NCBI RefSeq assembly: GCF_003002815.1
Contig: NZ_PVTF01000003.1
Coordinates: forward strand, 1 to 64,000
Origin: Umezawaea tangerina
GTDB taxonomy: Bacteria > Actinomycetota > Actinomycetes > Mycobacteriales > Pseudonocardiaceae
Direction: 5' to 3'
DNA length: 64,000 nucleotides
Under the pieces are notes generated by a model. It was not told the DNA's origin and made no database searches. It was given only the letters and a program-made list of their open reading frames with translations. Below are positions 1 to 64,000 of the stretch, one piece after another. A program made the translations under genes and the position numbers. The first letter of the stretch is position 1. The number at the start of each line of letters is the position of its first letter.

Positions 1-347
1 AGACTCCAGGTCGAGAACGGCAGGTCGTGTTCGACCGGCCTGGACTTGACGATCTTCTTGATCTCGCGGCGTTCGGGCAGCGTGAACGTCCTGGGCCGGC
101 CGCCGGAGTATTTCGGATACAGCGAGTCGAAGCCGTCGGCGTTGAAGTTGTGGATCACGTCCCGGACCCGGTCAGCACTGGTGAACGTCACCTCGGCGAC
201 CCTGGCCACCGCCATGCCTTGGGCGGACAACAGGACCATCTGCGCCCGCCGCCAGGTCACCACCGACCCGGTGCCCCGACGGACGATCCGCACCAGCCGC
301 CGACCCTCGTCCTGATCGATCTCCCGGACACGTACTCGCTCTGCCAC
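1..347 (-). CDS. IS630-family transposase, N-terminal part (cut by window edge)
   Basis: The minus strand encodes an N-terminal helix-turn-helix region typical of IS630-type transposases. It contains WRRAQMVLLSAQGM, then DRVRDVIHNFNADGFDSLYP and KYSGGRP. In this family the segment recognises the terminal inverted repeats of the insertion sequence, and a DDE catalytic domain follows; that part would lie beyond base 1. I chose the GTG at 347 (VAERVRVREID); an in-frame GTG slightly upstream could also serve. The reading frame is open to the edge, so whether the transposase is intact cannot be judged here. No target-site duplication or inverted repeat is identifiable from one end. Family assignment is by recognition of the conserved N-terminal pattern. 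Confidence 0.72.
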   Translation of the reverse strand, partial: MAERVRVREIDQDEGRRLVRIVRRGTGSVVTWRRAQMVLLSAQGMAVARVAEVTFTSADRVRDVIHNFNADGFDSLYPKYSGGRPRTFTLPERREIKKIVKSRPVEHDLPFSTWS

Positions 348-456
348 CGGGCCAGCCTGACGCACACCCACCGCCCGGACCAGGAACCGAGCGGCGCGTC
401 ATGTCATAGCAGAACGGACCTTGTCTGATGCGGCACTAGGAACAGCCCGGTCGATT

Positions 457-496
457 CCCGCGGGTGCCGCTCCGAAGGAGGAGCGGCACCCGCGGG
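457..496 (-). terminator. Strong hairpin terminator of the chitinase gene
   Basis: A perfect 17-bp inverted repeat (457-473 and 480-496) with a 6-nt loop starts 7 bp past the chitinase stop codon. There is no clear U-tract, as is common in actinomycetes. Confidence 0.75.
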
Positions 497-503
497 AACA
501 CGG

Positions 504-3062
504 TCACCGGAGACCGGCGTCGACGGCGTTGATCAGCGTTCCGGTGTCGCCGGACATCTCCCAGAACATCGCGCCGAGCAGTCCCCTGCTCCGCAGCCAC
601 GCGGTCTTCTTCGCGATCGACCACGTGTCGTCGAACGTCCACCACTGCCCGCCCGCGCCGGTGTAGCAGTAGGTGGCCACCGCGACCTCGTCGTGCAGAG
701 CCGCGCACCCCGGAACGCTCGCCACCAGGTTCGCGTACCCGCGGGTGCCCGCCTCCTCGGCGAACTGGCCCGGTGCCGCACCGGTCGCCGTCTGCCAGAC
801 GCCCTTGCGGCCGCCGTCGGCCACGCCCTGCCAGCCGCGGCCGTAGAACGCGAGCCCGAGCGTGATCTTGCGCGGTGGCACGCCCGCCGACGTGTAGGCG
901 TCGACCGTGGTCTCGACGCTGAACTTCGTCGCGTACGGGTCGTTCGGGTCCTGGTGCAGGTTGCCCTGGTGGCCCGTGCGGTTCGGCTCCCACGAGTTGT
1001 CGCTGCCCGAGCCGTGGAAGTCGTAGCCCTGGACGTTGAAGATGTCCATGGACTTCGCGACCTCGGCCACGTCCCACCCTGCGGTGATCTTCGCCGGGTC
1101 GGCCGGGGTGAAGGCGGTGATCTGGTAGCGCTTGCCCGTGGTGGCCGACAGCGCGTCGAGCTGCCTGCGGAACTCCGCGATCAGCAGGGTGTTGTTGGCC
1201 TTGTCGGCCGGGCTGTAGTGGTTGCCCGCGTGGCCTTCCGCCCCCGGCCACTCCCAGTCGATGTCGATGCCGTCGAAGATCCCGGCGGCGCTGCCGGGTC
1301 CGCCCGCGCCGCCGTAGGAGGGCAGGTTGCCCAGGATGTAGGTGTCCAGGCACGAGGTGACGAACTTCCTGCGCGACGCGTCCGTGGCCGCCACGTCGGA
1401 GAAGTACTTCGAGTAGGTCCAGCCGCCGAGCGAGATCAGCACCTTGAGGTTCGGGTACTTCGCCTTGAGCTTGCGGAGCTGGTTGTAGTTGCCGCGCAAC
1501 GACTCGAAGCCGCTGTCGGCCACGCCGTCGACGGACTGCGCGGCGGCGAACGGCCTGCTGTAGTCGGCCTCGGCGTCACCGGCGCCGTCACCCTGGTTCG
1601 GGTCCTGCGGGTTGGCCGAGGTGCCCTTGGTGACGCCCTGCAGGCAGGTCAGGTTGACGGGGTCGATGTTGCCGAACGCGTAGTTCAGGTGCGTCATCTT
1701 CGCCGCGGAACCGTTGGTGTCCAGGTTCTTCACGAAGAACTGCCGCCCGTAGATGCCCCACTGCACGAAGTAGCCGACCCGCGCGTACCCGCTGCCGATG
1801 ATGTCCGCGGTGGAAACCTGGAGCGCCGCGGTCGGCGCCGAGGTGTTGTCGTAGAGGTCGCGCGCCCGCACGGTGAACGAGTAGGCCGTCGACGGCGACA
1901 GGCCCGAGACCACCGCGGAGGTCCCGGCGGCGGTGGAGTTGAGCACCCCGCCGACGTACACGTCGTACCCCGCGACGCCCCGGTTGTCCGTGGAGGCGTT
2001 CCACGCCAACGAGACGCTGGCCGAGTCCACCGCCGTGCTGCGCAGGCCCGTCGGGGTGGTCGGCGCCTGGGTGTCGTCGCTCGGGTTGTTGGTCGTCACG
2101 GCCAGCGCGGCGCTCGCGGGGCCGAGGTTCCCTTTGCTGTCCTTGGCCTTCACCGTGAACAAGTAGGCCGTGTTCGGGGTCAGTCCGGTGACGGTGGCGG
2201 TGGTCCCGGTCACCGCGGTGACCAGCGACGTGCCCTGGTAGACGTTGTACCCGTTGAGCGGCAACGACCCCGGCGTCGCCGCGTCCCAGGTCAGCGAGGC
2301 GGTCCGCGTGGTCTTCACCGGCGACCGCAGGTTCGACGGCGCGGCGGGCGGGGTGTCGGCCGCCCCGTCGCAGCGGGAGTCGTTGATCCGGCAGCTCGTC
2401 GGCTCGACCGCGGAGCTGAGCGTGAACGTCGGGCTGTACGGCTCGGTCGACCCTCGCGCGGCCACGCTCTTGTTGTAGTACAGCGGAACCAGCGTGACCT
2501 GCCTGCCGTTCTGGGTCAGCGTCGAGTGCTGCGCGCCGCTCGCGGTCACCCCGGCGGGCAGCTCGAAGACGATCGACCACGACGTCAGCACGGCGTCGGT
2601 GTTGTTGTTGACCACGAACTTGCCGGTCGTGGCGCTCAGGCTGAACGACGCGGTGGTCGGCGCGGGTGGTGGCGCCGGGTCGCCGGTGCCGTCGCAGTTC
2701 GCGCCGTTGATCGTGCACGCCGTCGGGTCGACGGCCGCGCTGAGCACGAAGGTCGGGCTGTACGGCTCGGTGTTCCTCCCCGCGCCGATGGTGTTGATGT
2801 AGTAGGCCGGGGTCAGCGTGACCCGCGTGCCGGTCTGCGTGGTCGTGGCGTTCTGCGCGCCGCTGACCGTCACGCCCGCGGGCAGGTCGAACCTGATCGA
2901 CCAGCCGGTGACGGCCGTGGCGGTGGAGTTGGCGACGACGACCTTCGCCTGGGTGCCGGTTCTGGTGAAGGTGGCGGTGAGTCCGGTGGCGGCCTGTGCT
3001 GTTGGGGCGAGGACGGTCGCTGCGGTGGCCAGGACCACCGCAGCGATGGCGAGTCGGCGCAT
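504..3062 (-). CDS. Secreted multidomain GH18 chitinase
   Basis: This 852-aa exported enzyme should cleave beta-1,4 bonds in chitin. Residues 1-25 are a signal peptide (basic start, hydrophobic core, end TAQAA). Two CBM2-like carbohydrate-binding modules follow at about 27-125 and 137-235, each with a G/SWSI-F-LPAGV pattern and a paired cysteine C-terminal segment. Two fibronectin type III domains lie at about 240-325 and 333-420. The GH18 barrel occupies about 425-852. It has SLGGWTYSKYF and the catalytic DxxDxDxE signature DGIDIDWEW near 595-604, the glutamate being the acid/base. The architecture matches Streptomyces family-18 chitinases. The start is supported by a GAGGAG box 8-13 bp upstream. 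The gene is monocistronic, with its own promoter and operator immediately after pxpC. Confidence 0.93.
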   Translation of the reverse strand: MRRLAIAAVVLATAATVLAPTAQAATGLTATFTRTGTQAKVVVANSTATAVTGWSIRFDLPAGVTVSGAQNATTTQTGTRVTLTPAYYINTIGAGRNTEPYSPTFVLSAAVDPTACTINGANCDGTGDPAPPPAPTTASFSLSATTGKFVVNNNTDAVLTSWSIVFELPAGVTASGAQHSTLTQNGRQVTLVPLYYNKSVAARGSTEPYSPTFTLSSAVEPTSCRINDSRCDGAADTPPAAPSNLRSPVKTTRTASLTWDAATPGSLPLNGYNVYQGTSLVTAVTGTTATVTGLTPNTAYLFTVKAKDSKGNLGPASAALAVTTNNPSDDTQAPTTPTGLRSTAVDSASVSLAWNASTDNRGVAGYDVYVGGVLNSTAAGTSAVVSGLSPSTAYSFTVRARDLYDNTSAPTAALQVSTADIIGSGYARVGYFVQWGIYGRQFFVKNLDTNGSAAKMTHLNYAFGNIDPVNLTCLQGVTKGTSANPQDPNQGDGAGDAEADYSRPFAAAQSVDGVADSGFESLRGNYNQLRKLKAKYPNLKVLISLGGWTYSKYFSDVAATDASRRKFVTSCLDTYILGNLPSYGGAGGPGSAAGIFDGIDIDWEWPGAEGHAGNHYSPADKANNTLLIAEFRRQLDALSATTGKRYQITAFTPADPAKITAGWDVAEVAKSMDIFNVQGYDFHGSGSDNSWEPNRTGHQGNLHQDPNDPYATKFSVETTVDAYTSAGVPPRKITLGLAFYGRGWQGVADGGRKGVWQTATGAAPGQFAEEAGTRGYANLVASVPGCAALHDEVAVATYCYTGAGGQWWTFDDTWSIAKKTAWLRSRGLLGAMFWEMSGDTGTLINAVDAGLR

Positions 3063-3106
3063 GGGGTGTGCTCCTCGACTTCGAGAACCACGGCGGCCCG
3101 ACTCCG

Positions 3107-3135
3107 ACGGTAGGTGACCTGGATCACCAGATCAA
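3107..3135 (-). promoter_or_regulatory. Candidate chitinase promoter
   Basis: On the minus strand TTGATC (3130-3135) and TACCGT (3107-3112) are separated by exactly 17 bp, which fits a housekeeping sigma promoter reading into the chitinase gene. The DasR-type operator abuts the -35 hexamer. Confidence 0.5.
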
Positions 3136-3150
3136 TGGGTCTAGACCACA
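3136..3150. promoter_or_regulatory. DasR-responsive element (dre)-like operator
   Basis: The minus strand reads GTGGTCTAGACCCAT here. It matches the dre / chitinase direct-repeat consensus (TGGTCTAGACCA) at all but the last position of the 12-bp core. In Streptomyces DasR, a GntR-type sensor of amino sugar phosphates, binds such sites upstream of chi genes. The site sits just upstream of the -35 hexamer, which is consistent with repression or with control by a related regulator. Confidence 0.75.
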
Positions 3151-4014
3151 TTAGGCCTGTGGGCGGAACCGGAACCCCGTCCCCGGCCGCGCTTGGGCGA
3201 GCAGCGCCAGTTCATCGGCCGGGACCACGCCGATCACCGGGTAACCGCCGGTCGTCGGGTGGTCGGCGAGGAACACCACCGGCTGCCCGTCCGCGGGCAC
3301 CTGCACACCCCCGGTCGGGATCCCCTCGCTCGCCAGCTCGCGCCCCGCGAAGCAGGGGTCCCTCTCCAGCGCCGTCCCGACCAGCCGCATCCCGACCCGG
3401 TTGCTGCGGTCCGACACCGTCCAGCGCCCGTCCGCGAGCTGCCGCCCCGGCGACCCGAACCAGTCCTCGCGGGGCCCGAGCACCACCGGCACCACCAGCT
3501 CCGCGGGCACGCGGGTCGGCGCCAGCACGTCCACGCCCACCGCGGGCGCCGTCACCGGACCGAGCGGCAGCTCGTCGCCCGCGCACACCTGCTCCGGCCC
3601 GATCCCGGACAGCAGGTCGGTCGACCGGCTCCCCAGCTCGGCCGCCACCTCGACGCCCCCGGACACCGCGACGTAGCAGCGCAGGCCGTCCTCGGGCGTC
3701 CCGATCTCCAGCACGTCGTCGCGCGCCAGGTACACCGGCACGTGCGACCCGACGGCCTTCCCGTTGCGCAGCACCGGAACCCGCGGCCCGGTGACCGCGA
3801 CCGTGCACGAGCAGCCCGCCCGCACGGCGAGCCCGCCCAGCAGGACCTCCAGGCCCGCAGCGGACTCCGGGTTGCCCGCCAGTCGGTTCGCCAGCCGCAG
3901 CGCCGGGGCGTCCAGCGCGCCCGACGGCGGCACCCCGAGGTGTGCGAACCCCGGCCGCCCCAGGTCCTGCACGAGCGCCTGCGGCCCCGTCCGCACCACC
4001 GTCAGCCGCCTCAT
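3151..4014 (-). CDS. pxpC: 5-oxoprolinase subunit PxpC (KipA/biotin-dependent carboxyltransferase family)
   Basis: The 287-aa product begins MRRLTVVRTGPQALVQDLGR, the family's characteristic opening, with the following GVPPSGALD motif and the C-terminal PTGGVQVPADGQPVVFLADH segment. With PxpA and PxpB this subunit opens 5-oxoproline to glutamate using ATP; PxpC resembles the carboxyltransferase half of allophanate hydrolase. The ATG overlaps the pxpB stop as ATGA, so the pair is translationally coupled. No pxpA (LamB/YcsF) gene lies in this window, so the complex would need a partner encoded elsewhere. Length is normal for the family. Confidence 0.9.
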   Translation of the reverse strand: MRRLTVVRTGPQALVQDLGRPGFAHLGVPPSGALDAPALRLANRLAGNPESAAGLEVLLGGLAVRAGCSCTVAVTGPRVPVLRNGKAVGSHVPVYLARDDVLEIGTPEDGLRCYVAVSGGVEVAAELGSRSTDLLSGIGPEQVCAGDELPLGPVTAPAVGVDVLAPTRVPAELVVPVVLGPREDWFGSPGRQLADGRWTVSDRSNRVGMRLVGTALERDPCFAGRELASEGIPTGGVQVPADGQPVVFLADHPTTGGYPVIGVVPADELALLAQARPGTGFRFRPQA

Positions 4015-4619
4015 CCGGCCACCTCGAACCGCACCCGGTCGCCCGGCGCGAGCAGGGCGGGCTCGTCCCGCCGCGGGTCGAATAGCACGGCGTCGGTCCG
4101 GCCCAGCAGCCGCCACCCGCCCGGCGTGGCCCTCGGGTACGCCGCCGTGAACTCCCCGGCGATCGCCACCGACCCGGCGGGCACCTTCGTGCGCGGACTG
4201 TCCAGCCGCGGCTGCCGCAGCACCTCGGGCAGCCCCACGAGGTAGCCGAACCCCGGAGCGAACCCGCAGAACGCGACCTCGTACTCGGTCCCGGAGTGCA
4301 GCTCCACGACCTCGGCGGTGCTCAGCTCCGCCGTCCGCGCCACCAGGTCCAGGTCCGGGCCGTCGTAGCGCACCGGTATGCGCACCTCGCGCGAGGCGAC
4401 CTCCACCACGTGTCCGAGGTCGACCCCGTCCAGCACCCGGCGCACGCCCGCGAGACCGGCACCCGGTCGGACCGACACCAGCACGGTCCGCGCGGCGGGC
4501 ACGACGTCCACCACCTCCGGCAGCTCGGCCGCCCGGACGGCGACCCGCACGGCGGCCACCTCGCCGAGCGAGTCGACCTCGACCAGCACCGCCTCCGAAC
4601 CGCATCGCCGCAGCCGCAT
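4011..4619 (-). CDS. pxpB: 5-oxoprolinase subunit PxpB (KipI family)
   Basis: The product of about 202 aa contains the family hallmark GTEYEVAFCGFAPGFGYLVG, the motif TKVPAGSVAIAGEFTAAYP and the C-terminal APGDRVRFEV. It pairs with PxpC in the ATP-dependent 5-oxoprolinase and is homologous to the KipI sporulation kinase inhibitor of Bacillus. I chose the ATG at 4619 (MRLRRCGSE), since homologues begin at this point; an in-frame ATG at 4658 would put the coding start inside a palindromic operator. A -10-like TAAGGT ends only 7 nt before the ATG, so the mRNA may be leaderless. Confidence 0.88.
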   Translation of the reverse strand: MRLRRCGSEAVLVEVDSLGEVAAVRVAVRAAELPEVVDVVPAARTVLVSVRPGAGLAGVRRVLDGVDLGHVVEVASREVRIPVRYDGPDLDLVARTAELSTAEVVELHSGTEYEVAFCGFAPGFGYLVGLPEVLRQPRLDSPRTKVPAGSVAIAGEFTAAYPRATPGGWRLLGRTDAVLFDPRRDEPALLAPGDRVRFEVAG

Positions 4620-4645
4620 GCCGTACACCTTACGGGCTAGATGAG

Positions 4646-4660
4646 GATTGTTGAACAATC
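4646..4660. promoter_or_regulatory. Perfect 15-bp palindromic operator upstream of pxpBC
   Basis: Arms GATTGTT and AACAATC flank one central base at 4646-4660. The site lies about 27 bp upstream of the pxpB start, over the -35 position of a promoter with TTCAAC and TAAGGT spaced 17 bp. A GntR/FadR-type repressor is the likely binder by its TTGT-ACAA form, but no regulator gene is adjacent. Confidence 0.55.
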
Positions 4661-4682
4661 TGCGTGTCCACTGGTCACGGCG

Positions 4683-4712
4683 AAGGCCGCCGAGGTGTTC
4701 CCCGGCGGCCTT
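4683..4712 (-). terminator. Hairpin terminator of the nitrobindin-like gene
   Basis: Perfect 9-bp arms AAGGCCGCC and GGCGGCCTT flank a 12-nt loop, 11 bp past the stop of the 4723-5358 gene. Confidence 0.6.
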
Positions 4713-4722
4713 CCGCGAAGAA

Positions 4723-5358
4723 CTACCCCGCGACGCGCTGCAGGTGCGCGGACGTGTGCGGCTGCATGGGCTGCCCCACCATCGCCCGCTCCTCCACGTA
4801 CGCCAGGTCCCCGTTGTTCACCACGCCGTACAGGCGCTGCGCGGCCGTGACGTCCTTGGCCGTCGCCGTCCGCACCACGGCGTCCGTCGCGAACTCCCAC
4901 GACGTCTGGTTCCGCGGCTTCCCGTAGTACAGCTCCAGGATCCCGGTGTTGTGGGTCAGCAGCACCTCGATGGTGTCGTCCTCCTGCGGGCGCCAGAACC
5001 CGGTCTCCCGCGCCGCGGGCCGGATCACCTCGCCCGACTCGGACAACAGCCACGACCGCGCCTCGTAGAACAGGAACGGCCGCCCGTCGTGGGCGAACGT
5101 GATCTGCTGGCCGAACCGGTACGGGCCCTCGATGGTCGGGTAGACCACCTCGCCCTCGCCGCGCCACACGCCGATCAGCGGCAGCAGCGACAGGCACCGG
5201 TCGTGCAGGGACGGACCCAGGCGCAGGTTCGCGGTGTCCGCCGGGATCGGCAGGTCGTCGAACTGCGGCAGGTTGCGGGAGCGCGTCACCTCGGCGCGTT
5301 CGGCCGCGGCCTGCACCGCCGCGTCACCACTGCCGGGCTCGGGGTTGGTCGTCGTCAT
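4723..5358 (-). CDS. Nitrobindin-family heme-binding beta-barrel (peroxynitrite isomerase-like)
   Basis: The 211-aa protein carries the family motif GxWxGxG as GVWRGEG (residues 63-69), followed by a beta-rich FABP-like barrel. The C-terminal HTSAHLQR offers histidines in the position of the proximal heme ligand. Nitrobindins bind ferric heme and can isomerise peroxynitrite to nitrate. I chose the ATG at 5358 (MTTTNPEPG), which overlaps the stop of a 32-aa membrane peptide as TGATG, indicating coupling. An upstream extension in frame lacks similarity. The function is inferred from the family. Confidence 0.85.
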
Positions 5359-5456
5359 CAGCGCTGGTCGGAGTAGAGCCGGTAGACCACGTACGCGGCG
5401 AACCACGTGATCAGCAGCGAGACCAGGACCAGGAGGCCTGTGAAGAAGTGTTCCAC
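5358..5456 (-). CDS. 32-aa single-span membrane peptide
   Basis: A GTG-initiated small gene encodes a short acidic N-terminus, one hydrophobic span ([20 protein letters not shown]) and the tail YRLYSDQR. Its stop overlaps the nitrobindin start by one base (TGATG), which strongly suggests a real two-gene transcript. I do not recognise a named family. A role in anchoring or regulating the heme protein is only a guess from context. Confidence 0.65.
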
Positions 5457-5485
5457 CCGTGGAGTTTATCTCCCCTGGTCGAAAC

Positions 5486-5525
5486 GGCAGGGGCGGCGGT
5501 GGCCAACGCCACCGCCGCCCCTGCC
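5486..5525 (-). terminator. Terminator after sseC
   Basis: A perfect 18-bp inverted repeat (5486-5503 and 5508-5525) with a CAAC loop starts 11 bp after the DUF1416 stop and separates the sulfur operon from the membrane peptide gene. Confidence 0.75.
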
Positions 5526-5536
5526 TCCGTGCGCTG

Positions 5537-5839
5537 TCAGGCGACCGCGACCTCGACCGCGTGCACGCCGGGGCCCTGCGCGCTCACGAGCGCCTGGCCG
5601 TTGCCCGAGCGGTGCAGCGCCCGGATCGTCCAGTCGCCGGGAGCCGCGTAGAACCGGAAGTCGCCCTCCGGCGACGACACGACCTCGGCGGTGAACTCGC
5701 CGGTCGAGTCGAGCAGCCGCACGTAGGCGCCGCCGACCGGCGCGCCCTCGGCGAACACCTTGCCGCTGAGCACCGTCTCCGTCGTCGTGTCCACGCCCTC
5801 GAGGACCACCGACTGGTCCGGGGCACCGCATCCGCTCAT
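5537..5839 (-). CDS. sseC: DUF1416 / SseC-family protein
   Basis: The 100-aa protein starts [11 protein letters not shown] and continues through [34 protein letters not shown] and a beta-rich C-terminus. This is the DUF1416 family, called SseC in mycobacteria, where it is always next to the CysA-type sulfurtransferase. The biochemical role is unknown; location implies sulfur metabolism. It is the last gene of the operon, with its start 2 bp after the sulfurtransferase stop and a GGAAGG ribosome site inside that upstream gene. Confidence 0.85.
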
Positions 5840-5841
5840 GG

Positions 5842-6687
5842 TCAGCCTTCCTTGCCGCTGCCGAGCTCGACCGGCACGCCGACCAGCGAGCCGTACTCGG
5901 TCCAGGATCCGTCGTAGTTCTTCACGTCCTCGTGGCCCAGCAGCTCGTGCAGGGCGAACCAGGTGTGCGAGGAGCGCTCGCCGATCCGGCAGTACGCGAT
6001 GGTGTTCTTCGACCCGTCGAGGCCCGCGTCGCCGTAGATCGCCTTCAGCTCCTCGTCGGAGCGGAACGTGCCGTCCTCGTTGGCCGCCTTGCTCCACGGC
6101 ACGTTGATCGCCGACGGGATGTGGCCGCCGCGCTGCGCCTGCTCCTGCGGGAGGTGCGCCGGGGCGAGCAGCTTGCCGGAGAACTCGTCGGGGGACCGCA
6201 CGTCGACCAGGTTCTTCGTGCCGATCGCCGCCACGACCTCGTCGCGGAACGCGCGGATCGACAGGTCCTGGTCCTTGGCGGAGTAGCTCGTCGCGGCGCG
6301 CTCGACGACGTCCTTGTCCAGCGGGCGCCCGTCCAGCTCCCACTTCTTGCGGCCGCCGTCGAGCAGCTTGACCGCGTCGTGGCCGTACAGCTTGAAGTAC
6401 CAGTACGCGTACGCCGCGAACCAGTTGTTGTTGCCGCCGTAGAGGATCACGGTGTCGTCGTTGGAGATGCCCTTCGCGGACAGCAGCGCCTCGAAGCCCG
6501 CGCGGTCGACGAAGTCGCGCCGGACCTGGTCCTGGAGCTCGGTCTTCCAGTCGATCCGGACGGCACCGGGGATGTGGCCGCCCTCGTACGCGGTGGTGTC
6601 CTCGTCGACCTCGACGAACACCACGCCGGGCGCTTCGAGGTTCTCCTCTGACCAGGCGGCCGAGACCAGGACGTTCTCACGGCTCAT
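5842..6687 (-). CDS. Thiosulfate sulfurtransferase (rhodanese, CysA/SseA type)
   Basis: The 281-aa enzyme has two rhodanese domains. The N-terminal inactive domain contains HIPGAVRIDWKTELQD, and the C-terminal domain carries the active-site loop YCRIGERSSHTW, in which the cysteine accepts the persulfide. It transfers sulfur from thiosulfate to a thiophilic acceptor. It closely follows mycobacterial CysA2/SseA proteins in length and wording. An AGGAG box precedes the ATG. It is the middle gene of DUF4395-cysA-sseC, behind a cysteine-containing leader peptide, so expression is probably linked to cysteine supply. Confidence 0.92.
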   Translation of the reverse strand: MSRENVLVSAAWSEENLEAPGVVFVEVDEDTTAYEGGHIPGAVRIDWKTELQDQVRRDFVDRAGFEALLSAKGISNDDTVILYGGNNNWFAAYAYWYFKLYGHDAVKLLDGGRKKWELDGRPLDKDVVERAATSYSAKDQDLSIRAFRDEVVAAIGTKNLVDVRSPDEFSGKLLAPAHLPQEQAQRGGHIPSAINVPWSKAANEDGTFRSDEELKAIYGDAGLDGSKNTIAYCRIGERSSHTWFALHELLGHEDVKNYDGSWTEYGSLVGVPVELGSGKEG

Positions 6688-6713
6688 CGGGTTGGCTCCT
6701 ATTTCTTGTTCTG

Positions 6714-7151
6714 CTAGTTCGGGCGGACGGGTGCGGGGGCGAAACGACGCAGGAGCAGGTAGGTCTCGCACCCGAGGCAGAAGGCGAACGCGGCGTTGAG
6801 CAGCGCGGCCACCAGCGCGAACGAGGTGGCGACGACTCCGACGCCGCTGAGCCCGGTCGCGTAGCCGACCGTGCCCACCAGGGCGAACGCGAACCCGACG
6901 CCCTGGGCGAACCGCAGCGGCGCCGCGTCCTCGCGCTCCGACGTCGGTCCGAGCCGCGGCCGGACCGCGAGCCGGTAGACGTGGCTCCACGGGTTCAGCC
7001 CCAGCGAGACGAAGCCTGACGCGGCGAACACCAGTGCCTGCACGGCCAGCAGCGGCCACCAGCCGGTGAGCAGGACGACGACGAGCACGGCGGACGTCAT
7101 GCAGGCGGTGAACCGGGGACCGCGGGGGTCGACCGGGGCGTCCTTGACCAC
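6714..7151 (-). CDS. DUF4395 membrane protein
   Basis: The 145-aa protein has the DUF4395 signature: a start VKDAPVDPRGPRFTA, four hydrophobic spans, the middle FVSLGLNPWSHVYRL, and the ending FAFCLGCETYLLLRR with a CxxC-like CLGC pair. Such proteins co-occur with thioredoxins and rhodaneses and may handle sulfur or thiols in the membrane; this is inference. The GTG at 7151 has a perfect AGGAGG box 6 nt upstream and is preferred over longer in-frame starts. It is the first structural gene after the attenuator-like leader. Confidence 0.85.
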   Translation of the reverse strand: MVKDAPVDPRGPRFTACMTSAVLVVVLLTGWWPLLAVQALVFAASGFVSLGLNPWSHVYRLAVRPRLGPTSEREDAAPLRFAQGVGFAFALVGTVGYATGLSGVGVVATSFALVAALLNAAFAFCLGCETYLLLRRFAPAPVRPN

Positions 7152-7202
7152 GATGTGCCTCCTGACAGGGGACTGGACGAAGGTGTCCGTCAGGGCGTTC
7201 GA

Positions 7203-7252
7203 GGGCGGCCGCGCACCCACGTCCGAGCGTGGGGGACCGCCGGGAACCGCCC
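7203..7252 (-). promoter_or_regulatory. Nested hairpins between leader peptide and DUF4395 (attenuator candidate)
   Basis: Directly after the leader stop, outer arms GGGCGG (7203-7208) and CCGCCC (7247-7252) enclose an inner hairpin CCCACG/CGTGGG (7216-7221 and 7228-7233). Alternative pairing here could gate read-through depending on ribosome stalling at the leader's cysteine codons. Confidence 0.45.
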
Positions 7253-7254
7253 GG

Positions 7255-7332
7255 TCAGCGCATCGTTCGACACAGGCTGCTGTGCACGCGGCAGAGGTCC
7301 ACCGCGAGTCGCTTGGTCAGCAGCACGTACAT
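7255..7332 (-). CDS. Cysteine-containing leader peptide (25 aa) of the sulfur operon
   Basis: The ORF reads MYVLLTKRLAVDLCRVHSSL followed by CRTMR. The pattern R-x-x-VDLCR-x-SS-LC is that of actinobacterial 'putative leader peptides' found upstream of sulfur-assimilation genes. The -10-like TACCCT lies about 7 nt before the ATG, so the transcript may be leaderless, as in the cysteine-responsive leader ORFs of mycobacteria. It precedes the DUF4395-rhodanese-sseC operon by about 100 nt containing nested hairpins. Its likely role is cysteine-sensing attenuation rather than a functional protein. Confidence 0.72.
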   Translation of the reverse strand: MYVLLTKRLAVDLCRVHSSLCRTMR

Positions 7333-7397
7333 GCCCCGAGGGTAACCCCAGTTCTCCCCTGTCGGGAGTGCCGTCCACTGGGTGGAACCAGCGAACG

Positions 7398-7835
7398 TCA
7401 CCCGTTCGTGGCGGGCAGGTGCCCCGCGAGGGCGGCGAGCAGCGCCTCGCGCCTCGGCACCCCACCGACCCGCAGGATCTCCGCTCCGCTGCTGCTCAGC
7501 GCCAGGGTGGTCGGGGTCCGCAGCACGCCGAGCTCGCGGGCGACCTCGGGCATGCTCGTCACGTCCAGGTCGACGTGGTGCAGGCCCTCGGTCCGGCCCG
7601 CCAGGTCGGCCAGCAGCACGCGGGTCTGCCTGCACGGGGTGCAGAAGGTCGTCGACAGCTGCACCAGCGTGACCGGGTCGTCCGGGTGCAGGGCGGCGCG
7701 GACCGGGCCCGGCAGCGCGGGCCCGGTCGCGACCGGGGCGGCCGACGTCCTGATCCGGCCTTCGCGGGCGCGCAGCAGCAGACCGGTCGCGCCCACCGCG
7801 ACCAGCACCGCCACCAGCGCCCACAGACCGGTCAT
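7398..7835 (-). CDS. Membrane-anchored thioredoxin-like protein
   Basis: Residues 1-22 form a transmembrane anchor (MTGLWALVAVLVAVGATGLL). They are followed by a thioredoxin fold with the redox motif FCTPCRQTR and the cis-proline segment LGVLRTPTTLAL. With 145 aa it matches thioredoxin-domain proteins that act on extracytoplasmic or membrane thiols. It is the last gene of the hydrolase-LmeA-thioredoxin operon; its start lies one base after the LmeA-gene stop. The exact partner is unknown. Confidence 0.85.
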   Translation of the reverse strand: MTGLWALVAVLVAVGATGLLLRAREGRIRTSAAPVATGPALPGPVRAALHPDDPVTLVQLSTTFCTPCRQTRVLLADLAGRTEGLHHVDLDVTSMPEVARELGVLRTPTTLALSSSGAEILRVGGVPRREALLAALAGHLPATNG

Positions 7836-7836
7836 G

Positions 7837-8646
7837 TCAGCCGTTGCCCTCGTCCAGGGGGATGTTGTCCACGGTGCCCTCCACCGTGAACGCACCACTC
7901 TCCACCTGCACGGCGGTCGGTGTCACGGTGAACGGCAGCACACCGGGGTCGATCTTGATGCTGAGCGCCTGCTTGAGCTGCGGGATGAACTGCTCCAGCG
8001 ACAGGTCGTCGATCTTCAGCTCGTTCGCCGCCAGCTCGACCTGGCCGCCGATCAGCGTCACGGTGCCGTACGCGGTGAGCGAGATCTTGCGGCCCGCCAG
8101 CGTCGTGTTCCCGCTCAGCTTCACCGCGGCGGACGTGCGCGGCGCGGCGGCGGCCTGCTCCTCCGTCACCTCGGCGCGGGTGTCCGGCTCGATCGCCATG
8201 TCGGTGAACGGCGTGACCTGGTTGACCAGCCGGTTCAGGTCGTTCGCCTTGATCTTGACGCGGCCCTGGACCCGGTCGATCTTGGCGCCCTTGGTGTTGC
8301 CCGCGAGCAGGTTCGACAGCTCGATCCGGGTGTGCAGCAGGTTCGCCTGGATCTCCAGGTCCCGCAGCTGGTCGCGCACCGGCACCCCGGTCGCGCTGAT
8401 CTCGATGTCCTTGTAGTCACCGCCCAGCGCCTGGGTGATGAAGGGGAACCCGTTGATCCGCACGGACGGGTCCTCGGCGAGCCCGAGCTTCGCGCGCATC
8501 TTCTGCGCGACCTGGTACTCGCCCGCGGCGGCCAGCGCGAAGTCGGCGCCGACGAGCAGGGCGACCAGCACCAGCAGGGCGATGATCCACTTGCGGCCCC
8601 GTGACGGGCGTCGTTTCGGGGCGGTCCTGCGGGTCGGGGCGGTCAT
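7837..8646 (-). CDS. LmeA-family phospholipid-binding protein (DUF2993)
   Basis: The 269-aa protein has a basic N-terminus, one membrane span (residues about 20-42) and a DUF2993 domain with INGFPFITQALGGDYKDIEI and a long beta-rich lipid-binding region. In mycobacteria LmeA binds phospholipids in the periplasm and affects lipomannan elongation; here only a general envelope role can be inferred. The ATG overlaps the upstream hydrolase stop as ATGA, so the genes are coupled. Confidence 0.85.
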   Translation of the reverse strand: MTAPTRRTAPKRRPSRGRKWIIALLVLVALLVGADFALAAAGEYQVAQKMRAKLGLAEDPSVRINGFPFITQALGGDYKDIEISATGVPVRDQLRDLEIQANLLHTRIELSNLLAGNTKGAKIDRVQGRVKIKANDLNRLVNQVTPFTDMAIEPDTRAEVTEEQAAAAPRTSAAVKLSGNTTLAGRKISLTAYGTVTLIGGQVELAANELKIDDLSLEQFIPQLKQALSIKIDPGVLPFTVTPTAVQVESGAFTVEGTVDNIPLDEGNG

Positions 8647-9473
8647 CCGTGTCCTTCTGGGGCAGACGCGTGGTCGAGCCAGGCCGCGATCCGGTCCACG
8701 AGCACCGGCGTCATCGCCGATTCCGCGTGCCGGGTCGCGGGCTCCAACCACAGTTCGGAGTGCCCACGTGACGCCCGGTGCAGGGCGACTCCGTGGTCGG
8801 GGCTGAAGTAATGATCGTCCTCACCATGCACCACCAGCAGTGGGGTGGGCGTGATTCGGTGCACCACCTCCAGAGGGCTCTCCGGAGGAGTGGCCCAGGG
8901 GTCGCCCAACCGCACGCCGAGCAAACGTGCGGCCAGCCGTCCGTGCGGCTGCTCCAGCAGCCAGTGCACCCGGCGCATCGCGACGCTCTCCCGCACCCAC
9001 CACCGCGACGGTCCGCTGACCGCGGCGACGGCGTCCGGGCGGTCCGCCGCGAGAGCGGCGTGCCGGATGGCGATCGAGGCGCCCATCGAGAACCCGACCG
9101 TGACGATTCTCCGGTAGCCGAGGGCGCGCGCCAGCCCCACGCCCGCCGCCAGGTCGTGGACCTCGTCGGCGCCGACCGTGGACCGGCCCGCCGACCGACC
9201 GTGCCCGCGGAAGTCGAGCGCGACGACACCTCCGTGCCGCGCAAATCGATTCAGCACCCGGCTCACGGCGGGCTTGCGAACGTGGTTCGTGAAGCCGTGG
9301 CCGATCACGAAAGCAAGATCGGTAACGCCCTGTACAGCGGTTATGTGCACTCCGTGCAGGAGCACGCCGTCGTGTGACATGGATGTAACAGGCGTGACGC
9401 TTGTGGAAACAACTGTGACCCTGACCTGTTGACCTGGGTCTTTCGTGGATCGCACCGGTATTGTCTCCGTCAT
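8643..9473 (-). CDS. Alpha/beta hydrolase
   Basis: The protein of about 276 aa has an alpha/beta hydrolase fold. It shows the oxyanion region FVIGHGFTNH, the motif LDFRGHGRSAG, the nucleophile elbow VGFSMGAS, the acid in VVHGEDDHYF and the catalytic histidine in ATRHAES. The substrate is unknown. The start is uncertain: ATGs at 9473 (MTETIPVRS) and 9380 (MSHDGVLLHG) both lack a good ribosome site; I chose the longer. It heads the hydrolase-LmeA-thioredoxin operon and is divergent from glnR. Confidence 0.82.
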   Translation of the reverse strand: MTETIPVRSTKDPGQQVRVTVVSTSVTPVTSMSHDGVLLHGVHITAVQGVTDLAFVIGHGFTNHVRKPAVSRVLNRFARHGGVVALDFRGHGRSAGRSTVGADEVHDLAAGVGLARALGYRRIVTVGFSMGASIAIRHAALAADRPDAVAAVSGPSRWWVRESVAMRRVHWLLEQPHGRLAARLLGVRLGDPWATPPESPLEVVHRITPTPLLVVHGEDDHYFSPDHGVALHRASRGHSELWLEPATRHAESAMTPVLVDRIAAWLDHASAPEGHG

Positions 9474-9553
9474 CCGCAGGCAACGGGGCCCGGTCACCGT
9501 ACGCTGCTGGGCTGGTTCGGTGACCAGTCACCAGCCACATAGGAGGGCCCGCG

Positions 9554-10312
9554 ATGAGCATCGACGTGCTGCTGCTGACCACCGACTCCGACCCCGAGGC
9601 GGTGCTGCCCGCGCTGTCCCTGCTGCCCCACGAGGTCCGCCCGCTCCGGCCCGAGGTCTCCGCACTCCTGGAGGCGGGACCGCACGACATCGTCCTGGTC
9701 GACGCCAGGACCGACCTGGCGGGCGCGCGCAGCCTCTGCCGCCTGCTGGACAGCAGCGGCGTGGACGTCCCGGTCGTCGCCGTCGTGACGGAAGGCGGTC
9801 TCGTCGCCGTCACCTCCGACTGGAGCGTCGACGAGATCCTGCTCCCCACCTCCGGCCCCGCCGAGGTCGACGCCCGCCTCCGCCTCGTCCGGTCCCGCCG
9901 CGGCACCGCGCAGTCCGGTGGCGACGGCTCGATCCAGCTCGGCGAGCTGGTCATCGACGAGGCCACCTACACCGCCCGCCTCAAGGGCAGGCCCCTCGAC
10001 CTCACCTACAAGGAGTTCGAGCTCCTCAAGTACCTCGCCCAGCACGCGGGCCGCGTCTTCACCCGCGCCCAGCTGCTCCAGGAGGTCTGGGGCTACGACT
10101 TCTTCGGCGGCACCCGCACCGTGGACGTCCACGTCCGCCGCCTCCGCGCGAAGCTCGGCCCCGAGCACGAGTCGCTCATCGGCACCGTCCGCAACGTCGG
10201 CTACAAGTTCGTCCGCCCGCCGCGTCCGGGCGCCGTCCGCCGCGGCGTCGACCAGCTGACCGACCCGGCCGACACCAGCGCCATCGAGGACGCGGAGTTC
10301 TACCGCGTCTGA
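9554..10312 (+). CDS. glnR: GlnR-type OmpR-family nitrogen regulator
   Basis: The 252-aa orphan response-regulator-like protein has a degenerate receiver domain ([55 protein letters not shown]). A winged-helix DNA-binding domain follows ([20 protein letters not shown], then [13 protein letters not shown] and [11 protein letters not shown]). These are hallmarks of actinobacterial GlnR, which controls nitrogen assimilation genes. No phospho-donor kinase lies alongside. An AGGAGGG box precedes the ATG, and a hairpin terminator follows the gene. The C-terminal tail after the winged helix (about 35 residues) is variable in the family. Confidence 0.87.
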
Positions 10313-10324
10313 CCCCGCCCCACC

Positions 10325-10356
10325 AATCGCCCTCCACCCCCGGGTGGGGGGCGATT
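10325..10356 (+). terminator. Terminator after glnR
   Basis: Nearly perfect 15-bp arms AATCGCCCTCCACCC and GGGTGGGGGGCGATT enclose a tiny loop, 13 bp after the glnR stop. Confidence 0.7.
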
Positions 10357-10491
10357 CGGCGTCTGCCCGGCCTGTTCGCAACCTGCCTCGCTCCGCGCCT
10401 CCGCGCCCGGAACGGACCTTGTCGAAGATCACCCCGGGTCCGGGCCGGTCACCGGTGATCTCCACCCGCCCCCACCCGGTACGGTCGGGGT

Positions 10492-11379
10492 GTGGCTGAG
10501 TCGAGCTGGCACAACGAGCTGTCCGAAGCGCAGGCCGACGAGGTCGGCGCGGTGTTGGCCGCGGCCGAGCGGGTCGACGGCGTGGCCCCCGTCGGGGAGC
10601 ACGTCCGCCTCCGGATGCGTCCCGGCGCGAGGGGCAGCGCGCACCTGCTGGCCCGCGTCGACGGCGTGGTCGTCGGGTACGCGCACCTGGACCTCCTGGG
10701 CGACTCGGCGGGCAACCAGGTCGCCGAGCTCGTGGTGCACCCCGAGCACCGCAAGCAGGGCGTGGGGACCGAGGTGGGCACGGCGGTGGTGGCGAAGTCC
10801 GCGCCGTTGCGGGTCTGGGCGCACGGGAACCACCCCGGTGCCGCGGCGCTGGCCGGGAAGCTCGGGTTCCGCAACGTCCGCGAGCTGCGGCGGATGCGCC
10901 GGTCGCTGGACGGCGAGCTGCCGTCGGCGCCGCTGCCCGAAGGCGTGCGGCTGCGGGCGTTCGTGCCCGGCCAGGACGAGGCCGGTGTGGTGTTCGTGAA
11001 CCACCGCGCGTTCTCGTGGCACCCCGAGCAGGGCGCCATGAGCATCGAGGACGTGCACCACAAGGAGGCCGAGGACTGGTTCGACCCGAAGGGCTTCCTG
11101 CTCGCGGTGGACGACCAGGGGACGCTGCTGGGCTTCCACTGGACCAAGGTGCACGAGCAGGCGGAGCCGCTCGGCGAGGTCTACGTCGTGGGAGTCGACC
11201 CGGACGCGCAGGGCGGCGGGCTCGGCAAGGCGCTGACCGTCGCGGGGCTGCGGTACCTGCAGGAGCAGGGGTTGCGGGAAGTGATGCTCTACGTCGAGTC
11301 GGACAACGCGGCCGCCGTTCGGGTGTACACCCGGTTGGGGTTCACGCTGTGGGACTCCGACGTCCAGTACGGCCGCTAG
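10492..11379 (+). CDS. mshD: Mycothiol synthase
   Basis: The 295-aa protein contains two GNAT acetyltransferase domains. The first (about 1-145) has VAELVVHPEHRKQGVGTEVG, and the second (about 150-295) has YVVGVDPDAQGGGLGKALT. The family motif FVNHRAFSWHPEQG is present. MshD acetylates the cysteine amino group of Cys-GlcN-Ins in the last step of mycothiol synthesis. The GTG start is preceded by TACGGT ending 6 nt upstream, so the message is probably leaderless. It is monocistronic between glnR and pstS. Confidence 0.94.
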   Translation: MAESSWHNELSEAQADEVGAVLAAAERVDGVAPVGEHVRLRMRPGARGSAHLLARVDGVVVGYAHLDLLGDSAGNQVAELVVHPEHRKQGVGTEVGTAVVAKSAPLRVWAHGNHPGAAALAGKLGFRNVRELRRMRRSLDGELPSAPLPEGVRLRAFVPGQDEAGVVFVNHRAFSWHPEQGAMSIEDVHHKEAEDWFDPKGFLLAVDDQGTLLGFHWTKVHEQAEPLGEVYVVGVDPDAQGGGLGKALTVAGLRYLQEQGLREVMLYVESDNAAAVRVYTRLGFTLWDSDVQYGR

Positions 11380-11459
11380 TAGTCGGCCTGTCACGGAGGG
11401 CGAACGCGCAGGTCACGGACGTATCTCGAAGTGGCTTGACGGCTGAGTGCCCGTGTCCT

Positions 11460-11481
11460 GTTCACCCCTCGTTCACCTCGA
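11460..11481 (+). promoter_or_regulatory. PHO box (two 11-nt direct repeat units) upstream of pstS
   Basis: GTTCACCCCTC (11460-11470) and GTTCACCTCGA (11471-11481) are adjacent 11-nt units, each beginning GTTCACC, as in PhoP boxes of Streptomyces. The site lies about 100 bp upstream of the pstS start, consistent with induction by phosphate limitation. Confidence 0.8.
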
Positions 11482-11578
11482 CTAGGGCCGGTGTCCACCC
11501 TCGCTGCCTACCTTCCGTAGCGAGCGGCGACGTCCGTCGCGAAACCGCGCAAGCTTTCGGTAGGTGGAGGACCCCCAG

Positions 11579-12706
11579 GTGAAGATCCAGCGGCACGGCG
11601 CAGCACTCGGCCTCATCGCGGCCGGCGCGCTCCTGCTCACCGCTTGTGGCAGCGACAACAACGCTCCGGCTGGTTCGACCGGCGGGGCGTCCACCCCCGC
11701 CGCCTCGGCGGAGCAGGTCGACTGCACGGGCAAGGCCAAGCTGAACGCCGAGGGCTCGTCCGCGCAGAAGACCGCGATCGAGTCGTTCGTGCAGGTCTAC
11801 CAGCAGAAGTGCAAGGGCGCGGACCTCGCGTACAACGCGTCCGGCTCCGGCGCGGGCGTCAAGCAGTTCAACGCCGCGCAGGTCGACTTCGGCGGCTCCG
11901 ACTCCCCCCTCTCCAAGGAGAAGGGCGAGACCGACGCGGCCGCCACGCGCTGCAAGTCGAACCCGGCGTGGAACATCCCGCTGGTCTTCGGCCCGGTGGC
12001 GATCAGCTACAAGCTCGACGGCGTCACCGACCTGACGGTCAGCGGCGAGGTCGCCGCCAAGATCTTCAACGGCACCGTCAAGAAGTGGAACGACCCTGCG
12101 ATCACCGCCCTGAACAGCGGTGCGAAGCTGCCGGACAAGGACATCACCGTCGTCTACCGCTCCGACGAGTCCGGCACCACGGACAACTTCCAGAAGTACC
12201 TGACCGCCGCCTCCAAGGGTGCGTGGACCCAGGGCGACGGCAAGGCGTTCAAGGGCGGCCTCGGCGAGGGCAAGGAGAAGTCCGCGGGTGTGGCGCAGGC
12301 CGTCGCCTCCGTCGACGGCGCGGTGACCTACGTCGAGTGGTCGTTCGCCCAGGACAACAAGCTGTCCGTCGCGAAGATCGACAACGGTGCGGGCGCGGTC
12401 GAGCTGACCCCGGAGACCGTCGGCAAGGCCATCGACGGCGCGAAGGTGAAGGGCGAGGGCAACGACCTCGTCCTCGACCTGAACTCCATCTACGCCACCA
12501 CCGCCGCGGGCACCTACCCGCTGGTCCTCGCGACCTACGAGATCGTCTGCTCCAAGGGCTACGACGCCGACACCGCGAAGGCCGTCAAGGCGTTCCTCAC
12601 CGTCGCCGCTACCGACGGCCAGGCCGGCCTGACCGACGCCGGTTACGCGCCGCTGCCCAAGTCGTTCCAGGACAAGATCCTCACCGCCATCAAGGCGATC
12701 GCCTAG
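11579..12706 (+). CDS. pstS: Phosphate ABC transporter substrate-binding lipoprotein
   Basis: The 375-aa lipoprotein has a signal peptide ending in the lipobox LLTAC (Cys at residue 23), then a threonine/alanine-rich linker. The phosphate-binding core contains [36 protein letters not shown] and [14 protein letters not shown], all typical of PstS. It captures phosphate outside the membrane and delivers it to PstC/PstA. I chose the GTG at 11579 because GGTGGAGG lies 8 nt upstream; an in-frame GTG at 11564 is the alternative. It is the first gene of pstSCAB behind a PHO box. Confidence 0.96.
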
Positions 12707-12740
12707 GTCACCCGGACCTCGAGTCGACGCCGCGAACGCG

Positions 12741-13805
12741 ATGAGCGACCCTGTCGTGGTCAGGCCTCCAGGGGGCACCGGCACCGCCGGTGCCCCTCGG
12801 GGGGCTCGGACCCAACACCCAGCGCCACCCTCGGAGGCTCCGATTCCGCCGACAACGGAAGTCGAACCGAAGTCGCCCCACGTCCGACCGGGAGACCGGA
12901 TCTTCCGGGGCCTGGCCACCGGATCCGGCGTCTTCATCGTGGTCCTCATCGGGGCCATCGGGCTGTTCCTGCTCGTCCAGGCGATCCCGTCGCTGGCCCT
13001 GGACAACGCCAACTTCCTGTTCAGCCGCGAGTGGTCGACCGGCGACGTCACCAACATGCGGTACGGCATCCTCGACCTGTTCCTGGTCACCGTGGTGTCG
13101 GCCGCGTTCGCGCTGCTGATCGCGATGCCGGTCGCACTCGGCATCGCCCTCTTCCTCACCCAGTACGCGCCGCGCAGGCTCGCCCGGCCGTTCGCCTACG
13201 TCATCGACCTGCTCGCCGCCGTGCCGTCGATCATCTTCGGCCTGTGGGGCCTGTTCGTCCTCGGCCCGGTGCTCACGCCGCTCGGCGAGTGGCTGATCTC
13301 CAGCCTCGGCTTCATCCCGCTGTTCGCCAAGGGCAACGTCAGCATCGCGCTGGGCGGCACGATCTTCACCGCGGGCATCGTCCTGGCGGTCATGATCCTG
13401 CCGATCATCACGGCGGTCAGCCGCGAGGTGTTCGACCGCACGCCCGGACCGCACATCGAGGGCGCCATCGCGCTCGGCGCCACGAAGTGGGAGGTCGTGC
13501 GCACCACGGTGCTCCCGTTCGGCAAGGCCGGTTACGTCAGCGCCTCGATGCTCGGCCTCGGCCGGGCGCTCGGCGAGACCATCGCGCTGACGATCATCCT
13601 GAGCGCCACCGGTTCCTCGTTCGGCTGGAGCCTCTTCGACGGCGGCGCCACGTTCGCCTCGAAGATCGCGCTGGCCGCCCCGGAGTTCAACGACCCCAAG
13701 TCGGCAGGCGCCTACATCGCAGCGGGCCTCGTGCTGTTCGTGCTGACCTTCGTGGTCAACGCGGCCGCCAGGACGATCGTCGCCGGTCACAAGGAGTACG
13801 AATGA
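12741..13805 (+). CDS. pstC: Phosphate ABC transporter permease PstC
   Basis: The 354-aa membrane protein has a proline-rich cytoplasmic start of about 50 residues, then six hydrophobic spans. The permease signature includes [20 protein letters not shown] (EAA loop) followed by [15 protein letters not shown]. It forms the membrane channel with PstA. It starts 34 bp after pstS and its last codon overlaps the pstA start (ATGA). Confidence 0.95.
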
Positions 13806-14716
13806 GCACCGACACGACCGACCTCACGCGGCTGGCGACGCCGCCGACGTTCCAGAGCGTCAGCGGCGCCCGCAAGGCGAAGAACCTCACCGCCACGGTG
13901 CTCGTCAGCCTGGCGTTCGCGATCGCGGTCATCCCGCTGGTGTGGGTGCTCTACACCGTGCTCCAGCGCGGCTTCCCGGTCATCCTCAACGCCGACTGGT
14001 GGCAGAAGTCGTTGTCCGGCCTGCTGTCCAGGCAGACCGGTGGCGGTGTCTACCACGCGATCTACGGCACCCTGGTGCAGGGCCTGGTCTGCGGCGTGAT
14101 CTCCGTGCCGATCGGCCTGTTCGTCGCGGTGTACCTGGTGGAGTACGGCGGCCGCTCGCGGCTGTCGAAGGCGACCACGTTCATGGTCGACATCCTCACC
14201 GGTGTGCCCTCGATCGTCGCCGCGCTGTTCGTGTACTCGCTGTGGATCACCACGTTCGGCTTCGGCCGCAGCGGTTTCGCGGTGTCGCTGGCGCTGGTGC
14301 TGCTGATGGTGCCGGTGATCGTCCGCACCACCGAGGAGATGCTCAAGATCGTCCCGGACGAGCTGCGCGAGGCGTCCTACGCGCTGGGCATCCCCAAGTG
14401 GAAGACGATCGTGAAGATCGTCATCCCGACCGCGCTGTCCGGCATCCTCACCGGCGTCATGCTGGCCCTCGCCCGCGTCATGGGCGAGACCGCGCCGGTG
14501 CTCGTGCTCGCCGCGTACGCCCCGTACATCAACTACAACCTCTTCGACGGCCCCATGGCCTCGTTGCCGTTGCTGATGACCTCGGAGCGCAACAACCCCA
14601 CCGACGCGGGCTTCGACCGCATCTGGGGCGCGGCGATCACCCTTGTCCTGATCATCACGCTGTTCAACCTGCTGGCGACCGTGATCTCGCGGTGGCTCGC
14701 GCCGAAGACCAAGTGA
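13802..14716 (+). CDS. pstA: Phosphate ABC transporter permease PstA
   Basis: The 304-aa permease has six membrane spans and the PstA hallmarks [36 protein letters not shown] (EAA loop) and [19 protein letters not shown]. It pairs with PstC and is driven by PstB. The ATG overlaps the pstC stop as ATGA. The start [11 protein letters not shown] is the only good candidate. Confidence 0.95.
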
Positions 14717-14733
14717 GCGGGCGGTAAGTAGCG

Positions 14734-15510
14734 ATGGCGAAGCGCATCGACGTCAAGGACCTCAACCTCTTCTACGGCAAGTTCCACGCCGTGCAGCAGG
14801 TTTCGCTCTCCGTGCCGCCGCGCAACGTGACCGCGTTCATCGGTCCGTCGGGCTGCGGCAAGTCCACCGTGCTGCGGTCGCTGAACCGCATGCACGAGGT
14901 CGCCCCCGGCGCACGGGTCGAGGGCACGGTGCAGCTGGACGGCGAGGACATCTACGCGTCCACTGTGGACCCGGTGCAGGTGCGGCGCACCATCGGCATG
15001 GTGTTCCAGCGCCCCAACCCGTTCCCCACGATGTCGATCCGCGACAACGTGGTGGCCGGGCTGAAGCTGGCCGGGGTCAAGAACAAGAAGCAGCTCGACG
15101 AGGTGGCCGAGCGGTCGCTGCGCGGGGCGAACCTCTGGAACGAGGTCAAGGACCGGATGGACCGGCCCGGTGGCGGGCTGTCCGGTGGTCAGCAGCAGAG
15201 GCTGTGCATCGCGCGGGCGATCGCCGTGCAGCCGGACGTGCTGCTGATGGACGAGCCGTGCTCGGCGCTGGACCCGATCTCGACCCTGGCGATCGAGGAC
15301 CTGATCACGGAGCTGAAGAAGGAGTACACGATCGTCATCGTGACCCACAACATGCAGCAGGCCGCGCGGGTCAGCGACCAGACGGCGTTCTTCAACCTGC
15401 TCGGCGTCGGCCAGCCCGGTCAGCTGATCGAGGTCGACGACACTGAGAAGATCTTCTCCAACCCGACCCAGAAGGCGACCGAGGACTACATCTCGGGCCG
15501 TTTCGGCTGA
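14734..15510 (+). CDS. pstB: Phosphate ABC transporter ATP-binding protein
   Basis: The 258-aa ATPase shows Walker [10 protein letters not shown] (near residues 37-45), the family motif [14 protein letters not shown], the Q-loop region FQRPNPFP, the ABC signature LSGGQQQR and Walker [15 protein letters not shown]. It ends YISGRFG, as PstB proteins do. It energises phosphate import through PstCA. It begins 17 bp after pstA and closes the operon. Confidence 0.96.
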
Positions 15511-15528
15511 GTTCCCGGCGAGTGCCGG

Positions 15529-15560
15529 AGGCCCGTCCTGCTCGTCAGGGCGGGCCTTTT
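15529..15560 (+). terminator. Terminator of the pst operon
   Basis: A GC-rich stem GGCCCGTCCTG / CAGGGCGGGCC with one G-T pair is followed by TTTT, about 20 bp after pstB. Confidence 0.75.
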
Positions 15561-15566
15561 CGCACG

Positions 15567-16046
15567 TCAGACGGGTTCGCCGAGGTCGCGGGCGAGCCAG
15601 CCGGGGGTGTCCAGGCGGATGGGGGACTCGCCGAGCAGGGCGGTGAGGTGCTGTTCCAGCACCTCCAGCTGCGCGGTCCCGATCCGCTCCTCCCACCGGT
15701 GGCGCAGCTCGTCGAAGATGGCCTCGCCCGCCCGCAGCACCTCGAAACCGAGCGGCGTCACCTCCAGGCGCTTGCGGCGGGCGTCCACGGGGTCGGCGCC
15801 GCGCGAGACGTAGCCGCGGTCCTGGAGCACCGCGATGGTCTTCGCCGCGGCCTGCTTGGAGACGGAGAGCCTGCGGCCCAGCTCGGAGGCGTTGTCGGCG
15901 CCCGCGGCGATGGCCCGCATGGCGAAGTCGTGGACGGGGCGCACGTCGTCGTGGCCCTGGGCGGCCAGTTCGGTCATGGCGCCGTCCACCAGTGACCGGA
16001 AGCCCGCGAGCAGGAGCAGTGCGAGGTCGGCGCCGGAACGTGGCAT
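15567..16046 (-). CDS. MarR-family transcriptional regulator
   Basis: The 159-aa protein has a MarR winged helix: NASELGRRLSVSKQAAAKTI is the recognition region, followed by the wing RGADPVDARRKRLEVTPLG. The ATG at 16046 (MPRSGADLALL) matches the usual family start. It is divergent from an alpha/beta hydrolase gene. The shared 85-bp region holds two matching operators (16076-16090 and 16100-16114), so it probably represses both genes and responds to a small ligand, possibly a substrate of the hydrolase. Confidence 0.87.
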   Translation of the reverse strand: MPRSGADLALLLLAGFRSLVDGAMTELAAQGHDDVRPVHDFAMRAIAAGADNASELGRRLSVSKQAAAKTIAVLQDRGYVSRGADPVDARRKRLEVTPLGFEVLRAGEAIFDELRHRWEERIGTAQLEVLEQHLTALLGESPIRLDTPGWLARDLGEPV

Positions 16047-16075
16047 GGGGGCAGCGTACGACAGGGGTAGACGTG

Positions 16076-16114
16076 GACAACCAGGTTGACTATTGTTTCG
16101 ACAACACGGTTGTC
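16076..16114. promoter_or_regulatory. Twin MarR operators
   Basis: GACAAC-N3-GTTGAC (16076-16090) and the perfect palindrome GACAAC-N3-GTTGTC (16100-16114) have centres 24 bp apart in the MarR/hydrolase intergenic region. On the minus strand TTGGAC and AATAGT with a 17-bp spacer overlap them as a candidate marR promoter. Confidence 0.7.
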
Positions 16115-16131
16115 CAATTGAGGAGGCGGCG

Positions 16132-17004
16132 ATGAGCCTGTCGGTGGAAGTCGAGCACCACCACGTCGAGGTCAACGGGACCGCGCTGCACTACGTCGAG
16201 GCGGGTACCGGCGGGTCGCCGATCCTGCTGGTGCACGGGTTCCCGGAGACGTGGTGGGCCTTCCGGGACCTGATCCCCCTGCTCGCCGCGGAGCACCGGG
16301 TGTTCGCGGTGGACCTGCGCGGGTTCGGCGACTCCGGCAACGAGGTCGGCGACTACTCCAGCGCGGCGTCGGCGGAGGACCTGCACCAGCTGATCGGGAG
16401 CCTGGGGGTCGGGCCGGTGCACGTGACCGGGCAGGACGTCGCCGGGGCGACGGTGTTCCGGCTGGCGGTGGAGCACCCGGAGGACGTGCGCAGCCTCGTG
16501 GCGATCGAGACGGGGCTGCCCGGCTTCGGGGTGGAACGGCTCGCCGACGTGACGAGCGGTGGGACCTGGTACATCGGTGTGCTTGCGGCGGAAGGGGTTC
16601 CGGAGCTGGTGCTCACCGGCCGCGAGCGGGAGTTCTTGGGGGAGTTCGTGTTCCCGGCGCTGACGGCCGTCCCCGGGGCGGTGACCGAGGCCGACGTCGA
16701 GGAGTTCGTCCGGACCTACTCGCGCGACGGCGGGTGGCGGGGAGCGACCGGGCTGTACCGGTCGATGCTGCGGGAGGGGGACGAGATCAAGGCGCTCGCG
16801 GAGTCGCCCGGTGTGGCGGTGCCGGTGCTGGCGGTCGGCGCGGGTGGCGGGTCGTTCACCAGCACGACGATGACGCGGGCCGTGGCGGGGGAGGTCGTGT
16901 CGGTGTCGCTCGACGGAGTCGGGCACTACGCCGCGATGGAGGCGCCCGAGAAGCTGGCGGAGGTGCTGCTGGAGTTCACCGGCCGGGTGGACGCCGCCCG
17001 GTAG
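16132..17004 (+). CDS. Alpha/beta hydrolase (epoxide hydrolase-like)
   Basis: The 290-aa protein reads like soluble epoxide hydrolases or haloalkane-dehalogenase relatives: [19 protein letters not shown] (oxyanion HGFP), [10 protein letters not shown], then the elbow [14 protein letters not shown]. Here the nucleophile position is the aspartate of GQDVAG. The closing histidine lies in [13 protein letters not shown]. The Asp nucleophile supports epoxide-hydrolase or dehalogenase chemistry over an esterase. An AGGAGG box precedes the ATG. It is likely controlled by the divergent MarR protein. Confidence 0.82.
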
Positions 17005-17060
17005 CAGGCCGGTCGGACCTCGGCCGCGGAAGTGCCGGAACCCCAACCGCCGCAACGAGA

Positions 17061-17086
17061 AGGGCCCCGCCCGGAGGCGAGGCCCT
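17061..17086 (-). terminator. Terminator between the hydrolase and phoU
   Basis: 11-bp arms (17061-17071 and 17076-17086, one mismatch) with a CGGA loop lie between the convergent genes and probably serve phoU, possibly both. Confidence 0.6.
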
Positions 17087-17103
17087 GGTGGCGCGACGGG
17101 GTG

Positions 17104-17769
17104 TCACAGGTCGGCGTCGTCGCCGTATCCGGGCATGCGGCCGGTCACCACGAAGACGGTGCGCTTCGCGACGGAGACGGCGTGGTCGGCGAACCGCTCG
17201 TAGAAGCGGCCCAGCAGGGTGGTGTCGACGGCGGAGGCGACGCCGTGCTGCCAGTCCTTGTCCATGATCACCGTGAACAGGTGGCGGTGCAGGTCGTCCA
17301 TGGCGTCGTCGGCGTCCTCGATGAGGCGGGCCCGTGCGACGTCCTGGGTGCGGATGACCTCGGTGGTCTCGCGGGCGAGCTCGACCGCGATCCGGCCCAT
17401 CTCGGCGAAGTACGGCTTCACGTCGTCGCCCAGCACGGACTGGGGGTGGCGCCTGCGGGCGGCCTTGGCGACGTGCAGCGCGAGATCTCCCATGCGCTCC
17501 ACGCTTTCCGCCGCGTGGATGACGGCGAGCACGGTCCGCAGGTCGGTGGCGACGGGGGCCTGCAGGGCGAGCAGCGCGTACGACTGCTCCTCGATGCTGG
17601 CCCGCACGTCGTCGACCTTCGCGTCGTCGCCGATCACCTGCTCGGCGAGTGCGAGGTCCGATTCGAGCAGCGCGGTGGTCGCGCGCTCCATGGCGTCACC
17701 GACCATGCCGCACATGTCGGCGAGCTGGTCGGCGAGCTGTCCGAGCTGGTCATGGTAGGCCTCACGCAT
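17104..17769 (-). CDS. phoU: Phosphate transport regulator PhoU
   Basis: The 221-aa all-helical protein consists of two PhoU repeats. The metal-binding E/DxxxD-type motifs are seen as [15 protein letters not shown] (first half) and [13 protein letters not shown] (second half). PhoU links the Pst transporter to the PhoR sensor kinase and limits phosphate signalling. It lies about 1.6 kb from pstB on the other strand, separated by the MarR/hydrolase pair, so it is not in the pst operon. The start [12 protein letters not shown] is the family's usual one. Confidence 0.93.
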
Positions 17770-17848
17770 GCCGACAGCGTACGTCGGCCGTGTCGCGGCA
17801 GCGACATCGTCGCATGAACCGCTGGTGAACCCGTGGCAACGAACGGAC

Positions 17849-20800
17849 TCACTTACAGAGGTCGGCGCCACCGTTCACAATGGACAGATCGCCGGGCGGC
17901 GTGGTCTGGCCGGCGTCGCCGCTGCCCGCCTTCGGGGTGACGACGGTCTCGTCGAAGTCCGGGCCGATGACCAGTGCGACCGCGCTGCCCATGCTGGTGT
18001 CCACCTGGAGCACCGCGCCGGGAACGGCCGCGGCGAGCGTCGCCGCCGCGTCCTCGCCGCCGACGCCGTACTTGATGATCGTCTTGTCCACCGGCGGGTT
18101 GTCGCCGATGTTCACGACGGTGAAGCCGACCTCGGTGAGCGACGCCTTGAGCCTGCCCGCCGCACCACCCGACGTCGGGTCGCCGTTGAGGACCTGGATG
18201 TTCACGTTCTTCGGGTCGATCACCTTGCCCTTGCCCGGCTGCGCCGGGGGCGCGGGCGGGCTCGACCCGGTGGTGGGCGCGGCGTCCGGCGTCTCGCCCG
18301 GCAGCGGCGTGCCCTCGATGACGGCCTTGAACAGCGCGTCGGTCTCGTCCTGCACCAGCAGCTCGGAGTTGTCGTCGTTGCTCGTGGTCGGACCCTCGTC
18401 GGTGCGGTGCGGCATGGTCACGAAGCTGACCCGGCCCGCGTCCAGGCCCTGCAACGACTGGCCCAGGGTGAGGAGCTGGTCGACGCCGACATTCTGGCCC
18501 TGCGTCGACGCGGCGAAGGCGTTGATGAACCCGTTGAGCTTGCCGGGGTTCAGCAGCGTCTCGTTGGACAACACCTTGCGCAGCAACGAGGACAGGAACT
18601 TCTGCTGGCGGGTGATCCGGTCGTAGTCGCCGAACACCTCGCCGGAGACCTTCCTGGCGCGCACGTAGTTCAGCGCCTGGTCACCGGAGATGTCGTACTT
18701 GCCCGGCTTGTCGAACAGCACGCCGAGCTCGTCGTCGACCATGGGCTTGGGCACGCAGACGTTCACGCTGCCGACCGCGTCGACCATGCCCTTGAACCCG
18801 TTGAAGTCGATGCTGACGAAGTGGTTGATGTTGAGGTGGGTGATCTCGCTCATCATCGAGGTCACGCACTTCGGGCCGCCGAGCGCGTAGGCGGTGTTGG
18901 CCAGCACGCCCTTCTCGGCGGGGATCTGCTCGCCGTTGTACTGCCCGGTGCCCGAGTCCCAGCCCTCGCAGGCGGGACGGGAGATCTGCACGTCGCGGGG
19001 CAGCGACACCACGACGACGCGCTTCCGGTCCGCCGGGACGTGCGCCAGCATCAGCACGTCCGACCGGGCGCCCTGCTCCTTGTCGGCCTCGCCGACGCCG
19101 TCGGACGGCTTGGCGCCCGCGCGGGTGTCGGAGCCGACGATCAGGAAGTTCTCGTCGCCGAGCTGCTTCTCCGCCTCGTGCACGGCGGCGGTGTTCGTGC
19201 CGAGCGCGTCGATCTCGGTGAACTTGCTGTCCACCCAGATCATCGCGCCCCACCCGAGACCAGTGGTCACGAAGATCAGCACGGCCGAGGTGAACGACAC
19301 GATCTTGATCAGCCGCACGATCTTGCTGTGCTTGGGGGTGCGCCCGCGCGCGGGCGCGGCGACCGGCTCGCCGTCGGGGTCCAGGATGACCGGGGCCGCG
19401 TACTCGGTCGCGTCCTCGTCCTCCTCGACCTTCCACGGCATGAGCTTCTGCTTGCGCTCCTTGCGCTTGCGCTCCTGCTCGGCGAGCTCGTCGTGCACCG
19501 CGGAGAACCGGGCCAGCGTGTGGTCGACCTCGCGGCGCTTCTTGACGTCGTCGCCGATGGCCTCCATCTCCGTGGTGAGGCTCGCCGGGTCGATCTCCTC
19601 GCGGCGCTCGGGCCCGCGCGGCGCCTCCGGGGCGGCCTCGTCCGGGCCCGCGCCGGGCACGGGCATGCGGCGGGAGGCACCGGGGTCGGTGCCGGGCGCC
19701 ATCGGCAGGCGGCGCGACCCGCTCGGGTCCGCGCCGGGCATCGGGCGCGACCCGCTGGGGTCGGGCACCTGGCGGGGCGACTCGGGCATCGGCGGCCGGA
19801 GGGCACCGGAGTCCACGCCGGGTGGCACCGGACGCGGGCCGGTCTGGTCCAGCCGGGACGAGATCGGGCGGGGACCGCTCGAGTCGCCGCGCGGCGGGAT
19901 CGGCCGAGGGCCGCTCACATCCCCGCGGGGCGGCGGAGGGGCCTGGGTGGGCGGAACGGGGCGGGCGCGGCGGCCCGTGCCGTCAGCGGGCGGCACAGGC
20001 GGCGGAACGACCGGACGGGGACGCGCGCCGGTGTGCTCGCCGGGCGGACCGACGGGCGGCACGGGTGGCGCGGCCCTGCGGCCGGTGGCGTCCACGGGGG
20101 GCATGGCGCGGCGGCCGGTGTCCTCGCCGCGCGGCGGCATCGGCGGACGCGGCGGGATCGGCCGCTGCCCGCTGGGCTGCTCGGGCGCGACCCGGCGGCC
20201 GGTCTGCTCGACGGGCGGGGCGGCCCGGCGACCGGTGGGCTCCACCGGTGGCGCGGCCCGGCGGCCCGTCGACTCGAACTCGACGGGGGGTTCCGGTGCG
20301 GCCCGGCGGCCGGTGGGCTCGATCGGCGGTTCGGGTGCGGCGCGACGGCCGGTGGGCTCGCCGACGGGCGGTTCGGGAGCGGCCCGTCGACCGGTCGGTT
20401 CACCGATGGGCGGTTCGGGTGCCGCGCGGCGACCCGTCGTCTCGATCGGTGGTGCCGCCCGGCGGCCGGTGGGCTCGACGGGCGGAGCGGCGCGGCGGCC
20501 GGTGGTCTCGGGTGCCGCCCGGCGGCCGGTCGGCTCCGCGGGGGGAGCGGCCCGGCGCCCGGTGGGCGGCGGCGGGGGTGCGGCCCGGCGGCCCGTCGAC
20601 TCGACCGGCTGGGCGCCGGTGGGCCTGGCGGGCGGGGGCTGGCGGACCGGGGGCGGCGGGGGCGCCGCGCGGCGCCCGGTCGTGGGAGCGGGCGTCTGAG
20701 CAGGGGGAACCGGCCTGGGGATGTTGGTGCGGCTGTGCCGCTCCACCAGGTCGGACACGCTCAGGCCGCCGCCGCCCTCGGCACGGCGTCGACGACCTTT

Positions 20801-20869
20801 GGGCTGCTCTTCTTCCGGTTCCTCGGGACCTCGGGACTCGGGGCCGCCACGGCGGGGCTCGTCGGGCAC
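17849..20869 (-). CDS. Giant LytR-CpsA-Psr (LCP) protein with TGRRAAP repeat tract
   Basis: This 1006-aa protein probably transfers glycopolymers to peptidoglycan. Residues 1-55 are charged. Residues about 60-370 are a proline/arginine-rich disordered tract with 16 TGRR units, 13 of them TGRRAAP. A charged helical segment follows (KRRE...ERKRKERKQ). A membrane span lies near 515-545. The LCP domain covers about 570-800, with [49 protein letters not shown] and [11 protein letters not shown] LytR_C domain lies at about 885-975 ([20 protein letters not shown]). The catalytic arginines of the family are present. The cytoplasmic repeat tail is far longer than in ordinary LCP proteins of 350-500 aa. 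Confidence 0.9.
19963..20680 (-). repeat. Coding repeat tract (TGRRAAP units)
   Basis: Sixteen imperfect units of 21-45 nt encode TGRRxxP followed by proline/glutamate spacers. They are irregular in spacing and all lie in one reading frame, so this is a protein-level repeat and not a CRISPR array. Confidence 0.85.
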
Positions 20870-21084
20870 CCGGTCTCCCTTCAGGTAAGTCCACTACAGG
20901 TTCGTCATCACGAGTTGACGACATCAAGGACACATTGGTTGCACCACCGGCGTGTCAGTGCGCTCGATAGTACGGATGACAGCGACTCCTGACGACCACT
21001 CCCGGTGATACCGGTGGGACAAGTAGTCGGTTGCGCGCAGTCCTGAAGGTCCGAATGGGTGAACGACCAGGTGAAACGGGTTCG
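20870..21084. other. Intergenic region between LCP gene and GGDEF gene
   Basis: These 215 bp upstream of the LCP gene contain no coding frame that I can support. They must hold the LCP promoter, and are relatively AT-rich around 20890-20990. Confidence 0.5.
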
Positions 21085-21960
21085 TCAGTAGTAACCGAGA
21101 ACCCGTGAATCGGTGATCGCCCGGCGGCCCGCGGCGGGCCCGGCGAGCTTCACCCGACCGTTCTCGCGGTAGGCGACGGCGTTCCGGCCCGACTGCTTGG
21201 CCGTGTAGAGGAGGCTGTCCGCGCGGAGCAACTGCTGCTCAGCGCTGACCGGAGGGCGCGACGGGACGGCCTCGACGGGCGGCTCGTAGGCCATGCCGCC
21301 GCTGACCGTGACCCGCAGGCCGGGGGCGACGCACGACCATTCGTGACACTCGACACGTTCGCGGGCCGCCTCGACGATGTCGACGGCCGCCGTCGGGGTC
21401 ACGTTCGGCAGCACGAGCACGAACTCCTCGCCCCCGTACCGGGCGCAGAAGGCGTCCGCGGGGAGGTCGGTCTGCAGCAGCTCCACCACCCGTTGCAGCA
21501 CGCGGTCGCCCAGCAGGTGGCCGAAGGTGTCGTTGACCTGCTTGAACCAGTCGAGGTCCATCAGCGCTATGGCCAGCCCGTGCCGCGAGCTGCCGCGTTC
21601 GGCGAGGATCGCCAGCAGCCGCTGGTCGAGGTACCGGCGGTTGTAGCTGTCGGTCAGGCTGTCGCGCAGGCTCTGCTCGCGCGCCTCGGCATGCTCCCGG
21701 CGCAGCCGGTCGACCTCCCGGCGGAGCTGCTCCGGGACCCTGGGCGGTTCGCCCTGGTCGGCGTACACCGCGTCGAGGGCCGACCGCAGGTGCTGGTAGG
21801 CCTGCCGCCACTGGCCGCGGGACGCCAGCAGCGTGGCGATGGACTCGTGGAGCTGGACGAGCCCGGTGCTCTCGGGGGTGGTGGCGTCTACCGCGAGCGG
21901 GTGTTCGTCGGGCTTCCTGCTCGGGTCTGACTCGGCGACTTCGGGTCGCAGTGCGGTCAT
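21085..21960 (-). CDS. GGDEF-domain diguanylate cyclase
   Basis: The 291-aa protein combines an N-terminal helical region (about 30-110, HESIATLLASRGQWRQAYQH and a coiled coil) with a GGDEF domain (about 115-270). The active site is GGEEF (near residue 178). The supporting motifs DSLTDSYNRRYLDQRL and MDLDWFKQVNDTFGHLLGD bind substrate and metal. It should make cyclic di-GMP from two GTP. No EAL domain or membrane span is seen. The ATG at 21960 has GGGAGG 8 nt upstream; a GTG three codons earlier overlaps that box and is less likely. Confidence 0.92.
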   Translation of the reverse strand: MTALRPEVAESDPSRKPDEHPLAVDATTPESTGLVQLHESIATLLASRGQWRQAYQHLRSALDAVYADQGEPPRVPEQLRREVDRLRREHAEAREQSLRDSLTDSYNRRYLDQRLLAILAERGSSRHGLAIALMDLDWFKQVNDTFGHLLGDRVLQRVVELLQTDLPADAFCARYGGEEFVLVLPNVTPTAAVDIVEAARERVECHEWSCVAPGLRVTVSGGMAYEPPVEAVPSRPPVSAEQQLLRADSLLYTAKQSGRNAVAYRENGRVKLAGPAAGRRAITDSRVLGYY

Positions 21961-22138
21961 CGCGCTCACCTCCCTACTTGCCTGGTGTCGTCCCTTGAGA
22001 GGCGGCGCTTGAGCCAGCGGGACGCGTGGACGCGTTATTTCCCCCGTCTGGTTGACTGCCGACTGCTCCGAACTAGTGACGTTCAGTGATCAACTTGGCT
22101 CTCCGTGCGCTGTCGTGCGCCGCGGTGGCGGAACGCCC

Positions 22139-22603
22139 TCAGCCGCCCACGCAGGGGGCGAACCCGTAGGCCTTGCCGTCGATCACCACGACGTGCAGCG
22201 ACCCGATCTGCACGCCCACCGCCGCGCGGTCCTCGAGCAGCGTCACGGTGGCCGCGACGACGTAGACGACCCCGCGCGGGTGCACCCGCTCACCAGGGGG
22301 TTCCCAGTCCGGGTCCATCCGGAGCGTCGACATCGTCGGCTCCATCCGCAGCGTGCCCTCGCGCAGCTCGCACGCCTGCTTGCGGAAGTCCGGGTGCTGG
22401 GTGTCCTGGAGCAGCTTGCGCTGCTCGGAGTTGCCCTTGCCGCCGGCGTCGTTCAGCTCGGTGAAGTACTCCTGGACCTGCCCGCGTTCGACTTCGGTGA
22501 TCCGCAGCGGCCGGGCCGTGCCCGCCACCTGGGATCCGCAGCCGCCCAGCAGCAGCGCCCCGGCCACGGCCAGTGCGCGCGCCGAGCGGCCGCCGTCACC
22601 CAC
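22139..22603 (-). CDS. Putative secreted lipoprotein
   Basis: The 154-aa product starts at GTG and has a lipobox LLGGC at about residue 22, followed by a short acidic/basic region and a beta-rich domain with two further cysteines. I do not recognise the family. It overlaps the end of the dihydrouridine synthase gene by 8 bp, so it is co-transcribed with it. A CACxG-rich C-terminus (FAPCVGG) suggests a disulfide with the cysteine of KQACEL. Confidence 0.7.
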   Translation of the reverse strand: MGDGGRSARALAVAGALLLGGCGSQVAGTARPLRITEVERGQVQEYFTELNDAGGKGNSEQRKLLQDTQHPDFRKQACELREGTLRMEPTMSTLRMDPDWEPPGERVHPRGVVYVVAATVTLLEDRAAVGVQIGSLHVVVIDGKAYGFAPCVGG

Positions 22604-23738
22604 CCGAGTGCATCACTTCGGCCCCCATGGGCACGGTGGCGTCCTCGGGGTCGTCCAGCCACCCCTCCGGCAGGACCACCTTCGCGGGCGAGCCCTGGCG
22701 GCCGCGGGGGCCCTCCGCCTCGGACGGGTAGGGGGCGTCGTGGTCCAGCTGCCCGATCAGGTCGTCGAGCTCGGCGAGCGTGCCGACCATGGCGAAGCTG
22801 CGCCGCAGGTCGCCGCCCACCGGGAAGCCCCGCAGGTACCAGGCCATGTGCTTGCGCAGGTCGCGCACGCCCTTGTCCTCGCCGTAGTGCTCGGTCAGCA
22901 GCTCGGCGTGCGTGCGCAGGATCGTCGAGACCTCGCCCAGGCTCGGCCCCTCCGGGATCGGCAGGCCGGCGAACGCCGCCTGCAGGTCCCGGAACAGCCA
23001 CGGCCGCCCGAGGCACCCGCGCCCGACGACCACGCCGTCGCACCCGGTCTCGTCGACCATCCGCAGGGCGTCCTGGGCGCTGAAGACGTCGCCGTTGCCC
23101 AGCACCGGGATCGTGGTCACGGCCTCCTTGAGCCGCGCGATCGCCGACCAGTCCGCCTGCCCGGAGTACCGCTGCGCCGCCGTCCGCGCGTGCAGCGCGA
23201 CCGACCTCGCCCCCTCCGCCTCCGCGATCCGGCCCGCGTCCAGGTACGTCAGGTGCTCGTCGTCGATCCCGATCCGGAACTTCACCGTCACCGGGATGCC
23301 CGCGGGCTCGGCCGCCTCGACCGCGGCCCGCACGATCTCCCCGAACAGCCGCCGCTTGTACGGCAGCGCCGCCCCGCCGCCCTTGCGGGTGACCTTCGGG
23401 ACCGGGCAGCCGAAGTTCATGTCGACGTGGTCGGCGAGGTCCTCGTCCACGATCATCCGGACGGCCTTGCCCATGGTGACCGGGTCGACGCCGTAGAGCT
23501 GCATCGACCGGGGGTGCTCGTCGCGGTCGAACGTGATCATGTGCAGGGTCGTCGCGTCGCGCTCCACGAGCGCGCGCGCCGTCACCATCTCGCACACGTA
23601 GAGCCCCGCGCCGTACTGCCTGCACAGCCTGCGGAACGCCACGTTCGTGATGCCCGCCATCGGCGCGAGCACGACCGGCGGATCGACCTCGAACGGGCCG
23701 ATCCGCAAGGACTGGGTGGTCTGGAGTGCGGTGGACAT
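22596..23738 (-). CDS. dus: tRNA-dihydrouridine synthase (DusB-like)
   Basis: The protein of about 380 aa has the Dus fold: VVLAPMAGITNVAFRRLCR at the N-terminus, HVDMNFGCPVPKVTRKGGG with the substrate-side cysteine (NFGCP), VTVKFRIGIDD, ALHARTAAQRYSG and the FMN-phosphate region VLGNGDVFSAQDA then DGVVVGRGCLGRPW. It reduces uridines in tRNA with FMN and NADPH. Possible starts are MSTALQ (23738, chosen) and MDWMST (23747); neither has a strong ribosome site. A lipoprotein gene overlaps its end. Confidence 0.93.
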   Translation of the reverse strand: MSTALQTTQSLRIGPFEVDPPVVLAPMAGITNVAFRRLCRQYGAGLYVCEMVTARALVERDATTLHMITFDRDEHPRSMQLYGVDPVTMGKAVRMIVDEDLADHVDMNFGCPVPKVTRKGGGAALPYKRRLFGEIVRAAVEAAEPAGIPVTVKFRIGIDDEHLTYLDAGRIAEAEGARSVALHARTAAQRYSGQADWSAIARLKEAVTTIPVLGNGDVFSAQDALRMVDETGCDGVVVGRGCLGRPWLFRDLQAAFAGLPIPEGPSLGEVSTILRTHAELLTEHYGEDKGVRDLRKHMAWYLRGFPVGGDLRRSFAMVGTLAELDDLIGQLDHDAPYPSEAEGPRGRQGSPAKVVLPEGWLDDPEDATVPMGAEVMHSGG

Positions 23739-23815
23739 CCAGTCCATTGTCACCCGACGGCGGAGTGGACGTGCACCGGATCGGCGAGTCGGCCGTCACC
23801 CGGCCGCGACGAGGC

Positions 23816-24301
23816 TCAGAACGGCACCGACAGGCAGGCCAGGCGGGCGCCCGCGGTGCCGGCGGTGCCGCTGCCGGTGTGCGTGTGCTCGGCGTGGACG
23901 ACGACGGAGGCGGGGCGGCGGTCGGTGAACGTCCAGTCCACGCGCGCCACGGCGAGCCCGGAGCCCTTGGCGTTGGTGGTGAAGTCGAGCCAGATCTCGT
24001 TGTCCGGGTTGGCGAACGCGGGGTCGGTGGCGCCGCCCTGCCGGTGCTGGAAGTGCGGGCCGGAGTCGGCGGGGCCGAGGCCGCACGGCTTGGTGTGGGC
24101 GTGGGCACCGTAGGCGTGGTCGGGCAGCAGGCCCTCGGTGTGCAGCAGCACGAACGTGCCCCCGCCGGGCGTCTCCCAGGACAGCACGGTCGCCTCCGAG
24201 CCGACGGGCGCCTGCGCGATGTCGTAGACCGTCAGCGCGCCGGAGACGTGGACGGGCGTGGCGAGGACTGCGCTGAGCGCGAGGGCCGCGGCGAGGTGCA
24301 T
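23816..24301 (-). CDS. Exported Cu/Zn superoxide dismutase family protein
   Basis: The 161-aa protein has a cleavable signal peptide (MHLAAALALSAVLATPV). Its SodC-like body has the metal ligand region YGAHAHTKPCGLG, then SGPHFQH, NPDNEIWLDF, KGSGLAVARVDW, VVHAEHTHTGSG and the final cysteine in GARLACLSVPF. These positions correspond to the copper/zinc histidines and the intramolecular disulfide of SodC. Some spacing is shorter than in classical SodC, so full activity is likely but not certain. Confidence 0.82.
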   Translation of the reverse strand: MHLAAALALSAVLATPVHVSGALTVYDIAQAPVGSEATVLSWETPGGGTFVLLHTEGLLPDHAYGAHAHTKPCGLGPADSGPHFQHRQGGATDPAFANPDNEIWLDFTTNAKGSGLAVARVDWTFTDRRPASVVVHAEHTHTGSGTAGTAGARLACLSVPF

Positions 24302-24358
24302 GGGCCATCAGTAGCGCCCGGACGGGCGCCGGGCCAGCCGCGTCACCCGGTCCGGTGA

Positions 24359-25675
24359 TCACCCGACGTCGCGGCCCAGCAGGTCCTCCTCGGTCTCGCC
24401 GCGCACCAGCACGGTGGCGACCCCGTCGCGCAGCCCGATCAGCGGCGGGCGGCACACCTGGTTGTAGTTCGACGCGAGCGAGTGGTGGTAGGCGCCTGTG
24501 CACGGCACCGCCAAGACGTCCCCGGCGTGCACGTCCTCCGGCAGCAGCACGTCCTCGGCCAGCACGTCGCCCGCCTCGCAGTGCCGCCCCACGACGGTGA
24601 CCTTCCGCCGCGGCGCCGTCGAGCCCCGGCCCACCAGCCGCGCGTGGTAGCGGGCCCCGTAGAGGGACGGCCGGGCGTTGTCGCTCATCCCGCCGTCCAC
24701 CGCGACGAACGGTCCCTTCACGCCGACCACCCGGTAGAGCGTGACCCCGGCGTTGGCCACGACGGACCGCCCCGGCTCGACCACCAGCCTCGGCACGGGC
24801 AGCCGCGCGCGGCCGCACTCGTACCGCAGGGCGCCGCGCACCCGTGCGGCGTACCCGCCCAGGTCGAACTCGTCGGAATCGGGCAGGTGCGGGACCGCGA
24901 ACCCGCCGCCCAGGTCCAGCTCCTCCAGCACGAGCCCGTGCTCGTCGCGCACCCGCGCCAGCACGGCGACCATCCGCCGCGCGGCCAGCTCGTAGGACGC
25001 CACCCGCCGCTCCTGCGACCCGATGTGGCAGTGCAGCCCGACCAGCCGCAGGTTCGGCCGCGCCGCGATCCGGCGCACGGCCTCCAGCGCGTCCTGGACC
25101 GACATCCCGAACTTCTGCCACGGGACCCCGGTCGAGATCGCCCGGTGCGCGCCGGCCTCCACGTCGGGCGTCACCCGCACCAGCACCCGCTGCCCGGCCG
25201 GCGCCAGCGCCGCGACCCGGTCGACCTCGTCGACCGAGTCGACCACGATCCGCCCCACGCCCCAGCCGATGGCCGCCTTCAGGTCGTCGGGCGTCTTCGC
25301 GTTGCCGTGCAACAGGATCCGCTCACCGGGGAACCCCGCGGAGCGCGCCACGGCGATCTCGCCCGCCGAGCACACGTCCAGCGACAGCCCCTCCTCGCCG
25401 ACCCACCGCAGCACCGCCCGGCAGCTCAGCGCCTTCCCCGCGTACACGACCTCGGCCTCCGGCAGCACCTCCCGGAACCACCGGCACCGCGCCCGCACGT
25501 CGGCCTCGTCCAGCAGGTAGCTCGGCGTCCCGAAGCGCGCGGCCACCACGCCCAGCGCGACCCCGCCCACGAGCAGGTCGCCCGCACCCGCCACCGTCCC
25601 CCGCGGCCACAGCCGCGGGTCCACCCGGTCGCCCGTCCACGACCCGACACTCGGCACCAGCTCGGCAAGAGTCAT
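24359..25675 (-). CDS. lysA: Diaminopimelate decarboxylase
   Basis: The 438-aa PLP enzyme converts meso-diaminopimelate to L-lysine. The PLP lysine lies in VVYAGKALSCRAVLR. Other hallmarks are LLHGNAKTPDDL, LRLVGLHCHIGSQ, LDLGGGFAV, VVEPGRSVVANAG, DGGMSDNARPSLYGARYHA and VVGRHCEAGDVLAEDV, in which the cysteine reaches the neighbouring active site. The start MTLAELVPSVG matches homologues; the longer in-frame start would run toward the tRNA promoter. It lies upstream of, and on the opposite strand to, the tRNA-Lys gene, a pairing of biosynthesis and usage that is probably chance. Confidence 0.95.
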   Translation of the reverse strand: MTLAELVPSVGSWTGDRVDPRLWPRGTVAGAGDLLVGGVALGVVAARFGTPSYLLDEADVRARCRWFREVLPEAEVVYAGKALSCRAVLRWVGEEGLSLDVCSAGEIAVARSAGFPGERILLHGNAKTPDDLKAAIGWGVGRIVVDSVDEVDRVAALAPAGQRVLVRVTPDVEAGAHRAISTGVPWQKFGMSVQDALEAVRRIAARPNLRLVGLHCHIGSQERRVASYELAARRMVAVLARVRDEHGLVLEELDLGGGFAVPHLPDSDEFDLGGYAARVRGALRYECGRARLPVPRLVVEPGRSVVANAGVTLYRVVGVKGPFVAVDGGMSDNARPSLYGARYHARLVGRGSTAPRRKVTVVGRHCEAGDVLAEDVLLPEDVHAGDVLAVPCTGAYHHSLASNYNQVCRPPLIGLRDGVATVLVRGETEEDLLGRDVG

Positions 25676-25841
25676 GTCCCCAGAACACCTCCGCGCGAGA
25701 CCGCACCCCAGCGCCCGGACACCGCCCTGACGCCCCCACCAGCGATCTTGCCGCCACCCTAACGCGGGCGTGGCGCGCGCCACAGGTCCGCACACCGACC
25801 GGCTTCGGGCCCGCTTGCCCGCTTCCACTAACCTTGGTCGC

Positions 25842-25914
25842 GGGCCGCTAGCTCAACTGGCAGAGCAGCGGACTTTTAATCCGCGGGTTCGGGGTTCGAT
25901 CCCCCGGCGGCCCA
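25842..25914 (+). tRNA. tRNA-Lys (anticodon TTT)
   Basis: A 73-nt cloverleaf can be drawn: acceptor GGGCCGC/GCGGCCC with discriminator A, a D-arm with AGCTCAACTGGCAGAGC, anticodon stem GCGGA/TCCGC with loop CTTTTAA, and T-arm CGGGG-TTCGATC-CCCCG. The CCA end is not encoded. The 3' half from 25872 on is the attL core supplied by the integrated element, so integration leaves the gene intact. Confidence 0.95.
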
Positions 25915-27572
25915 CCCCGTTTGACCAGGGAGTTCCCTCGCCTTGAGGGGACTCCCTTCGGCGTTCTGGAGCCTCGGGAGCCCGTAGGGAGACCATCTGT
26001 CCCGCTGGCCGCCTCGGCGACCGGCTTCCGGGGGACCATCGCGGCCGTCTTCTCGGCCGCCTCAAGCGCCAGCCGCGGCGCCACACTCGTATACGTGTCG
26101 CGGGTGATGACCGACGACGAGTGCCCGAGCATTTCCTGCACGACCTTGATGTCCACGCCGGCCAGCAGCGCTAGCGTCGCGGCACCGTGACGCAGGTCGT
26201 GCAACCGGATCGGCGGCAGCCCAGCTTCCTCGACCAGCACGGCGAACAGGCTCGTGATCGACGCCGGGTGCAGTTCGGTCCCGTCCTCGCGGGTGAAGAT
26301 GCGCCCGCTGTCCGTCCAGCCCTCGCCCCACAGCAGTTTCTCGCCGACCTGCCGCCGCCGCCACGCACGCAGCACCAGGACGGTGTCAGCGTCAAGTAGC
26401 ACCGTGCGCTCGCCAGCGTCGCTCTTCGGCGTATCGGCCTCAACCGCCCAGCCGATCTGCACCAGCTGCTCGGCGACCGCCAGCGACGCGGTGTCGAGGT
26501 CGAGGTCGGTCCACCGCACGCCGCACGCCTCACCGCGACGCAGCCCGCGGAACGTGATCAGGTGGAACAGCGCGTACAGCCGTTCGTTGGCCGCGTGGTC
26601 GAGGAACGCGCCGGTCTGCTCGGCGGTCCACACCATCACCGGCGACGGGCGCTCGGTGGCGTCAAGCCGCTCGACCTCCTGCCGCAGCTCGGCGACGAGG
26701 CCCTCGTCCCGTGCCTTGTGCGCAAGCACCAGCTCTTCGACCGCGTCAGCCCGCCGGGACCGGTTGGCTCGCCACGCCGTGACCCGCTCGTCTGTCCACA
26801 CCAGAGCCTTCGGGCGCTTCCCGCTCTCCAACTCCACGAACGCCGCCGGGTTCACCAGGATGAGCTGCTGTCGCACCGCGTCGTTCAACGCCTTACGCAG
26901 CGTCGCCCGAATGCGCTGCTTCGTCGCCGCCCCAACGGGTTTACGCCCCTTCAACTCCGCGCGCTCCTCATCGGTCCCGGACGCGCGAACCGCGACGATG
27001 CGTGCCGACTCGGCATCGATCGCGTCGAACATCGCCGACACGTGGCCGACGCGCAGCTTGTCCAGCGGCAGCTCGCCGAGGTGGGGCAGGAAGTACAGGC
27101 GGATGTGTGCCTCGTACGACCGCGCCGTGCCGCTCTTCAGCTTCCGCCGTCCAGCCATCCACTCGGTGAGCCACTGGCCGACGGTCATCGTCCCGCCGAG
27201 CGCCTGCCCGGTCTGCTGGCGGCGGCGGAGCTCGTCGTAATCCGGCAGGGGCAGGCGCCGCTTCAGTGCGTCGTCGACGAGTCCGAGGATCTCCTCGCGT
27301 GCCGCCGCGCCAACCAAACCGGGTTCGGGGATGGTCAAGAGCAAACCGACCGCGCGCTGTGCGGCCTCGGCGGCGTCGCGGCTGTCGAACCCGCCGCGCT
27401 TCATCACCTGGCGCTGAACCCCCACCCCCGCTGGCAGCTCCAGCCGGAAGTACCAGGTGCCGTGCTTCGGGTTCCATGCCCCGTCCGCGCGCCGGAGCCG
27501 CGGACACGACGCGCCCGCCTCTCGGCCGTCGTCGCCGCGGCACTTGCACCGCTTGTAGACGCTGCCCTTCAC
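25848..27572 (-). CDS. int: Tyrosine integrase, last codons inside the att core
   Basis: The 574-aa integrase has an arm-binding/SAM-like N-terminal part with GTMTVGQWLTEWMAGR, and a catalytic domain. Catalytic residues are seen as FRGLRRGEACGVRW (first Arg), IRLHDLRHGAATLAL (HxxR), MLGHSSSVITRDTY (His and the nucleophilic Tyr). It catalyses recombination between attP and the tRNA-Lys attB. The ORF continues 15 codons through the att core (GGPPGDRTPNPRIKS) and stops after PLLCQLS in the tRNA 5' half. In the excised circle the end would instead be ARGFPSETDGKDQS. The GTG start overlaps the stop of the upstream regulator (GTGA). Confidence 0.95.
   Translation of the reverse strand: MKGSVYKRCKCRGDDGREAGASCPRLRRADGAWNPKHGTWYFRLELPAGVGVQRQVMKRGGFDSRDAAEAAQRAVGLLLTIPEPGLVGAAAREEILGLVDDALKRRLPLPDYDELRRRQQTGQALGGTMTVGQWLTEWMAGRRKLKSGTARSYEAHIRLYFLPHLGELPLDKLRVGHVSAMFDAIDAESARIVAVRASGTDEERAELKGRKPVGAATKQRIRATLRKALNDAVRQQLILVNPAAFVELESGKRPKALVWTDERVTAWRANRSRRADAVEELVLAHKARDEGLVAELRQEVERLDATERPSPVMVWTAEQTGAFLDHAANERLYALFHLITFRGLRRGEACGVRWTDLDLDTASLAVAEQLVQIGWAVEADTPKSDAGERTVLLDADTVLVLRAWRRRQVGEKLLWGEGWTDSGRIFTREDGTELHPASITSLFAVLVEEAGLPPIRLHDLRHGAATLALLAGVDIKVVQEMLGHSSSVITRDTYTSVAPRLALEAAEKTAAMVPRKPVAEAASGTDGLPTGSRGSRTPKGVPSRRGNSLVKRGGPPGDRTPNPRIKSPLLCQLS
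25872..25916. repeat. attL core of the integrated element (45 bp)
   Basis: This 45-bp stretch, from the anticodon loop to just past the tRNA 3' end, is identical to 48646-48690. It marks the left crossover region. It is also exactly 15 in-frame codons of the integrase gene on the minus strand. Confidence 0.92.
25928..25956 (+). terminator. Element-supplied terminator behind the restored tRNA
   Basis: The stem GGGAGTTCCCTC / GAGGGGACTCCC with a 5-nt loop lies 14 bp beyond the tRNA, inside the integrase coding end. It could end tRNA transcription after integration. Confidence 0.5.
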
Positions 27573-28279
27573 CGTCTCGCCTCCTCGTCAACGGGGTCGA
27601 CGTGCCGCAGCACGTCGTTCAGCTCGGGTGGGGTGAGGCCGTAGCGCTTCATCTCCCGGCGCGTCTCGCGTAGCCGCTCCTCGACGTTCCGTACCTCGTT
27701 CTCCATCGCGTCGGCCGACGCCAATGCGGTCTCGCGCTGCGCCGCCGTCGAGGCCGACTCGGCGACCGACCGGTACGACTCGGCCTCGTTCCTCGCGTCG
27801 TTCCATTGCTTCACCCGGTCGTCATGCTCACGCCGTAGCTCAAGTGGGGTGTTGTTTTTGCGCCACGGCCCGAATTCGTCGGTATCGACGTACCAGCGCC
27901 CATCGGTGGGATTGCGGTTGCCGAGCGGACCCTCCCCGGTGAACCACTTCGCAGCCATCCACACGGGAAGGTCTCGGCCTGGCAGCACCTCGACGGTGTG
28001 ATCGTCGTCCATGTCCACCGGAAAGATCAGCAGCAGCGGAGAGACCTCGAACGCCTTCGCGAAGATCAGCAACTCATCGACGGTTACCTCGCGACGCCGA
28101 CGGCCTTCGGGGTCGCGGCGGCCCGTCTCGATGTAGCCGATCACAGTCGGCGAAAGCGCGGGGCCGCCGACGTCGGAGCACAGCTTTGCGAGTTGCGCTC
28201 GCGTTAGCTCTGCTGCCTTCCTTCGCTTGCTGATCTGGACGGCGATCGCGTCGCTCGCGGACCAGTGTGCAGAATCCAT
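27569..28279 (-). CDS. XRE-family repressor with coiled-coil tail
   Basis: The 236-aa protein begins MDSAHWSASDAIAVQISKRR. It has an XRE helix-turn-helix at about 10-65 (RAQLAKLCSDVGGPALSPTV, IGYIETGRRDP), a middle region (FEVSPLLLIFPVD) and a C-terminal coiled coil (about 150-225). It is transcribed with the integrase, with the stop and int start overlapping as GTGA, and is divergent from the excisionase. The likely role is control of integration/excision and of its own promoter through the palindrome at 28365-28379. The ATG at 28279 is preferred; a much longer frame upstream has no similarity. Confidence 0.85.
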   Translation of the reverse strand: MDSAHWSASDAIAVQISKRRKAAELTRAQLAKLCSDVGGPALSPTVIGYIETGRRDPEGRRRREVTVDELLIFAKAFEVSPLLLIFPVDMDDDHTVEVLPGRDLPVWMAAKWFTGEGPLGNRNPTDGRWYVDTDEFGPWRKNNTPLELRREHDDRVKQWNDARNEAESYRSVAESASTAAQRETALASADAMENEVRNVEERLRETRREMKRYGLTPPELNDVLRHVDPVDEEARR

Positions 28280-28364
28280 GCTCGCAAGGTAGCGCGTTGC
28301 CTTGCATATCGCTAGCACGCGACGTAATCTGTCGCTAGTCGTCGCCGATTCATCTTTACTGAAA

Positions 28365-28379
28365 TTGTCGAAACGACAA
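28365..28379. promoter_or_regulatory. Palindromic operator between repressor and excisionase genes
   Basis: The perfect palindrome TTGTCG-AAA-CGACAA lies in the AT-richer 133-bp divergent region. Related GTCG repeats occur at 28331-28344. It is a good candidate for the XRE repressor site. Confidence 0.6.
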
Positions 28380-28412
28380 ACGTAGACGGATCTATACAAG
28401 GAGGCCGCCCAG

Positions 28413-28634
28413 ATGGCCAGCATGACGCGTGACGAAGTCCTCGCACTCCCCGCCACGGTGGACCTCGTGACCGGTGGCCGAGCGCTCGGCATGGGCGAGA
28501 CCAAGACCCGCGAACTTGCCCGCGCCGGGCAGTTCCCCGTCCGACTCCTGCGGGTGGGCAACCGCTACCGCGTCGTCACGGCGGAACTGATCGCCCTCCT
28601 CGGCATCAGCGAGGACCTCGGCCGCACAGCCTGA
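28413..28634 (+). CDS. Excisionase-like helix-turn-helix protein
   Basis: The 73-aa protein has a MerR/excisionase-type winged helix: LVTGGRALGMGETKTRELAR, then AGQFPVRLLRVGNRYRVV. Such proteins bend attachment-site DNA and direct the integrase toward excision. An AAGGAGG box lies 8 nt upstream of the ATG. It is divergent from the repressor-integrase pair, the usual layout in AICEs. Confidence 0.83.
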   Translation: MASMTRDEVLALPATVDLVTGGRALGMGETKTRELARAGQFPVRLLRVGNRYRVVTAELIALLGISEDLGRTA

Positions 28635-28717
28635 CCCCGACCTGTTCAGCGCACCGACTGACGGTTCCCCGCCCGTCTCCCGGAGCAGCCTCCCCTGGCA
28701 AGCCCCTGGAGTGACCC

Positions 28718-28999
28718 ATGACCAGCACCAACGACGCCCGCGGACTCCGTGAGCGCCGCGCCGCAGCGAACCGCACACCGCCACTCCCCGACGGACGGCG
28801 CGACCCGTTCGACCCTGAGCGACCAGAAGCCGCGATGAGGCCTGAAGCCACGGCCGCCACGATCGCGCTGCTCCGGTCGCTCGGGTTCACGTACATCCCC
28901 GTTCAGCGCGGCGACCTGCGCGCCATGTGGAACGCCTGCGCCCCCTATCACCGCCTCGCCGCCGAGCAGGCCGAACGAAACGCGAGGTACACGGCGTGA
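28718..28999 (+). CDS. Small hypothetical protein of the replication operon
   Basis: The 93-aa protein has a charged, arginine/proline-rich first half and a helical second half (AATIALLRSLGFTYIPVQRG, then a C-terminal helix). I recognise no domain. It lies between the excisionase and the initiator-like gene on the same strand with short gaps, so it is probably part of the rightward replication transcript. Confidence 0.6.
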   Translation: MTSTNDARGLRERRAAANRTPPLPDGRRDPFDPERPEAAMRPEATAATIALLRSLGFTYIPVQRGDLRAMWNACAPYHRLAAEQAERNARYTA

Positions 29000-29040
29000 G
29001 CACGCCAAGCACCGCACGCCGCCTCCAGGGGTGGTGATCG

Positions 29041-30012
29041 ATGGCAGGGAACTGGATTCAGGAGGGCGACGTGCCGCGCGTCATGATCCCGCTCGACATC
29101 CACCCGAGGCAGGTCTGCGGCGCCGCGGCCGCAAGGGTGTACGCCGCCCTCGCGTACCGGGCCGACAACCGGACCGGCCTCGTCGACTCCACGCTGGAAC
29201 AGATTGCCGCAGACGCGGACATGGGTCGCTCCCAGGCCGCTGCGGGGGTCAAGCGGCTCATCGCCGACAGGTGGATCGAGCAGGTCCGCAAGGGCAACAG
29301 CCGCGTGTCCAACAAGTACCGGATGCACGCCGCCCCGACCGCGCTGGACCGTCCGGAATCCCGGACGGTTGACCATCCGGAAAACCGGACTGTCCAACCC
29401 TCTGGACAGTCCGGAATCCCGGACCAGACCGTCCGGAATTCCGGACCCCCTCTTGTCTCTTCCCTCTTGTCTCCAACTACTTCCCCCGCCAACGGCGGGC
29501 GCGACGACCTCAGCGCAGGCTCAATCCCCGGACTGCTCGTCGCCCCGACACCGCCGCACACCGCCGCCACCGCCAGCCATGCCGCCGAGTTCGAGGCGTT
29601 CTGGTCGGCCTACCCCAAGCGCAACGGGCAGCGCGTCGGCAAGAAGGCCGCCACCCGCGAGTTCGCCAAGGCGCGCAAGACCGCCACCGCCGAGCAGCTC
29701 CTGGCCGCAGTCGTGAAGTACGCGGCCACCTGCAACGGCTACCCGAAGGACGCCGAGCGGTTCCTCCGCGACGAAATCTGGGCAGACCTCATGCCCACCC
29801 CGCCCACCGGCGACCTCACCGACGACGAGGTGGACGAACTCCTCGGCCACGACAACGCCCCGCTGCCCGCCCCGCCGCCGAACCTGACCCCCGGCTCGCT
29901 CGAGTGGAAAGCGTTCCGGACGGCAGCCATCGCCACCCGCCGCGCCGAGCGCCGCACCAAAGCAGCAGCCCTCCGCCAGCACACCCAGACCACCGCCAGG
30001 AGCATCGCGTGA
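29041..30012 (+). CDS. Lambda-O-like replication initiator with internal dyad repeats
   Basis: The 323-aa protein has an N-terminal winged helix (about 22-95: AARVYAALAYRADNRTGLVD, then EQIAADADMGRSQAAAGVKR and WIEQVRKGNSRVSNKY). A proline/serine-rich linker is encoded by four dyad repeats. A replisome-organiser-like domain follows at about 183-245 (EFEAFWSAYPKRNGQRVGKK, then AATREFAKARK). The tail is basic. Phage initiators of this plan bind iterons in their own gene and load the helicase. The next gene is dnaB and the start/stop overlap as GTGA, which supports the assignment. Function is inferred from architecture and context. Confidence 0.72.
   Translation: MAGNWIQEGDVPRVMIPLDIHPRQVCGAAAARVYAALAYRADNRTGLVDSTLEQIAADADMGRSQAAAGVKRLIADRWIEQVRKGNSRVSNKYRMHAAPTALDRPESRTVDHPENRTVQPSGQSGIPDQTVRNSGPPLVSSLLSPTTSPANGGRDDLSAGSIPGLLVAPTPPHTAATASHAAEFEAFWSAYPKRNGQRVGKKAATREFAKARKTATAEQLLAAVVKYAATCNGYPKDAERFLRDEIWADLMPTPPTGDLTDDEVDELLGHDNAPLPAPPPNLTPGSLEWKAFRTAAIATRRAERRTKAAALRQHTQTTARSIA
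29351..29446 (+). repeat. Four dyad iterons, candidate replication origin
   Basis: GTCCGG-N4-CCGGAC units lie at 29351-29366, 29375-29390 (first base A), 29409-29424 and 29431-29446, inside the initiator gene. Starts are 24, 34 and 22 bp apart. A second small inverted repeat TGTCC/GGACA sits between units 2 and 3. Confidence 0.8.
29448..29474 (+). repeat. 12-bp pyrimidine direct repeat next to the iterons
   Basis: CCCTCTTGTCTC occurs twice with a TT spacer, immediately after the last iteron. The tract is the least GC-rich part of the gene and could be the unwinding region of an origin. Confidence 0.6.
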
Positions 30013-31334
30013 ACGACCCCGACGACCTCCAGCCCCCGCAAGACCTCATCGCCGAGCAGGCCGTCCTCGGAGCCATGCTCACGTCCCCGGAAGCCGTCCG
30101 CACCGCCTCCGAGATCCTGGTGCCCGACAACTTCTACGCCCCCAAGCACGGCGCCGTCTTCGCCGCCATGCTCGAACTCGCCGAGCAGGGCGACCCCGTC
30201 GACCCCATCACGCTCGGCGACAAACTCGACCGCGGCGGCATGCTCCACAGGGTCGGCGGGCTCCCGTACGTCCACACCCTGTTCGCAGCCACGCGCACCG
30301 TCACGACCGTCGCCCACCACGCGGGCATCGTCGTCGACCGCCACCGGCAGCGCCGCATCATCGAGGCTGGCCAGCACATCACCCAGCTCGGTTGGACCGG
30401 CGGCGACGACCTCGACGTCGTCATCGACCGCGCCCGCGACACCGCCGACCAGCTCGCCCATGACCGGCACACCGGCACCCTCGACGAGACGTTCCACGAC
30501 GCGATGGCGGACTACGTCGACCAGATCGGCGCACCGGTTCGCCCCTCGGTCTCCACCGGAGTCGACGAACTCGACCGCATCCTCGGCGGCGGCTTCCGCC
30601 CCGGACAACTCATCGTCGTCGGCGCCCGCCCCGGCATCGGCAAGTCGGTGCTCGGCGTCAACGTCGCTACCGCCGCAGCCGCAGCTGGGCACGGCGTGTT
30701 CCTCGCGTCCCTGGAGATGTCCAAGAAGGACTGCATGGACCGCGTCTTCGCGTCGGTCGGCTCGATCAACCTAGCCAACCTCATCGAGGGCAAGCCCACC
30801 CAGGACGACCGGCGCCGCATCGACCTCGTGCGCGCCCAGGCCGCCCAGTGGGCCCTCAAGATCGACGAGCGGCCCAACCAGAACATGAACACCATCCGCG
30901 CCGCCACGCGCGACCTCGCCCGCACCAAGCGCGGCATCGGCCTCCTCGTCGTCGACTACCTGCAGCTCATGGGCAACACCAAGCGGCACGACCGGCGCGA
31001 CCTCGAGGTCACCGAGAACACCCGCGGCCTCAAGCTCCTCGCCAAGCAGTTCGGCATCGCCGTCGTCGCCCTCTGCCAAGTCGGCCGCGGAGCCGCAGCC
31101 CGTACCGACAGGCGCCCCACCCTCGTCGACCTCCGCGAGTCCGGCTCGATCGAGAACGACGCCGACACCGTGCTCCTGCTCCACCGCGAGATCGACGACC
31201 TCGAACAGCAGGACTACGTCCACGTCAACGTCGCCAAGCAGCGCTCCGGACCCACCGGCCAACTCGACCTGTTCTGGAGCGGCCCCTACCAGCGCATCAC
31301 CGGCAACGGCCGCAACCACCTAGCCGTCGTCTAG
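30009..31334 (+). CDS. dnaB: Replicative DNA helicase DnaB
   Basis: The 441-aa protein has the DnaB N-terminal domain (about 5-110: LIAEQAVLGAMLTSPEAV, VPDNFYAPKHGAVFAAML) and the RecA-like C-terminal helicase. Walker A is GARPGIGKSV (near residue 215), Walker B LLVVDYLQLM, and the arginine-finger/H3-H4 region is LRESGSIENDADTVLLLHRE. It unwinds DNA at the replication fork. The GTG overlaps the initiator stop (GTGA), so the pair resembles lambda O/P or phage initiator-helicase operons. A host dnaB must exist elsewhere; this copy belongs to the element. Confidence 0.93.
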   Translation: MNDPDDLQPPQDLIAEQAVLGAMLTSPEAVRTASEILVPDNFYAPKHGAVFAAMLELAEQGDPVDPITLGDKLDRGGMLHRVGGLPYVHTLFAATRTVTTVAHHAGIVVDRHRQRRIIEAGQHITQLGWTGGDDLDVVIDRARDTADQLAHDRHTGTLDETFHDAMADYVDQIGAPVRPSVSTGVDELDRILGGGFRPGQLIVVGARPGIGKSVLGVNVATAAAAAGHGVFLASLEMSKKDCMDRVFASVGSINLANLIEGKPTQDDRRRIDLVRAQAAQWALKIDERPNQNMNTIRAATRDLARTKRGIGLLVVDYLQLMGNTKRHDRRDLEVTENTRGLKLLAKQFGIAVVALCQVGRGAAARTDRRPTLVDLRESGSIENDADTVLLLHREIDDLEQQDYVHVNVAKQRSGPTGQLDLFWSGPYQRITGNGRNHLAVV

Positions 31335-31362
31335 CCCGCACCCCACGTAGAGAGGCCTCGCC

Positions 31363-31479
31363 TTGACCACCTCGAACGGAGACGCCGGGCGCTACCCCTG
31401 CACCCGCTGCCCCGACACCCTCACCCTCGACGAACTCCTCGACCACCTCGAACACCACACCACCGGGAGCGCCGCGTGA
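31363..31479 (+). CDS. 38-aa zinc-finger-like peptide (TTG start)
   Basis: This short gene encodes YPCTRCPDTLTLDELLDHLE followed by HH, giving a C-x2-C-x11-H-x3-H spacing close to a C2H2 zinc finger. The stop overlaps the next start as GTGA (31476-31479). AGAGG lies 7-12 nt upstream of the TTG. These two signals support a real gene despite the rare start. It may bind nucleic acid or a protein partner; no family is known to me. Confidence 0.62.
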   Translation: MTTSNGDAGRYPCTRCPDTLTLDELLDHLEHHTTGSAA

Positions 31480-32045
31480 CCATCCCCGATCACCAGCACC
31501 GCGAAACCGCCCGCATCGCCCACGTCCACCCCGACGCCGTTCGCGCCATGTCCCCCGACGACATCCGCTGCCAACCTGAGCCCGCAGAGAAGGACGCGGA
31601 CGTCCGAGGGTCGCGCACGTTGTGTGACGCGTACGTACGGTCCCAGTGGGTGCGTAACGGTCCGCTCCCCGTCGAGGTGCGTGATCACCTGGCGGCAGGG
31701 TTCGGCGCGCGCGTACGGGCGCTGAGGGCTGACCGCGGGTGGTCGCAGGAGAAGCTGGCCGGGCTGCTTGGGTGCGACCGGCGGACGGTCGGCAGGCTGG
31801 AGCTTGGCCAGCACCGTCCGACGCGGCAACAGTGCGCCTGGTTGGCCGCGGCGCTCACTCCAGCGGGTACCTCGCCGATGGTGCTCGACCACGAGTTCCT
31901 CGGCCTGGTCGGGGAGCGGTTACGGGGGAAGCGCAAGGGAAGCCGGTCGGGCCTGTACACGTTGCCCGGCCAGTTCGGCGCTGAGCTGGCCGCGGTGCTG
32001 CGACAGGCGAACCGGGTTCGCCGCCTGCGTATGAGGTCTTGCTGA
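31476..32045 (+). CDS. XRE-type helix-turn-helix protein
   Basis: The 189-aa protein has an unassigned N-terminal region (about 1-70), then a clear XRE HTH (about 72-128: GARVRALRADRGWSQEKLAG, LLGCDRRTVGRLELGQHRPT). A basic C-terminal tail (about 150-189) is rich in arginine. The segment HVHPDAVRAMSPDDIR resembles one in the 42224-42553 protein of the same element (LDAVHAMSPVDIQ). It is probably a regulator of the element's gene expression. It ends the rightward replication operon, before a strong terminator. Confidence 0.75.
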   Translation: MTIPDHQHRETARIAHVHPDAVRAMSPDDIRCQPEPAEKDADVRGSRTLCDAYVRSQWVRNGPLPVEVRDHLAAGFGARVRALRADRGWSQEKLAGLLGCDRRTVGRLELGQHRPTRQQCAWLAAALTPAGTSPMVLDHEFLGLVGERLRGKRKGSRSGLYTLPGQFGAELAAVLRQANRVRRLRMRSC

Positions 32046-32050
32046 TACGT

Positions 32051-32083
32051 GTGTGGCCCCTCGCATCACGCGAGGGGCCACAC
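32051..32083. terminator. Bidirectional terminator
   Basis: Perfect 14-bp arms GTGTGGCCCCTCGC / GCGAGGGGCCACAC with a 5-nt loop lie between two convergent genes. Confidence 0.8.
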
Positions 32084-32105
32084 CGTGGTGCTGGATCGGT
32101 CTGAG

Positions 32106-32387
32106 CTACTTGCGGGTGAGGAGCGCGTTCAGCCCGGCGAGGACGCTGATCCACGTGATCGCCGCGATCGCCAGGAAGGTGATCAAGCCTGCCACTGCTG
32201 CCCAGCCTGGGCCGTGGTCGGCAATGACCGCTAGTCCGGCGGGGACGCCAGCGCTGATGCCCATGAGGACTGCAACCAAGCTGGCCGTGACCATCAATCC
32301 GAGCGTGCGCGGAGAGAACGGTTTCGGCTCCTCGGGTTCTTTTCCATGATCACACTTCGGACCGGGGTCCGAACCCTCTACAGTCAT
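32106..32387 (-). CDS. Small two-span membrane protein
   Basis: The 93-aa protein starts MTVEGSDPGPKCDHGKEPEE. A first membrane span is at about 30-52 (LMVTASLVAVLMGISAGVPA) and a second at about 62-88 (VAGLITFLAIAAITWISVLA). A GAAAGGACC box precedes the ATG. No family is recognised. Its position next to another membrane gene and a PadR regulator suggests an envelope function of the element. Confidence 0.65.
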   Translation of the reverse strand: MTVEGSDPGPKCDHGKEPEEPKPFSPRTLGLMVTASLVAVLMGISAGVPAGLAVIADHGPGWAAVAGLITFLAIAAITWISVLAGLNALLTRK

Positions 32388-32530
32388 GTTGAGGTCCTTT
32401 CTGCTGACGCGCGGAATACGGACTGAGGCGGCTCCCGTGCCAGCGGGGGCCGTCTTCTTGTTTGGGGCGATCGCGCCTCTCCTTCTGCCTGAGTGGGTGG
32501 CGGCCGTACTGCTGCCAGTGCCGCTCGGCC

Positions 32531-33004
32531 TCACTGGTCGGCAGCTCGTCGAGCAGCTCGTCGCAACGTGATCGCCAACTTGGGTGCGGCGATCAAGATG
32601 ATCGTGAGGTGCTCAAGCCACCGCTGGAGCCGTGGCACTCCGCTTTCGCGGAGGTCCTGCATCCATCCGGCCCACTCCTCCTGGTACTCGTCCCTGACTG
32701 CGGTGGGCAGTAGGCGCGCAGCACCTCGGAAGTTACGTCGCGTTGAGTCCGACGGAATTGCGGCGGAGGCGACCCTGTCGCGAAGGAGCGCGATGACGTT
32801 GATGATTATGCCGCCGCTAGCCGTACCAGCGAAGATGGCAGTGAAGGGTTCATCCAAGTTGCCGGTGAGGGCCAATACTCCAGAGGTCGAGGCCAGTATC
32901 GCAAGGATGAAGGCAGAAACCCGTAAATACGCGCGCTCGCTCAGCCTTCTGGCCGAGTGTTTGAATCGGCATTTGGCCGAGTCATGCTGTTCTTGCGGCT
33001 TCAT
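32531..33004 (-). CDS. Membrane protein paired with PadR regulator
   Basis: The 157-aa protein has a charged N-terminus, two membrane spans at about 30-50 and 58-80 (FTAIFAGTASGGIIINVIAL) and a helical cytoplasmic region (RDEYQEEWAGWMQDLRESG). I do not recognise a family, though two-gene PadR plus small membrane protein operons are common in actinomycetes. GAGGAG lies 8 nt upstream of the ATG at 33004, and the gene follows padR by 14 nt. Confidence 0.68.
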   Translation of the reverse strand: MKPQEQHDSAKCRFKHSARRLSERAYLRVSAFILAILASTSGVLALTGNLDEPFTAIFAGTASGGIIINVIALLRDRVASAAIPSDSTRRNFRGAARLLPTAVRDEYQEEWAGWMQDLRESGVPRLQRWLEHLTIILIAAPKLAITLRRAARRAADQ

Positions 33005-33018
33005 CGTGTGCTCCTCGG

Positions 33019-33351
33019 TCAATGTCCGGGCTGGGGGTGTAGTCCGAGGGGTCGGCCGGTGGTCGCGGTGGCTTCGGCGCGTGCGATGGCCTGGCAGGCA
33101 GCGGTAGCGCCACTCCCGGTGAACCGGTAGTAGCGGCGGCGGGGACGACCTTGGTCCTCGTGGTCGGCAGGGTCCTCCCAGTAGCTCTCGATCCACCCCG
33201 CCTCTTGCAGGCGAGCCAGGATCGGGTGAAGGGTGCCGGTCTTGAGTCCGGCCTGTCGGGCGATGTCTAGCCCGTACCGCGGGGTGGTGGCGTCTTCCAG
33301 CAGCACCCGCAGTACCGCGATCGTCTGCGGCGTCATACGTGGTCCGGTCAT
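33019..33351 (-). CDS. PadR-family transcriptional regulator
   Basis: The 110-aa protein is a minimal PadR winged helix: MTPQTIAVLRVLLEDATTPR, YGLDIARQAGLKTGTLHPIL, ARLQEAGWIESYWE, then the wing GRPRRRYYRFTGSGATA. It probably represses its own two-gene operon through the inverted repeat just upstream (33362-33396). Confidence 0.9.
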   Translation of the reverse strand: MTGPRMTPQTIAVLRVLLEDATTPRYGLDIARQAGLKTGTLHPILARLQEAGWIESYWEDPADHEDQGRPRRRYYRFTGSGATAACQAIARAEATATTGRPLGLHPQPGH

Positions 33352-33361
33352 GGTGTCGACT

Positions 33362-33396
33362 CTACCTAACTAGACTTTATTTCGCTAGCTAGGTAG
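33362..33396. promoter_or_regulatory. PadR operator
   Basis: Perfect arms CTACCTA-A-CTAG and CTAG-C-TAGGTAG (33362-33373 and 33385-33396) flank 11 AT-rich bases, 11 bp upstream of the padR start. Confidence 0.72.
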
Positions 33397-33515
33397 AAAC
33401 TAGCCCTGAACTGCTCCTTTAGACGTTCCGGAGTTGCTGGCTAACGCTGCGGCCAGCTCCGCCGACTTGCTGATGACGCGCCCGACCGCGGGCCGCCCCA
33501 TGAGGAGACCTCGCC

Positions 33516-34166
33516 ATGCCCCGCACCACCGCTGCCTTAGCCATCGCCGCCGCCCTTGTCGCTCTCGCCGGATGCTCGGCGAGCCCGGTCCTGGGCGCGG
33601 CCAGCAGCAGCACCACCAGCGCGCCGTCGAGCAGCACGTCGACGAGCACCCCGTCAGCCACCACGCCGAGCAGCGCGCAGCCCGCCGCAGCACCGAGCCC
33701 CGGCGCGCGGGTCCGGTCCGCGCGCGGGCTGCTCGTGAAGCAGGTCGGCGAGCGCGCCGGGATCGGCACCACCGACAGCGACGCCCGCGCCTGGTTCACC
33801 CTCGATGCCATCGAGGTCGACCCGGCCTGTGCTGGCACTACGCCGCCCGAGAACGGCCACCTCATCGCCCTGTCATTCACGGTCAACACCACCGCCCTGC
33901 TCGACCGGTCGCAGTTCTGGTTCATCCGGGCCCAGCACTTCGAGGTCGTCGGCCCGGACGGCATCACCGACGCGCACCTGGAGACCAGCGCGGCCAACGG
34001 GTGCCTGCCGGACCGCGAGGAACTGCCCGGCAGCCCGTACGCGGCCAGCTCGAACTACGTCGGCAAGGTCGTCCTCGACTCGCGGCACGCCGCCGGGATG
34101 ATCACCTACCGGCCGCCGGTCGAGCTCGCTGGCGCCGGGTGGGAATGGGCCATCCCCGCCGTGTGA
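33516..34166 (+). CDS. Secreted lipoprotein of the element (DUF4352-like)
   Basis: The 216-aa protein has a signal peptide with lipobox LVALAGC (Cys about residue 20), a Ser/Thr/Ala-rich linker (25-65) and a beta-rich domain with two cysteines (VDPACAG and ANGCLPD). The pattern LIALSFTVNTTALLDRSQFW resembles DUF4352-type immunoglobulin-like lipoprotein domains. A surface-exclusion role is possible for an element-encoded lipoprotein but is only inference. AGGAG precedes the ATG. Confidence 0.75.
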   Translation: MPRTTAALAIAAALVALAGCSASPVLGAASSSTTSAPSSSTSTSTPSATTPSSAQPAAAPSPGARVRSARGLLVKQVGERAGIGTTDSDARAWFTLDAIEVDPACAGTTPPENGHLIALSFTVNTTALLDRSQFWFIRAQHFEVVGPDGITDAHLETSAANGCLPDREELPGSPYAASSNYVGKVVLDSRHAAGMITYRPPVELAGAGWEWAIPAV

Positions 34167-34322
34167 CAACCCGCGCCCATGCTGGCCTCGGAGGCAGCGC
34201 GAAGCCTGGGCACTCCACCAGGCACAGCAGCATGGAGGGGATCGCCCGGACACTCCACCGGGGCCAGGAGGAACCCGCCCACGACTCCGAGGGCACCGAG
34301 CACGAGCAGGCAGGACCACGCG

Positions 34323-34589
34323 ATGGACGCTCCGAAGATCACCGCCAGCATCGCCAACCCCGGCATCACCATCGACCTCGACGGCCAGCCCGTCACCGGT
34401 GTACGCGTGCTCCACGCCCACATCCGCGAGTCGACCGGCCGCCCCGTGTTGGTGCTGGAGCTGGATGTCGAGCGCGTCACCGTCAACGGCGAGATCCAGG
34501 CCCAGGTGACGGAGCCGCTCCGTGCGTCGCTGGTCGCGCTTGGCTGGACCCCGCCCACCGATGAGGAGGCGCCCCGGAGTGGCAGCTGA
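34323..34589 (+). CDS. Small hypothetical beta-rich protein
   Basis: The 88-aa protein MDAPKITASIANPGITIDLD continues with GQPVTGVRVLHAHIRES and a strand-rich region, and ends with acidic residues. No domain is recognised. AGGA precedes the start loosely. A strong terminator follows directly, so it is probably the end of a short transcript with the lipoprotein gene. Confidence 0.6.
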   Translation: MDAPKITASIANPGITIDLDGQPVTGVRVLHAHIRESTGRPVLVLELDVERVTVNGEIQAQVTEPLRASLVALGWTPPTDEEAPRSGS

Positions 34590-34884
34590 CCACGCGGCCA
34601 AGACCACAAAGGCCCCGCGCATGGGCTGCATGCGCGGGGCCTTCGCCTGTGGACACCACCAACCTGACCTCCTACAGCGTGCGCGCAGGATGTCACCCCG
34701 CCACTGCTGGAGCAGGCCCTTGTGCGGGCCTGTGCGGACCTGAACCGCAGGGGGTCTGCACGGTCGACACATCCGGCCTTCTGAAGCTGAACGGGCTGCT
34801 CACCCCGCAGGCAGCCTGTTCCAGGTGGGGTGTGCACACGGTCGACACAACCTGTGCACACCCCACCGCACCTCTGTGCAGACC
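34590..34884. other. Gene-free region next to traB (transfer locus or terminator candidate)
   Basis: These 295 bp hold the terminator at 34609-34643, two copies of CACGGTCGACACA (34759-34771 and 34837-34849) and a perfect 15-bp inverted repeat (34824-34838 and 34853-34867) whose loop contains most of the second copy. No gene is supported. In AICEs the cis-acting transfer locus is commonly next to traB. Confidence 0.5.
34609..34643 (+). terminator. Terminator after the 34323-34589 gene
   Basis: Perfect 15-bp arms (AAGGCCCCGCGCATG and its complement) with a 5-nt loop. Confidence 0.8.
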
Positions 34885-37026
34885 TCAGGCAGCGGACGTG
34901 CGAGCGACCACGGCCGCCCGGATCGCCTCGAACGTCACCACCGGCACCGCGTTCGCCGAGCCGTTGACCCGCTGTCGCCGAGCCTGTGGCCGCGCGACTC
35001 CGGCCATGGTGAGCGCCTCGCCAAACCGCTTGGGCTCCCACCCGATCCGAGCCGCCAAGTCGGCGACCGCCACCAAGCCCTGCTCGTCGTCCTCGATCAC
35101 GTCGACCAGCAGCCCCAGCACTTCGGGCAGTTCGTCGTCGACCAGCACCGCGTCGACCACCTCGGCCGCAGGCTCGTCGACCTCACCGCCTGCGGCCTCA
35201 TCGATCAGTGCGGCTACCTCGGGTGGCAGCACGCCGAGCGCGGTGTCCCCGATGGCGTCCCCGGTCAGCGTGCCTGCGGCGTCGCGGGCTGCTCGGCCGC
35301 GCTCGCACGCTGACCTGATCTGGGCGATGTGCAGCAGGTGCGTGCGCACGGTGAGCGCCTCGCCCGAGGACAGGGCGCTCTCGCCGTCGGCGCCGAGCAG
35401 CAGGCCCACGCCCTTGTGCGACTGGAGCAGCTTCGAGGCGTCCATACCGGCCTTGTACGTCCCGGCGCCGAGGATGGTCTCCGAGGCCTGGTAGGTCATG
35501 GTCTTGAGGGCGAAGCGGGTGCCGAGCTGCCCGCGGAGCTTGTCCGGGATGACCTTCGCGTCCGGCTTCTGCGTGGCCAGGACCAGCGAGTACCCGGCGG
35601 CGGGGCCGGTCTTCGCGATGTAGGTGAGCAGGTCGCAGATCCGCTGGCCGACCTTCTTCCCCTTCGGCTCGTCGGGGTCGAGCGGGGTGTCGTTCTCGAG
35701 GTAGTTCTGGATCTCGTCGATGCCGATCACGGTGAGCGGCATCCCGTGGGCGGGGTCGCGGGTGATCTGCGGGGTCACCTTCGACTCGGGGCACAGTTCG
35801 TCGTCCATGTCGGCGAGCCGGGAGAACCGGTCTTCGACGTCCGCGGCGGCTTCCTCGAGCACGGCGATGAGGCGGCGGGCGGAGTCGGTGCGGGCGTCGC
35901 GGATGAACCGGTGCGCGACCTGCTCGAACGGGCGGTGGTCCTTGCCGCCCTTGCCGTCGGCGACGATGAGCCGCACGTACGGGTCCAGCGCGGCTGCGGT
36001 CAGGGGTAGGCGCATCACGAAGGTCTTGCCCATGCGCGGGATGGCGCCGATCAGCACGGCGGTCCACACGACCGGCAGGGCGACCTTGTCGCCGCGGGCG
36101 GTCGCGCCGAACGGTGCCGGGTTCCACAGGTCCCAGGACTCGGCGGTCGCCAGCGGCGACACGACCGGCGCGGCGGCGTAAGGGTCGGAGTGTCCGACCC
36201 ACAGGGACAGCCTGCCCGCGTGCCCCTCGTCGCCCCGGACGCGCTCCAGGATCAGCCGCACCTCGTCGACCGCCAGCGCGGACGCGAGCGCCTCGCGCTT
36301 GGTGATGACGTCGGAGGCCTTCCGGGACGGCGGCAGGTCGATGACGACGGTCCAGCCGAGCCGGTCGTTCGCCGGGCGCTGCACGAACAGCAGCCCTTCG
36401 GCCTTACCGATCGCGCCCGCGGCTCGGAAGGCCTCGACGAGGCTGTCGCCGCCCATCGTGAACGCCAGGGTGCGGGCCCCGCCCATGACGGTCTTGCGCC
36501 CGCCCGCGCCGTCCTTGTGCCGCCCGGCGATGGCGGTCACAGCGGTGACAATGCCGCTTGTCAGCCAGACTGCCACCCCGCCCTGACACAGCCACCAGAC
36601 GCCTTCGCCGGTCACCGCGGCTAGGGTGCCGCCGAGCGACAGCCAGGTGCGCCGGCGGCGGACGGTGGCGATGTCCTGCCACCGGACTGCCAGGGTGTCA
36701 GTCGACTTGGCCGCGGCGTAGTAGTCGGCGACCCGAACCCACTGCCACCACGCCCGGCTGACCACGGCCGTGCCGCGCAGCACGGCGCCGGGGTAGCGCA
36801 GTGGCATGACGGCCGCGCGCCCTGTCATGACAAGGGCGGCCTGCTTGGCAGTGGTGGGGTCCTGCCACTGGGCGGGCAGTCGGGAGCGGGCTGCCTCGGC
36901 GAGGCGCCGTGCACGGGAGCGCTGGTACTCGGCCTCGTCGACGAGCTCGCCGTCGAGCACCGGGCCGTTCGTCGGAACGGGTACCAGTTCGCCGGTTCCG
37001 GCGTCTGCGGATGTTGGTCGTGCCAC
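34885..37026 (-). CDS. traB: TraB/FtsK-like DNA translocase for conjugation
   Basis: The 713-aa protein has two membrane spans (about 127-146 and 149-170), then a FtsK/HerA motor. Walker A is the AICE-typical GAIPRMGKTF (about 326-336) and Walker B is LTVIGIDEIQNYL (about 427-440). Further motor segments are LIVADGKGGKD and YSLVLATQKPDAKVIPDKLR. A winged-helix-like C-terminus (about 645-713: VADLAARIGWEPKRFGEALT) probably binds repeats in the transfer locus. Such proteins pump double-stranded DNA between mycelial cells without a relaxase. I chose the GTG at 37026, with GAGAGGC upstream. It ends the leftward transfer operon. Confidence 0.9.
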   Translation of the reverse strand: MARPTSADAGTGELVPVPTNGPVLDGELVDEAEYQRSRARRLAEAARSRLPAQWQDPTTAKQAALVMTGRAAVMPLRYPGAVLRGTAVVSRAWWQWVRVADYYAAAKSTDTLAVRWQDIATVRRRRTWLSLGGTLAAVTGEGVWWLCQGGVAVWLTSGIVTAVTAIAGRHKDGAGGRKTVMGGARTLAFTMGGDSLVEAFRAAGAIGKAEGLLFVQRPANDRLGWTVVIDLPPSRKASDVITKREALASALAVDEVRLILERVRGDEGHAGRLSLWVGHSDPYAAAPVVSPLATAESWDLWNPAPFGATARGDKVALPVVWTAVLIGAIPRMGKTFVMRLPLTAAALDPYVRLIVADGKGGKDHRPFEQVAHRFIRDARTDSARRLIAVLEEAAADVEDRFSRLADMDDELCPESKVTPQITRDPAHGMPLTVIGIDEIQNYLENDTPLDPDEPKGKKVGQRICDLLTYIAKTGPAAGYSLVLATQKPDAKVIPDKLRGQLGTRFALKTMTYQASETILGAGTYKAGMDASKLLQSHKGVGLLLGADGESALSSGEALTVRTHLLHIAQIRSACERGRAARDAAGTLTGDAIGDTALGVLPPEVAALIDEAAGGEVDEPAAEVVDAVLVDDELPEVLGLLVDVIEDDEQGLVAVADLAARIGWEPKRFGEALTMAGVARPQARRQRVNGSANAVPVVTFEAIRAAVVARTSAA

Positions 37027-37100
37027 GATCTTGATCGCCTCTCGGGAGGTGGACCAGGTGGGCGGCCAGGTGTCCAGCCGTGGTGCCGCCCACCTGGGCG

Positions 37101-37259
37101 CTATTGCTGGTCGCGCTGGGCGCAGACGGCGCAGTTCACGGTGTTGAGCAGCCTCGACACCGCCTTGAACTTGGGGATCACGAGGCTGCAGAGGGTGGTG
37201 GACTTCCCGGTCCACCAGTTGCGTTTGCCCTCGACGTGGATCACGTCCGGCTTGCCCAC
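37101..37259 (-). CDS. 52-aa cysteine-containing small protein
   Basis: The frame reads MGKPDVIHVEGKRNWWTGKS, then a cysteine and VNCAVCAQRDQQ with a CxxC pair near the end. Its GTG start lies 4 bp after the stop of the SpdB-like gene and it precedes traB, so it fits the operon. A zinc-binding role is suggested by the CxxC only. Confidence 0.6.
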   Translation of the reverse strand: MGKPDVIHVEGKRNWWTGKSTTLCSLVIPKFKAVSRLLNTVNCAVCAQRDQQ

Positions 37260-37262
37260 GGG

Positions 37263-38048
37263 TCAGCCCTTCCTGGTGGCGGTGCTCATGGAGAGCAGGG
37301 CGAAGCCGCTCACGACCATGAGGCCGTCGATGACGAGCGGGCCCACACCGGCGCCGAGCCGGTCATAGCCCCACGACAGGAGTACCTCGTGGATGTGCCC
37401 GTAGGAGATGACGCCTGACCCGAGGGCGACCACGCCGCCGCCGAGGACTCGGATCAGCACCCAGTACCAGCCGGGCTTCCACGATGTGCGGGCGAGCACC
37501 TCGATCGACACGAGCAGCACCACCGGCCAGACGCCAGCACCGATTTGTGAGGGCAGTGAGGGCGCCCAGCCGGGTGGCATGACAGCTGCGGGCAGCCACG
37601 CTGCCAACCAGTTGCCAGCCACTGACACCAAGGACCCGATGGCGAACCCGAGCCGGGCCATGAACCGGGCCCCGTGGTGGTTCACCACCGGGGTGGCAGT
37701 GGGCGCCATGTCGGGCGCGGAGGGTGTCATGTCGGGGGTGTCGTCGTCCGGCGCTGGCGACACAGCGGCCGCCGTGCCGTCGATCCCAGCGCCGCTGGCG
37801 GTCGTCTCGATCGGTGACTTGTCGCCGACGGTGCCAGTTGGGTTGTCGGTGGCGCTGTCGTCGGTCTGTCGGACCTCCGCGATGCGGTCGCGGGCCCAGC
37901 TCGCCGACCGGCCGAACATGTCGCCGAGCGCCTGCCGCGACAGCGGGGTGCCTGCGGTGGCACTCTCGCGGAACGCCTGCCGTGCTCGCTCTTGGACGGC
38001 GCTCGCGTCGCCTTGGAGATCGGTGCTCGGGTCGAGCAGCGTGGTCAT
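37263..38048 (-). CDS. DUF2637 membrane protein (SpdB-like spread protein)
   Basis: The 261-aa protein has an HTH-like N-terminus (RQALGDMFGRSASWARDRIA), a low-complexity linker (about 60-120) and a four-span membrane region (about 130-261) with VAGNWLAAWLPAAVMPPGWA, WPVVLLVSIEVLARTSWKPG and the terminal GPLVIDGLMVVSGFALLSMS. DUF2637 proteins are typical SpdB-like neighbours of traB and help spread of the element inside the recipient mycelium. It lies directly upstream of the small gene before traB. Confidence 0.83.
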   Translation of the reverse strand: MTTLLDPSTDLQGDASAVQERARQAFRESATAGTPLSRQALGDMFGRSASWARDRIAEVRQTDDSATDNPTGTVGDKSPIETTASGAGIDGTAAAVSPAPDDDTPDMTPSAPDMAPTATPVVNHHGARFMARLGFAIGSLVSVAGNWLAAWLPAAVMPPGWAPSLPSQIGAGVWPVVLLVSIEVLARTSWKPGWYWVLIRVLGGGVVALGSGVISYGHIHEVLLSWGYDRLGAGVGPLVIDGLMVVSGFALLSMSTATRKG

Positions 38049-38061
38049 CGGGATGTCCTCT

Positions 38062-38226
38062 TCAGCCGTTCTCGTGGACGAGCAGCACCGTGCCGCAGAA
38101 GTTGCAGGTGGTGACGCTGCCGGTGTCGATCGGGGTGGTGGTCGTGCCGGTGTCGCGGTGGTTGCAGCCGGACGGCACCGGGTCGTTGTTGATCAGGTCC
38201 GAGGGCGTGCCGGGGGGCTTGGGCAT
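38062..38226 (-). CDS. 54-aa zinc-ribbon-like protein
   Basis: MPKPPGTPSDLINNDPVPSG is followed by CNHRD and, later, TTCNFCGTVLLVHENG. The spacing of one C/H pair and a CxxC suggests a small zinc ribbon. The start lies between two genes of the transfer operon with gaps of about 10 bp. No family name is known to me. Confidence 0.65.
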   Translation of the reverse strand: MPKPPGTPSDLINNDPVPSGCNHRDTGTTTTPIDTGSVTTCNFCGTVLLVHENG

Positions 38227-38236
38227 GGCGTTCCCT

Positions 38237-38452
38237 TCAGGTGGTGGTGTGGCGGCGCAGGCACGTCGGTTCGGGGCCGGTCGGCACCTGGCGGGCGGCG
38301 TCGTTCAGCCCCGTCACCGCCCGGTCGCCGAGCACGGCGGCCACGGCCAGCGGGGTCGTGACGACCACGGCCAGCGCCGCGCACATCAGCAGCAGGGCGG
38401 CCAGGATGAGCCGGGCCCCGCGGTAGGCGTTGAGGGTGTTGAGCAGGCTCAC
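38237..38452 (-). CDS. 71-aa single-span membrane protein
   Basis: The GTG-started protein has one membrane span (about 13-42: LILAALLLMCAALAVVVTTP) and a short extracellular tail. It resembles Spd-type small membrane proteins by size and position in the transfer operon, but has no recognisable domain. Confidence 0.65.
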   Translation of the reverse strand: MSLLNTLNAYRGARLILAALLLMCAALAVVVTTPLAVAAVLGDRAVTGLNDAARQVPTGPEPTCLRRHTTT

Positions 38453-38482
38453 AACGGCCGTCCTTCCGGTTGAGGTGGTGGA

Positions 38483-38659
38483 TCAGTGCTTGCTGGGGTA
38501 CTGGTCGGCGAGGTCGCGCATGGCCTGCAGCCCGTCGGGGTCCTCGGCGACGGCGTGGTCGAGGGCCTGGCGGCAGGCCATGGCGTCGCCGCGGTCGCCT
38601 GCGGCGATGGCCTGCTTGACCTTGGTGACGACGAAATCGCTGTACCTGCGCCTGCTCAT
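38483..38659 (-). CDS. 58-aa helical protein of the transfer operon
   Basis: MSRRRYSDFVVTKVKQAIAA continues as an all-helical, charged sequence (RQALDHAVAEDPDGLQAMRD) and ends QYPSKH. A perfect AGGAGG box precedes the ATG by 9 nt. No family is recognised. Confidence 0.65.
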   Translation of the reverse strand: MSRRRYSDFVVTKVKQAIAAGDRGDAMACRQALDHAVAEDPDGLQAMRDLADQYPSKH

Positions 38660-38675
38660 GGCGGTGTCCTCCTGG

Positions 38676-38849
38676 TCAGTTCGCGCGGGTCAGATCGTGG
38701 GCAACGTGGTCGAGTTCGTCGGCGACCGCGCTGTCGTCCCACTGGACCTCGCCGGTGGCCTCGCCGGGCTCGGCGTCGGGGAAGAGTCGGATGGTGCCCA
38801 TGCCGCCCGACCTGGTGCGGGTGACGCGGTCCCGGTGGTTCCAGGTCAT
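38676..38849 (-). CDS. 57-aa small protein
   Basis: MTWNHRDRVTRTRSGGMGTI then RLFPDAEPGEATGEVQWDDS and an acidic helix. It lies in the transfer operon, 16 bp upstream of the next gene. The ribosome site is weak, and no domain is recognised. Confidence 0.55.
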   Translation of the reverse strand: MTWNHRDRVTRTRSGGMGTIRLFPDAEPGEATGEVQWDDSAVADELDHVAHDLTRAN

Positions 38850-38883
38850 GGGGGTGCAGGGGCGGAGCCACCGGGTCCGCGGA

Positions 38884-39096
38884 TCAGATGAGGGTCTTGA
38901 TCCAGGCGACGAGCTCGTCGAGGTCGATGCCGTCCCACCAAGCGGCGGGGTCTTCCTCCTGCTCGACCTGCTCGGCCTTGGCGGCGGCGATGAGGGAGGC
39001 GACATCGCGGCTGGGGAACTTCACCCTGAGGTAGTCGACAGCCTCGGCCTCGGTGTCGGGGAAGGTCTGTCCGCCGTCGCTGGACTTCGTGGCCAT
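38884..39096 (-). CDS. 70-aa acidic protein
   Basis: MATKSSDGGQTFPDTEAEAV is followed by DYLRVKFPSRDVASLIAAAK and a very acidic end with paired tryptophans (DPAAWWDGIDLDELVAW). The ATG overlaps the upstream stop as TGATG. No domain is recognised; it is co-translated with its neighbour in the transfer operon. Confidence 0.65.
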   Translation of the reverse strand: MATKSSDGGQTFPDTEAEAVDYLRVKFPSRDVASLIAAAKAEQVEQEEDPAAWWDGIDLDELVAWIKTLI

Positions 39097-39239
39097 CAGG
39101 CGGCCCCTGTCCCGGACGTGCCGCGCAGCGCGAAGGTCATGCGCTTGCCGGGGTCGAACTGGGGTGGCTGAAGGTGTTTGCCGTTGTGGCTGTTGATGCA
39201 GGCGGTACGGGCGTAGATGGGCGTGGCAAACTGCGTCAT
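39096..39239 (-). CDS. 47-aa first gene of the transfer operon
   Basis: MTQFATPIYARTACINSHNG continues KHLQPPQFDPGKRMTFALRG. CAGGAGCGG precedes the ATG. Its stop overlaps the next start. It heads the leftward operon that runs to traB and faces the RHH regulator gene across a 138-bp region with two operators. Confidence 0.65.
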   Translation of the reverse strand: MTQFATPIYARTACINSHNGKHLQPPQFDPGKRMTFALRGTSGTGAA

Positions 39240-39347
39240 GGGTCCGCTCCTGTTGCGTCAGGTTGTGGATCAAGGCCCTCGGTCGGTGCTCCAACACCGC
39301 CGGGGGTCGCTTTAGTTGATCAGGGTTTCCACTGTGTATGGCTTCCC

Positions 39348-39385
39348 TGTGTCATGACACAAAGCTACAGTGGTGTCATGACACA
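39348..39385. promoter_or_regulatory. Twin RHH operators overlapping promoter and start codon
   Basis: TGTGTCATGACACA (39348-39361) and GGTGTCATGACACA (39372-39385) share the palindrome TGTCATGACA with centres 24 bp apart. The first fills the spacer upstream of the -10-like TACAGT (39366-39371). The second contains the ATG of the RHH gene (39378-39380). Confidence 0.75.
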
Positions 39386-39635
39386 CGCAACCTCGACGCC
39401 TGATCCGCGTCGTGACACCCTCGTGACCGTGACCGGCAAAAGCGGTAGGGGAACAGCGCGGCAGACCATCCGTGTTGACGAGGTCTTGTGGGAGCAGTTC
39501 GGTGCGCAAGCGATGCGATCGGGCGGCGACCGCTCGGCGCTGCTCCGAGACTTCATTCGCTGGTACGTGCGTGAGCCGGGCGCAAGGATGCCGAAGCGGC
39601 CTGAGGTCGGTGCACCTGCCGCCGACGGCGGCTGA
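39378..39635 (+). CDS. Ribbon-helix-helix regulator
   Basis: The 85-aa protein has an RHH domain: the strand RQTIRVDEVLWEQFGAQAM and helix RSGGDRSALLRDFIRWYVRE. It probably binds the TGTCATGACA sites that overlap its own promoter and start codon and face the transfer operon, so it may repress transfer. A -10-like TACAGT ends 6 nt before the ATG, so the message is likely leaderless. Confidence 0.78.
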   Translation: MTHATSTPDPRRDTLVTVTGKSGRGTARQTIRVDEVLWEQFGAQAMRSGGDRSALLRDFIRWYVREPGARMPKRPEVGAPAADGG

Positions 39636-39694
39636 CTGGCCGCTTGCCGACATCCCCTCTGGTTGGACGTTCCGTAACCTGGGACGCTCGGCGT

Positions 39695-39970
39695 GTGGCT
39701 TCAAGCGATGACGAGAAAATGACGCCAGCCGAGCGCTCTCTTCGCGCTCGGATTGCCGCGCACACTTCGTGGGCCAACACCGTGGACCCAGCCGCCCGCA
39801 CCGCGCCCGCCAGGCAGGCGGCCTTGGACCGGTTCGAGAAGCAGGTCGATCCGGACGGCACGATGGCCCCGCACGAGCGGGCACGGCGTGCGGAGTCGGC
39901 GAGAAAGGCCCACTTCCTGAAGATGGCGCTCAAGAGTCACGAGGCCCGTCGTCGCAACCGGTCTTCCTAG
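39695..39970 (+). CDS. Small hypothetical protein common in actinomycetes
   Basis: The protein MASSDDEKMTPAERSLRARI continues AAHTSWANTVDPAARTAPAR and ends with a basic helix. It belongs to a recurring family of roughly 90-aa actinobacterial proteins recognisable by the phrase RxRIAAHTSWANT; function is unknown. The GTG at 39695 is preferred on similarity; ATG at 39719 is possible. Confidence 0.65.
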   Translation: MASSDDEKMTPAERSLRARIAAHTSWANTVDPAARTAPARQAALDRFEKQVDPDGTMAPHERARRAESARKAHFLKMALKSHEARRRNRSS

Positions 39971-40158
39971 CGCGGCCCGACCAGCAGTAGGCACGCCAGG
40001 CACTTCGGGCCTTGGTCATGCCGCTCTACCTGATAGGCGAACAGCGCACGTTGGCACTTTGCAATGAGCACGGCGTGGCCGTGGCCGGTCTGATGGCAGG
40101 GGATCGCGTGCGCTGCGCCGTCGCTGGGATCGACCCACCAGACGACGTCACCAGCCAT
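39967..40158 (-). CDS. 63-aa zinc-binding protein
   Basis: MAGDVVWWVDPSDGAAHAIP is followed by CHQTGHGHAV and ends GPKCLACLLLVGPR. Cysteine/histidine pairs at both ends suggest a zinc-ribbon or knuckle. The ATG overlaps the stop of the upstream gene as TGATG. Confidence 0.65.
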   Translation of the reverse strand: MAGDVVWWVDPSDGAAHAIPCHQTGHGHAVLIAKCQRALFAYQVERHDQGPKCLACLLLVGPR

Positions 40159-40526
40159 CAGCCGCGACACCGCCCAGTAAGCCCAGGTAAATCGACATGT
40201 CCGCGCACACGGGAGGTAACGGTCGCATCGCCCATTCGTGACGCGGCTGAGTCCGGCGTCACCCGTGTGGCCGCGGCCATCCGTGCGGCCCAATCCTCTA
40301 GCCGGTCGGCCTCGCCCGCGCCGTGCGCGACCAGGCAGTCGAAGCACGCGGGGAGCCGGTATCCGTCCAGCGTCCGGAACGCCATCGCCTCGCGCCCGCA
40401 CAACGCGGTGAGTACGCCCTCGTCGTCCGGCTCGACCGGCTCGGGGAACTGGTGCGCCTTCTCTTGGCCGAGGCCTTCGACGAACAGCCAGCGGTAGCCA
40501 GCCTTCGCGGCCGGTTCGCCGGTCAC
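40158..40526 (-). CDS. Zinc-finger-like protein (122 aa)
   Basis: The protein contains YRWLFVEGLGQEKAHQFPEP, VLTALCGREAMAFRTLDGYR and LPACFDCLVAHGAGEADRLE. The pattern LCG followed by CxxC is that of small actinobacterial zinc-finger proteins found next to DUF397/DUF5753 genes. The GTG start overlaps the stop of the gene before it (GTGA). It is the middle of a three-gene overlapping leftward operon. Confidence 0.68.
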   Translation of the reverse strand: MTGEPAAKAGYRWLFVEGLGQEKAHQFPEPVEPDDEGVLTALCGREAMAFRTLDGYRLPACFDCLVAHGAGEADRLEDWAARMAAATRVTPDSAASRMGDATVTSRVRGHVDLPGLTGRCRG

Positions 40527-40837
40527 GACGCCCTCGCGTGGCGACCGGTGGAAGTGGTGTGCCCGGACCCGTCGAACGTCGGGGAGACCGACGGATCCGG
40601 GCACACCACACGCCGCCGCCGCACAGGCACTGGGAGCGCGCCCGCCTGCACGACAGCGGCAGCTTCAGGGTGAGCACGGCGGAACGCTCGAGCCTGCTGG
40701 CCGCCGTTGATGACGGCCACCCGCTCGGCGATCGGTCGGAACCGCGCGCGTCTCGCCTGCTGTTCGCGGACGACCAGCACGCTGGTCCACAGCACGACCG
40801 CCAGGGCTAATACGCCTATCACCGCGGGCACAGACAT
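40523..40837 (-). CDS. Single-span membrane protein (104 aa)
   Basis: MSVPAVIGVLALAVVLWTSV forms an N-terminal membrane anchor. It is followed by a basic helical stretch and a C-terminal tail encoded partly by a 20-bp inverted repeat (40555-40608). It is the first gene of the leftward three-gene operon, and overlaps the next as GTGA. No family is recognised. Confidence 0.62.
   Translation of the reverse strand: MSVPAVIGVLALAVVLWTSVLVVREQQARRARFRPIAERVAVINGGQQARAFRRAHPEAAAVVQAGALPVPVRRRRVVCPDPSVSPTFDGSGHTTSTGRHARAS
40555..40608. repeat. 20-bp inverted repeat inside a coding end
   Basis: Arms 40555-40574 and 40589-40608 match at 19 of 20 positions, with a 14-nt loop. The structure lies in the last codons of the membrane gene and just upstream of the next ribosome-binding region, where it could act as an attenuator or partial terminator. 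Confidence 0.7.
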
Positions 40838-40963
40838 CGGGACATCTCCGGTCCTGAGGTGGGGACCCGGCCCGCGCCGGACGTTGTGACTGCAACCCTC
40901 GGCGCGGGACGGGCGCCTCCCCGTCGGCCGCTTGGCGGCTTGCCGGTTCAGCCTCACCACCGT

Positions 40964-40983
40964 AAATGTTGCACGCAACATTT
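40964..40983. promoter_or_regulatory. Perfect palindrome upstream of the DUF5753 gene
   Basis: AAATGTTGC-AC-GCAACATTT is a 9-bp-arm palindrome in the 230-bp divergent region. It is much more AT-rich than its surroundings and is a likely operator for the XRE protein. Confidence 0.65.
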
Positions 40984-41067
40984 GCATAGGCGCCCGATTG
41001 GGCGAACTCATCGAGCACGTCAGGTAATGCACACTGGGCGCCAGCGATCACCGAGGAGAGCGGGAGC

Positions 41068-41916
41068 ATGGTGGAGGAGCAGAGCCCGTCCAGCTACAAG
41101 GGCCAGTTGGGCATGGAGTTGAAGCGGCTCCGTGAGGCTGCCGGGCTCGACTTCGAGGACGCCGCTCGCGTGCTGGGCTGCTCGGTCTCCAAGATCAGGA
41201 CCATCGAGCGCGGACAAGTGTCGGTGAGGCCGACCGAGCTGCGCCCCCTGCTCGACGAGTACCGGGTGGGTCCCGCCGAGCGCGCCGACCTGGAGCACCT
41301 GGCCGAGCAGTCCCGGCGCCGCCGCCCGCGTACGCCGTGGGGTTCCGCCGTGCCGGACCGCCTACGACGGTTCTTCAACGCCGAGGAGACGGCGGCCGTC
41401 ATCCGCGCCTACCAGCCGAACCTCTTGCATGGCCTGGTGCAGACCGAGGGCTACGCGCGGGCGGTGATCGAGACCAACTCGTCCGTGCCGCGTGGCGACG
41501 TCGACCGGTTGGTGCAGGCCCGTCTGGCTCGTCAGGCCCGGCTCACCTCGGAGCGCCCGCCGGAACTTCACCTGGTGGTCGACGAGCATGTGCTCCGGGC
41601 GCCGGTCGGCGGAGCGAAGGTGATGCGCGAACAGCTCCGTCATCTGGCCGCGCTGGCACGCCGCGGAGAGGTGCGGGTGCGCGTCATCCCGACCGGGGTC
41701 GGCGTTCACCCCGGCACATCGAGCCCTTCGTTCATGGTGCTCTCGCCGCCGAGCCGACCGAACATCGTCTACGTCGAGACGCTCACCGACGGCCTGTTCG
41801 TGGATGAGCAGGAGAGGCTTGCCCGGTACGAGACGGTCATGGTCGAGATGCAGGCGCTCGCGCTCTCGGAGGCGGACTCGCTCCTGCTGGTGGATACGGT
41901 TGCAGCGGCATTGTGA
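41068..41916 (+). CDS. XRE-family regulator with DUF5753
   Basis: The 282-aa protein has an N-terminal XRE HTH (about 13-70: [40 protein letters not shown]) and a C-terminal DUF5753 domain (about 100-280: FFNAEETAAVIRAYQPNLLH, GLVQTEGYARAVI, LHLVVDEHVLRAPVGG, VRVIPTGVGVHPGTSSPSFM, YVETLTDGLFVDE). Such proteins form paired systems with the following DUF397 gene and are very numerous in actinomycetes. They are proposed to be toxin-antitoxin-like or developmental switches. Here the pair is element-borne. Confidence 0.88.
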   Translation: MVEEQSPSSYKGQLGMELKRLREAAGLDFEDAARVLGCSVSKIRTIERGQVSVRPTELRPLLDEYRVGPAERADLEHLAEQSRRRRPRTPWGSAVPDRLRRFFNAEETAAVIRAYQPNLLHGLVQTEGYARAVIETNSSVPRGDVDRLVQARLARQARLTSERPPELHLVVDEHVLRAPVGGAKVMREQLRHLAALARRGEVRVRVIPTGVGVHPGTSSPSFMVLSPPSRPNIVYVETLTDGLFVDEQERLARYETVMVEMQALALSEADSLLLVDTVAAAL

Positions 41917-41936
41917 CTGCAACCAAGGAGCGAACC

Positions 41937-42137
41937 ATGATCGATCGCGAGGGGGCGAGATGGAGAAAGTCCAGCCGGTCAGGCGGGGCTTCGGGTAGCT
42001 GCGTCGAGGTGGCGTGGAACGGTCAGGGCCGGGCGTTCAGGGACTCGAAGAACCCTGCCTCCGGTGAGCTGACGTTCGACGACGACACCGCTCGGCGGTT
42101 CCTCGCCGCGGTGAAGGCTGGCCAGCTCAACGGCTGA
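41937..42137 (+). CDS. DUF397 protein
   Basis: The 66-aa protein carries the DUF397 signature WRKSSRSGGASGSCVEVAW, RAFRDSKNPASGELTFDD and a terminal AVKAG helix. AAGGAG lies just upstream of the ATG; a longer GTG start overlapping the DUF5753 stop is less supported. It is the partner of the preceding XRE-DUF5753 gene. Confidence 0.88.
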   Translation: MIDREGARWRKSSRSGGASGSCVEVAWNGQGRAFRDSKNPASGELTFDDDTARRFLAAVKAGQLNG

Positions 42138-42223
42138 CCGCAGCTCGAGGCGGCCCCGGCGCGCACTGCGTCGGGGCCGTTCTGCTGCTCTCGACGTGAC
42201 ACGGGGGACGCACCGTTGCGGAC

Positions 42224-42553
42224 GTGAACAGCACTGAGCTACCGGACGGCCCCGAACGCGAGGCGCACTTCAAGGTCGAGGCCGCGCGAAGGGCTGGTGT
42301 CAGCCTCGACGCCGTCCACGCCATGTCCCCTGTGGACATTCAGGTGAGCACGATCCTCTTCAACGCCGTCGGCGCGCTCCGCAACCTCTCCATCGAGGCG
42401 ACCCAGGCGGGCGAGGAGCCCGACCTCGTCATTCCCCAGACCATCGACCAGCTCAACGCGATGAACCCGATCTACGTGCACGAGCAGGTCCACCAGGCCG
42501 CTGCGAGCCTCTTGGGTCCGCAGCCGCCGACCACAGGGCAGAACGACGGCTGA
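42224..42553 (+). CDS. Hypothetical protein (109 aa)
   Basis: A mostly helical protein with SLDAVHAMSPVDIQVSTILF and QTIDQLNAMNPIYVHEQVHQ. The phrase VHAMSPxDI recurs in the XRE protein at 31476-32045, pointing to shared ancestry or a shared partner. No domain is recognised. Confidence 0.55.
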   Translation: MNSTELPDGPEREAHFKVEAARRAGVSLDAVHAMSPVDIQVSTILFNAVGALRNLSIEATQAGEEPDLVIPQTIDQLNAMNPIYVHEQVHQAAASLLGPQPPTTGQNDG

Positions 42554-42670
42554 CGCGGCGCGCTCACTTCGCGACCACAGGCGCGTCACGCGCTGGTCAA
42601 TGCCCTGGAATCTGTTGCGATATCAGAAGGTTTGCCCTTGCGAGTGACACGCGCCGCTGATCGTTAGCCC

Positions 42671-45610
42671 GTGTCGACCACGACCGGCCACATCAAGGCC
42701 ATCATCACTGCGGACAACGCGCAGTACATGGCCAAGAGCCGGGAGACCCGGACCGACGCCAAGACCCTCAAGGCCGACGTCGAGCGGCAGAAGCCGAAGA
42801 TCGACGCGGACGAGAAGCCGTTCGTCGCCGCGATCGCCCGCGCCGAAGCCGCCCAGGCCGGGCTGACCGACAAGCTGAAGAAGACCGTCGCCGACCTCCA
42901 GGTCCAGGTCTCGAAGGCCGGTGACGCCGAAGCCAACGCGCTCGGCCGGGTCAGGGTCGCCCAGGCCCAACTCGACGCGGTCCGGGACCAGGCCAACGCC
43001 CCGGCCGAGCGGCTGGCCGCCGCCGACGAGCGCCTCGCCGCGGCCCAGCGCGCTCTCGCGCAGGCGCAGCAGCGCACCATCACGGTCACCCAGCGCCACG
43101 CCGACGCGAACGACAAGCTCGCGGCCGCTACTGCCGCGGCCGCCGACGCCACCGAGGAATCGGTCGAGGTCAACAAGAAGGCCGCCGACTCCCACGACAA
43201 GGCCGCCAAGTCGGCCGGTGACCACGCGAAGACGATCGCGAAGGTCGCGGGCGCGATGCTGGGCGCCAACGCGGCGATGCTGGTGGGTGCGGTTGCCGCC
43301 GGCGCTGCGGTCGGGGTGTTGCCGGTGGTGGCGGTCGCCGCGGCGGCGGTGCTGCTGTCGTCGAACGCGAAGGTCCGCGACTCCTACGCAGACCTCGCTG
43401 ACGGGGTGGTGACCGAGGCGCGGGCGATGGCGGCCCCGCTCGAGGACGACTTGGTGCGGGCCTCGGACGATCTGGCGGCGTCGTGGAAGCGACTTCGCCC
43501 GGAGATGTCCTCGATCTTCAAGGACTCCCAGCCTGCGGTGCGCGAGCTCACCCGCGGGGTGACCGAGTTCGCGGAGAACGCCGTGCCGGGCATGGCCACC
43601 GCGGTGTCCCGTTCCGAGCCGGTGATGGTCGGCTGGCGCAAGTTCCTGTCCGATACCGGCCAGGGCTTCGGCGACTTCTTCCGCAACGTCTCCACGGACA
43701 CGGAGTCGACGGGCCGGAACCTGGCGGCGTTCGGCGACATCCTGCGCTCCACCCTGGGTGGGGTCGGCACCCTGCTCCAGACGATCAGCTCGAATTTCGC
43801 CCCGTACGCGGACGACTTCGCCCGCGTCTGGGAGAAGATCATTAGCGTCGTCACGAAGTTCACCTCTGGTGCGCTCCCGCCGCTGATGTCGTCGCTCGGG
43901 GTGGCGCTGGACGTGCTGGGCGCGGTGCTCGGCGTGGTCGAGCCGATCGCGGACGAGCTCGGCACGCTGACCGGGGTGGTGTTGTCGGCGGCGGCCGCGT
44001 GGAAGGTGTACACGGCCGCGATCGCGCTGGTGTCGAAGATCCCGCTCACGAGCGCGCTGACCACATCGGCGGCGGCCGCGGCTCCAGCGGGCGGGATCCT
44101 GTCCCGGCTTGGGCTGGGCGCGGGCGCGGCGGCTGCGGGCACGGGTGCGCTCGCGGGCGCGACGTCGGCGCTGGGCATCAGCCTGGCCGCGACGGGCCTG
44201 ATCATGGGCGCGTACCTGTTCGAGCAGCAGAAGGTCGACCAGTTCGCGGACGAGTTCGTGATGGGCATCACCAAGGGTGGTGAAGCCGCGCAGAACGTGA
44301 TGGACAAGTACAAGAACTTGTCGGCCAGCATCGCGGACCTGACGGCGAAGCGGGACGCGTGGAACGCCACCGACGAGGCGAAGCAGCTCGGCGGCGACGA
44401 CGCCATCGGCGGCCGCATGAACGACGAGATCCATGCGATGCAGGAGAACGTCGACGCCGCGAAGAAGGCGTGGGACGACTACCTCGCGTCCGTAGGCCCT
44501 GTGGAAGCCGCACAGGGCCGACTGAACCTCGCGATCGCCCAGTACGGCAAGGACAGTCCGCAAGCGACTGCTGCCGCCGAGGCCTACCGGGGGGCGGTGG
44601 CCAAGCAGGAGGCTGCGTCCCGTGACGCCGCAGACGCGGTGAAGACGCACACCGACCGCATGGCCGAGAACCTGGCCATGACGCGGCAGGCCGCAGGCGC
44701 GAGCCTGGACTACGACGCCGCGCTGCTCGGCCTGGAGACGGCGCAGAAGAACCTGAACGACGCGGTCGCCCAGCACGGCCCGACGTCGCTGGAGGCCCGC
44801 ACGGCGGACAACGCCTACCAACAGCAGCTCTTGGCGACGGTGGACGCGATCGGCGAGAAGGTCGCGGCCGAGAACGCTCACAAGTCCGCGGCCGAGATCA
44901 CCACCCTCGTGACCCAGGCCGAGTACGCCGAGATCCTGCGACTGGCCGGGGCCGCGGGGGACAACGCCCCGGCCGCGCTCCAGAAGATGATCAGCAGCAT
45001 GGACGGCGCTGCGCTGGCGGCGATGGGCGTGACGGTGAAGGTCGACGAGACCGGCCAGGCGATCCTCACGATGCCCGACGGCAAGCAGATCAAGATCGAC
45101 GGCGACAACGCCGCGGCGATGCGCGCCATCCAGGAGGTCAACGACAAGGCGGTCTTCGACAAGACGCTCTACATCAACGCGGTGGACCGGGCGTCCTCGA
45201 AGATCGCCGCGAGCAACGGCGTCGGCGGCATGAACGACGGCGGTTGGGTTCCAGGCAACGGCCCCGACAAGGACGACCGGATGGTGCCGCTGACGTCTCG
45301 TGAGTTCGTGGTCAACCGGCGCGCCGCGGCGAAGTGGGGGCCGTTCCTAGAGCAGATCAACTCGGCGAACGGCGGCGACGTGAAGATGCCGGACTCGGGT
45401 CTGCCGGACGCGGCTGCTCTCGCCCTGTTCGGGGCTCAGGTGCCAGCTACTCGCATGCCGGTGGACTCGACGTCTTCGCGTAGCAGCAACAACGCCACGA
45501 CCCCGGTGCAGCCGAGGGTCTACAACATCACCTTGAACTCGATGAGAACGCTGCCGTCTCCGCAGGAGTTGAGGAACGTGCTCCGGGACTTGGAGATGAT
45601 GTACGGCTGA
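42671..45610 (+). CDS. Phage tail tape-measure-like protein (979 aa)
   Basis: The protein has a long coiled-coil N-terminal half rich in Ala/Lys/Glu (about 35-185). Hydrophobic segments follow at about 190-235 (MLGANAAMLVGAVAAGAAVG) and 430-530. A second helical region comes next, then the tape-measure C-terminal motif GGWVPGNGPDKDDRMVPLTS with SREFVVNRRAAAKWG (about 855-890). This motif is common in tail length-determining proteins of actinophages. The start is a GTG without a clear ribosome site. No other tail gene is nearby, so it may be a captured or repurposed module; a role in conjugation or toxin delivery is speculative. Confidence 0.75.
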   Translation: MSTTTGHIKAIITADNAQYMAKSRETRTDAKTLKADVERQKPKIDADEKPFVAAIARAEAAQAGLTDKLKKTVADLQVQVSKAGDAEANALGRVRVAQAQLDAVRDQANAPAERLAAADERLAAAQRALAQAQQRTITVTQRHADANDKLAAATAAAADATEESVEVNKKAADSHDKAAKSAGDHAKTIAKVAGAMLGANAAMLVGAVAAGAAVGVLPVVAVAAAAVLLSSNAKVRDSYADLADGVVTEARAMAAPLEDDLVRASDDLAASWKRLRPEMSSIFKDSQPAVRELTRGVTEFAENAVPGMATAVSRSEPVMVGWRKFLSDTGQGFGDFFRNVSTDTESTGRNLAAFGDILRSTLGGVGTLLQTISSNFAPYADDFARVWEKIISVVTKFTSGALPPLMSSLGVALDVLGAVLGVVEPIADELGTLTGVVLSAAAAWKVYTAAIALVSKIPLTSALTTSAAAAAPAGGILSRLGLGAGAAAAGTGALAGATSALGISLAATGLIMGAYLFEQQKVDQFADEFVMGITKGGEAAQNVMDKYKNLSASIADLTAKRDAWNATDEAKQLGGDDAIGGRMNDEIHAMQENVDAAKKAWDDYLASVGPVEAAQGRLNLAIAQYGKDSPQATAAAEAYRGAVAKQEAASRDAADAVKTHTDRMAENLAMTRQAAGASLDYDAALLGLETAQKNLNDAVAQHGPTSLEARTADNAYQQQLLATVDAIGEKVAAENAHKSAAEITTLVTQAEYAEILRLAGAAGDNAPAALQKMISSMDGAALAAMGVTVKVDETGQAILTMPDGKQIKIDGDNAAAMRAIQEVNDKAVFDKTLYINAVDRASSKIAASNGVGGMNDGGWVPGNGPDKDDRMVPLTSREFVVNRRAAAKWGPFLEQINSANGGDVKMPDSGLPDAAALALFGAQVPATRMPVDSTSSRSSNNATTPVQPRVYNITLNSMRTLPSPQELRNVLRDLEMMYG

Positions 45611-45663
45611 CGGTCCGGCCAGCTAGTAGCCCTGCCCTGACTCCCGCCGAACTGGAGGAGCCG

Positions 45664-46260
45664 TTGACCGCCCTCGTCGACCCCCCGCGCTCCGTGCACT
45701 ACCTCGACGCGGGCAGTGCCGAACGCATCCCGCGCGAAGTCCCCGACTGGCACGAACGCGGTGCCTGCCGGGCGTTCCCCGAACTGGACCGGCGCGAGGT
45801 CATCGACGCGTCCGGTCGAGTGCTCCAGCCCGCGTTCAACGCCTGGCACGACGCCAGACCAGGCACTGCTGCTGACCTCGCCGCGCGCGTCATCTGCGCG
45901 GGCTGTCCGGTCCGGCTGGCCTGCGCGATCGGCGCCCTAGAGCGCGGCGAGCGCTGGGGCATCTGGGGCGGCCTGGACTACGCCGATCGCAAGGACGTCG
46001 CCGCGGCGTTCGGCTTCCCGCGGCCCGGTGACCCGCCCGAGCACGGCACGAACTCGCGCCGGGTGAAGTGGGGGTGCGTGTGCGTCGACTGCAAGGCCGC
46101 GCACGCCCTGTACGAGGCCGAGCGCCGCGCCAGTTCCCGAGCGCGGCGCGGTGCCGCGCTGCTCGTGGTCGCAGACCCGCCCGAGCAGGCTCTCAGCATC
46201 GGGCTTGACCTGAACACGTACCGGCGCCGGACACGTCGGCGTGCTGGGCGCCGCCGCTAG
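45664..46260 (+). CDS. WhiB-family iron-sulfur regulator with C-terminal extension
   Basis: The 198-aa protein has the four WhiB cysteines: C35, then C78, C81 and C87 in VICAGCPVRLACAIGALERG, followed by the turn WGIWGGLDY. It should bind a [4Fe-4S] cluster and interact with a sigma factor. An unusual C-terminal half (about 120-198) holds another CVCVDC motif (GCVCVDCKAAHALYEAERR) and a basic tail. The TTG start has GGAGG upstream. It is the gene after the tape-measure-like protein, as WhiB genes also occur in actinophages. Confidence 0.87.
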   Translation: MTALVDPPRSVHYLDAGSAERIPREVPDWHERGACRAFPELDRREVIDASGRVLQPAFNAWHDARPGTAADLAARVICAGCPVRLACAIGALERGERWGIWGGLDYADRKDVAAAFGFPRPGDPPEHGTNSRRVKWGCVCVDCKAAHALYEAERRASSRARRGAALLVVADPPEQALSIGLDLNTYRRRTRRRAGRRR

Positions 46261-46420
46261 CCTGCGCTGCGCCTGAACCTACGCGGACACCAACCACCGG
46301 TACTACCGACGACAGGGTCGCCAGCGCTGAGCGTGACCGGGAACGTCGGGGGTGCATGCTTTGCTCTTGGGACCAACTAGCGCCACCCCGCGGTGCTGGT
46401 CATCCCACAGGAGTAACCGC

Positions 46421-46657
46421 ATGTTCAAGATCACTGTTGACACGAGCGGCCTCGACGACGTCTTTGATCAGATCGCACAGCAGATCAGGTCCGCGCTTGA
46501 GCCTGTTGCTCGCGACTATGCCGGCAAGCCGATCGACGAGGTGAGGCCCGCGGTCGCTGCGGCTCTCGCTGGTGCGGGTGTGTCCGGCGAGGATGCCGTG
46601 GAACAGGTCACCGCGTCCATCAGCGCTGGCGAGGACGTGAGGATCAACCTCAGCTGA
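46421..46657 (+). CDS. Small hypothetical protein (78 aa)
   Basis: MFKITVDTSGLDDVFDQIAQ continues QIRSALEPVARDYAGKPIDE and a helix with ASISAGEDVRINLS. CAGGAG lies 8 nt upstream of the ATG. No domain is recognised. Confidence 0.65.
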   Translation: MFKITVDTSGLDDVFDQIAQQIRSALEPVARDYAGKPIDEVRPAVAAALAGAGVSGEDAVEQVTASISAGEDVRINLS

Positions 46658-46737
46658 GCACGGCTAGACCGGCCCCCGCTTGGTTAGGGCGGGGGCCGGT
46701 CGCAGTTCCCCTAGGTGGAGCCGTCTCCTGGTGCCGG

Positions 46738-47406
46738 TCACGCCGTCTGGCGCGACCCGTTCTTGTTCGCCTGCTCGGCGAGGTCGGCCGCGGCGAGCAG
46801 CTGCGCGGCCAGCGCGCGGGCGCCCGCGGGGGTCAGTTCCTGCGGGTCCTGGGCGCGACCGCCGATCAGGTGGCCGACCGCGACGACCGCGGGGGTGGTG
46901 CCGAGCGCGTCTTGGAAGCGGTCCACGGACACGCTCAGCCTCTCGTCGCGGCCCACGATGCCGTGCAGGTCGACAGCGCCCACGGTGGTGCGGCACACGT
47001 CGCCGACGGCGCTGTGGCTGTGGCTGTACTCGCAACCGGGCAGGCACGCGGCGGTGCCGGCGCTCGGCTGCACGAGGCGTAGGTTCGCCCGCGGGGTCTC
47101 GTGCGGCTTGTTCGGCACGGTCACGGGTGCGGGCGCCGGGCGGACCTCGGCGACCTCGCTGCGGACCACGGCGAGCTGCGGGCGCTGGGGGCTGAGCGCG
47201 GCCATGCCCTGCGCGATGATGTCGAGCAGGCCGCCCTCGTCGTCGAGCTGACTCTCGGCGACGACCACGGAGCCGCGCTCCAGGTCGACGTAGGCGGGGA
47301 CGTCGTTCAGGTTGCGGTCGACGATGATCGTGATGGACTCTCGGCTGTTGAGAGCCGTGGACCAAATCGGCTGGCGACGTGCGTGCGGCGGTACGCTGGA
47401 CCTCAC
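46738..47406 (-). CDS. DUF6907-like protein (222 aa)
   Basis: The protein has an N-terminal region with SRESITIIVDRNLNDVPAYV and a C-terminal domain with the segment CLPGCEYSHSHSAVGDVCRT (two or three cysteines and histidines), the middle AVDLHGIVGRDERLSVSVDR and the end ELTPAGARALAAQLLAAADL. This order (zinc-like C-x-x-C/H, short strand block, LTPxxARxLA helix) resembles the DUF6907 proteins common in streptomycetes. The GTG start has AAGGAGG 8 nt upstream. Confidence 0.68.
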   Translation of the reverse strand: MRSSVPPHARRQPIWSTALNSRESITIIVDRNLNDVPAYVDLERGSVVVAESQLDDEGGLLDIIAQGMAALSPQRPQLAVVRSEVAEVRPAPAPVTVPNKPHETPRANLRLVQPSAGTAACLPGCEYSHSHSAVGDVCRTTVGAVDLHGIVGRDERLSVSVDRFQDALGTTPAVVAVGHLIGGRAQDPQELTPAGARALAAQLLAAADLAEQANKNGSRQTA

Positions 47407-47492
47407 GGCCAACACCTCCTTGAGGGTGGTTGGTCTAGGCCCTCGGCGGTGGTAGGACACCGTTCGGGGGCCGCTTTGCGGTTGGGGGAAGG

Positions 47493-47858
47493 TCAGGCAG
47501 CGGCGAGGATCGTCGCGGCGATGCGGTGGTAGCAGGCGTGCTTGGCCTTGAGGCCAGCGGCGCAGTTGCAGGCCTGCGGGGCGGTCAGGTAGGTGCTGGC
47601 ACCGTCGGTGGACACCACCCGGAAGACCCTGCGGGCGCGGATGGCGACGATGCCGCCGTCGGCGATCAGCTCCTCGGCCTTCGCGACTTGGGCGGGCTTG
47701 AAGGTGGCGACCGCGGCGGTCTTCGCGGCGGCGGCGATCTTGGCCTTGCAGGTGCGGCCGTAGCCGTCGGTGATGGACTTCGCCGAGGTGAGCTTGCGGC
47801 CGCAGCGGGTGCACTTGGCGGTGGCGGTGGCGGCGGGGGCTGCGGTGTCGGTGTCCAT
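47493..47858 (-). CDS. Zinc-finger protein with DUF6011-like and SWIM-like motifs
   Basis: The 121-aa protein has a first zinc-binding part KCTRCGRKLTSAKSITDGYG followed by RTCKAKI, typical of DUF6011. Near the C-terminus it has CNCAAGLKAKHACYHRIAA, similar to SWIM fingers (CxC...CxH). A -35/-10 pair (TTGCGT, 17 bp, TAAGGT) ends 7 nt before the ATG, so it is likely leaderless. It is divergent from the Phd-like antitoxin gene. Confidence 0.75.
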   Translation of the reverse strand: MDTDTAAPAATATAKCTRCGRKLTSAKSITDGYGRTCKAKIAAAAKTAAVATFKPAQVAKAEELIADGGIVAIRARRVFRVVSTDGASTYLTAPQACNCAAGLKAKHACYHRIAATILAAA

Positions 47859-47867
47859 GTGGAGAAC

Positions 47868-47920
47868 CTTACAGAACTTACAGACTTGACGCAATGGACA
47901 GTCTGTAAGAACCTTACAAA
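47868..47920. promoter_or_regulatory. CTTACA operator cluster between two divergent genes
   Basis: Four CTTACA(G/A)A units occur at 47868, 47877, 47900-47909 (inverted) and 47913. The pair at 47877-47886 and 47900-47909 forms a perfect 10-bp inverted repeat. The likely ligand is the Phd/YefM-type antitoxin encoded alongside. Confidence 0.72.
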
Positions 47921-47921
47921 C

Positions 47922-48128
47922 ATGACGGGACCCCACTCCAGCCTCAGCATCCAAGACTTCCGGACGAAACTCGCCGACAACATCGCCCAGGTTCAGTACG
48001 CCGACGCCCACATCGAGGTCACCAAGCACGGCAAGCCGGTCGCCCACGTCGTCAGCCCCGAATGGTTCGAGCGAGCCCAGGCCGCCCTTGCCGCTGCTCC
48101 ACAGGACGCGCCGGCCCCCCAGGAGTGA
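47922..48128 (+). CDS. Phd/YefM-type antitoxin
   Basis: The 68-aa protein has the Phd fold signature: SLSIQDFRTKLADNIAQVQY, then IEVTKHGKPVAHVVSPEWFE, with a helical tail that usually wraps the toxin. No Doc or YoeB gene follows; the next gene overlaps as GTGA and encodes an XRE-like protein. The operator cluster upstream fits autoregulation. Confidence 0.85.
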   Translation: MTGPHSSLSIQDFRTKLADNIAQVQYADAHIEVTKHGKPVAHVVSPEWFERAQAALAAAPQDAPAPQE

Positions 48129-48442
48129 GCGCGACCCCGGTATCCGGCTGGTGGCCCTTCGTACGCGACCAGCTCGACCAGAAGAACTGGAACGGCGCCG
48201 ACTTCCAGCGCGCCAGTGGCATCAGCCGATCGCGCCTTGTCAGCTGGGAGGACGGCGCGGCACCGACTCTCGACCTGATCCGGACAACCGCCGACGCCTT
48301 CGAGGTGCCCGTGGTGACGGCCTACGTCGCCGCGGGCTTGCTCACCGCGGCAGACCTCGAGGTGCCCGCGCCTCTGCCAGTCGACCTCACGGCGGTTGGC
48401 CACGGGGCGCTGCTGCGCGAACTCGAACGGCGGCTTACGTAG
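48125..48442 (+). CDS. XRE-like regulator coupled to the Phd-like gene
   Basis: The 105-aa protein has a HTH with RQQ-less but clear pattern WNGADFQRASGISRSRLVSW, EDGAAPTLDLIRTTADAFEV, and a hydrophobic middle. It is translationally coupled to the antitoxin gene (GTGA). It may replace the toxin in an orphan regulatory pair or be a regulator of the element's right end. A terminator follows at 48463-48497. Confidence 0.72.
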   Translation: MSATPVSGWWPFVRDQLDQKNWNGADFQRASGISRSRLVSWEDGAAPTLDLIRTTADAFEVPVVTAYVAAGLLTAADLEVPAPLPVDLTAVGHGALLRELERRLT

Positions 48443-48645
48443 CGCCGCCACCTCACCAATGCGAGCGCCCCCCGGCCGGGTTGGCTGGGGGGCGCTCATG
48501 TTCGGGATGGGGGACCGAGGGGAGCCCGCCGGTTCCACTTGAGGGGATCGGCGGGCGACAGGTTACGACAGCCTGTTAACGCCTCTACCAGCGCAAACGG
48601 TTAGCTCTGATCCTTTCCGTCGGTTTCCGACGGGAAACCACGGGC
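48443..48645. other. Right end of the element, gene-free
   Basis: This stretch contains a hairpin with GAGCGCCCCCC / GGGGGGCGCTC (48463-48473 and 48487-48497). At 48601-48645 lies the sequence that would encode the last 14 residues and stop of the integrase in the excised circle. No other gene is supported. Confidence 0.6.
48463..48497 (+). terminator. Terminator near the right end of the element
   Basis: Perfect 11-bp arms with a 13-nt loop, 20 bp after the XRE-like gene. Confidence 0.7.
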
Positions 48646-48690
48646 ACTTTTAATCCGCGGGTTCGGGGTTCGATCCCCCGGCGGCCCACC
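48646..48690. repeat. attR core (45 bp)
   Basis: Identical to 25872-25916. It is the original 3' half of the tRNA gene left behind by integration and is no longer attached to a 5' half. Confidence 0.92.
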
Positions 48691-48715
48691 GGAGTTGTGG
48701 CAGTGCCACCCCACG

Positions 48716-48751
48716 GGGGCGGAAACCGGATGACGGTTTCCGCCCCTTTTT
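48716..48751 (+). terminator. Displaced terminator of the tRNA-Lys gene
   Basis: Arms GGGGCGGAAACC and GGTTTCCGCCCC with a 7-nt loop are followed by TTTTT, a textbook intrinsic terminator. It lies 26 bp past attR, where the tRNA would have ended before integration. Confidence 0.85.
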
Positions 48752-48995
48752 GGTTTGCCGGATTTCGGTGGTGGGTAAAAGGGCAGAGCAGATTTGTGCA
48801 AGCGGTACGGGCATTCGAGACGCCCGAGCGGTTTTGCTTATGCACTTGCGGGTCGTTGAGCTGCGTAAACGTCTGAACGACGAATTACACCCCAAGAGGT
48901 TGTGCGGTGTGGTCCACATCACTTCCAGGCATCCTGGCGGGGGTCTTGGACATCCTCTAAGCACAAGTTCGAAGTGATGCCAAAGGGGAGAAGCA
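48752..48995. other. Upstream region of the DUF4232 gene
   Basis: These 244 bp are noticeably less GC-rich than the rest and must hold the promoter of the lipoprotein gene. I see no supported coding frame. Confidence 0.5.
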
Positions 48996-49613
48996 ATGCG
49001 CAGCAACATGGTTCTCAGGGGTTCCGCCGCGATCGTGGCCGTGGCGGCCGTCGCCGCCGTGTCGGCCTGCGGGACGGCCGGTTCGGGGGGTGCGGGGCAG
49101 ACGCAGACGCACGGGCCCGCCGCCACGACGTCGTCGACCCCCAGCAGCGGTGCGGAGTCGCTGACCGGCAAGTCGGGCGGGGCGACGGAGTCGAGCGCGG
49201 CCGCGACGGACGACTGCAAGCAGGTGACGGTGTCGGTCGGGGAGCCGCTGCCGTCGGACAAGACGCAGTCGAAGGTGGAGCTCACGCTGGCGAACTCCGG
49301 GTCGACCACCTGCGTGCTGCGCGGCTTCCCCGGCGTGCGGCTGGGCGGCAAGGACGGCCTGGCCTGGGACCTGGGGCGCACGAACGACCCGGTGGTGCCG
49401 CTGACGCTGCCGCCCGGCGGGGTCGCCACCAGTGACCTGACCTACCTGCCCACGGCCGACGCGTCCGGCTGGGAGGTCGCCTCGCTGCTGGTCACGCCCC
49501 CGAACACCGCCGACACCCAGGCCTTCGAGTGGACGCTGGGCAAGGTCGTCCTCCAGGACGGTGCGACGCACCCCGGCACCTACGTCGGCGCCGTCCGGCG
49601 TCAGGCGGGCTGA
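48996..49613 (+). CDS. DUF4232 secreted lipoprotein
   Basis: The 205-aa protein has a signal with lipobox AVSAC (Cys25), a low-complexity linker (30-70) and a DUF4232 domain: KVELTLANSGSTTCVLRGFP with GVRLGGKDGLAWDL and the second cysteine partner earlier (DDCKQV). DUF4232 proteins are secreted and of unknown role. GGGGAG precedes the ATG. Its end overlaps the convergent CobW-type gene by 13 bp. Confidence 0.82.
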   Translation: MRSNMVLRGSAAIVAVAAVAAVSACGTAGSGGAGQTQTHGPAATTSSTPSSGAESLTGKSGGATESSAAATDDCKQVTVSVGEPLPSDKTQSKVELTLANSGSTTCVLRGFPGVRLGGKDGLAWDLGRTNDPVVPLTLPPGGVATSDLTYLPTADASGWEVASLLVTPPNTADTQAFEWTLGKVVLQDGATHPGTYVGAVRRQAG

Positions 49614-50593
49614 GCCCGCAGGTAGCGCAGGACGTCGAGCATGCTCTGGGGCTCCGCGGGCACCTCGGTGGTGCAGGCCTCCAGGCGGGCGGTGATGGAC
49701 TCGGCGTCCAGGTCGGTGCCGATCATGACGAGCTGGGTCGTGGACCCGCCCGTGGTCGGTTCGAAGCGGAGGTAGTCGCCCACGGTCTGCAGGGTGTAGC
49801 GCTGGTGGTGGTCCGGCGCTCCGAAGTGGACGCGGCCCTTCATCCGGTACAGGCCCGCCGGGCGGTCGTCGAGGAAGTCCATGAACCGCCGCGGGTGCAC
49901 CGGGGTGCCGGTGGTGAACTCGACGCTCCCGTAGAGCGCGTGCACGTGGTCGTCGTGCGGTTCCGCCAGGTCCTCGAAGGACAGTTGGCCGAACTTCCGC
50001 TCACGGGGCCGGGTGTCGAACAGCAGTGCCGGGTCGACGCGGGCGTGGTCCGCCTCGACCACGGGGGTGCCGGGGGTGTGCGTCCCCACCTCGCGGCGCA
50101 GGGCTGCCAGGTCCTCGGCGCGGTCGACCTTGTTCAGCACGACCAGGTCGGCGAGGCGCAGGTGCTTGAGCAGCTCCGGGTGGCGGGAGCTGGTGGCGGC
50201 GAACTCGGCGGCGTCGACCACCAGCACGAGACCCCCGTAGGCCAGCCGCGGGTTCTCGGTGGCCAGCACCATCTTGACCATGGCCTCCGGCTCGGCGAGG
50301 CCGCTGGCCTCGATCACGATGACGTCGATGCCCGTCGCGGGCCTGGCGAGGCGGGCGAGCATCTCGTCCAGGTCCGAGGCGTCCACGGCGCAGCACAGGC
50401 AGCCGTTGCTCAGCGAGATGGTGGAGTCGACCTGCCCCGCGACGGCCATGGCGTCGACGTTCACGCTGCCGAAGTCGTTGACCAGGACCCCGATCCTGGT
50501 GCCGCCCGCGGTGGCGAGCAGGTGGTTGAGCAACGTCGTCTTGCCGGAGCCGAGGAAGCCCGCGACGACGACCACCGGGATCTGCTTGGCCAT
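49601..50593 (-). CDS. CobW/COG0523-family GTP-binding metallochaperone
   Basis: The 330-aa G3E GTPase has Walker A GFLGSGKTTL, the metal motif GCLCC (in LSNGCLCCAVDASDLDEML), the switch region EASGLAEPEAMVKM and the base-specificity motif NKVD. The C-terminal CobW_C domain (about 240-330) contains RRFMDFLDDRPAGLYRMKGR. COG0523 proteins insert zinc or other metals into client proteins, often under zinc limitation. No Zur box was noticed. Confidence 0.9.
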   Translation of the reverse strand: MAKQIPVVVVAGFLGSGKTTLLNHLLATAGGTRIGVLVNDFGSVNVDAMAVAGQVDSTISLSNGCLCCAVDASDLDEMLARLARPATGIDVIVIEASGLAEPEAMVKMVLATENPRLAYGGLVLVVDAAEFAATSSRHPELLKHLRLADLVVLNKVDRAEDLAALRREVGTHTPGTPVVEADHARVDPALLFDTRPRERKFGQLSFEDLAEPHDDHVHALYGSVEFTTGTPVHPRRFMDFLDDRPAGLYRMKGRVHFGAPDHHQRYTLQTVGDYLRFEPTTGGSTTQLVMIGTDLDAESITARLEACTTEVPAEPQSMLDVLRYLRAQPA

Positions 50594-50712
50594 CCACCCA
50601 TGCTATCCGCGGCGCCCGCGCAGGGTGACCGGCTGACTACTTCGCCGAAAACCCGGCGAACCGCGAGGTCAGGCGTTTAGAGTCCAATCAAGACGGCTCG
50701 AGCTGCGGAGGG

Positions 50713-51318
50713 GTGTTGGGGGAGTTCATCGCAACGGCGTTCGGCTACCCGACGGCGTTCCTCAGCGTGCTCCTCCTCGTCGTCGTCCTCTACTGGCTGC
50801 TGGCCGCGGTCGGCGTGCTCGACGGCGACGGGGGCGAGGTGGGTGGCCTGGAGGGCGTGCTCGCCGGGCTCGGTGTCGACGGCGTGCCCGTGACCGTCGT
50901 GCTGTCGCTGGTGACCGCCTTCTCCTGGTTCGCCTGCCTCGGGGGCTCCGTGCTGCTCAACGGGTTCGACCTGTCGTCGCCGCTCACGATCGTGGTCGGC
51001 CTGGTCGTGCTGCTGGTCGCGCTCGTCGTCGGCGTGCTGCTCACCAGGCTGCTGGCGTGGCCGGTGCGCAAGCTGTTCCCGAACCCGCCGCAAGCCTCCC
51101 GCAACGACTTCATCGGACGCCCGTGCGTGATCCGCACCGGCACCGTGACGCAGACCTTCGGCCAAGCCGAGGTGACGGCGTCCGACGGGTCGTCCGCCGT
51201 CGTCCAGGTGCGCCAACCCGGCCAGGACCCCCTGGTCGCGGGGAGCACCGCACTGATCTTCGACTACGACGGCGACGGCGAGTTCTTCTGGGTCGCGCCG
51301 CTCGACCCGAACCTCTAG
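50713..51318 (+). CDS. NfeD/YqiJ-like OB-fold membrane protein
   Basis: The protein of about 201 aa has membrane spans at about 10-38 and 60-115 and a C-terminal OB-like beta-barrel (about 130-201: DFIGRPCVIRTGTVTQTFGQ, AEVTASDGSSAVVQVRQPGQ). It resembles YqiJ, the partner encoded before YqiK-type flotillins. GGAGGG precedes the GTG closely; a TTG one codon later is an alternative start. It lies 12 bp before the flotillin gene. Confidence 0.8.
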   Translation: MLGEFIATAFGYPTAFLSVLLLVVVLYWLLAAVGVLDGDGGEVGGLEGVLAGLGVDGVPVTVVLSLVTAFSWFACLGGSVLLNGFDLSSPLTIVVGLVVLLVALVVGVLLTRLLAWPVRKLFPNPPQASRNDFIGRPCVIRTGTVTQTFGQAEVTASDGSSAVVQVRQPGQDPLVAGSTALIFDYDGDGEFFWVAPLDPNL

Positions 51319-51330
51319 GGGGTTTCTGCC

Positions 51331-53466
51331 ATGGGTGTGATCACCACGGGTTTCGGCATCCTGATCGCCGTTGTCGTGTTCGTCGTCCTCGTCTTCCTGT
51401 TCATGGTCAGCAGGCTGTTCCGCAAGATCGAGCAGGGCAAGGCGCTGATCGTCTCCAAGGTGCGCAAGGTGGACGTGACGTTCACCGGTGCCGTGGTCCT
51501 GCCGGTGCTGCACCGGGCCGAGATCATGGACATCTCGGTGAAGACGATCGAGATCAAGCGCGCGGGCAACGAGGGCCTGATCTGCCAGGACAACATCCGC
51601 GCCGACATCCGGATCACGTTCTTCGTGCGGGTCAACAAGACCGTCGAGGACGTCATCAAGGTCGCCCAGGCGATCGGCACCGCCCGCGCCAGCGACGAGC
51701 ACACCCTCCAGGAGCTGTTCAACGCCAAGTTCTCCGAGGCGCTCAAGACCGTCGGCAAGCAGCTCGACTTCGTGGACCTCTACACCAAGCGCGACGAGTT
51801 CCGCGACCAGATCATCCGCGTCATCGGCACCGACCTCAACGGGTACAGCCTGGAGGACGCGGCGATCGACTTCCTCGAGCAGACGCCGATGTCGCAGCTC
51901 GACCCGGCGAACATCCTGGACGCGCAGGGCATCCGCAAGATCACCGAGCTGACCGCGATCGAGCACGTGCGCACCAACGAGTTCCAGCGCAGCGAGGAGA
52001 AGGAGATCACCCGCCAGAACGTCGACGCGCGGGAGGCGATCCTCGAGCTCCAGCGCAGGCAGGCGGACGCGGAGACCAAGCAGAAGCGCGAGATCGAGAC
52101 GATGCGCGCCCGCGAGGAGGCCGAGACCGCGAAGGTGCAGGCCGAGGAGCGGTTCAAGGCCAGCAGCGCGCACCTGCGCACCGAGGAGCAGCTCGGGATC
52201 CAGGACCAGAACAAGTTCCGCGAGATCGCCGTGGCGGAGAAGAACCGCGAGCGCGTGATCGCGATCGAGACCGAGCGGATCGAGAAGGACCGCCAGCTGG
52301 AGGTCATCGGCCGCGAGCGCGAGACGCAGCTGGCGAGCATCTCCAAGGACAAGGAGCTCGAGGGTGAGAAGCGCAACATCGCCGAGGTGATCCGGGAGCG
52401 CATCGCGGTCGAGAAGACCGTGGCCGAGCAGGAGGAGAGCATCAAGCGCCTCCGCACGGTCGAGGAGGCCGAGCGCTTCCGCCAGACGACCGTGATCCAC
52501 GCCGAGGCCGAGGCCCAGGAGGGCCTGGTCAAGGACATCAAGGCCGCGGAGGCCGCCGAGCAGACCGCGAAGCACAAGGCGCGCGAGGAGCTGACGCTCG
52601 CCGAGGCCCGCCAGCAGACCGCCGAGCTGGAGACCCGCGCGAAGATCCGGCTGGCCGAGGGCACGCAGGCCACCGCCGCCGCCGAGGGGCTGGCCAAGGT
52701 GCAGGTCAGGGAGCGCGACGCCGAGGCGATCGAGAAGGTCGGCCGGGCGGAGGCCGTGGTGGCGCGGGAGAAGCAGCTCGCGCAGGCCGAGGGCGCCGAG
52801 AAGGTCGGCATGGCCGAGGCGGCCGTGTCGCGCGAGAAGCAGCTCGCCAACGCCGAGGGCGCCGAGAAGGTGGGCATGGCGGAGGCCGTGGTCGAGCGGG
52901 AGAAGGCGATGGTCGCCGCCGCCGCGATCCGCGAGAAGCTCAAGGGCGAGGCGGAGGGCCTGTCCGACAAGGCCTCCGCGATGAACGCGCTGGACGACGC
53001 GACCCGCGGCCACGAGGAGTACCGGCTGCGGCTGGAGGCCGAGAAGGAGATCCGCCTCGCCGGGCTCGGCGTGCAGCAGAAGGTCGCGGAGTCGCAGGCC
53101 TTCGTGCTGGCCGCGGGGCTGGAGAAGGCCGACATCGACATCGTCGGCGGCGAGAGCATGTTCTTCGACCGGGTGGTCGGCGCGATCACGATGGGCAAGA
53201 GCGTCGACGGGTTCGTCGAGCACTCCGACGTCGCGCAGAGCCTGGCGGGCCCGTGGCTCAACGGCTCCGCGGACTTCACCCAGGACATCACCAGGGTGCT
53301 CGGGTCGTTCGGCACGAACGACGTGCAGAACCTGACCGTGTCCGCGCTGCTGATGCGGCTGATCTCCACCGGTGGCCCGGACTCGGGAAAGCTGACGGAG
53401 CTGCTGGACACCGCGAAGAAGCTCGGACTGGCCGAGCGCCCGGTCGCCGCCCTCGCGGCGAAGTGA
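51331..53466 (+). CDS. YqiK-type flotillin (SPFH) protein
   Basis: The 711-aa protein has an N-terminal membrane span (about 9-28), an SPFH/band-7 domain (about 30-230: FRKIEQGKALIVSKVRKVDV, FTGAVVLPVLHRAEIMDISV, IRADIRITFFVRVNKTVEDV) and a very long charged coiled coil (about 230-600) with near-tandem units AEGAEKVGMAEA and REKQLANAEGAEK. A C-terminal oligomerisation region follows. Flotillins form membrane scaffolds. It sits between the OB-fold gene and the AAA+ gene, with gaps of 12 and 7 bp. Confidence 0.9.
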   Translation: MGVITTGFGILIAVVVFVVLVFLFMVSRLFRKIEQGKALIVSKVRKVDVTFTGAVVLPVLHRAEIMDISVKTIEIKRAGNEGLICQDNIRADIRITFFVRVNKTVEDVIKVAQAIGTARASDEHTLQELFNAKFSEALKTVGKQLDFVDLYTKRDEFRDQIIRVIGTDLNGYSLEDAAIDFLEQTPMSQLDPANILDAQGIRKITELTAIEHVRTNEFQRSEEKEITRQNVDAREAILELQRRQADAETKQKREIETMRAREEAETAKVQAEERFKASSAHLRTEEQLGIQDQNKFREIAVAEKNRERVIAIETERIEKDRQLEVIGRERETQLASISKDKELEGEKRNIAEVIRERIAVEKTVAEQEESIKRLRTVEEAERFRQTTVIHAEAEAQEGLVKDIKAAEAAEQTAKHKAREELTLAEARQQTAELETRAKIRLAEGTQATAAAEGLAKVQVRERDAEAIEKVGRAEAVVAREKQLAQAEGAEKVGMAEAAVSREKQLANAEGAEKVGMAEAVVEREKAMVAAAAIREKLKGEAEGLSDKASAMNALDDATRGHEEYRLRLEAEKEIRLAGLGVQQKVAESQAFVLAAGLEKADIDIVGGESMFFDRVVGAITMGKSVDGFVEHSDVAQSLAGPWLNGSADFTQDITRVLGSFGTNDVQNLTVSALLMRLISTGGPDSGKLTELLDTAKKLGLAERPVAALAAK

Positions 53467-53473
53467 CCCGCCG

Positions 53474-56400
53474 GTGACCGCCACGCAGGAGGGCACCGCA
53501 CCCGCTTCCCCCGGGCTCGACGCGGGCACCTACGAGGTGCTGCGGGCCCGGCTCGCCGAACAGGCCGCCGGGCTCGCCCGCCGCGCCGAGGAGCTGAACG
53601 CCGAACGCCTCCGGGTGTTCGGCGGGGCCGAGCTGCGGCTCATCGGCACCGAACGCATCCGGACCGCGAACAACTGCGTTCCCAGGGACTGCATTCAGGT
53701 CGGTGGCCTGATGCTGTTCGGGTACAACGTGTTCATCGGGCTCAAGCCCGAGACGACCGTGGACGACGTGTTCTCGCTGCACCGGTTCACCCGCGACGGC
53801 GAGGCGTTCCGGTTCGAGGACGCGGGCCCCGACGAGCTGCCCGGCCTGCTGCGCGACCCGGCGTTCCTGCGCGACTTCGCCGAGCTGTACCGGTACTACC
53901 GCGACACCCGGCTGCTCCAGCTGCGGCGGGTCGAGGGCAAGGTGCTGGCGGTGTTCCAGACCGGTGCCCGCACCGAGGACATCCGGGTGCTGCGCTGGCA
54001 GGTCGGCACCGACGGCTCGGTGTCCTACGTGGACAACCGGGGCGAGCGCGACCACGTCTTCCCGCCGTCGCACGACTTCGAGTGGACCACCACGGTCCGC
54101 GAGAACCACGTGCTGGGCCGCCACCCGCACATCTCGATCGAGGACGAGGTGTTCGTCGAGACGGTCGGCGGCGACCTCACGGTCAAGGTGGAGAACAACA
54201 CCGAGACCGGCGAGGGCGTCTACCGGGAACCGGTGGACGAGCCGTTGCAGAGCCTCGCCGACGCGGACGTCGCGTACGCGCGGGTCGGCTCGCTGATCCT
54301 GCTGCGGGTCCGGCCGTACAACGAGACCGCGTGGCGGCACCTGGTCTTCAACACCCGCACCAAGGCCGTCGTGCGGCTCGACGGCATCGGCCAGGCGTGC
54401 CAGCGGCTGCCCGAGGACCAGGGGCTGATCTTCCCCGGCGGGTACCACCTGGAGACCGGGGTCGGCAAGACCTTCGACACCGAGGTGGACGACCTCGAGT
54501 TCGAGCGGGTGATCCGCTCCACCAACGGCGAGGACGTGCTCTACGTCTTCCACGCCCGCGGCGACGGCCGTTCGCTGCTGCTGCCCTACAACGTGATCCG
54601 CAAGGAGGTGGCGACGCCGATCCCGTGCCACGGCTACTCGCTGTTCGACGACGGCACGCTGGTCGTGTTCCGCGCCGCGTCGGACGAGCCCACGCGGGTG
54701 CACCCGATGCAGGTGTGGCAGACGCCGTACCTGTCCGACACCTACGCCGCCGCCCAGCCGATCGGGACCGGGCCGCTGGACCGGGTCGGCAACGCCGACC
54801 TGGTGCGCGGCATCTCCGACTGCCTGTCGGTGTCGCGGATGGTCGGCGAGATGGCGCCGTCCGCCCCGGTGTTCGAGGCCCTGATCGCGGCCTGCACGCG
54901 GGCGTTCGACCACTACCACTGGCTCGGCGAGGCCGACCTCGGCGACCTGGGCACCCCGTTGTCGCAGGTGCGCGCGACGGCCGAGCAGGTGCTCGACGAG
55001 TTCGAGACCGTGCAGGCGTTGACCGACCAGGCCGCCGCGGCGCTGGAGGAGGCGAACACCCGGATCGCCTCCCTGGTCCGGCAGCAGCGCGGTGACACGC
55101 CGAGCACCGCCGACGCGTGGGTGCGCAGGCTCGCCGACCTGCGCAAGGCGCAGGGCAGGCTCGTCACGCTGCGGGAGCTGCGCTACGTCGACCTGGCGCG
55201 GATCGACGCGCTGGTCGCGGACCTCGACGAGGAGCTGGGCACGTCGGCGCAGCGCGCGGTCGCGCACCTCCAGCGGGAGGACGCGTTCACCGGCTACCAC
55301 GCCGAGATCGACGAGCTGGTCGTGAAGGCGGACGCCATCGCGACGGTCGCCGAGGCCAAGCCGGTCACCGAACGGCTGCTCGAGCAGTCCCAGGGGCTGG
55401 AGGTGCTGACCGAGGTCGTCAGCTCGCTCGACATCGCCGACGCCACCGTGCGGACCGGCATCCTGGAGCGCATCGGCGAGGTGCTCGGCGGCATCAACCG
55501 GGCACGGGCCACTGTGGACGGTCGCCGCAAGCGGCTGCTCGACAGCGAGGGGCGCGCGGAGTTCGCCGCCGAGTTCGCGCTGCTGGGCCAGGCCGTCACC
55601 GGCGCGCTGGCCGTGGCGGACTCGCCGCAGCGCTGCGACGAGCAGCTGGGCAGGTTGCTGCTCCAGCTGGAGAACCTGGAGTCGCGGTTCAGCGACTTCG
55701 ACGACTTCCTGGCCGAGCTGGGCGCGAAGCGCACGGACGTCTACGAGGCGTTCTCCTCGCGCAAGCAGGCGCTGCTGGACGAGCGCGCCCGCCGGTCGGA
55801 CCGGCTGGTCGACTCCGCGGACCGCATCCTGGCCAGCGTCACCCGTCGGGTCGCCACGCTCGCGTCGCTGGACGACGTGAACACCTACTTCGTCTCCGAC
55901 CCGATGGTCGCGAAGCTCCGCAGCGTCGTGGCCGACCTGCGGGAGCTCGGCGACCAGGTGCGCGCCGAGGAGCTGGAGGGCAGGCTCCTCGCGGCGCGGC
56001 AGGAGGCCGGGCGGTCGTTGCGCGACCGGCTCGACCTGTTCACCGACGGCGGCGAGACGATCAGGCTGGGCAGGCACCGGTTCGCGGTGAACACCCAGAC
56101 CGTGGACCTCACGCTGGTGCCGCAGGACGGCGCGATGTCGTTCGCCATCACCGGGACCGACTTCCGCGAGCCCGTCACCGACCCCGACTTCGCCGCCACC
56201 AAGCCGTTCTGGGACCAGCTGCTGGTGTCGGAGTCGACCGGGGTCTACCGCGCCGAACACCTGGCGGCGGCGATCCTCGCCGGTCACGACGACCCGAAGG
56301 CGCTGGTCGAGGCCGATCTGCTCGACGTCGTGCGGCGGGCCGCGGAGTCCCGGTACGACGAGGGCTACGAACGCGGCGTCCACGACCACGACGCCGCTCG

Positions 56401-58312
56401 CGTCCTGGAGGTCCTGCTCCGCCTGCACGCCGGCGCCGGTGTCCTGCGCTACCCGCCGACGGCCCGCGCCAACGCCCAGCTGTTCTGGGCGTTCGAGGCG
56501 GACGACGACCTGAAGCACGCGTGGACCCGCCGCGCGACCTCGTTGGCCCGCGCCCGCACGGTGTTCGGGCGGTCGCGGGCCATCGACGCGCTGGCCGAGG
56601 AGATGGGCGCCGCCATCGGGGACGCGCTCGCGGGCGAGTACCTGTTCGAGGAGCTGGCCACCGGGCAGCAGGGGTTCGCGACCAGCGCCGCCGCGCGGTC
56701 GCTGCTCGAAGGCTTCCACCGCGCGCTGGGCAGCCGCCACGAGTACGACGAGGACCTCCGCTCGGTCGACCTGCCCGCCCGCCGCCAGCTCGTCGAGGCC
56801 TGGCTGGGCGTGTTCCTCGGCGACCAGGGCTCGCCGGACCTGCCGGAGGCGGTCGCCCTGGAGCTGTGCCACGACCTGCCGCGCTACGACTCGTCGGCCG
56901 AGCTGACCGGCGTCGTCGACGGCCTGCTCGGCACGCACCCGCGGATCGTGGACCGGAGGCTGGAGTTCCGCGTCGACGAGCTGCTGGCCAGGACCAGGGC
57001 GTTCCGGCTGGAACGGGTGCCCGCGTTCCGCGCGTACCTGCGGCAGCGCAACGAGTTGGTGGCCCGCAAGAAGAAGGAGCTCCGGCTGGAGGAGTTCCAA
57101 CCGAAGGTCATGAGCGCGTTCGTCCGCAACAGACTGCTCGACGAGGTCTACCTGCCCCTGATCGGCGACAACCTCGCCAAGCAGCTCGGCGCCGCCGGTG
57201 ACGCCAAGCGCACCGACCAGATGGGCCTGCTCCTGCTCATCTCCCCGCCCGGCTACGGCAAGACGACGCTCATGGAGTACGTCGCCAACCGCCTCGGCCT
57301 GATCTTCGTCAAGGTCAACGGCCCGTCACTCGGCCACGACGTCACCTCCGTCGACCCCGCCGAGGCGCCCAACGCCACCGCCCGCCAGGAGATCGAGAAG
57401 ATCTCGTTCGCCCTGGAGATGGGCAACAACGTCCTGCTGTACCTGGACGACATCCAGCACACCTCACCGGAGCTGCTGCAGAAGTTCATCTCGTTGTGCG
57501 ACGCCCAGCGCCGCATGGAAGGCGTCTGGAACGGCGGCACCCGCACCTACGACCTGCGCGGCAAGCGCTTCGCCGTCTGCATGGCGGGCAACCCCTACAC
57601 CGAGTCCGGCCACCGCTTCCGCATCCCCGACATGCTCGCCAACCGCGCCGACGTCTGGAACCTGGGCGACGTCCTCTCCGGCCGCGAAGACCTCTTCGCG
57701 CTCAGCTACGTCGAAAACGCCCTGACGTCCAACCCCGTCCTGGCCCAACTCTCCACAAGGGACAGACGGGATGTCGAGCTCCTGGTCCGACTCGCCCACG
57801 ACGACGACACCGTCCGCCCCGACCAGCTCACCCACCCGTACTCCTCGGTCGAACTGGACCAGGTCCTCTCGGTACTGCGCAAACTCATCCGCGCCCAGGA
57901 GGTCGTGCTCGCCAACAACCAGGCCTACATCACCTCCGCCGCCCAGTCCGACGCCTCCCGCACCGAACCCCCGTTCCGCCTGCAGGGCTCCTACCGCAAC
58001 ATGAACAAACTCGCCGAACGCATCGTCCCCGTCATGAACGACGCCGAACTCTCCGCCATCATCGACGACCACTACGCGGGCGAAGCCCAAACCCTCACCT
58101 CGGGCGCTGAGGCAAACCTGCTGAAACTGGCAGAACTGCGCGGCACCCTCACCAAGCAGCAAAAGGAACGCTGGACCGAGGTGAAAACCGCCTACCTCCG
58201 CTCCCAAGCCCTAGGCGGCTCCTCAGACGACCCGATGAGCCGCGCAGTAGGCGCCGTAGGCCTACTGGCAGACCGCGTGGGCACCGCAATCGACCGCCTC
58301 GCAAACCAATAA
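53474..58312 (+). CDS. Large AAA+ 'DNA repair ATPase'-like protein (1612 aa)
   Basis: The protein has a beta-rich N-terminal third (about 60-450, including IGTERIRTANNCVPRDCIQV), a long helical middle with coiled coils (about 490-850), further helical regions and a C-terminal AAA+ domain. Walker A is ISPPGYGKTTLMEYVANRLG (about 1256), Walker B is LLYLDDIQHTSPELLQKFIS (about 1322), and a sensor region reads CMAGNPYTESGHRFRIPDML. Proteins of this plan are called 'DNA repair ATPase' by database naming, but I know of no proven function. It is translationally close to the flotillin gene (7 bp gap), so the three genes are one operon. Confidence 0.85.
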   Translation: MTATQEGTAPASPGLDAGTYEVLRARLAEQAAGLARRAEELNAERLRVFGGAELRLIGTERIRTANNCVPRDCIQVGGLMLFGYNVFIGLKPETTVDDVFSLHRFTRDGEAFRFEDAGPDELPGLLRDPAFLRDFAELYRYYRDTRLLQLRRVEGKVLAVFQTGARTEDIRVLRWQVGTDGSVSYVDNRGERDHVFPPSHDFEWTTTVRENHVLGRHPHISIEDEVFVETVGGDLTVKVENNTETGEGVYREPVDEPLQSLADADVAYARVGSLILLRVRPYNETAWRHLVFNTRTKAVVRLDGIGQACQRLPEDQGLIFPGGYHLETGVGKTFDTEVDDLEFERVIRSTNGEDVLYVFHARGDGRSLLLPYNVIRKEVATPIPCHGYSLFDDGTLVVFRAASDEPTRVHPMQVWQTPYLSDTYAAAQPIGTGPLDRVGNADLVRGISDCLSVSRMVGEMAPSAPVFEALIAACTRAFDHYHWLGEADLGDLGTPLSQVRATAEQVLDEFETVQALTDQAAAALEEANTRIASLVRQQRGDTPSTADAWVRRLADLRKAQGRLVTLRELRYVDLARIDALVADLDEELGTSAQRAVAHLQREDAFTGYHAEIDELVVKADAIATVAEAKPVTERLLEQSQGLEVLTEVVSSLDIADATVRTGILERIGEVLGGINRARATVDGRRKRLLDSEGRAEFAAEFALLGQAVTGALAVADSPQRCDEQLGRLLLQLENLESRFSDFDDFLAELGAKRTDVYEAFSSRKQALLDERARRSDRLVDSADRILASVTRRVATLASLDDVNTYFVSDPMVAKLRSVVADLRELGDQVRAEELEGRLLAARQEAGRSLRDRLDLFTDGGETIRLGRHRFAVNTQTVDLTLVPQDGAMSFAITGTDFREPVTDPDFAATKPFWDQLLVSESTGVYRAEHLAAAILAGHDDPKALVEADLLDVVRRAAESRYDEGYERGVHDHDAARVLEVLLRLHAGAGVLRYPPTARANAQLFWAFEADDDLKHAWTRRATSLARARTVFGRSRAIDALAEEMGAAIGDALAGEYLFEELATGQQGFATSAAARSLLEGFHRALGSRHEYDEDLRSVDLPARRQLVEAWLGVFLGDQGSPDLPEAVALELCHDLPRYDSSAELTGVVDGLLGTHPRIVDRRLEFRVDELLARTRAFRLERVPAFRAYLRQRNELVARKKKELRLEEFQPKVMSAFVRNRLLDEVYLPLIGDNLAKQLGAAGDAKRTDQMGLLLLISPPGYGKTTLMEYVANRLGLIFVKVNGPSLGHDVTSVDPAEAPNATARQEIEKISFALEMGNNVLLYLDDIQHTSPELLQKFISLCDAQRRMEGVWNGGTRTYDLRGKRFAVCMAGNPYTESGHRFRIPDMLANRADVWNLGDVLSGREDLFALSYVENALTSNPVLAQLSTRDRRDVELLVRLAHDDDTVRPDQLTHPYSSVELDQVLSVLRKLIRAQEVVLANNQAYITSAAQSDASRTEPPFRLQGSYRNMNKLAERIVPVMNDAELSAIIDDHYAGEAQTLTSGAEANLLKLAELRGTLTKQQKERWTEVKTAYLRSQALGGSSDDPMSRAVGAVGLLADRVGTAIDRLANQ

Positions 58313-58333
58313 CCCAACCCCACCAACCAGCTT

Positions 58334-58543
58334 TGTCCGACGCGCAGCAAGGATGCCTTCCCTGTCCGACGCGCAGCGAGGATGCCTTCCCTCCGATGGC
58401 GCAGCCGAGCACAACACCCCACTGGGCGCAGCCCGGCTCCGCGCATCCGGCGCGGAGCGCCTGGGGCCTTGTCCGCAGCGCAGCAAGGATGCCTGGTCCG
58501 ACGGCGCAGCCGAGGATGCCCTGTCAGGCGCAGCCTGATGCCC
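58334..58543 (+). repeat. 29-bp tandem repeat, degenerate downstream copies
   Basis: Two adjacent 29-bp units (58334-58362 and 58363-58391) differ at one base. Three weaker copies with the core GCGCAGC(A/C)(A/G)AGGATGCC follow at about 58392, 58468 and 58496. The units have no spacer pattern like CRISPR. Confidence 0.8.
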
Positions 58544-58587
58544 CCGAAACCCACCCTTCCCCCACGCACCCCGCCGAAAAACCATCT

Positions 58588-58648
58588 CTATGCCCACTCC
58601 TGCTTGTCAAGACAGCTTCACCGTCTTGACAAGCAGGAGTGGGCATAG
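58588..58648. terminator. Perfect 26-bp inverted repeat (bidirectional terminator candidate)
   Basis: Arms 58588-58613 and 58623-58648 are exactly complementary, with a 9-nt loop. The position between two convergent genes suggests a bidirectional terminator, but such a long exact arm is unusual. Confidence 0.75.
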
Positions 58649-58710
58649 AACACTCGGCGACCGGGGTGCCCCACGTTCCCCAGACCCCGCGCCCCCAACG
58701 CGAACCCCCA

Positions 58711-59208
58711 TCACCGATCCCCCACCCCACAACCAATCCCATCCCGGTTGAAGTCCAGCTCATGCCGGTCCTCCCCCACCACCTCAACCCTCCGAACCCC
58801 GTGCCCCCTCAACCAGTCGCACTCGTCCACCAGCATCGGGAACAACCACGGCACGCACAGCCCATCGCTCTGGTAGTCCTCATCGCACCCCCCCAACTCC
58901 TCCAGCCAAGGCGGCACCCGACCCCCGGGCTTCACCGGCGGCTTCGGATCCGGCTTGGGATCCGCCGTCCGAACCTCAGTGGTCTCCACAGGGGGAGGCG
59001 GCGGAGGAGGCGGAACAGTAGTAGGCCCCACCCCCACCACCCCGGTCGTGAACGTCGCGCTCAGCATCGGTTCGGGCCCGAAGCTCCCCTGGACCTGGCG
59101 GACGTCGACCGGCATCGGGCCGCCGGAGAGCACGAGGGCACCGATCATCGACCCGCCGATCAGCACGGCCCCCGCGATGGCGAGGACCCGGCGTCTGCCA
59201 AAGATCAT
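58711..59208 (-). CDS. Membrane-anchored protein with Excalibur-like domain
   Basis: The 165-aa protein has an N-terminal membrane span (about 8-30), a proline-rich linker (about 60-95, eight consecutive prolines) and a C-terminal domain with cysteines (LGGCDEDYQSDGLC, DECDWLRG). It ends in ELDFNRDGIGCG, close to the Excalibur calcium-binding motif DxNxDGxxC. It is likely extracytoplasmic. No partner is evident. Confidence 0.75.
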   Translation of the reverse strand: MIFGRRRVLAIAGAVLIGGSMIGALVLSGGPMPVDVRQVQGSFGPEPMLSATFTTGVVGVGPTTVPPPPPPPPVETTEVRTADPKPDPKPPVKPGGRVPPWLEELGGCDEDYQSDGLCVPWLFPMLVDECDWLRGHGVRRVEVVGEDRHELDFNRDGIGCGVGDR

Positions 59209-59366
59209 CCCAGATGCACCCGCTCACCGATTCCACGCCCACGGCGCCACGTGGAATCGCCGCGAACGGTGAAGGCGTTACCGATTGGGCCAATCGGAGT
59301 GTGGGGGGATGGGCTTTGCGTGACAATCGGACGAACGCCGACCCGATCCCGTGATGAGAGGTCTCC

Positions 59367-59849
59367 ATGAACGATCCCGCCCAGCGAGCGGCGCTCGAAG
59401 CCCGCAACGCGGCTCTGCGCACCCAGGTCGACTCGATGCTGGCCAACCTCGAACGCCAGACGTCCGCTTTGCGCGACGCCCAGGCGGAGGCCGTGTCGAA
59501 GACCGGCAGCGCGACGTCGCAGGACGGGCTCGTGCAGGTGGTCGTGAACGCGGCGGGCATCGTGACCGATGTGAAGTTCGCCCCCGCGGCCTTCGAGCGC
59601 AGCACGCCCGACAAGCTCGCCCAGTCCGTGGTGCGGGTCGTCCAGGCCGCGGCGGCGGACGCGCGGCGGCAGGCCGACGCGGCGATGGCGCCGTTCCAGC
59701 AGAACGTGCCGGACCTGCCCGACCTGTTCCCCGGCGCGCCGTCGCTGAAGGACCTGGTGCCCACCCCGCCCGCCGTGCCGGTGGCCCCGCCGAAGCGCCC
59801 GGACGACGACGAGCCCCGTGACTCCCTGATGGACAGGAACGACTGGTGA
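59367..59849 (+). CDS. YbaB/EbfC-like protein of an ESX cluster
   Basis: The 160-aa protein has a coiled helix start (ALRTQVDSMLANLERQTSAL) and a YbaB-like core (DGLVQVVVNAAGIVTDVKFA, LAQSVVRVVQAAAADARRQA), then a proline-rich tail. YbaB-like proteins of this type sit directly before WXG100 genes in actinomycete ESX loci and may act as chaperones or nucleoid proteins. It overlaps the next gene by 4 bp (GTGA). Confidence 0.82.
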   Translation: MNDPAQRAALEARNAALRTQVDSMLANLERQTSALRDAQAEAVSKTGSATSQDGLVQVVVNAAGIVTDVKFAPAAFERSTPDKLAQSVVRVVQAAAADARRQADAAMAPFQQNVPDLPDLFPGAPSLKDLVPTPPAVPVAPPKRPDDDEPRDSLMDRNDW

Positions 59850-60157
59850 CAGGTTTCGAGGTAGACCCCACGGCCCTGCGTTCGGCTTCGCCGAAGTTCT
59901 CCTCCACCGGCGACAAGCTCGCCGACGCGTGGGACGCGCTGCGTTCGGTCATGGACGCCGAGGGCACCTGCTGGGGCAACGACGAGGTGGGCCAGAAGTT
60001 CGCCCAGGGCTACACGCCCGCCGCGGACACCGCGCGCCAGGCGTTCCCCGGTATCGCGGAGGCCATCCAGAACATCCGGACCGAGCTCGACGACACCGCC
60101 ACGACCTGGGAGCAGTCCGACCTGGGCAACGCGCGGTCGTTCGGCGCGCAGGGCTGA
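59846..60157 (+). CDS. WXG100-family type VII secretion substrate
   Basis: The 103-aa helical-hairpin protein has TGFEVDPTALRSASPKFSST at the start. The turn region is reached through GTCWGNDEVGQKFAQGY, where the W-x-G turn reads CWGND, and the second helix contains AIQNIRTELDDTATTWEQSD. It is expected to form a helical dimer and be exported by an ESX system. The GTG start overlaps the YbaB-like stop. Confidence 0.82.
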   Translation: MTGFEVDPTALRSASPKFSSTGDKLADAWDALRSVMDAEGTCWGNDEVGQKFAQGYTPAADTARQAFPGIAEAIQNIRTELDDTATTWEQSDLGNARSFGAQG

Positions 60158-60167
60158 GGGGGCGCGC

Positions 60168-61310
60168 ATGGGCATCGAGATTCCCGGAGCGGTCGAGTGG
60201 CTGGTCCCGATCGTGGTCGGCGCCGACTGGCCCGAGGGCGACGAGACGGCGCTGCGCAGGCTGAGCGAGGCGTGGACGGCCGCGGGCACGGCGGTCGGCG
60301 AGGTCGTGCAGGAGGGCAACGGCGCGTCCACGGCCGTGCTCGGCTGCATGACCGGCGCGACCTCGGAGGCGTTCGACAAGTACTGGAAGCAGTTCGTCGA
60401 GGGTGACGCCTACCTCGTCAACCTCCAGCAGCTCTGCACCGACCTGGCGTCGGGCTGCGACGACGCCGCGCTGAACATCGAGTACACCAAGCTCAGCATC
60501 ATCGCGGCGCTGATCATCCTGGCGGCCCAGATCGCGGCCATGATCGCGTCCGCGGTGGCCACGTTCGGCGCGAGCACAGCCGGTGTCCCGATCGCGCAGG
60601 CCGCGACCCGGATCACCGTGCAGATGTTCTTCCGCGAGCTGATCAAGCAGATCGCCATCAACGTGGCCATCAACGTCGGCGTCGACCTGGCGATCCAGGG
60701 TGGGCAAGCGCTTGCGGGCAACCGCAAGAGCTGGGACGCGGGCAAGACCCTCGACGCGGGCATCGCCGGTGTGGCCGCGGGTGTCGCGGGCGGCACGGTC
60801 GGGGCCCTGTCGAAGGGGATCGGCACCACCACCAGCAGCTTCGTCCAGGCCGCCGGTCGCGGCGCGGTCGAAGGCGCGATCGGCGGTGCGGGCGGCAACG
60901 TCCTGAACAACTTCGCGCACGGCAAGTTCGGCCTGGAGGACACGCTCGGCGCCGTGGTGTCCGGGGCGTCCTCGGGCAGCGTCGGCGGTGCCGTGGGCGG
61001 CATGTCCAACCGGCACGGCGGGCTGACCGACACCTGGGGCACCGGCACGTCGCCCGACGGGACGACGACCGCGGGTGCCAACACCCAGGGCCACACCTAC
61101 CAGACGCCCGACGGTGCGACCGTGCGGGCGAACGTGCCCGGCAACCCGTACAACGGCGGCTGGGGCTCGGGCAACGCCCAGCACATCCCCGGTGACGGCG
61201 GGCCGAACAACGTCAACGACGCGCACGACGACGACTACGAGGTCAAGACCTCCGCGAACCCGCCGCGGATGGTCGGCGACCTCGACCTGCCCGACCCGCC
61301 GAGGCGGTAG
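60168..61310 (+). CDS. WXG100-like / CpnT-N-terminal-like ESX protein
   Basis: The 380-aa protein opens with IPGAVEWLVPIVVGADWPEG, the phrase typical of WXG100-like N-terminal domains of CpnT and other polymorphic ESX toxins. A helical region (about 30-110) and hydrophobic glycine-rich segments (about 105-260) follow, with a C-terminal tail rich in Gly, Asn and Asp (about 280-380) but no recognisable enzymatic domain. It may be a carrier that lacks its toxin, an intact effector of unknown type, or a scaffold. It starts 10 bp after the WXG100 gene. Confidence 0.75.
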   Translation: MGIEIPGAVEWLVPIVVGADWPEGDETALRRLSEAWTAAGTAVGEVVQEGNGASTAVLGCMTGATSEAFDKYWKQFVEGDAYLVNLQQLCTDLASGCDDAALNIEYTKLSIIAALIILAAQIAAMIASAVATFGASTAGVPIAQAATRITVQMFFRELIKQIAINVAINVGVDLAIQGGQALAGNRKSWDAGKTLDAGIAGVAAGVAGGTVGALSKGIGTTTSSFVQAAGRGAVEGAIGGAGGNVLNNFAHGKFGLEDTLGAVVSGASSGSVGGAVGGMSNRHGGLTDTWGTGTSPDGTTTAGANTQGHTYQTPDGATVRANVPGNPYNGGWGSGNAQHIPGDGGPNNVNDAHDDDYEVKTSANPPRMVGDLDLPDPPRR

Positions 61311-63158
61311 CTACACCCAGGGCTGATAGCCCAGGACCGGGGCGTGGTCCGGACGGACCTCGCCCCAGTCCGGGCTTCCGGGTGGCAACGAGTGGTGCTC
61401 GGCCTCGCGCATGCGCGGCCGGATGCGCGCCCAATCGACCAGCGCGATCACCGCGATCACCGCCGCCACGAGTCCGGGCACGAGCATCGGGGCCGCGGGG
61501 AGCAGCAGGAACGCGAAACCGCCCGCCACGGCCGCGACGAACAGCCGCCAGCCGGGGATCCTGGCCTGCACCCCGCCGCCGCTCGTCCTGGTCACCGCCC
61601 ACGCGCGCAGCCGGTGCCAGCCGTCGAGGTCCAGGTCGTCCGGCGGTGCGGGGGCCGCGTTGGCCGCTCGTGCCTTGACCAGTTCCGCGATGAGCCTCAG
61701 CTCGGGTGTCGGCAGGAGCCACTGCTGGGGCCCGGCCACGACCCGCAGCCAGGTGGAGTCGAAGACCGCGTGCCCGAGGCCGCCGGGCGACTGCCACCTC
61801 CCCGCCTCGGGTGCCGTTCGCACGCCGCACTGCACCAGGCCGAGGTCGGTCAGCCACAGAGCGAACTGCGGCACGCCGTGGGTCTTGCGCACCAGGCGGT
61901 CCTCCTGGACGAACAGCCGCTCACCGCTCTGGAGCTTGAACGGCACCTCGACACCGCTGCCGCCCAGGTCGGTGCCGCGCCAGTTCGTGAACACCGCGCC
62001 CGCGAGCCGCCCGAGCACCGGGCACAGCACGAGTGCCAGTGCGAACAGCCACTGCCGCTGGACCACCAGCCACATCAGCGTCACCGGCACCGGCAGGAAC
62101 GCCACCCTGCCCCACACCCGCGGCACCCGCAGGTTGCACAGCCAGGCCACGATGGCCACACCGATCCACGCCAGGAAACCGGCTGTCGCCGAGGTGGCCA
62201 GCAGCAGCGCGAGCGGAAGCCCCGCCACCCCGACCAGCGCCGGCGGTGCGGCGATGAGCCAGCGGGCGGTGAGTCCCGGACCGGTCGGCAGCGGCTCGTC
62301 CGGCCCGCGGACCGCGTAGACCTTCGGTCCGACCGGGTCCGGTGCGGGCAGCACCTCGGCGACGTGGGTGTCGAGCACCACCTCGGGCCGGTCGACCCGC
62401 GACGGCAGCGCCCGGCCGGTCCGGGCGCGGACCAGCTCGGCGAACGCCTCCGCCTTCACGACCGGCAGCACCTGGTCCTCCGCGCCGATGCGCACGACGA
62501 CCACCTCGCCCGAGGGCACCGACTCGCTCGGACCGTTGCGCAGCACGGCCCACGGCGCCTCGTCCGGGACGGCGGCGCGCACCCCGACGGACGTGATGTC
62601 GTCGAGCCGGATGGCCTTCCACGGCACGCTGCCGAGCTTCGCCCCCGGCGGGAGCTCCTTCGGCTCGGTGGCGCCCCGCTGCAACCAGACCTCCAGCGCC
62701 TCGTCCGTCACGACGACGGAGTCGTTGCTCCAGAACGACTTCCGCACCGCCCGCGTCGGGAAGCTCACGTGGTGCGGCGTGCCGCCGAGGGTGGCGGGCG
62801 CCGCGGACGTCACCGCGCGGTGGGCGAGCCACGCGCAGAACGCGGGCGGCAGCGGCAGGAGGACGTAGACCAGGATGTTCAGGGCCGGGTTGAGCCCGAG
62901 CGGCCGCAGGTGGACGACGATCGCCGCCGTCGCGCCCATCGCCTGGACCGCGGCGGTGAACAGCGACACCGCGGGCCAGCGGTGGGACCTGTAGCGGTTG
63001 CGCGCGCCGAACCACGCCAGCGCGAACAGCGGGGCGACGGCGAGCACGGCCGGGACGAGCATGTCCGACTTCTCCGTGGCCAGCAGCGGCAACGGGAGCG
63101 CGGCGTAGAGCAGGTGGATCGCGAGGGTGAGGACCAGCAGGAACCGGGGGAGCAGCAT
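61311..63158 (-). CDS. Multi-span membrane protein (615 aa)
   Basis: The protein begins MLLPRFLLVLTLAIHLLYAA. It has about four spans in the first 130 residues, a soluble beta-rich middle (about 150-290), three or four more spans (about 295-400), another soluble region and a final pair of spans (about 530-580). No family is recognised. It faces the ESX cluster convergently with its stop next to the effector stop. It is transcribed after the PPOX gene (2-bp gap), so the two may be linked. Confidence 0.7.
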   Translation of the reverse strand: MLLPRFLLVLTLAIHLLYAALPLPLLATEKSDMLVPAVLAVAPLFALAWFGARNRYRSHRWPAVSLFTAAVQAMGATAAIVVHLRPLGLNPALNILVYVLLPLPPAFCAWLAHRAVTSAAPATLGGTPHHVSFPTRAVRKSFWSNDSVVVTDEALEVWLQRGATEPKELPPGAKLGSVPWKAIRLDDITSVGVRAAVPDEAPWAVLRNGPSESVPSGEVVVVRIGAEDQVLPVVKAEAFAELVRARTGRALPSRVDRPEVVLDTHVAEVLPAPDPVGPKVYAVRGPDEPLPTGPGLTARWLIAAPPALVGVAGLPLALLLATSATAGFLAWIGVAIVAWLCNLRVPRVWGRVAFLPVPVTLMWLVVQRQWLFALALVLCPVLGRLAGAVFTNWRGTDLGGSGVEVPFKLQSGERLFVQEDRLVRKTHGVPQFALWLTDLGLVQCGVRTAPEAGRWQSPGGLGHAVFDSTWLRVVAGPQQWLLPTPELRLIAELVKARAANAAPAPPDDLDLDGWHRLRAWAVTRTSGGGVQARIPGWRLFVAAVAGGFAFLLLPAAPMLVPGLVAAVIAVIALVDWARIRPRMREAEHHSLPPGSPDWGEVRPDHAPVLGYQPWV

Positions 63159-63160
63159 CG

Positions 63161-63571
63161 TCAGCCGCTCCGGTCCGGGCCCGCGCGGTGCGGGGTCACG
63201 CGCAGCAGGACGCGCCGCTCGGACTCCATCGCCGCCCGGTACTCGTCCCAGTCCGGGTGCTCGCCCGACACCAGGCGGTAGTACTCCACGAGGCCGTCCA
63301 TGGCCTCCGGCAGCGGCACGACCTCCGCGGTGCCCTCGATCTGGATCCACTGGCCGAAGAACTGGTCGGGCAGCACGCACAGCCAGACGCGGGGGTCGTT
63401 GCGCAGCTGGCGCACCTTGTACGCCGTCTCGCGGGTGCTGAGCAGCAGGTCGCCCCGGTCGTCGACGGCGACGAGCACCGGTGACATCTGGGGGCTGCCG
63501 TCGGAACGGGTCGCCGCGAGCACCGCGCGGTGGTGGCCGCGGATGAACTCCCGCGCCTCATCGAGATCCAT
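63161..63571 (-). CDS. PPOX-class (F420/FMN-binding split barrel) enzyme
   Basis: The 136-aa protein has the split-barrel pattern HRAVLAATRSDGSPQMSPVL, VAVDDRGDLLLSTRETAYKV, RQLRNDPRVWLCVL and the end RVLLRVTPHRAGPDR. Such enzymes reduce small substrates with F420 or FMN. The ATG at 63571 (MDLDEAREFI) is typical. The substrate is unknown. Confidence 0.85.
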   Translation of the reverse strand: MDLDEAREFIRGHHRAVLAATRSDGSPQMSPVLVAVDDRGDLLLSTRETAYKVRQLRNDPRVWLCVLPDQFFGQWIQIEGTAEVVPLPEAMDGLVEYYRLVSGEHPDWDEYRAAMESERRVLLRVTPHRAGPDRSG

Positions 63572-63622
63572 GCGCACATCATGTCGTGACGCAGCGCCGC
63601 ACGCCTGTGACACGATGAAATC

Positions 63623-64000
63623 GTGGCGACACCCGACTCGGTGACCTGGCAGCTGCACGCCGATCCCGCGATGTGGGTGGCGGGCATCTCCAGCCTGTAC
63701 CTGCAGGCGCTGCACCCGCTCGCCGCCGCCGGTGTCGTGCAGAACTCGAACTTCCAGCGCGACCCGCTGGGCAGGCTGTCGCGCACGGCGACCTTCGTGG
63801 GCGTCTGCACCTACGGCACGGCCGAGGAGGTCGACGCCGCCGCGGCGAAGGTCCGGTCGGTGCACCGGTCGTTGCGCGGCACGGACCCCGACACCGGGTC
63901 GTCGTTCCGGATCGACGACCCGGAGCTGCTGCGCTGGGTGCACTGCGCCGAGGTGCACTCGTTCCTGACCGTGGTGCGCCGGGCCGGGTACCGGCTCACC
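63623..64000 (+). CDS. MpaB/DUF2236 oxygenase-like protein, N-terminal part
   Basis: The frame reads DPAMWVAGISSLYLQALHPL, AAAGVVQNSNFQRDPLGRLS, TFVGVCTYGTAEEVDAAAAK and LLRWVHCAEVHSFLTVVRRA. The HP of ALHPLAA and WVHCAEVHSF are typical of the DUF2236 heme-oxygenase-like (latex-clearing-protein relative) family. Start GTG at 63623. The gene continues past the right edge, so its C-terminal half is unseen. Confidence 0.85.
   Translation, partial: MATPDSVTWQLHADPAMWVAGISSLYLQALHPLAAAGVVQNSNFQRDPLGRLSRTATFVGVCTYGTAEEVDAAAAKVRSVHRSLRGTDPDTGSSFRIDDPELLRWVHCAEVHSFLTVVRRAGYRLT

Follow-up and report, generated by a model that had tools for sequence, protein, structure and literature searches.

What an operon coupling a flotillin to a giant ATPase does for a bacterium is the question raised by three closely packed genes in a 64,000-nucleotide stretch of Umezawaea tangerina DNA (contig NZ_PVTF01000003.1; hereafter the window). 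A sequence-only reading of the locus had taken the products to be an OB-fold membrane protein, a flotillin with repeated coiled-coil units and an AAA+ protein, forming a membrane-associated complex for membrane stress, DNA maintenance or anti-phage defence. Bacterial flotillins are usually treated as scaffolds, and a strict ATPase partner opens the question of cage mechanics.

Results

A compact operon predicted to encode NfeD-like, flotillin and DUF3686 AAA+ proteins

The open reading frames of the window agree with the earlier reading in their coordinates, their common strand and their spacing, the two intergenic gaps being exactly 12 and 7 bp. By sequence comparison the first gene encodes an NfeD-like protein of the YqiJ/DUF1449 type, the second a flotillin of the YqiK type and the third an AAA+ protein with DUF3686. 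Scans for sigma-70 promoters and for terminators gave no signal exceeding that of shuffled sequences. The features are as follows.

50713–51318, + strand: NfeD-like (YqiJ/DUF1449-type) membrane protein, 201 aa; GTG start; hydrophobic segments and OB-type tail
51088–51315 (boundary approximate), + strand: OB-type C-terminal part of the NfeD-like protein; OB fold by homology
51331–53466, + strand: flotillin (SPFH, YqiK type), 711 aa; ATG start
51331–51432, + strand: N-terminal hydrophobic segment of the flotillin, residues 1–34
52765–52896, + strand: tandem pair of 22-aa repeats within the flotillin tail, about residues 479–522
53474–58312, + strand: DUF3686 AAA+ protein, 1612 aa; GTG start; relatives carry the NCBI name 'DNA repair ATPase'
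53573–54919, + strand: DUF3686 (PF12458) match, residues 34–482
55280–55531, + strand: DUF7902 domain, residues 603–686
57242–57268, + strand: Walker A, SPPGYGKTT, residues 1257–1265
57446–57451, + strand: Walker B acidic pair, D1325-D1326
57590–57592, + strand: N1373 in MAGNPYT, sensor-1-like position

Pfam makes no NfeD call on the 201-aa protein, and the assignment comes from profile comparison and from relatives. Hydrophobic segments fall within residues 5–119, and an OB-type tail alignable with those of relatives spans about residues 126–201; the description as an OB-fold membrane protein is borne out to this extent, the fold by homology rather than by a Pfam call. The family profile matched a profile containing a DUF1449-annotated protein at 99.95% probability, and that profile in turn matched Escherichia coli YqiJ at 79.6% (E 1.5e-5). 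The direct match of the NfeD-like profile to YqiJ was weak (only 4.8%, E 0.008), and the link to YqiJ is therefore transitive, by way of the DUF1449-containing profile. The OB-type C-terminal part is absent from many Streptomyces copies, and in some of them that part or the entire gene is missing with the flotillin and AAA+ genes retained.

The flotillin was recognized in the same manner. Its profile matched E. coli YqiK (99.7% probability, E 1e-26), and Band_7 was matched in two relatives (L020 and L152), but Pfam called SPFH/Band_7 neither on the window flotillin nor on a Hymenobacter relative. The sole NCBIfam match to the window protein was FloT, weakly (17.8 bits vs a cut-off of 700), and a PDB sequence search with the flotillin returned no match. 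A single hydrophobic segment lies at the N-terminus (residues 1–34), and the coiled-coil-like tail contains a tandem 22-aa repeat in which 29 of 48 positions match at period 22. The repeated units described earlier are thus present in this protein, and the flotillin class stands by profile, though not by Pfam; the 22-aa repeat is absent from most of the seven aligned flotillin relatives.

In the AAA+ protein, Pfam matched DUF3686 (7e-226), DUF7902 (1e-31) and AAA (2e-6). PF12458 scored 750 bits against a curated cut-off of 25, and the C-terminal P-loop module exceeded the cut-offs of both PF00004 and AAA_5. Walker A (PPGYGKT) and a DD pair in Walker B were found at all 99 loci compared, 19 of which had been fetched without use of Walker motifs. 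The Walker B acidic pair is DE in most AAA+ proteins, and the invariant DD may imply slow ATP hydrolysis, or none. From AAA+ anatomy, we take N1373 to occupy a sensor-1-like position. PDB sequence searches gave P-loop matches only for the AAA+ part and no credible relative of the N-terminal half, where the best E was 0.075.

The flotillin and AAA+ genes are a linked module

Among 249 genomes of the same order, an identical set of 31 (own genome included) carries DUF3686 and flotillin, and the two genes adjoin in 31/31; because the same genomes carry both, side by side in every case, the arrangement exceeds chance. A Myxococcus-centred phylum sample gave a similar result, with flotillin present in 65 of 65 DUF3686 genomes and the genes adjacent in 59. 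In a further 89 loci picked by their AAA+ gene, the flotillin lies upstream in 87, and the remaining two have an AAA+ gene that starts at a contig edge; HMM-based adjacency counts of 78/89 and 59/89 are undercounts, since long proteins break up into multiple HMM hits and some loci run into contig ends, and 87/89 is the better figure. Across 57 loci, flotillin and AAA+ distances correlated at r = 0.904, against a maximum of 0.514 among 500 permutations, a correlation that partly reflects common species history.

The joint search of genomes proposed in the sequence-only reading thus found the two families together. They were apart, with both present, in 4 of the 65 phylum-sample genomes and in 0 of the 31 order genomes, and the AAA+ gene never stood alone with a housekeeping neighbour in the samples searched. 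In both samples the giant ATPase was always accompanied by this flotillin, even when the genes were separated on the chromosome. By co-occurrence, adjacency and co-evolution, a linked flotillin/giant-ATPase module is well supported. Of the complex imagined earlier, it is this linkage that is supported; the operon itself is not new, having been described already (PMC11237479; see below).

One genome (G128) holds two copies, and the AAA+ gene of one of them (L012) is interrupted. A candidate natural flotillin–AAA+ fusion at another locus (L052) was rejected, the flotillin there being split across two frames.

A patchy distribution without enrichment of defence genes

The operon type is present in several bacterial phyla and is patchy within them: 8/296 Actinomycetota (own genome included), for which the system is optional, 31/249 genomes of the order and 65/146 genomes of the Myxococcus-centred sample. 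Twelve records of a plasmid collection also match, some of them chromosome-sized. Such a distribution would suit an anti-phage system in which a membrane scaffold works with a giant ATPase, and kinase-type PADLOC models were matched by 4 of 143 flanking proteins compared with 1 of 140 controls (the flanking set was drawn from 27 of the 89 loci and numbered 144 before one long protein was left out). These kinase models are, however, generic (Pkinase in Pfam), and among the families listed (the best 25 of 50 and of 45) the controls themselves match mad3 (3 vs 2 in the flanks), a type I methyltransferase, DpdF and PsyrT, so that in these small samples no enrichment next to defence genes is seen. 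PADLOC on the three proteins themselves gave weak P-loop matches only, and on one relative weak LmuB matches in the middle region. None of 50,697 phage records matched the operon, and a pattern-seeded IMG/VR scan yielded none that was confirmed. The anti-phage purpose suggested earlier is unsupported by these searches, and we regard it as most improbable.

The operon belongs to a published type

Operons of YqiJ/YuaF, band-7/flotillin and AAA+ genes are reported by Ravi et al. (2024, mSystems; PMC11237479). The sections of that paper dealing with them propose a role in membrane dynamics from context, describe the third protein as a 'novel AAA+ ATPase' whose N-terminal regions are long, assign a beta-propeller to its N-terminal region and note that abbreviated forms of the operon are distributed more widely. 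The window shares all three protein types in one operon and is a further case of the published operon, not a new one; the CesT/Tir–PspA pair found there is lacking from the window copy. Self-comparison of the DUF3686 profile showed no convincing repeat, although as a test for a beta-propeller it is insensitive, as is the PDB search. A text search of the main text of PMC11237479 found no TrkA, PucR or Streptomyces, and an open-access full-text literature search found DUF3686 unmentioned and 'DNA repair ATPase' with flotillin likewise unmatched.

Several known systems share part of this layout. HflK/HflC–FtsH also combines an SPFH scaffold with an AAA+ motor. FtsH is a membrane-anchored zinc protease, whereas no HExxH zinc-protease motif occurs in the 1612 aa of the window AAA+ protein, which is encoded directly 3' of the flotillin. 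Bacillus subtilis YuaF–FloT is an NfeD–flotillin pair, as in the window, where the FloT match is weak; the B. subtilis pair is not known to have an AAA+ partner. E. coli yqiJ–yqiK and Shewanella SO1376–SO1377 likewise encode a DUF1449 protein and a flotillin, but yqiJK has no adjoining AAA+ gene and the Shewanella genes are described as a two-gene unit (PMC1468410), unlike the three genes of the window. These AAA-less versions indicate that flotillin and NfeD can act without the AAA+ protein. In the Shewanella work, as its text presents it, loss of the flotillin made cells sensitive to H2O2 and changed how they handled iron (PMC1468410).

The DNA-repair name

Loss of the same Shewanella flotillin also raised the number of gentamicin- or kanamycin-resistant colonies 100-fold (text of PMC1468410), a result that could be brought to bear on the proposal that the AAA+ protein is a membrane-located ATPase of DNA repair or nucleoid maintenance. 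Pfam describes the family as an 'ATPase involved in DNA repair', the product names at NCBI point the same way, and so does a weak RuvB-like P-loop similarity. That similarity extends over some 45 residues around the P-loop and is common to Cdc48 and Rix7; RuvB_N was matched only below its cut-off, and no DNA-binding or nuclease family in Pfam matched the protein. Its strict partner, moreover, is a membrane flotillin, none of the recurrent flanking clusters to which an identity was given (about ten) is a repair gene, and the Shewanella authors put the resistant colonies down to iron and oxidative damage (PMC1468410). The DNA-maintenance reading rests on the database name and is, in our estimate, very unlikely.

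Neighbouring PspA and ion-transport genes

In pQBR103 and Hymenobacter, which represent two phyla, PspA and a chaperone of the YjfI or Tir type come before the trio. The operons of PMC11237479 include such cases, and the relevant part of that paper likens PspA–AAA+ pairs to Snf7–Vps4. The AAA+ protein might accordingly be a Vps4-like disassembly factor for PspA, the bacterial ESCRT-III, with the flotillin as platform; ATP-driven membrane remodelling is proposed for both PspA/Vipp1 with Vps4-like AAA+ proteins and the system considered here. In actinomycetes, PspA would be encoded elsewhere: the window contains no PspA gene, and the single PspA match in its genome is on another contig. However, PspA lies beside the operon in 2/99 loci only (a rough check by profile search, some profile rows being in the wrong frame), which, with its separate contig here, indicates that it is not a universal operon partner. 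PspA is also common without DUF3686 (9/14 vs 0/14 control genomes), and no Vps4-specific Pfam family was matched in the AAA+ protein. A dedicated PspA disassembly factor is a conceivable but unlikely role.

Other neighbours recur in Streptomyces, where a PucR regulator is near many copies and an RCK/TrkA channel-like gene, NhaA or ArsB/NhaD near some. Flanking genes were called by a custom script based on G+C by codon position, which may miss or mis-start genes, especially in the few loci of lower G+C. TrkA/RCK matches above 400 bits, placed in four different ways with respect to the operon, were found in 14/99 loci, and 22 of 30 Streptomyces genomes list a single TrkA/RCK match (one of them partial). 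The TrkA/RCK state changes six times on the locus tree, an approximate count from a FastTree phylogeny in which 20 of 91 inner branches are weakly supported and long branches meet. NhaA was found in 7/99 loci and ArsB/NhaD in 6/99, with queries taken from two of the counted loci (L156 and L149) and with two loci (L015 and L016) belonging to one genome. None of the three occurs in 20 control regions, a weak control because genes of one or two copies are almost never expected there.

These neighbours raise the possibility that the flotillin and AAA+ protein govern the assembly or activity of an RCK protein resembling a potassium channel, or of a Na+/H+ antiporter, under salt or pH stress, and a potassium channel is noted in a related PspA operon in the same portion of PMC11237479. 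Except for NhaA at a Nocardia locus (L061), the link is confined to Streptomyces, and it is absent from the window. TVGYG is the canonical channel filter motif, and the channel-like protein lacks it. On contigs of two genomes TrkA and NhaA lie within a few kb of one another, so a common stress island could account for the link. Control of ion transport as the role of the module appears rather improbable to us.

A proposed flotillin cage with its own motor

We infer the function of the operon, and likewise the physical complex, the cage, the substrate and the triggering stress. In the proposal that we prefer, an SPFH (flotillin) oligomer has its own soluble AAA+ motor, which remodels membrane assemblies under membrane or ion stress; its chances of being right or wrong seem to us evenly balanced. 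The flotillin would be anchored in the membrane via its N-terminus and probably form a ring or cage like other SPFH proteins, with the NfeD-like protein probably an accessory part at the cage base. Docking of the DUF3686 protein at the cytoplasmic face would involve its extensive N-terminal and coiled-coil regions, and the one AAA+ module at its C-terminus would remodel or dismantle membrane-bound assemblies when envelope or ion balance is disturbed. Candidate substrates are PspA filaments, the flotillin cage itself and membrane proteins such as caged ion channels. Such a pairing of SPFH and AAA+ proteins would parallel HflKC–FtsH, minus the protease. Of the three purposes originally put forward, membrane stress is favoured by the PspA-containing versions, by the operon descriptions in PMC11237479 and, weakly, by the ion-transport neighbours of Streptomyces copies.

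A more specific and speculative form, to which we attach a low probability, makes flotillin and DUF3686 a self-contained, non-proteolytic counterpart of HflKC–FtsH from which NfeD has been discarded on more than one occasion, and which in Streptomyces would be controlled by PucR and act on cation channels or antiporters under ion stress. Natural two-component versions, suited to reconstitution, exist in the NfeD-less Streptomyces lineages, and the adjoining regulator and transport genes hint at the stresses to test first.

The flotillin operon and its protein products

Three genes on one strand are packed with spacings of 12 and 7 bp, just as the sequence-only reading had described them:

50713-51318, + strand, NfeD-like (YqiJ/DUF1449-type) gene, 201 aa
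51331-53466, + strand, YqiK-type flotillin gene, 711 aa
53474-58312, + strand, DUF3686 AAA+ gene, 1612 aa

A divergent gene, which we take to encode a CobW-like GTPase, has its start 119 bp ahead of the NfeD-like gene. The G+C content of the operon (68-72%) is inside the range of the flanking DNA, and no sigma-70 promoter or terminator stood out. The host is an actinomycete with a 10.7 Mb genome assembly. Among the AAA+ proteins fetched, those of Saccharothrix are closest (78-81% in the best segments), and the window copy groups with them on the tree. Loci L046 and L073 were the only fetched loci matching both the presumed CobW-like and PPOX-like genes of the window beside the operon; their AAA+ proteins form a branch separate from the window's despite these common neighbors. 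The PPOX-like gene of the window is located downstream, about 5 kb from the operon, with other genes between.

Profile comparisons identify the 711-aa protein as a YqiK-type flotillin. Its family profile matched E. coli YqiK with 99.7% probability, and a flotillin from another operon locus (L020), 46% identical to the window protein, exceeds the Pfam Band 7 cut-off. The repeated units noticed earlier were recovered as 22-aa tandem repeats, which are missing from most of seven aligned relatives. The 201-aa protein is assigned to the YqiJ/DUF1449-type NfeD-like proteins through a chain of comparisons: the profile of its family (A6) matched a profile containing a protein annotated DUF1449 (A9) at 99.95%, and A9 matched E. 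coli YqiJ at 79.6%. Compared directly, A6 and YqiJ gave only a weak match (4.8%).

The AAA+ protein contains DUF3686 (residues 34-482, Pfam match), DUF7902 (residues 603-686) and an AAA module (residues 1253-1330) with the Walker A motif SPPGYGKTT. The Walker B acidic pair, usually DE, is DD in 99/99 operon loci; 80 of these were fetched with motif patterns possibly favoring DD, and the 19 fetched otherwise were also DD in every case. An HExxH motif is absent from the 1612 residues, and the β-propeller of the published description was not confirmed by profile self-comparison or PDB search, both of which are insensitive. No functional test of the protein was found in the open-access full-text literature searched. 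At locus L012, one of the two DUF3686 copies of genome G128 is interrupted and the flotillin frame is open.

Flotillin and AAA+ genes are genetically paired

Among 249 genomes evenly drawn from the host's order, including its own, DUF3686 was present in 31; the flotillin profile matched precisely those 31, and coordinates read side by side placed flotillin immediately upstream on the same strand in each. In a phylum-wide sample DUF3686 was rare (8/296 genomes, own included). In a sample drawn from the phylum to which a Myxococcus genome belongs, DUF3686 was found in 65/146 genomes and flotillin (E 1e-30 or better) in 70, including all 65; by the same reading of coordinates flotillin adjoins the AAA+ gene in 59. 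Two of the remaining six (G556 and G628) have the two genes at contig ends, and four (G579, G583, G594 and G596) have them on separate contigs. In neither the order sample nor this one are the genes of the proposed unit usually apart. G583 and G594 carry both the NfeD-flotillin pair and the AAA+ gene well within long contigs; the contigs of G579 and G596 are shorter, and there several kb 3' of flotillin lack the AAA+ gene. The AAA+ gene has thus been relocated in these four genomes, with all three genes retained. Five flotillin matches have no DUF3686 counterpart: that of G565 falls on a contig fragment of 345 bp, that of G573 runs to the end of its contig, and the remaining three reach just 110-168 bits.

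Flotillin was upstream of the AAA+ gene in 87 of 89 loci, the other two being cut by a contig edge, and NfeD was found by profile in 70, with 6 of the 19 misses lacking upstream sequence; this set combines nine loci from sampled genomes with the best 80 of at least 535 confirmed matches, and is therefore skewed to near relatives. The AAA+ gene also occurred in 12 plasmid-collection records, some chromosome-sized. Among the ten examined at locus level, the trio is adjacent in eight (two Deinococcus, Hymenobacter, Proteus, Pseudomonas, Halomonas, Vibrio and Photobacterium), and two Streptomyces plasmids carry flotillin and AAA+ with an NfeD gene that is TM-only or absent. Flotillin and AAA+ distances correlated at r = 0.904 over 57 loci (permutation maximum 0.51), and NfeD distances correlated with either at r = 0.55-0.58 (permutation maximum 0.37), values that partly reflect common descent with species. 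Taken together, flotillin and the AAA+ protein are genetically paired.

NfeD decay in Streptomyces

From 91 loci with a flotillin start, two with too little upstream sequence were dropped. The 89 scorable loci, which take in two copies each from G128 and G182, comprised 60 with a full NfeD gene, 15 with the N-terminal membrane part only and 14 with none. All 29 reduced cases sit among Streptomyces on the tree, where the OB-type C-terminal part underwent at least four presence changes and the full copy of locus L063 is nested among reduced copies. A genome-wide search of nine NfeD-less genomes found no NfeD in eight, whereas the ninth (G708) has a partial copy away from the operon; the same search found NfeD in 3/3 comparison genomes. 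Loci were selected by their AAA+ gene, so what this shows is that flotillin stays beside AAA+ while NfeD disappears. Together with the split genes of the myxobacterial sample, this loss brings the functional question into sharper focus.

Relation to known systems

Flotillin1 and Flotillin2 reportedly form a membrane-attached cage (PMC11260169), FtsH is reported to form a complex with HflK/C (PMC13220708), and the QmcA-YbbJ structure is reportedly an SPFH-NfeD pair. Most likely, the operon provides a flotillin cage and a non-proteolytic AAA+ motor dedicated to it, for membrane or ion stress. The flotillin would form the cage and complex with the AAA+ protein, which would act as its motor on a substrate without proteolysis; membrane or ion stress would be the trigger.

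Real and conserved as it is, the operon had been described before. Ravi et al., 2024 (PMC11237479) describe the same YqiJ-type/flotillin/AAA+ trio, with CesT/Tir-PspA, report a broader distribution for shorter forms and propose a role in membrane dynamics. Shewanella shares the DUF1449 and flotillin genes as a two-gene form (SO1376 and SO1377, respectively), and a 2006 study (PMC1468410) reports a flotillin mutant that is H2O2-sensitive with altered iron handling.

Neighboring genes

Upstream of the trio, plasmid pQBR103 carries YjfI, PspA, a rhomboid protease, DUF2491, DUF350, DUF1190 and a glutathionylspermidine-synthase-like gene, and Hymenobacter carries a Tir chaperone and PspA. A rough PspA profile matched just these two of 99 operon loci; the single PspA match of the host genome is on a different contig from the operon. 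Further neighbors were noted in Streptomyces. A PucR-type regulator (GGDEF_2 plus HTH_30) was matched in 38/99 loci, in 27 of which it is divergent and ≤1.5 kb upstream of flotillin.

TrkA/RCK proteins matched above 400 bits in 14/99 loci and more weakly in two, upstream or downstream of the operon and on either strand. These TrkA_N proteins (e.g., L060:15077-17074 and relatives) have channel-like membrane segments and lack the canonical potassium filter. NhaA was present in 7/99 loci and ArsB/NhaD in 6/99 (partial in L063); the NhaA and ArsB queries were drawn from loci within the count, and several TrkA cases are close relatives. The 20 control regions, each 19 kb long, contained neither these genes nor PucR, as expected for one- or two-copy genes. 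Parsimony gave six changes in TrkA presence, with 15 loci labeled positive (weak L013 included) and only loci >15 kb scored. Among 30 Streptomyces genomes, TrkA/RCK was matched in 28 (exactly one match in 22, that of G685 partial) and about 10 kb or less from the operon in seven; NhaA was matched one to four times in each. TrkA and NhaA are a few kb apart in G701 and G707, so a shared stress island would explain the association more simply than a direct functional tie to the operon.

Defense genes

The anti-phage role suggested earlier found no support in these searches. PADLOC returned only weak P-loop matches to the three proteins, phage records gave no match, and a pattern-seeded IMG/VR scan confirmed none. 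Among the matches listed (25 of 50 families for flanks, 25 of 45 for controls), kinase models matched 4/143 flanking proteins from 27 loci versus 1/140 control proteins, and mad3 matched 2 versus 3; the controls also gave one each of type I methyltransferase, DpdF and PsyrT.

Other features of the window

The operon begins about 2 kb outside an integrated element:

25872-48690, integrated element, 22.8 kb, with 45-bp direct repeats of the tRNA-Lys 3' end at its boundaries
25872-25916 and 48646-48690, repeat copies
25851-27572, integrase
42671-45610, 979-aa protein, weakly similar to a tape-measure protein of phage tails (PHROG 9228, E 1.5e-8)

Besides the integrase and this tape-measure-like protein, the element codes for a replication initiator, a DnaB-like helicase, a repressor and an FtsK/SpoIIIE-like protein, and mixes integrative-conjugative-element and phage features. 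At 60168-61310, beside a presumably YbaB-like gene (59367-59849), is a 380-aa protein whose N-terminus we take to be of the WXG100/secreted-effector type.
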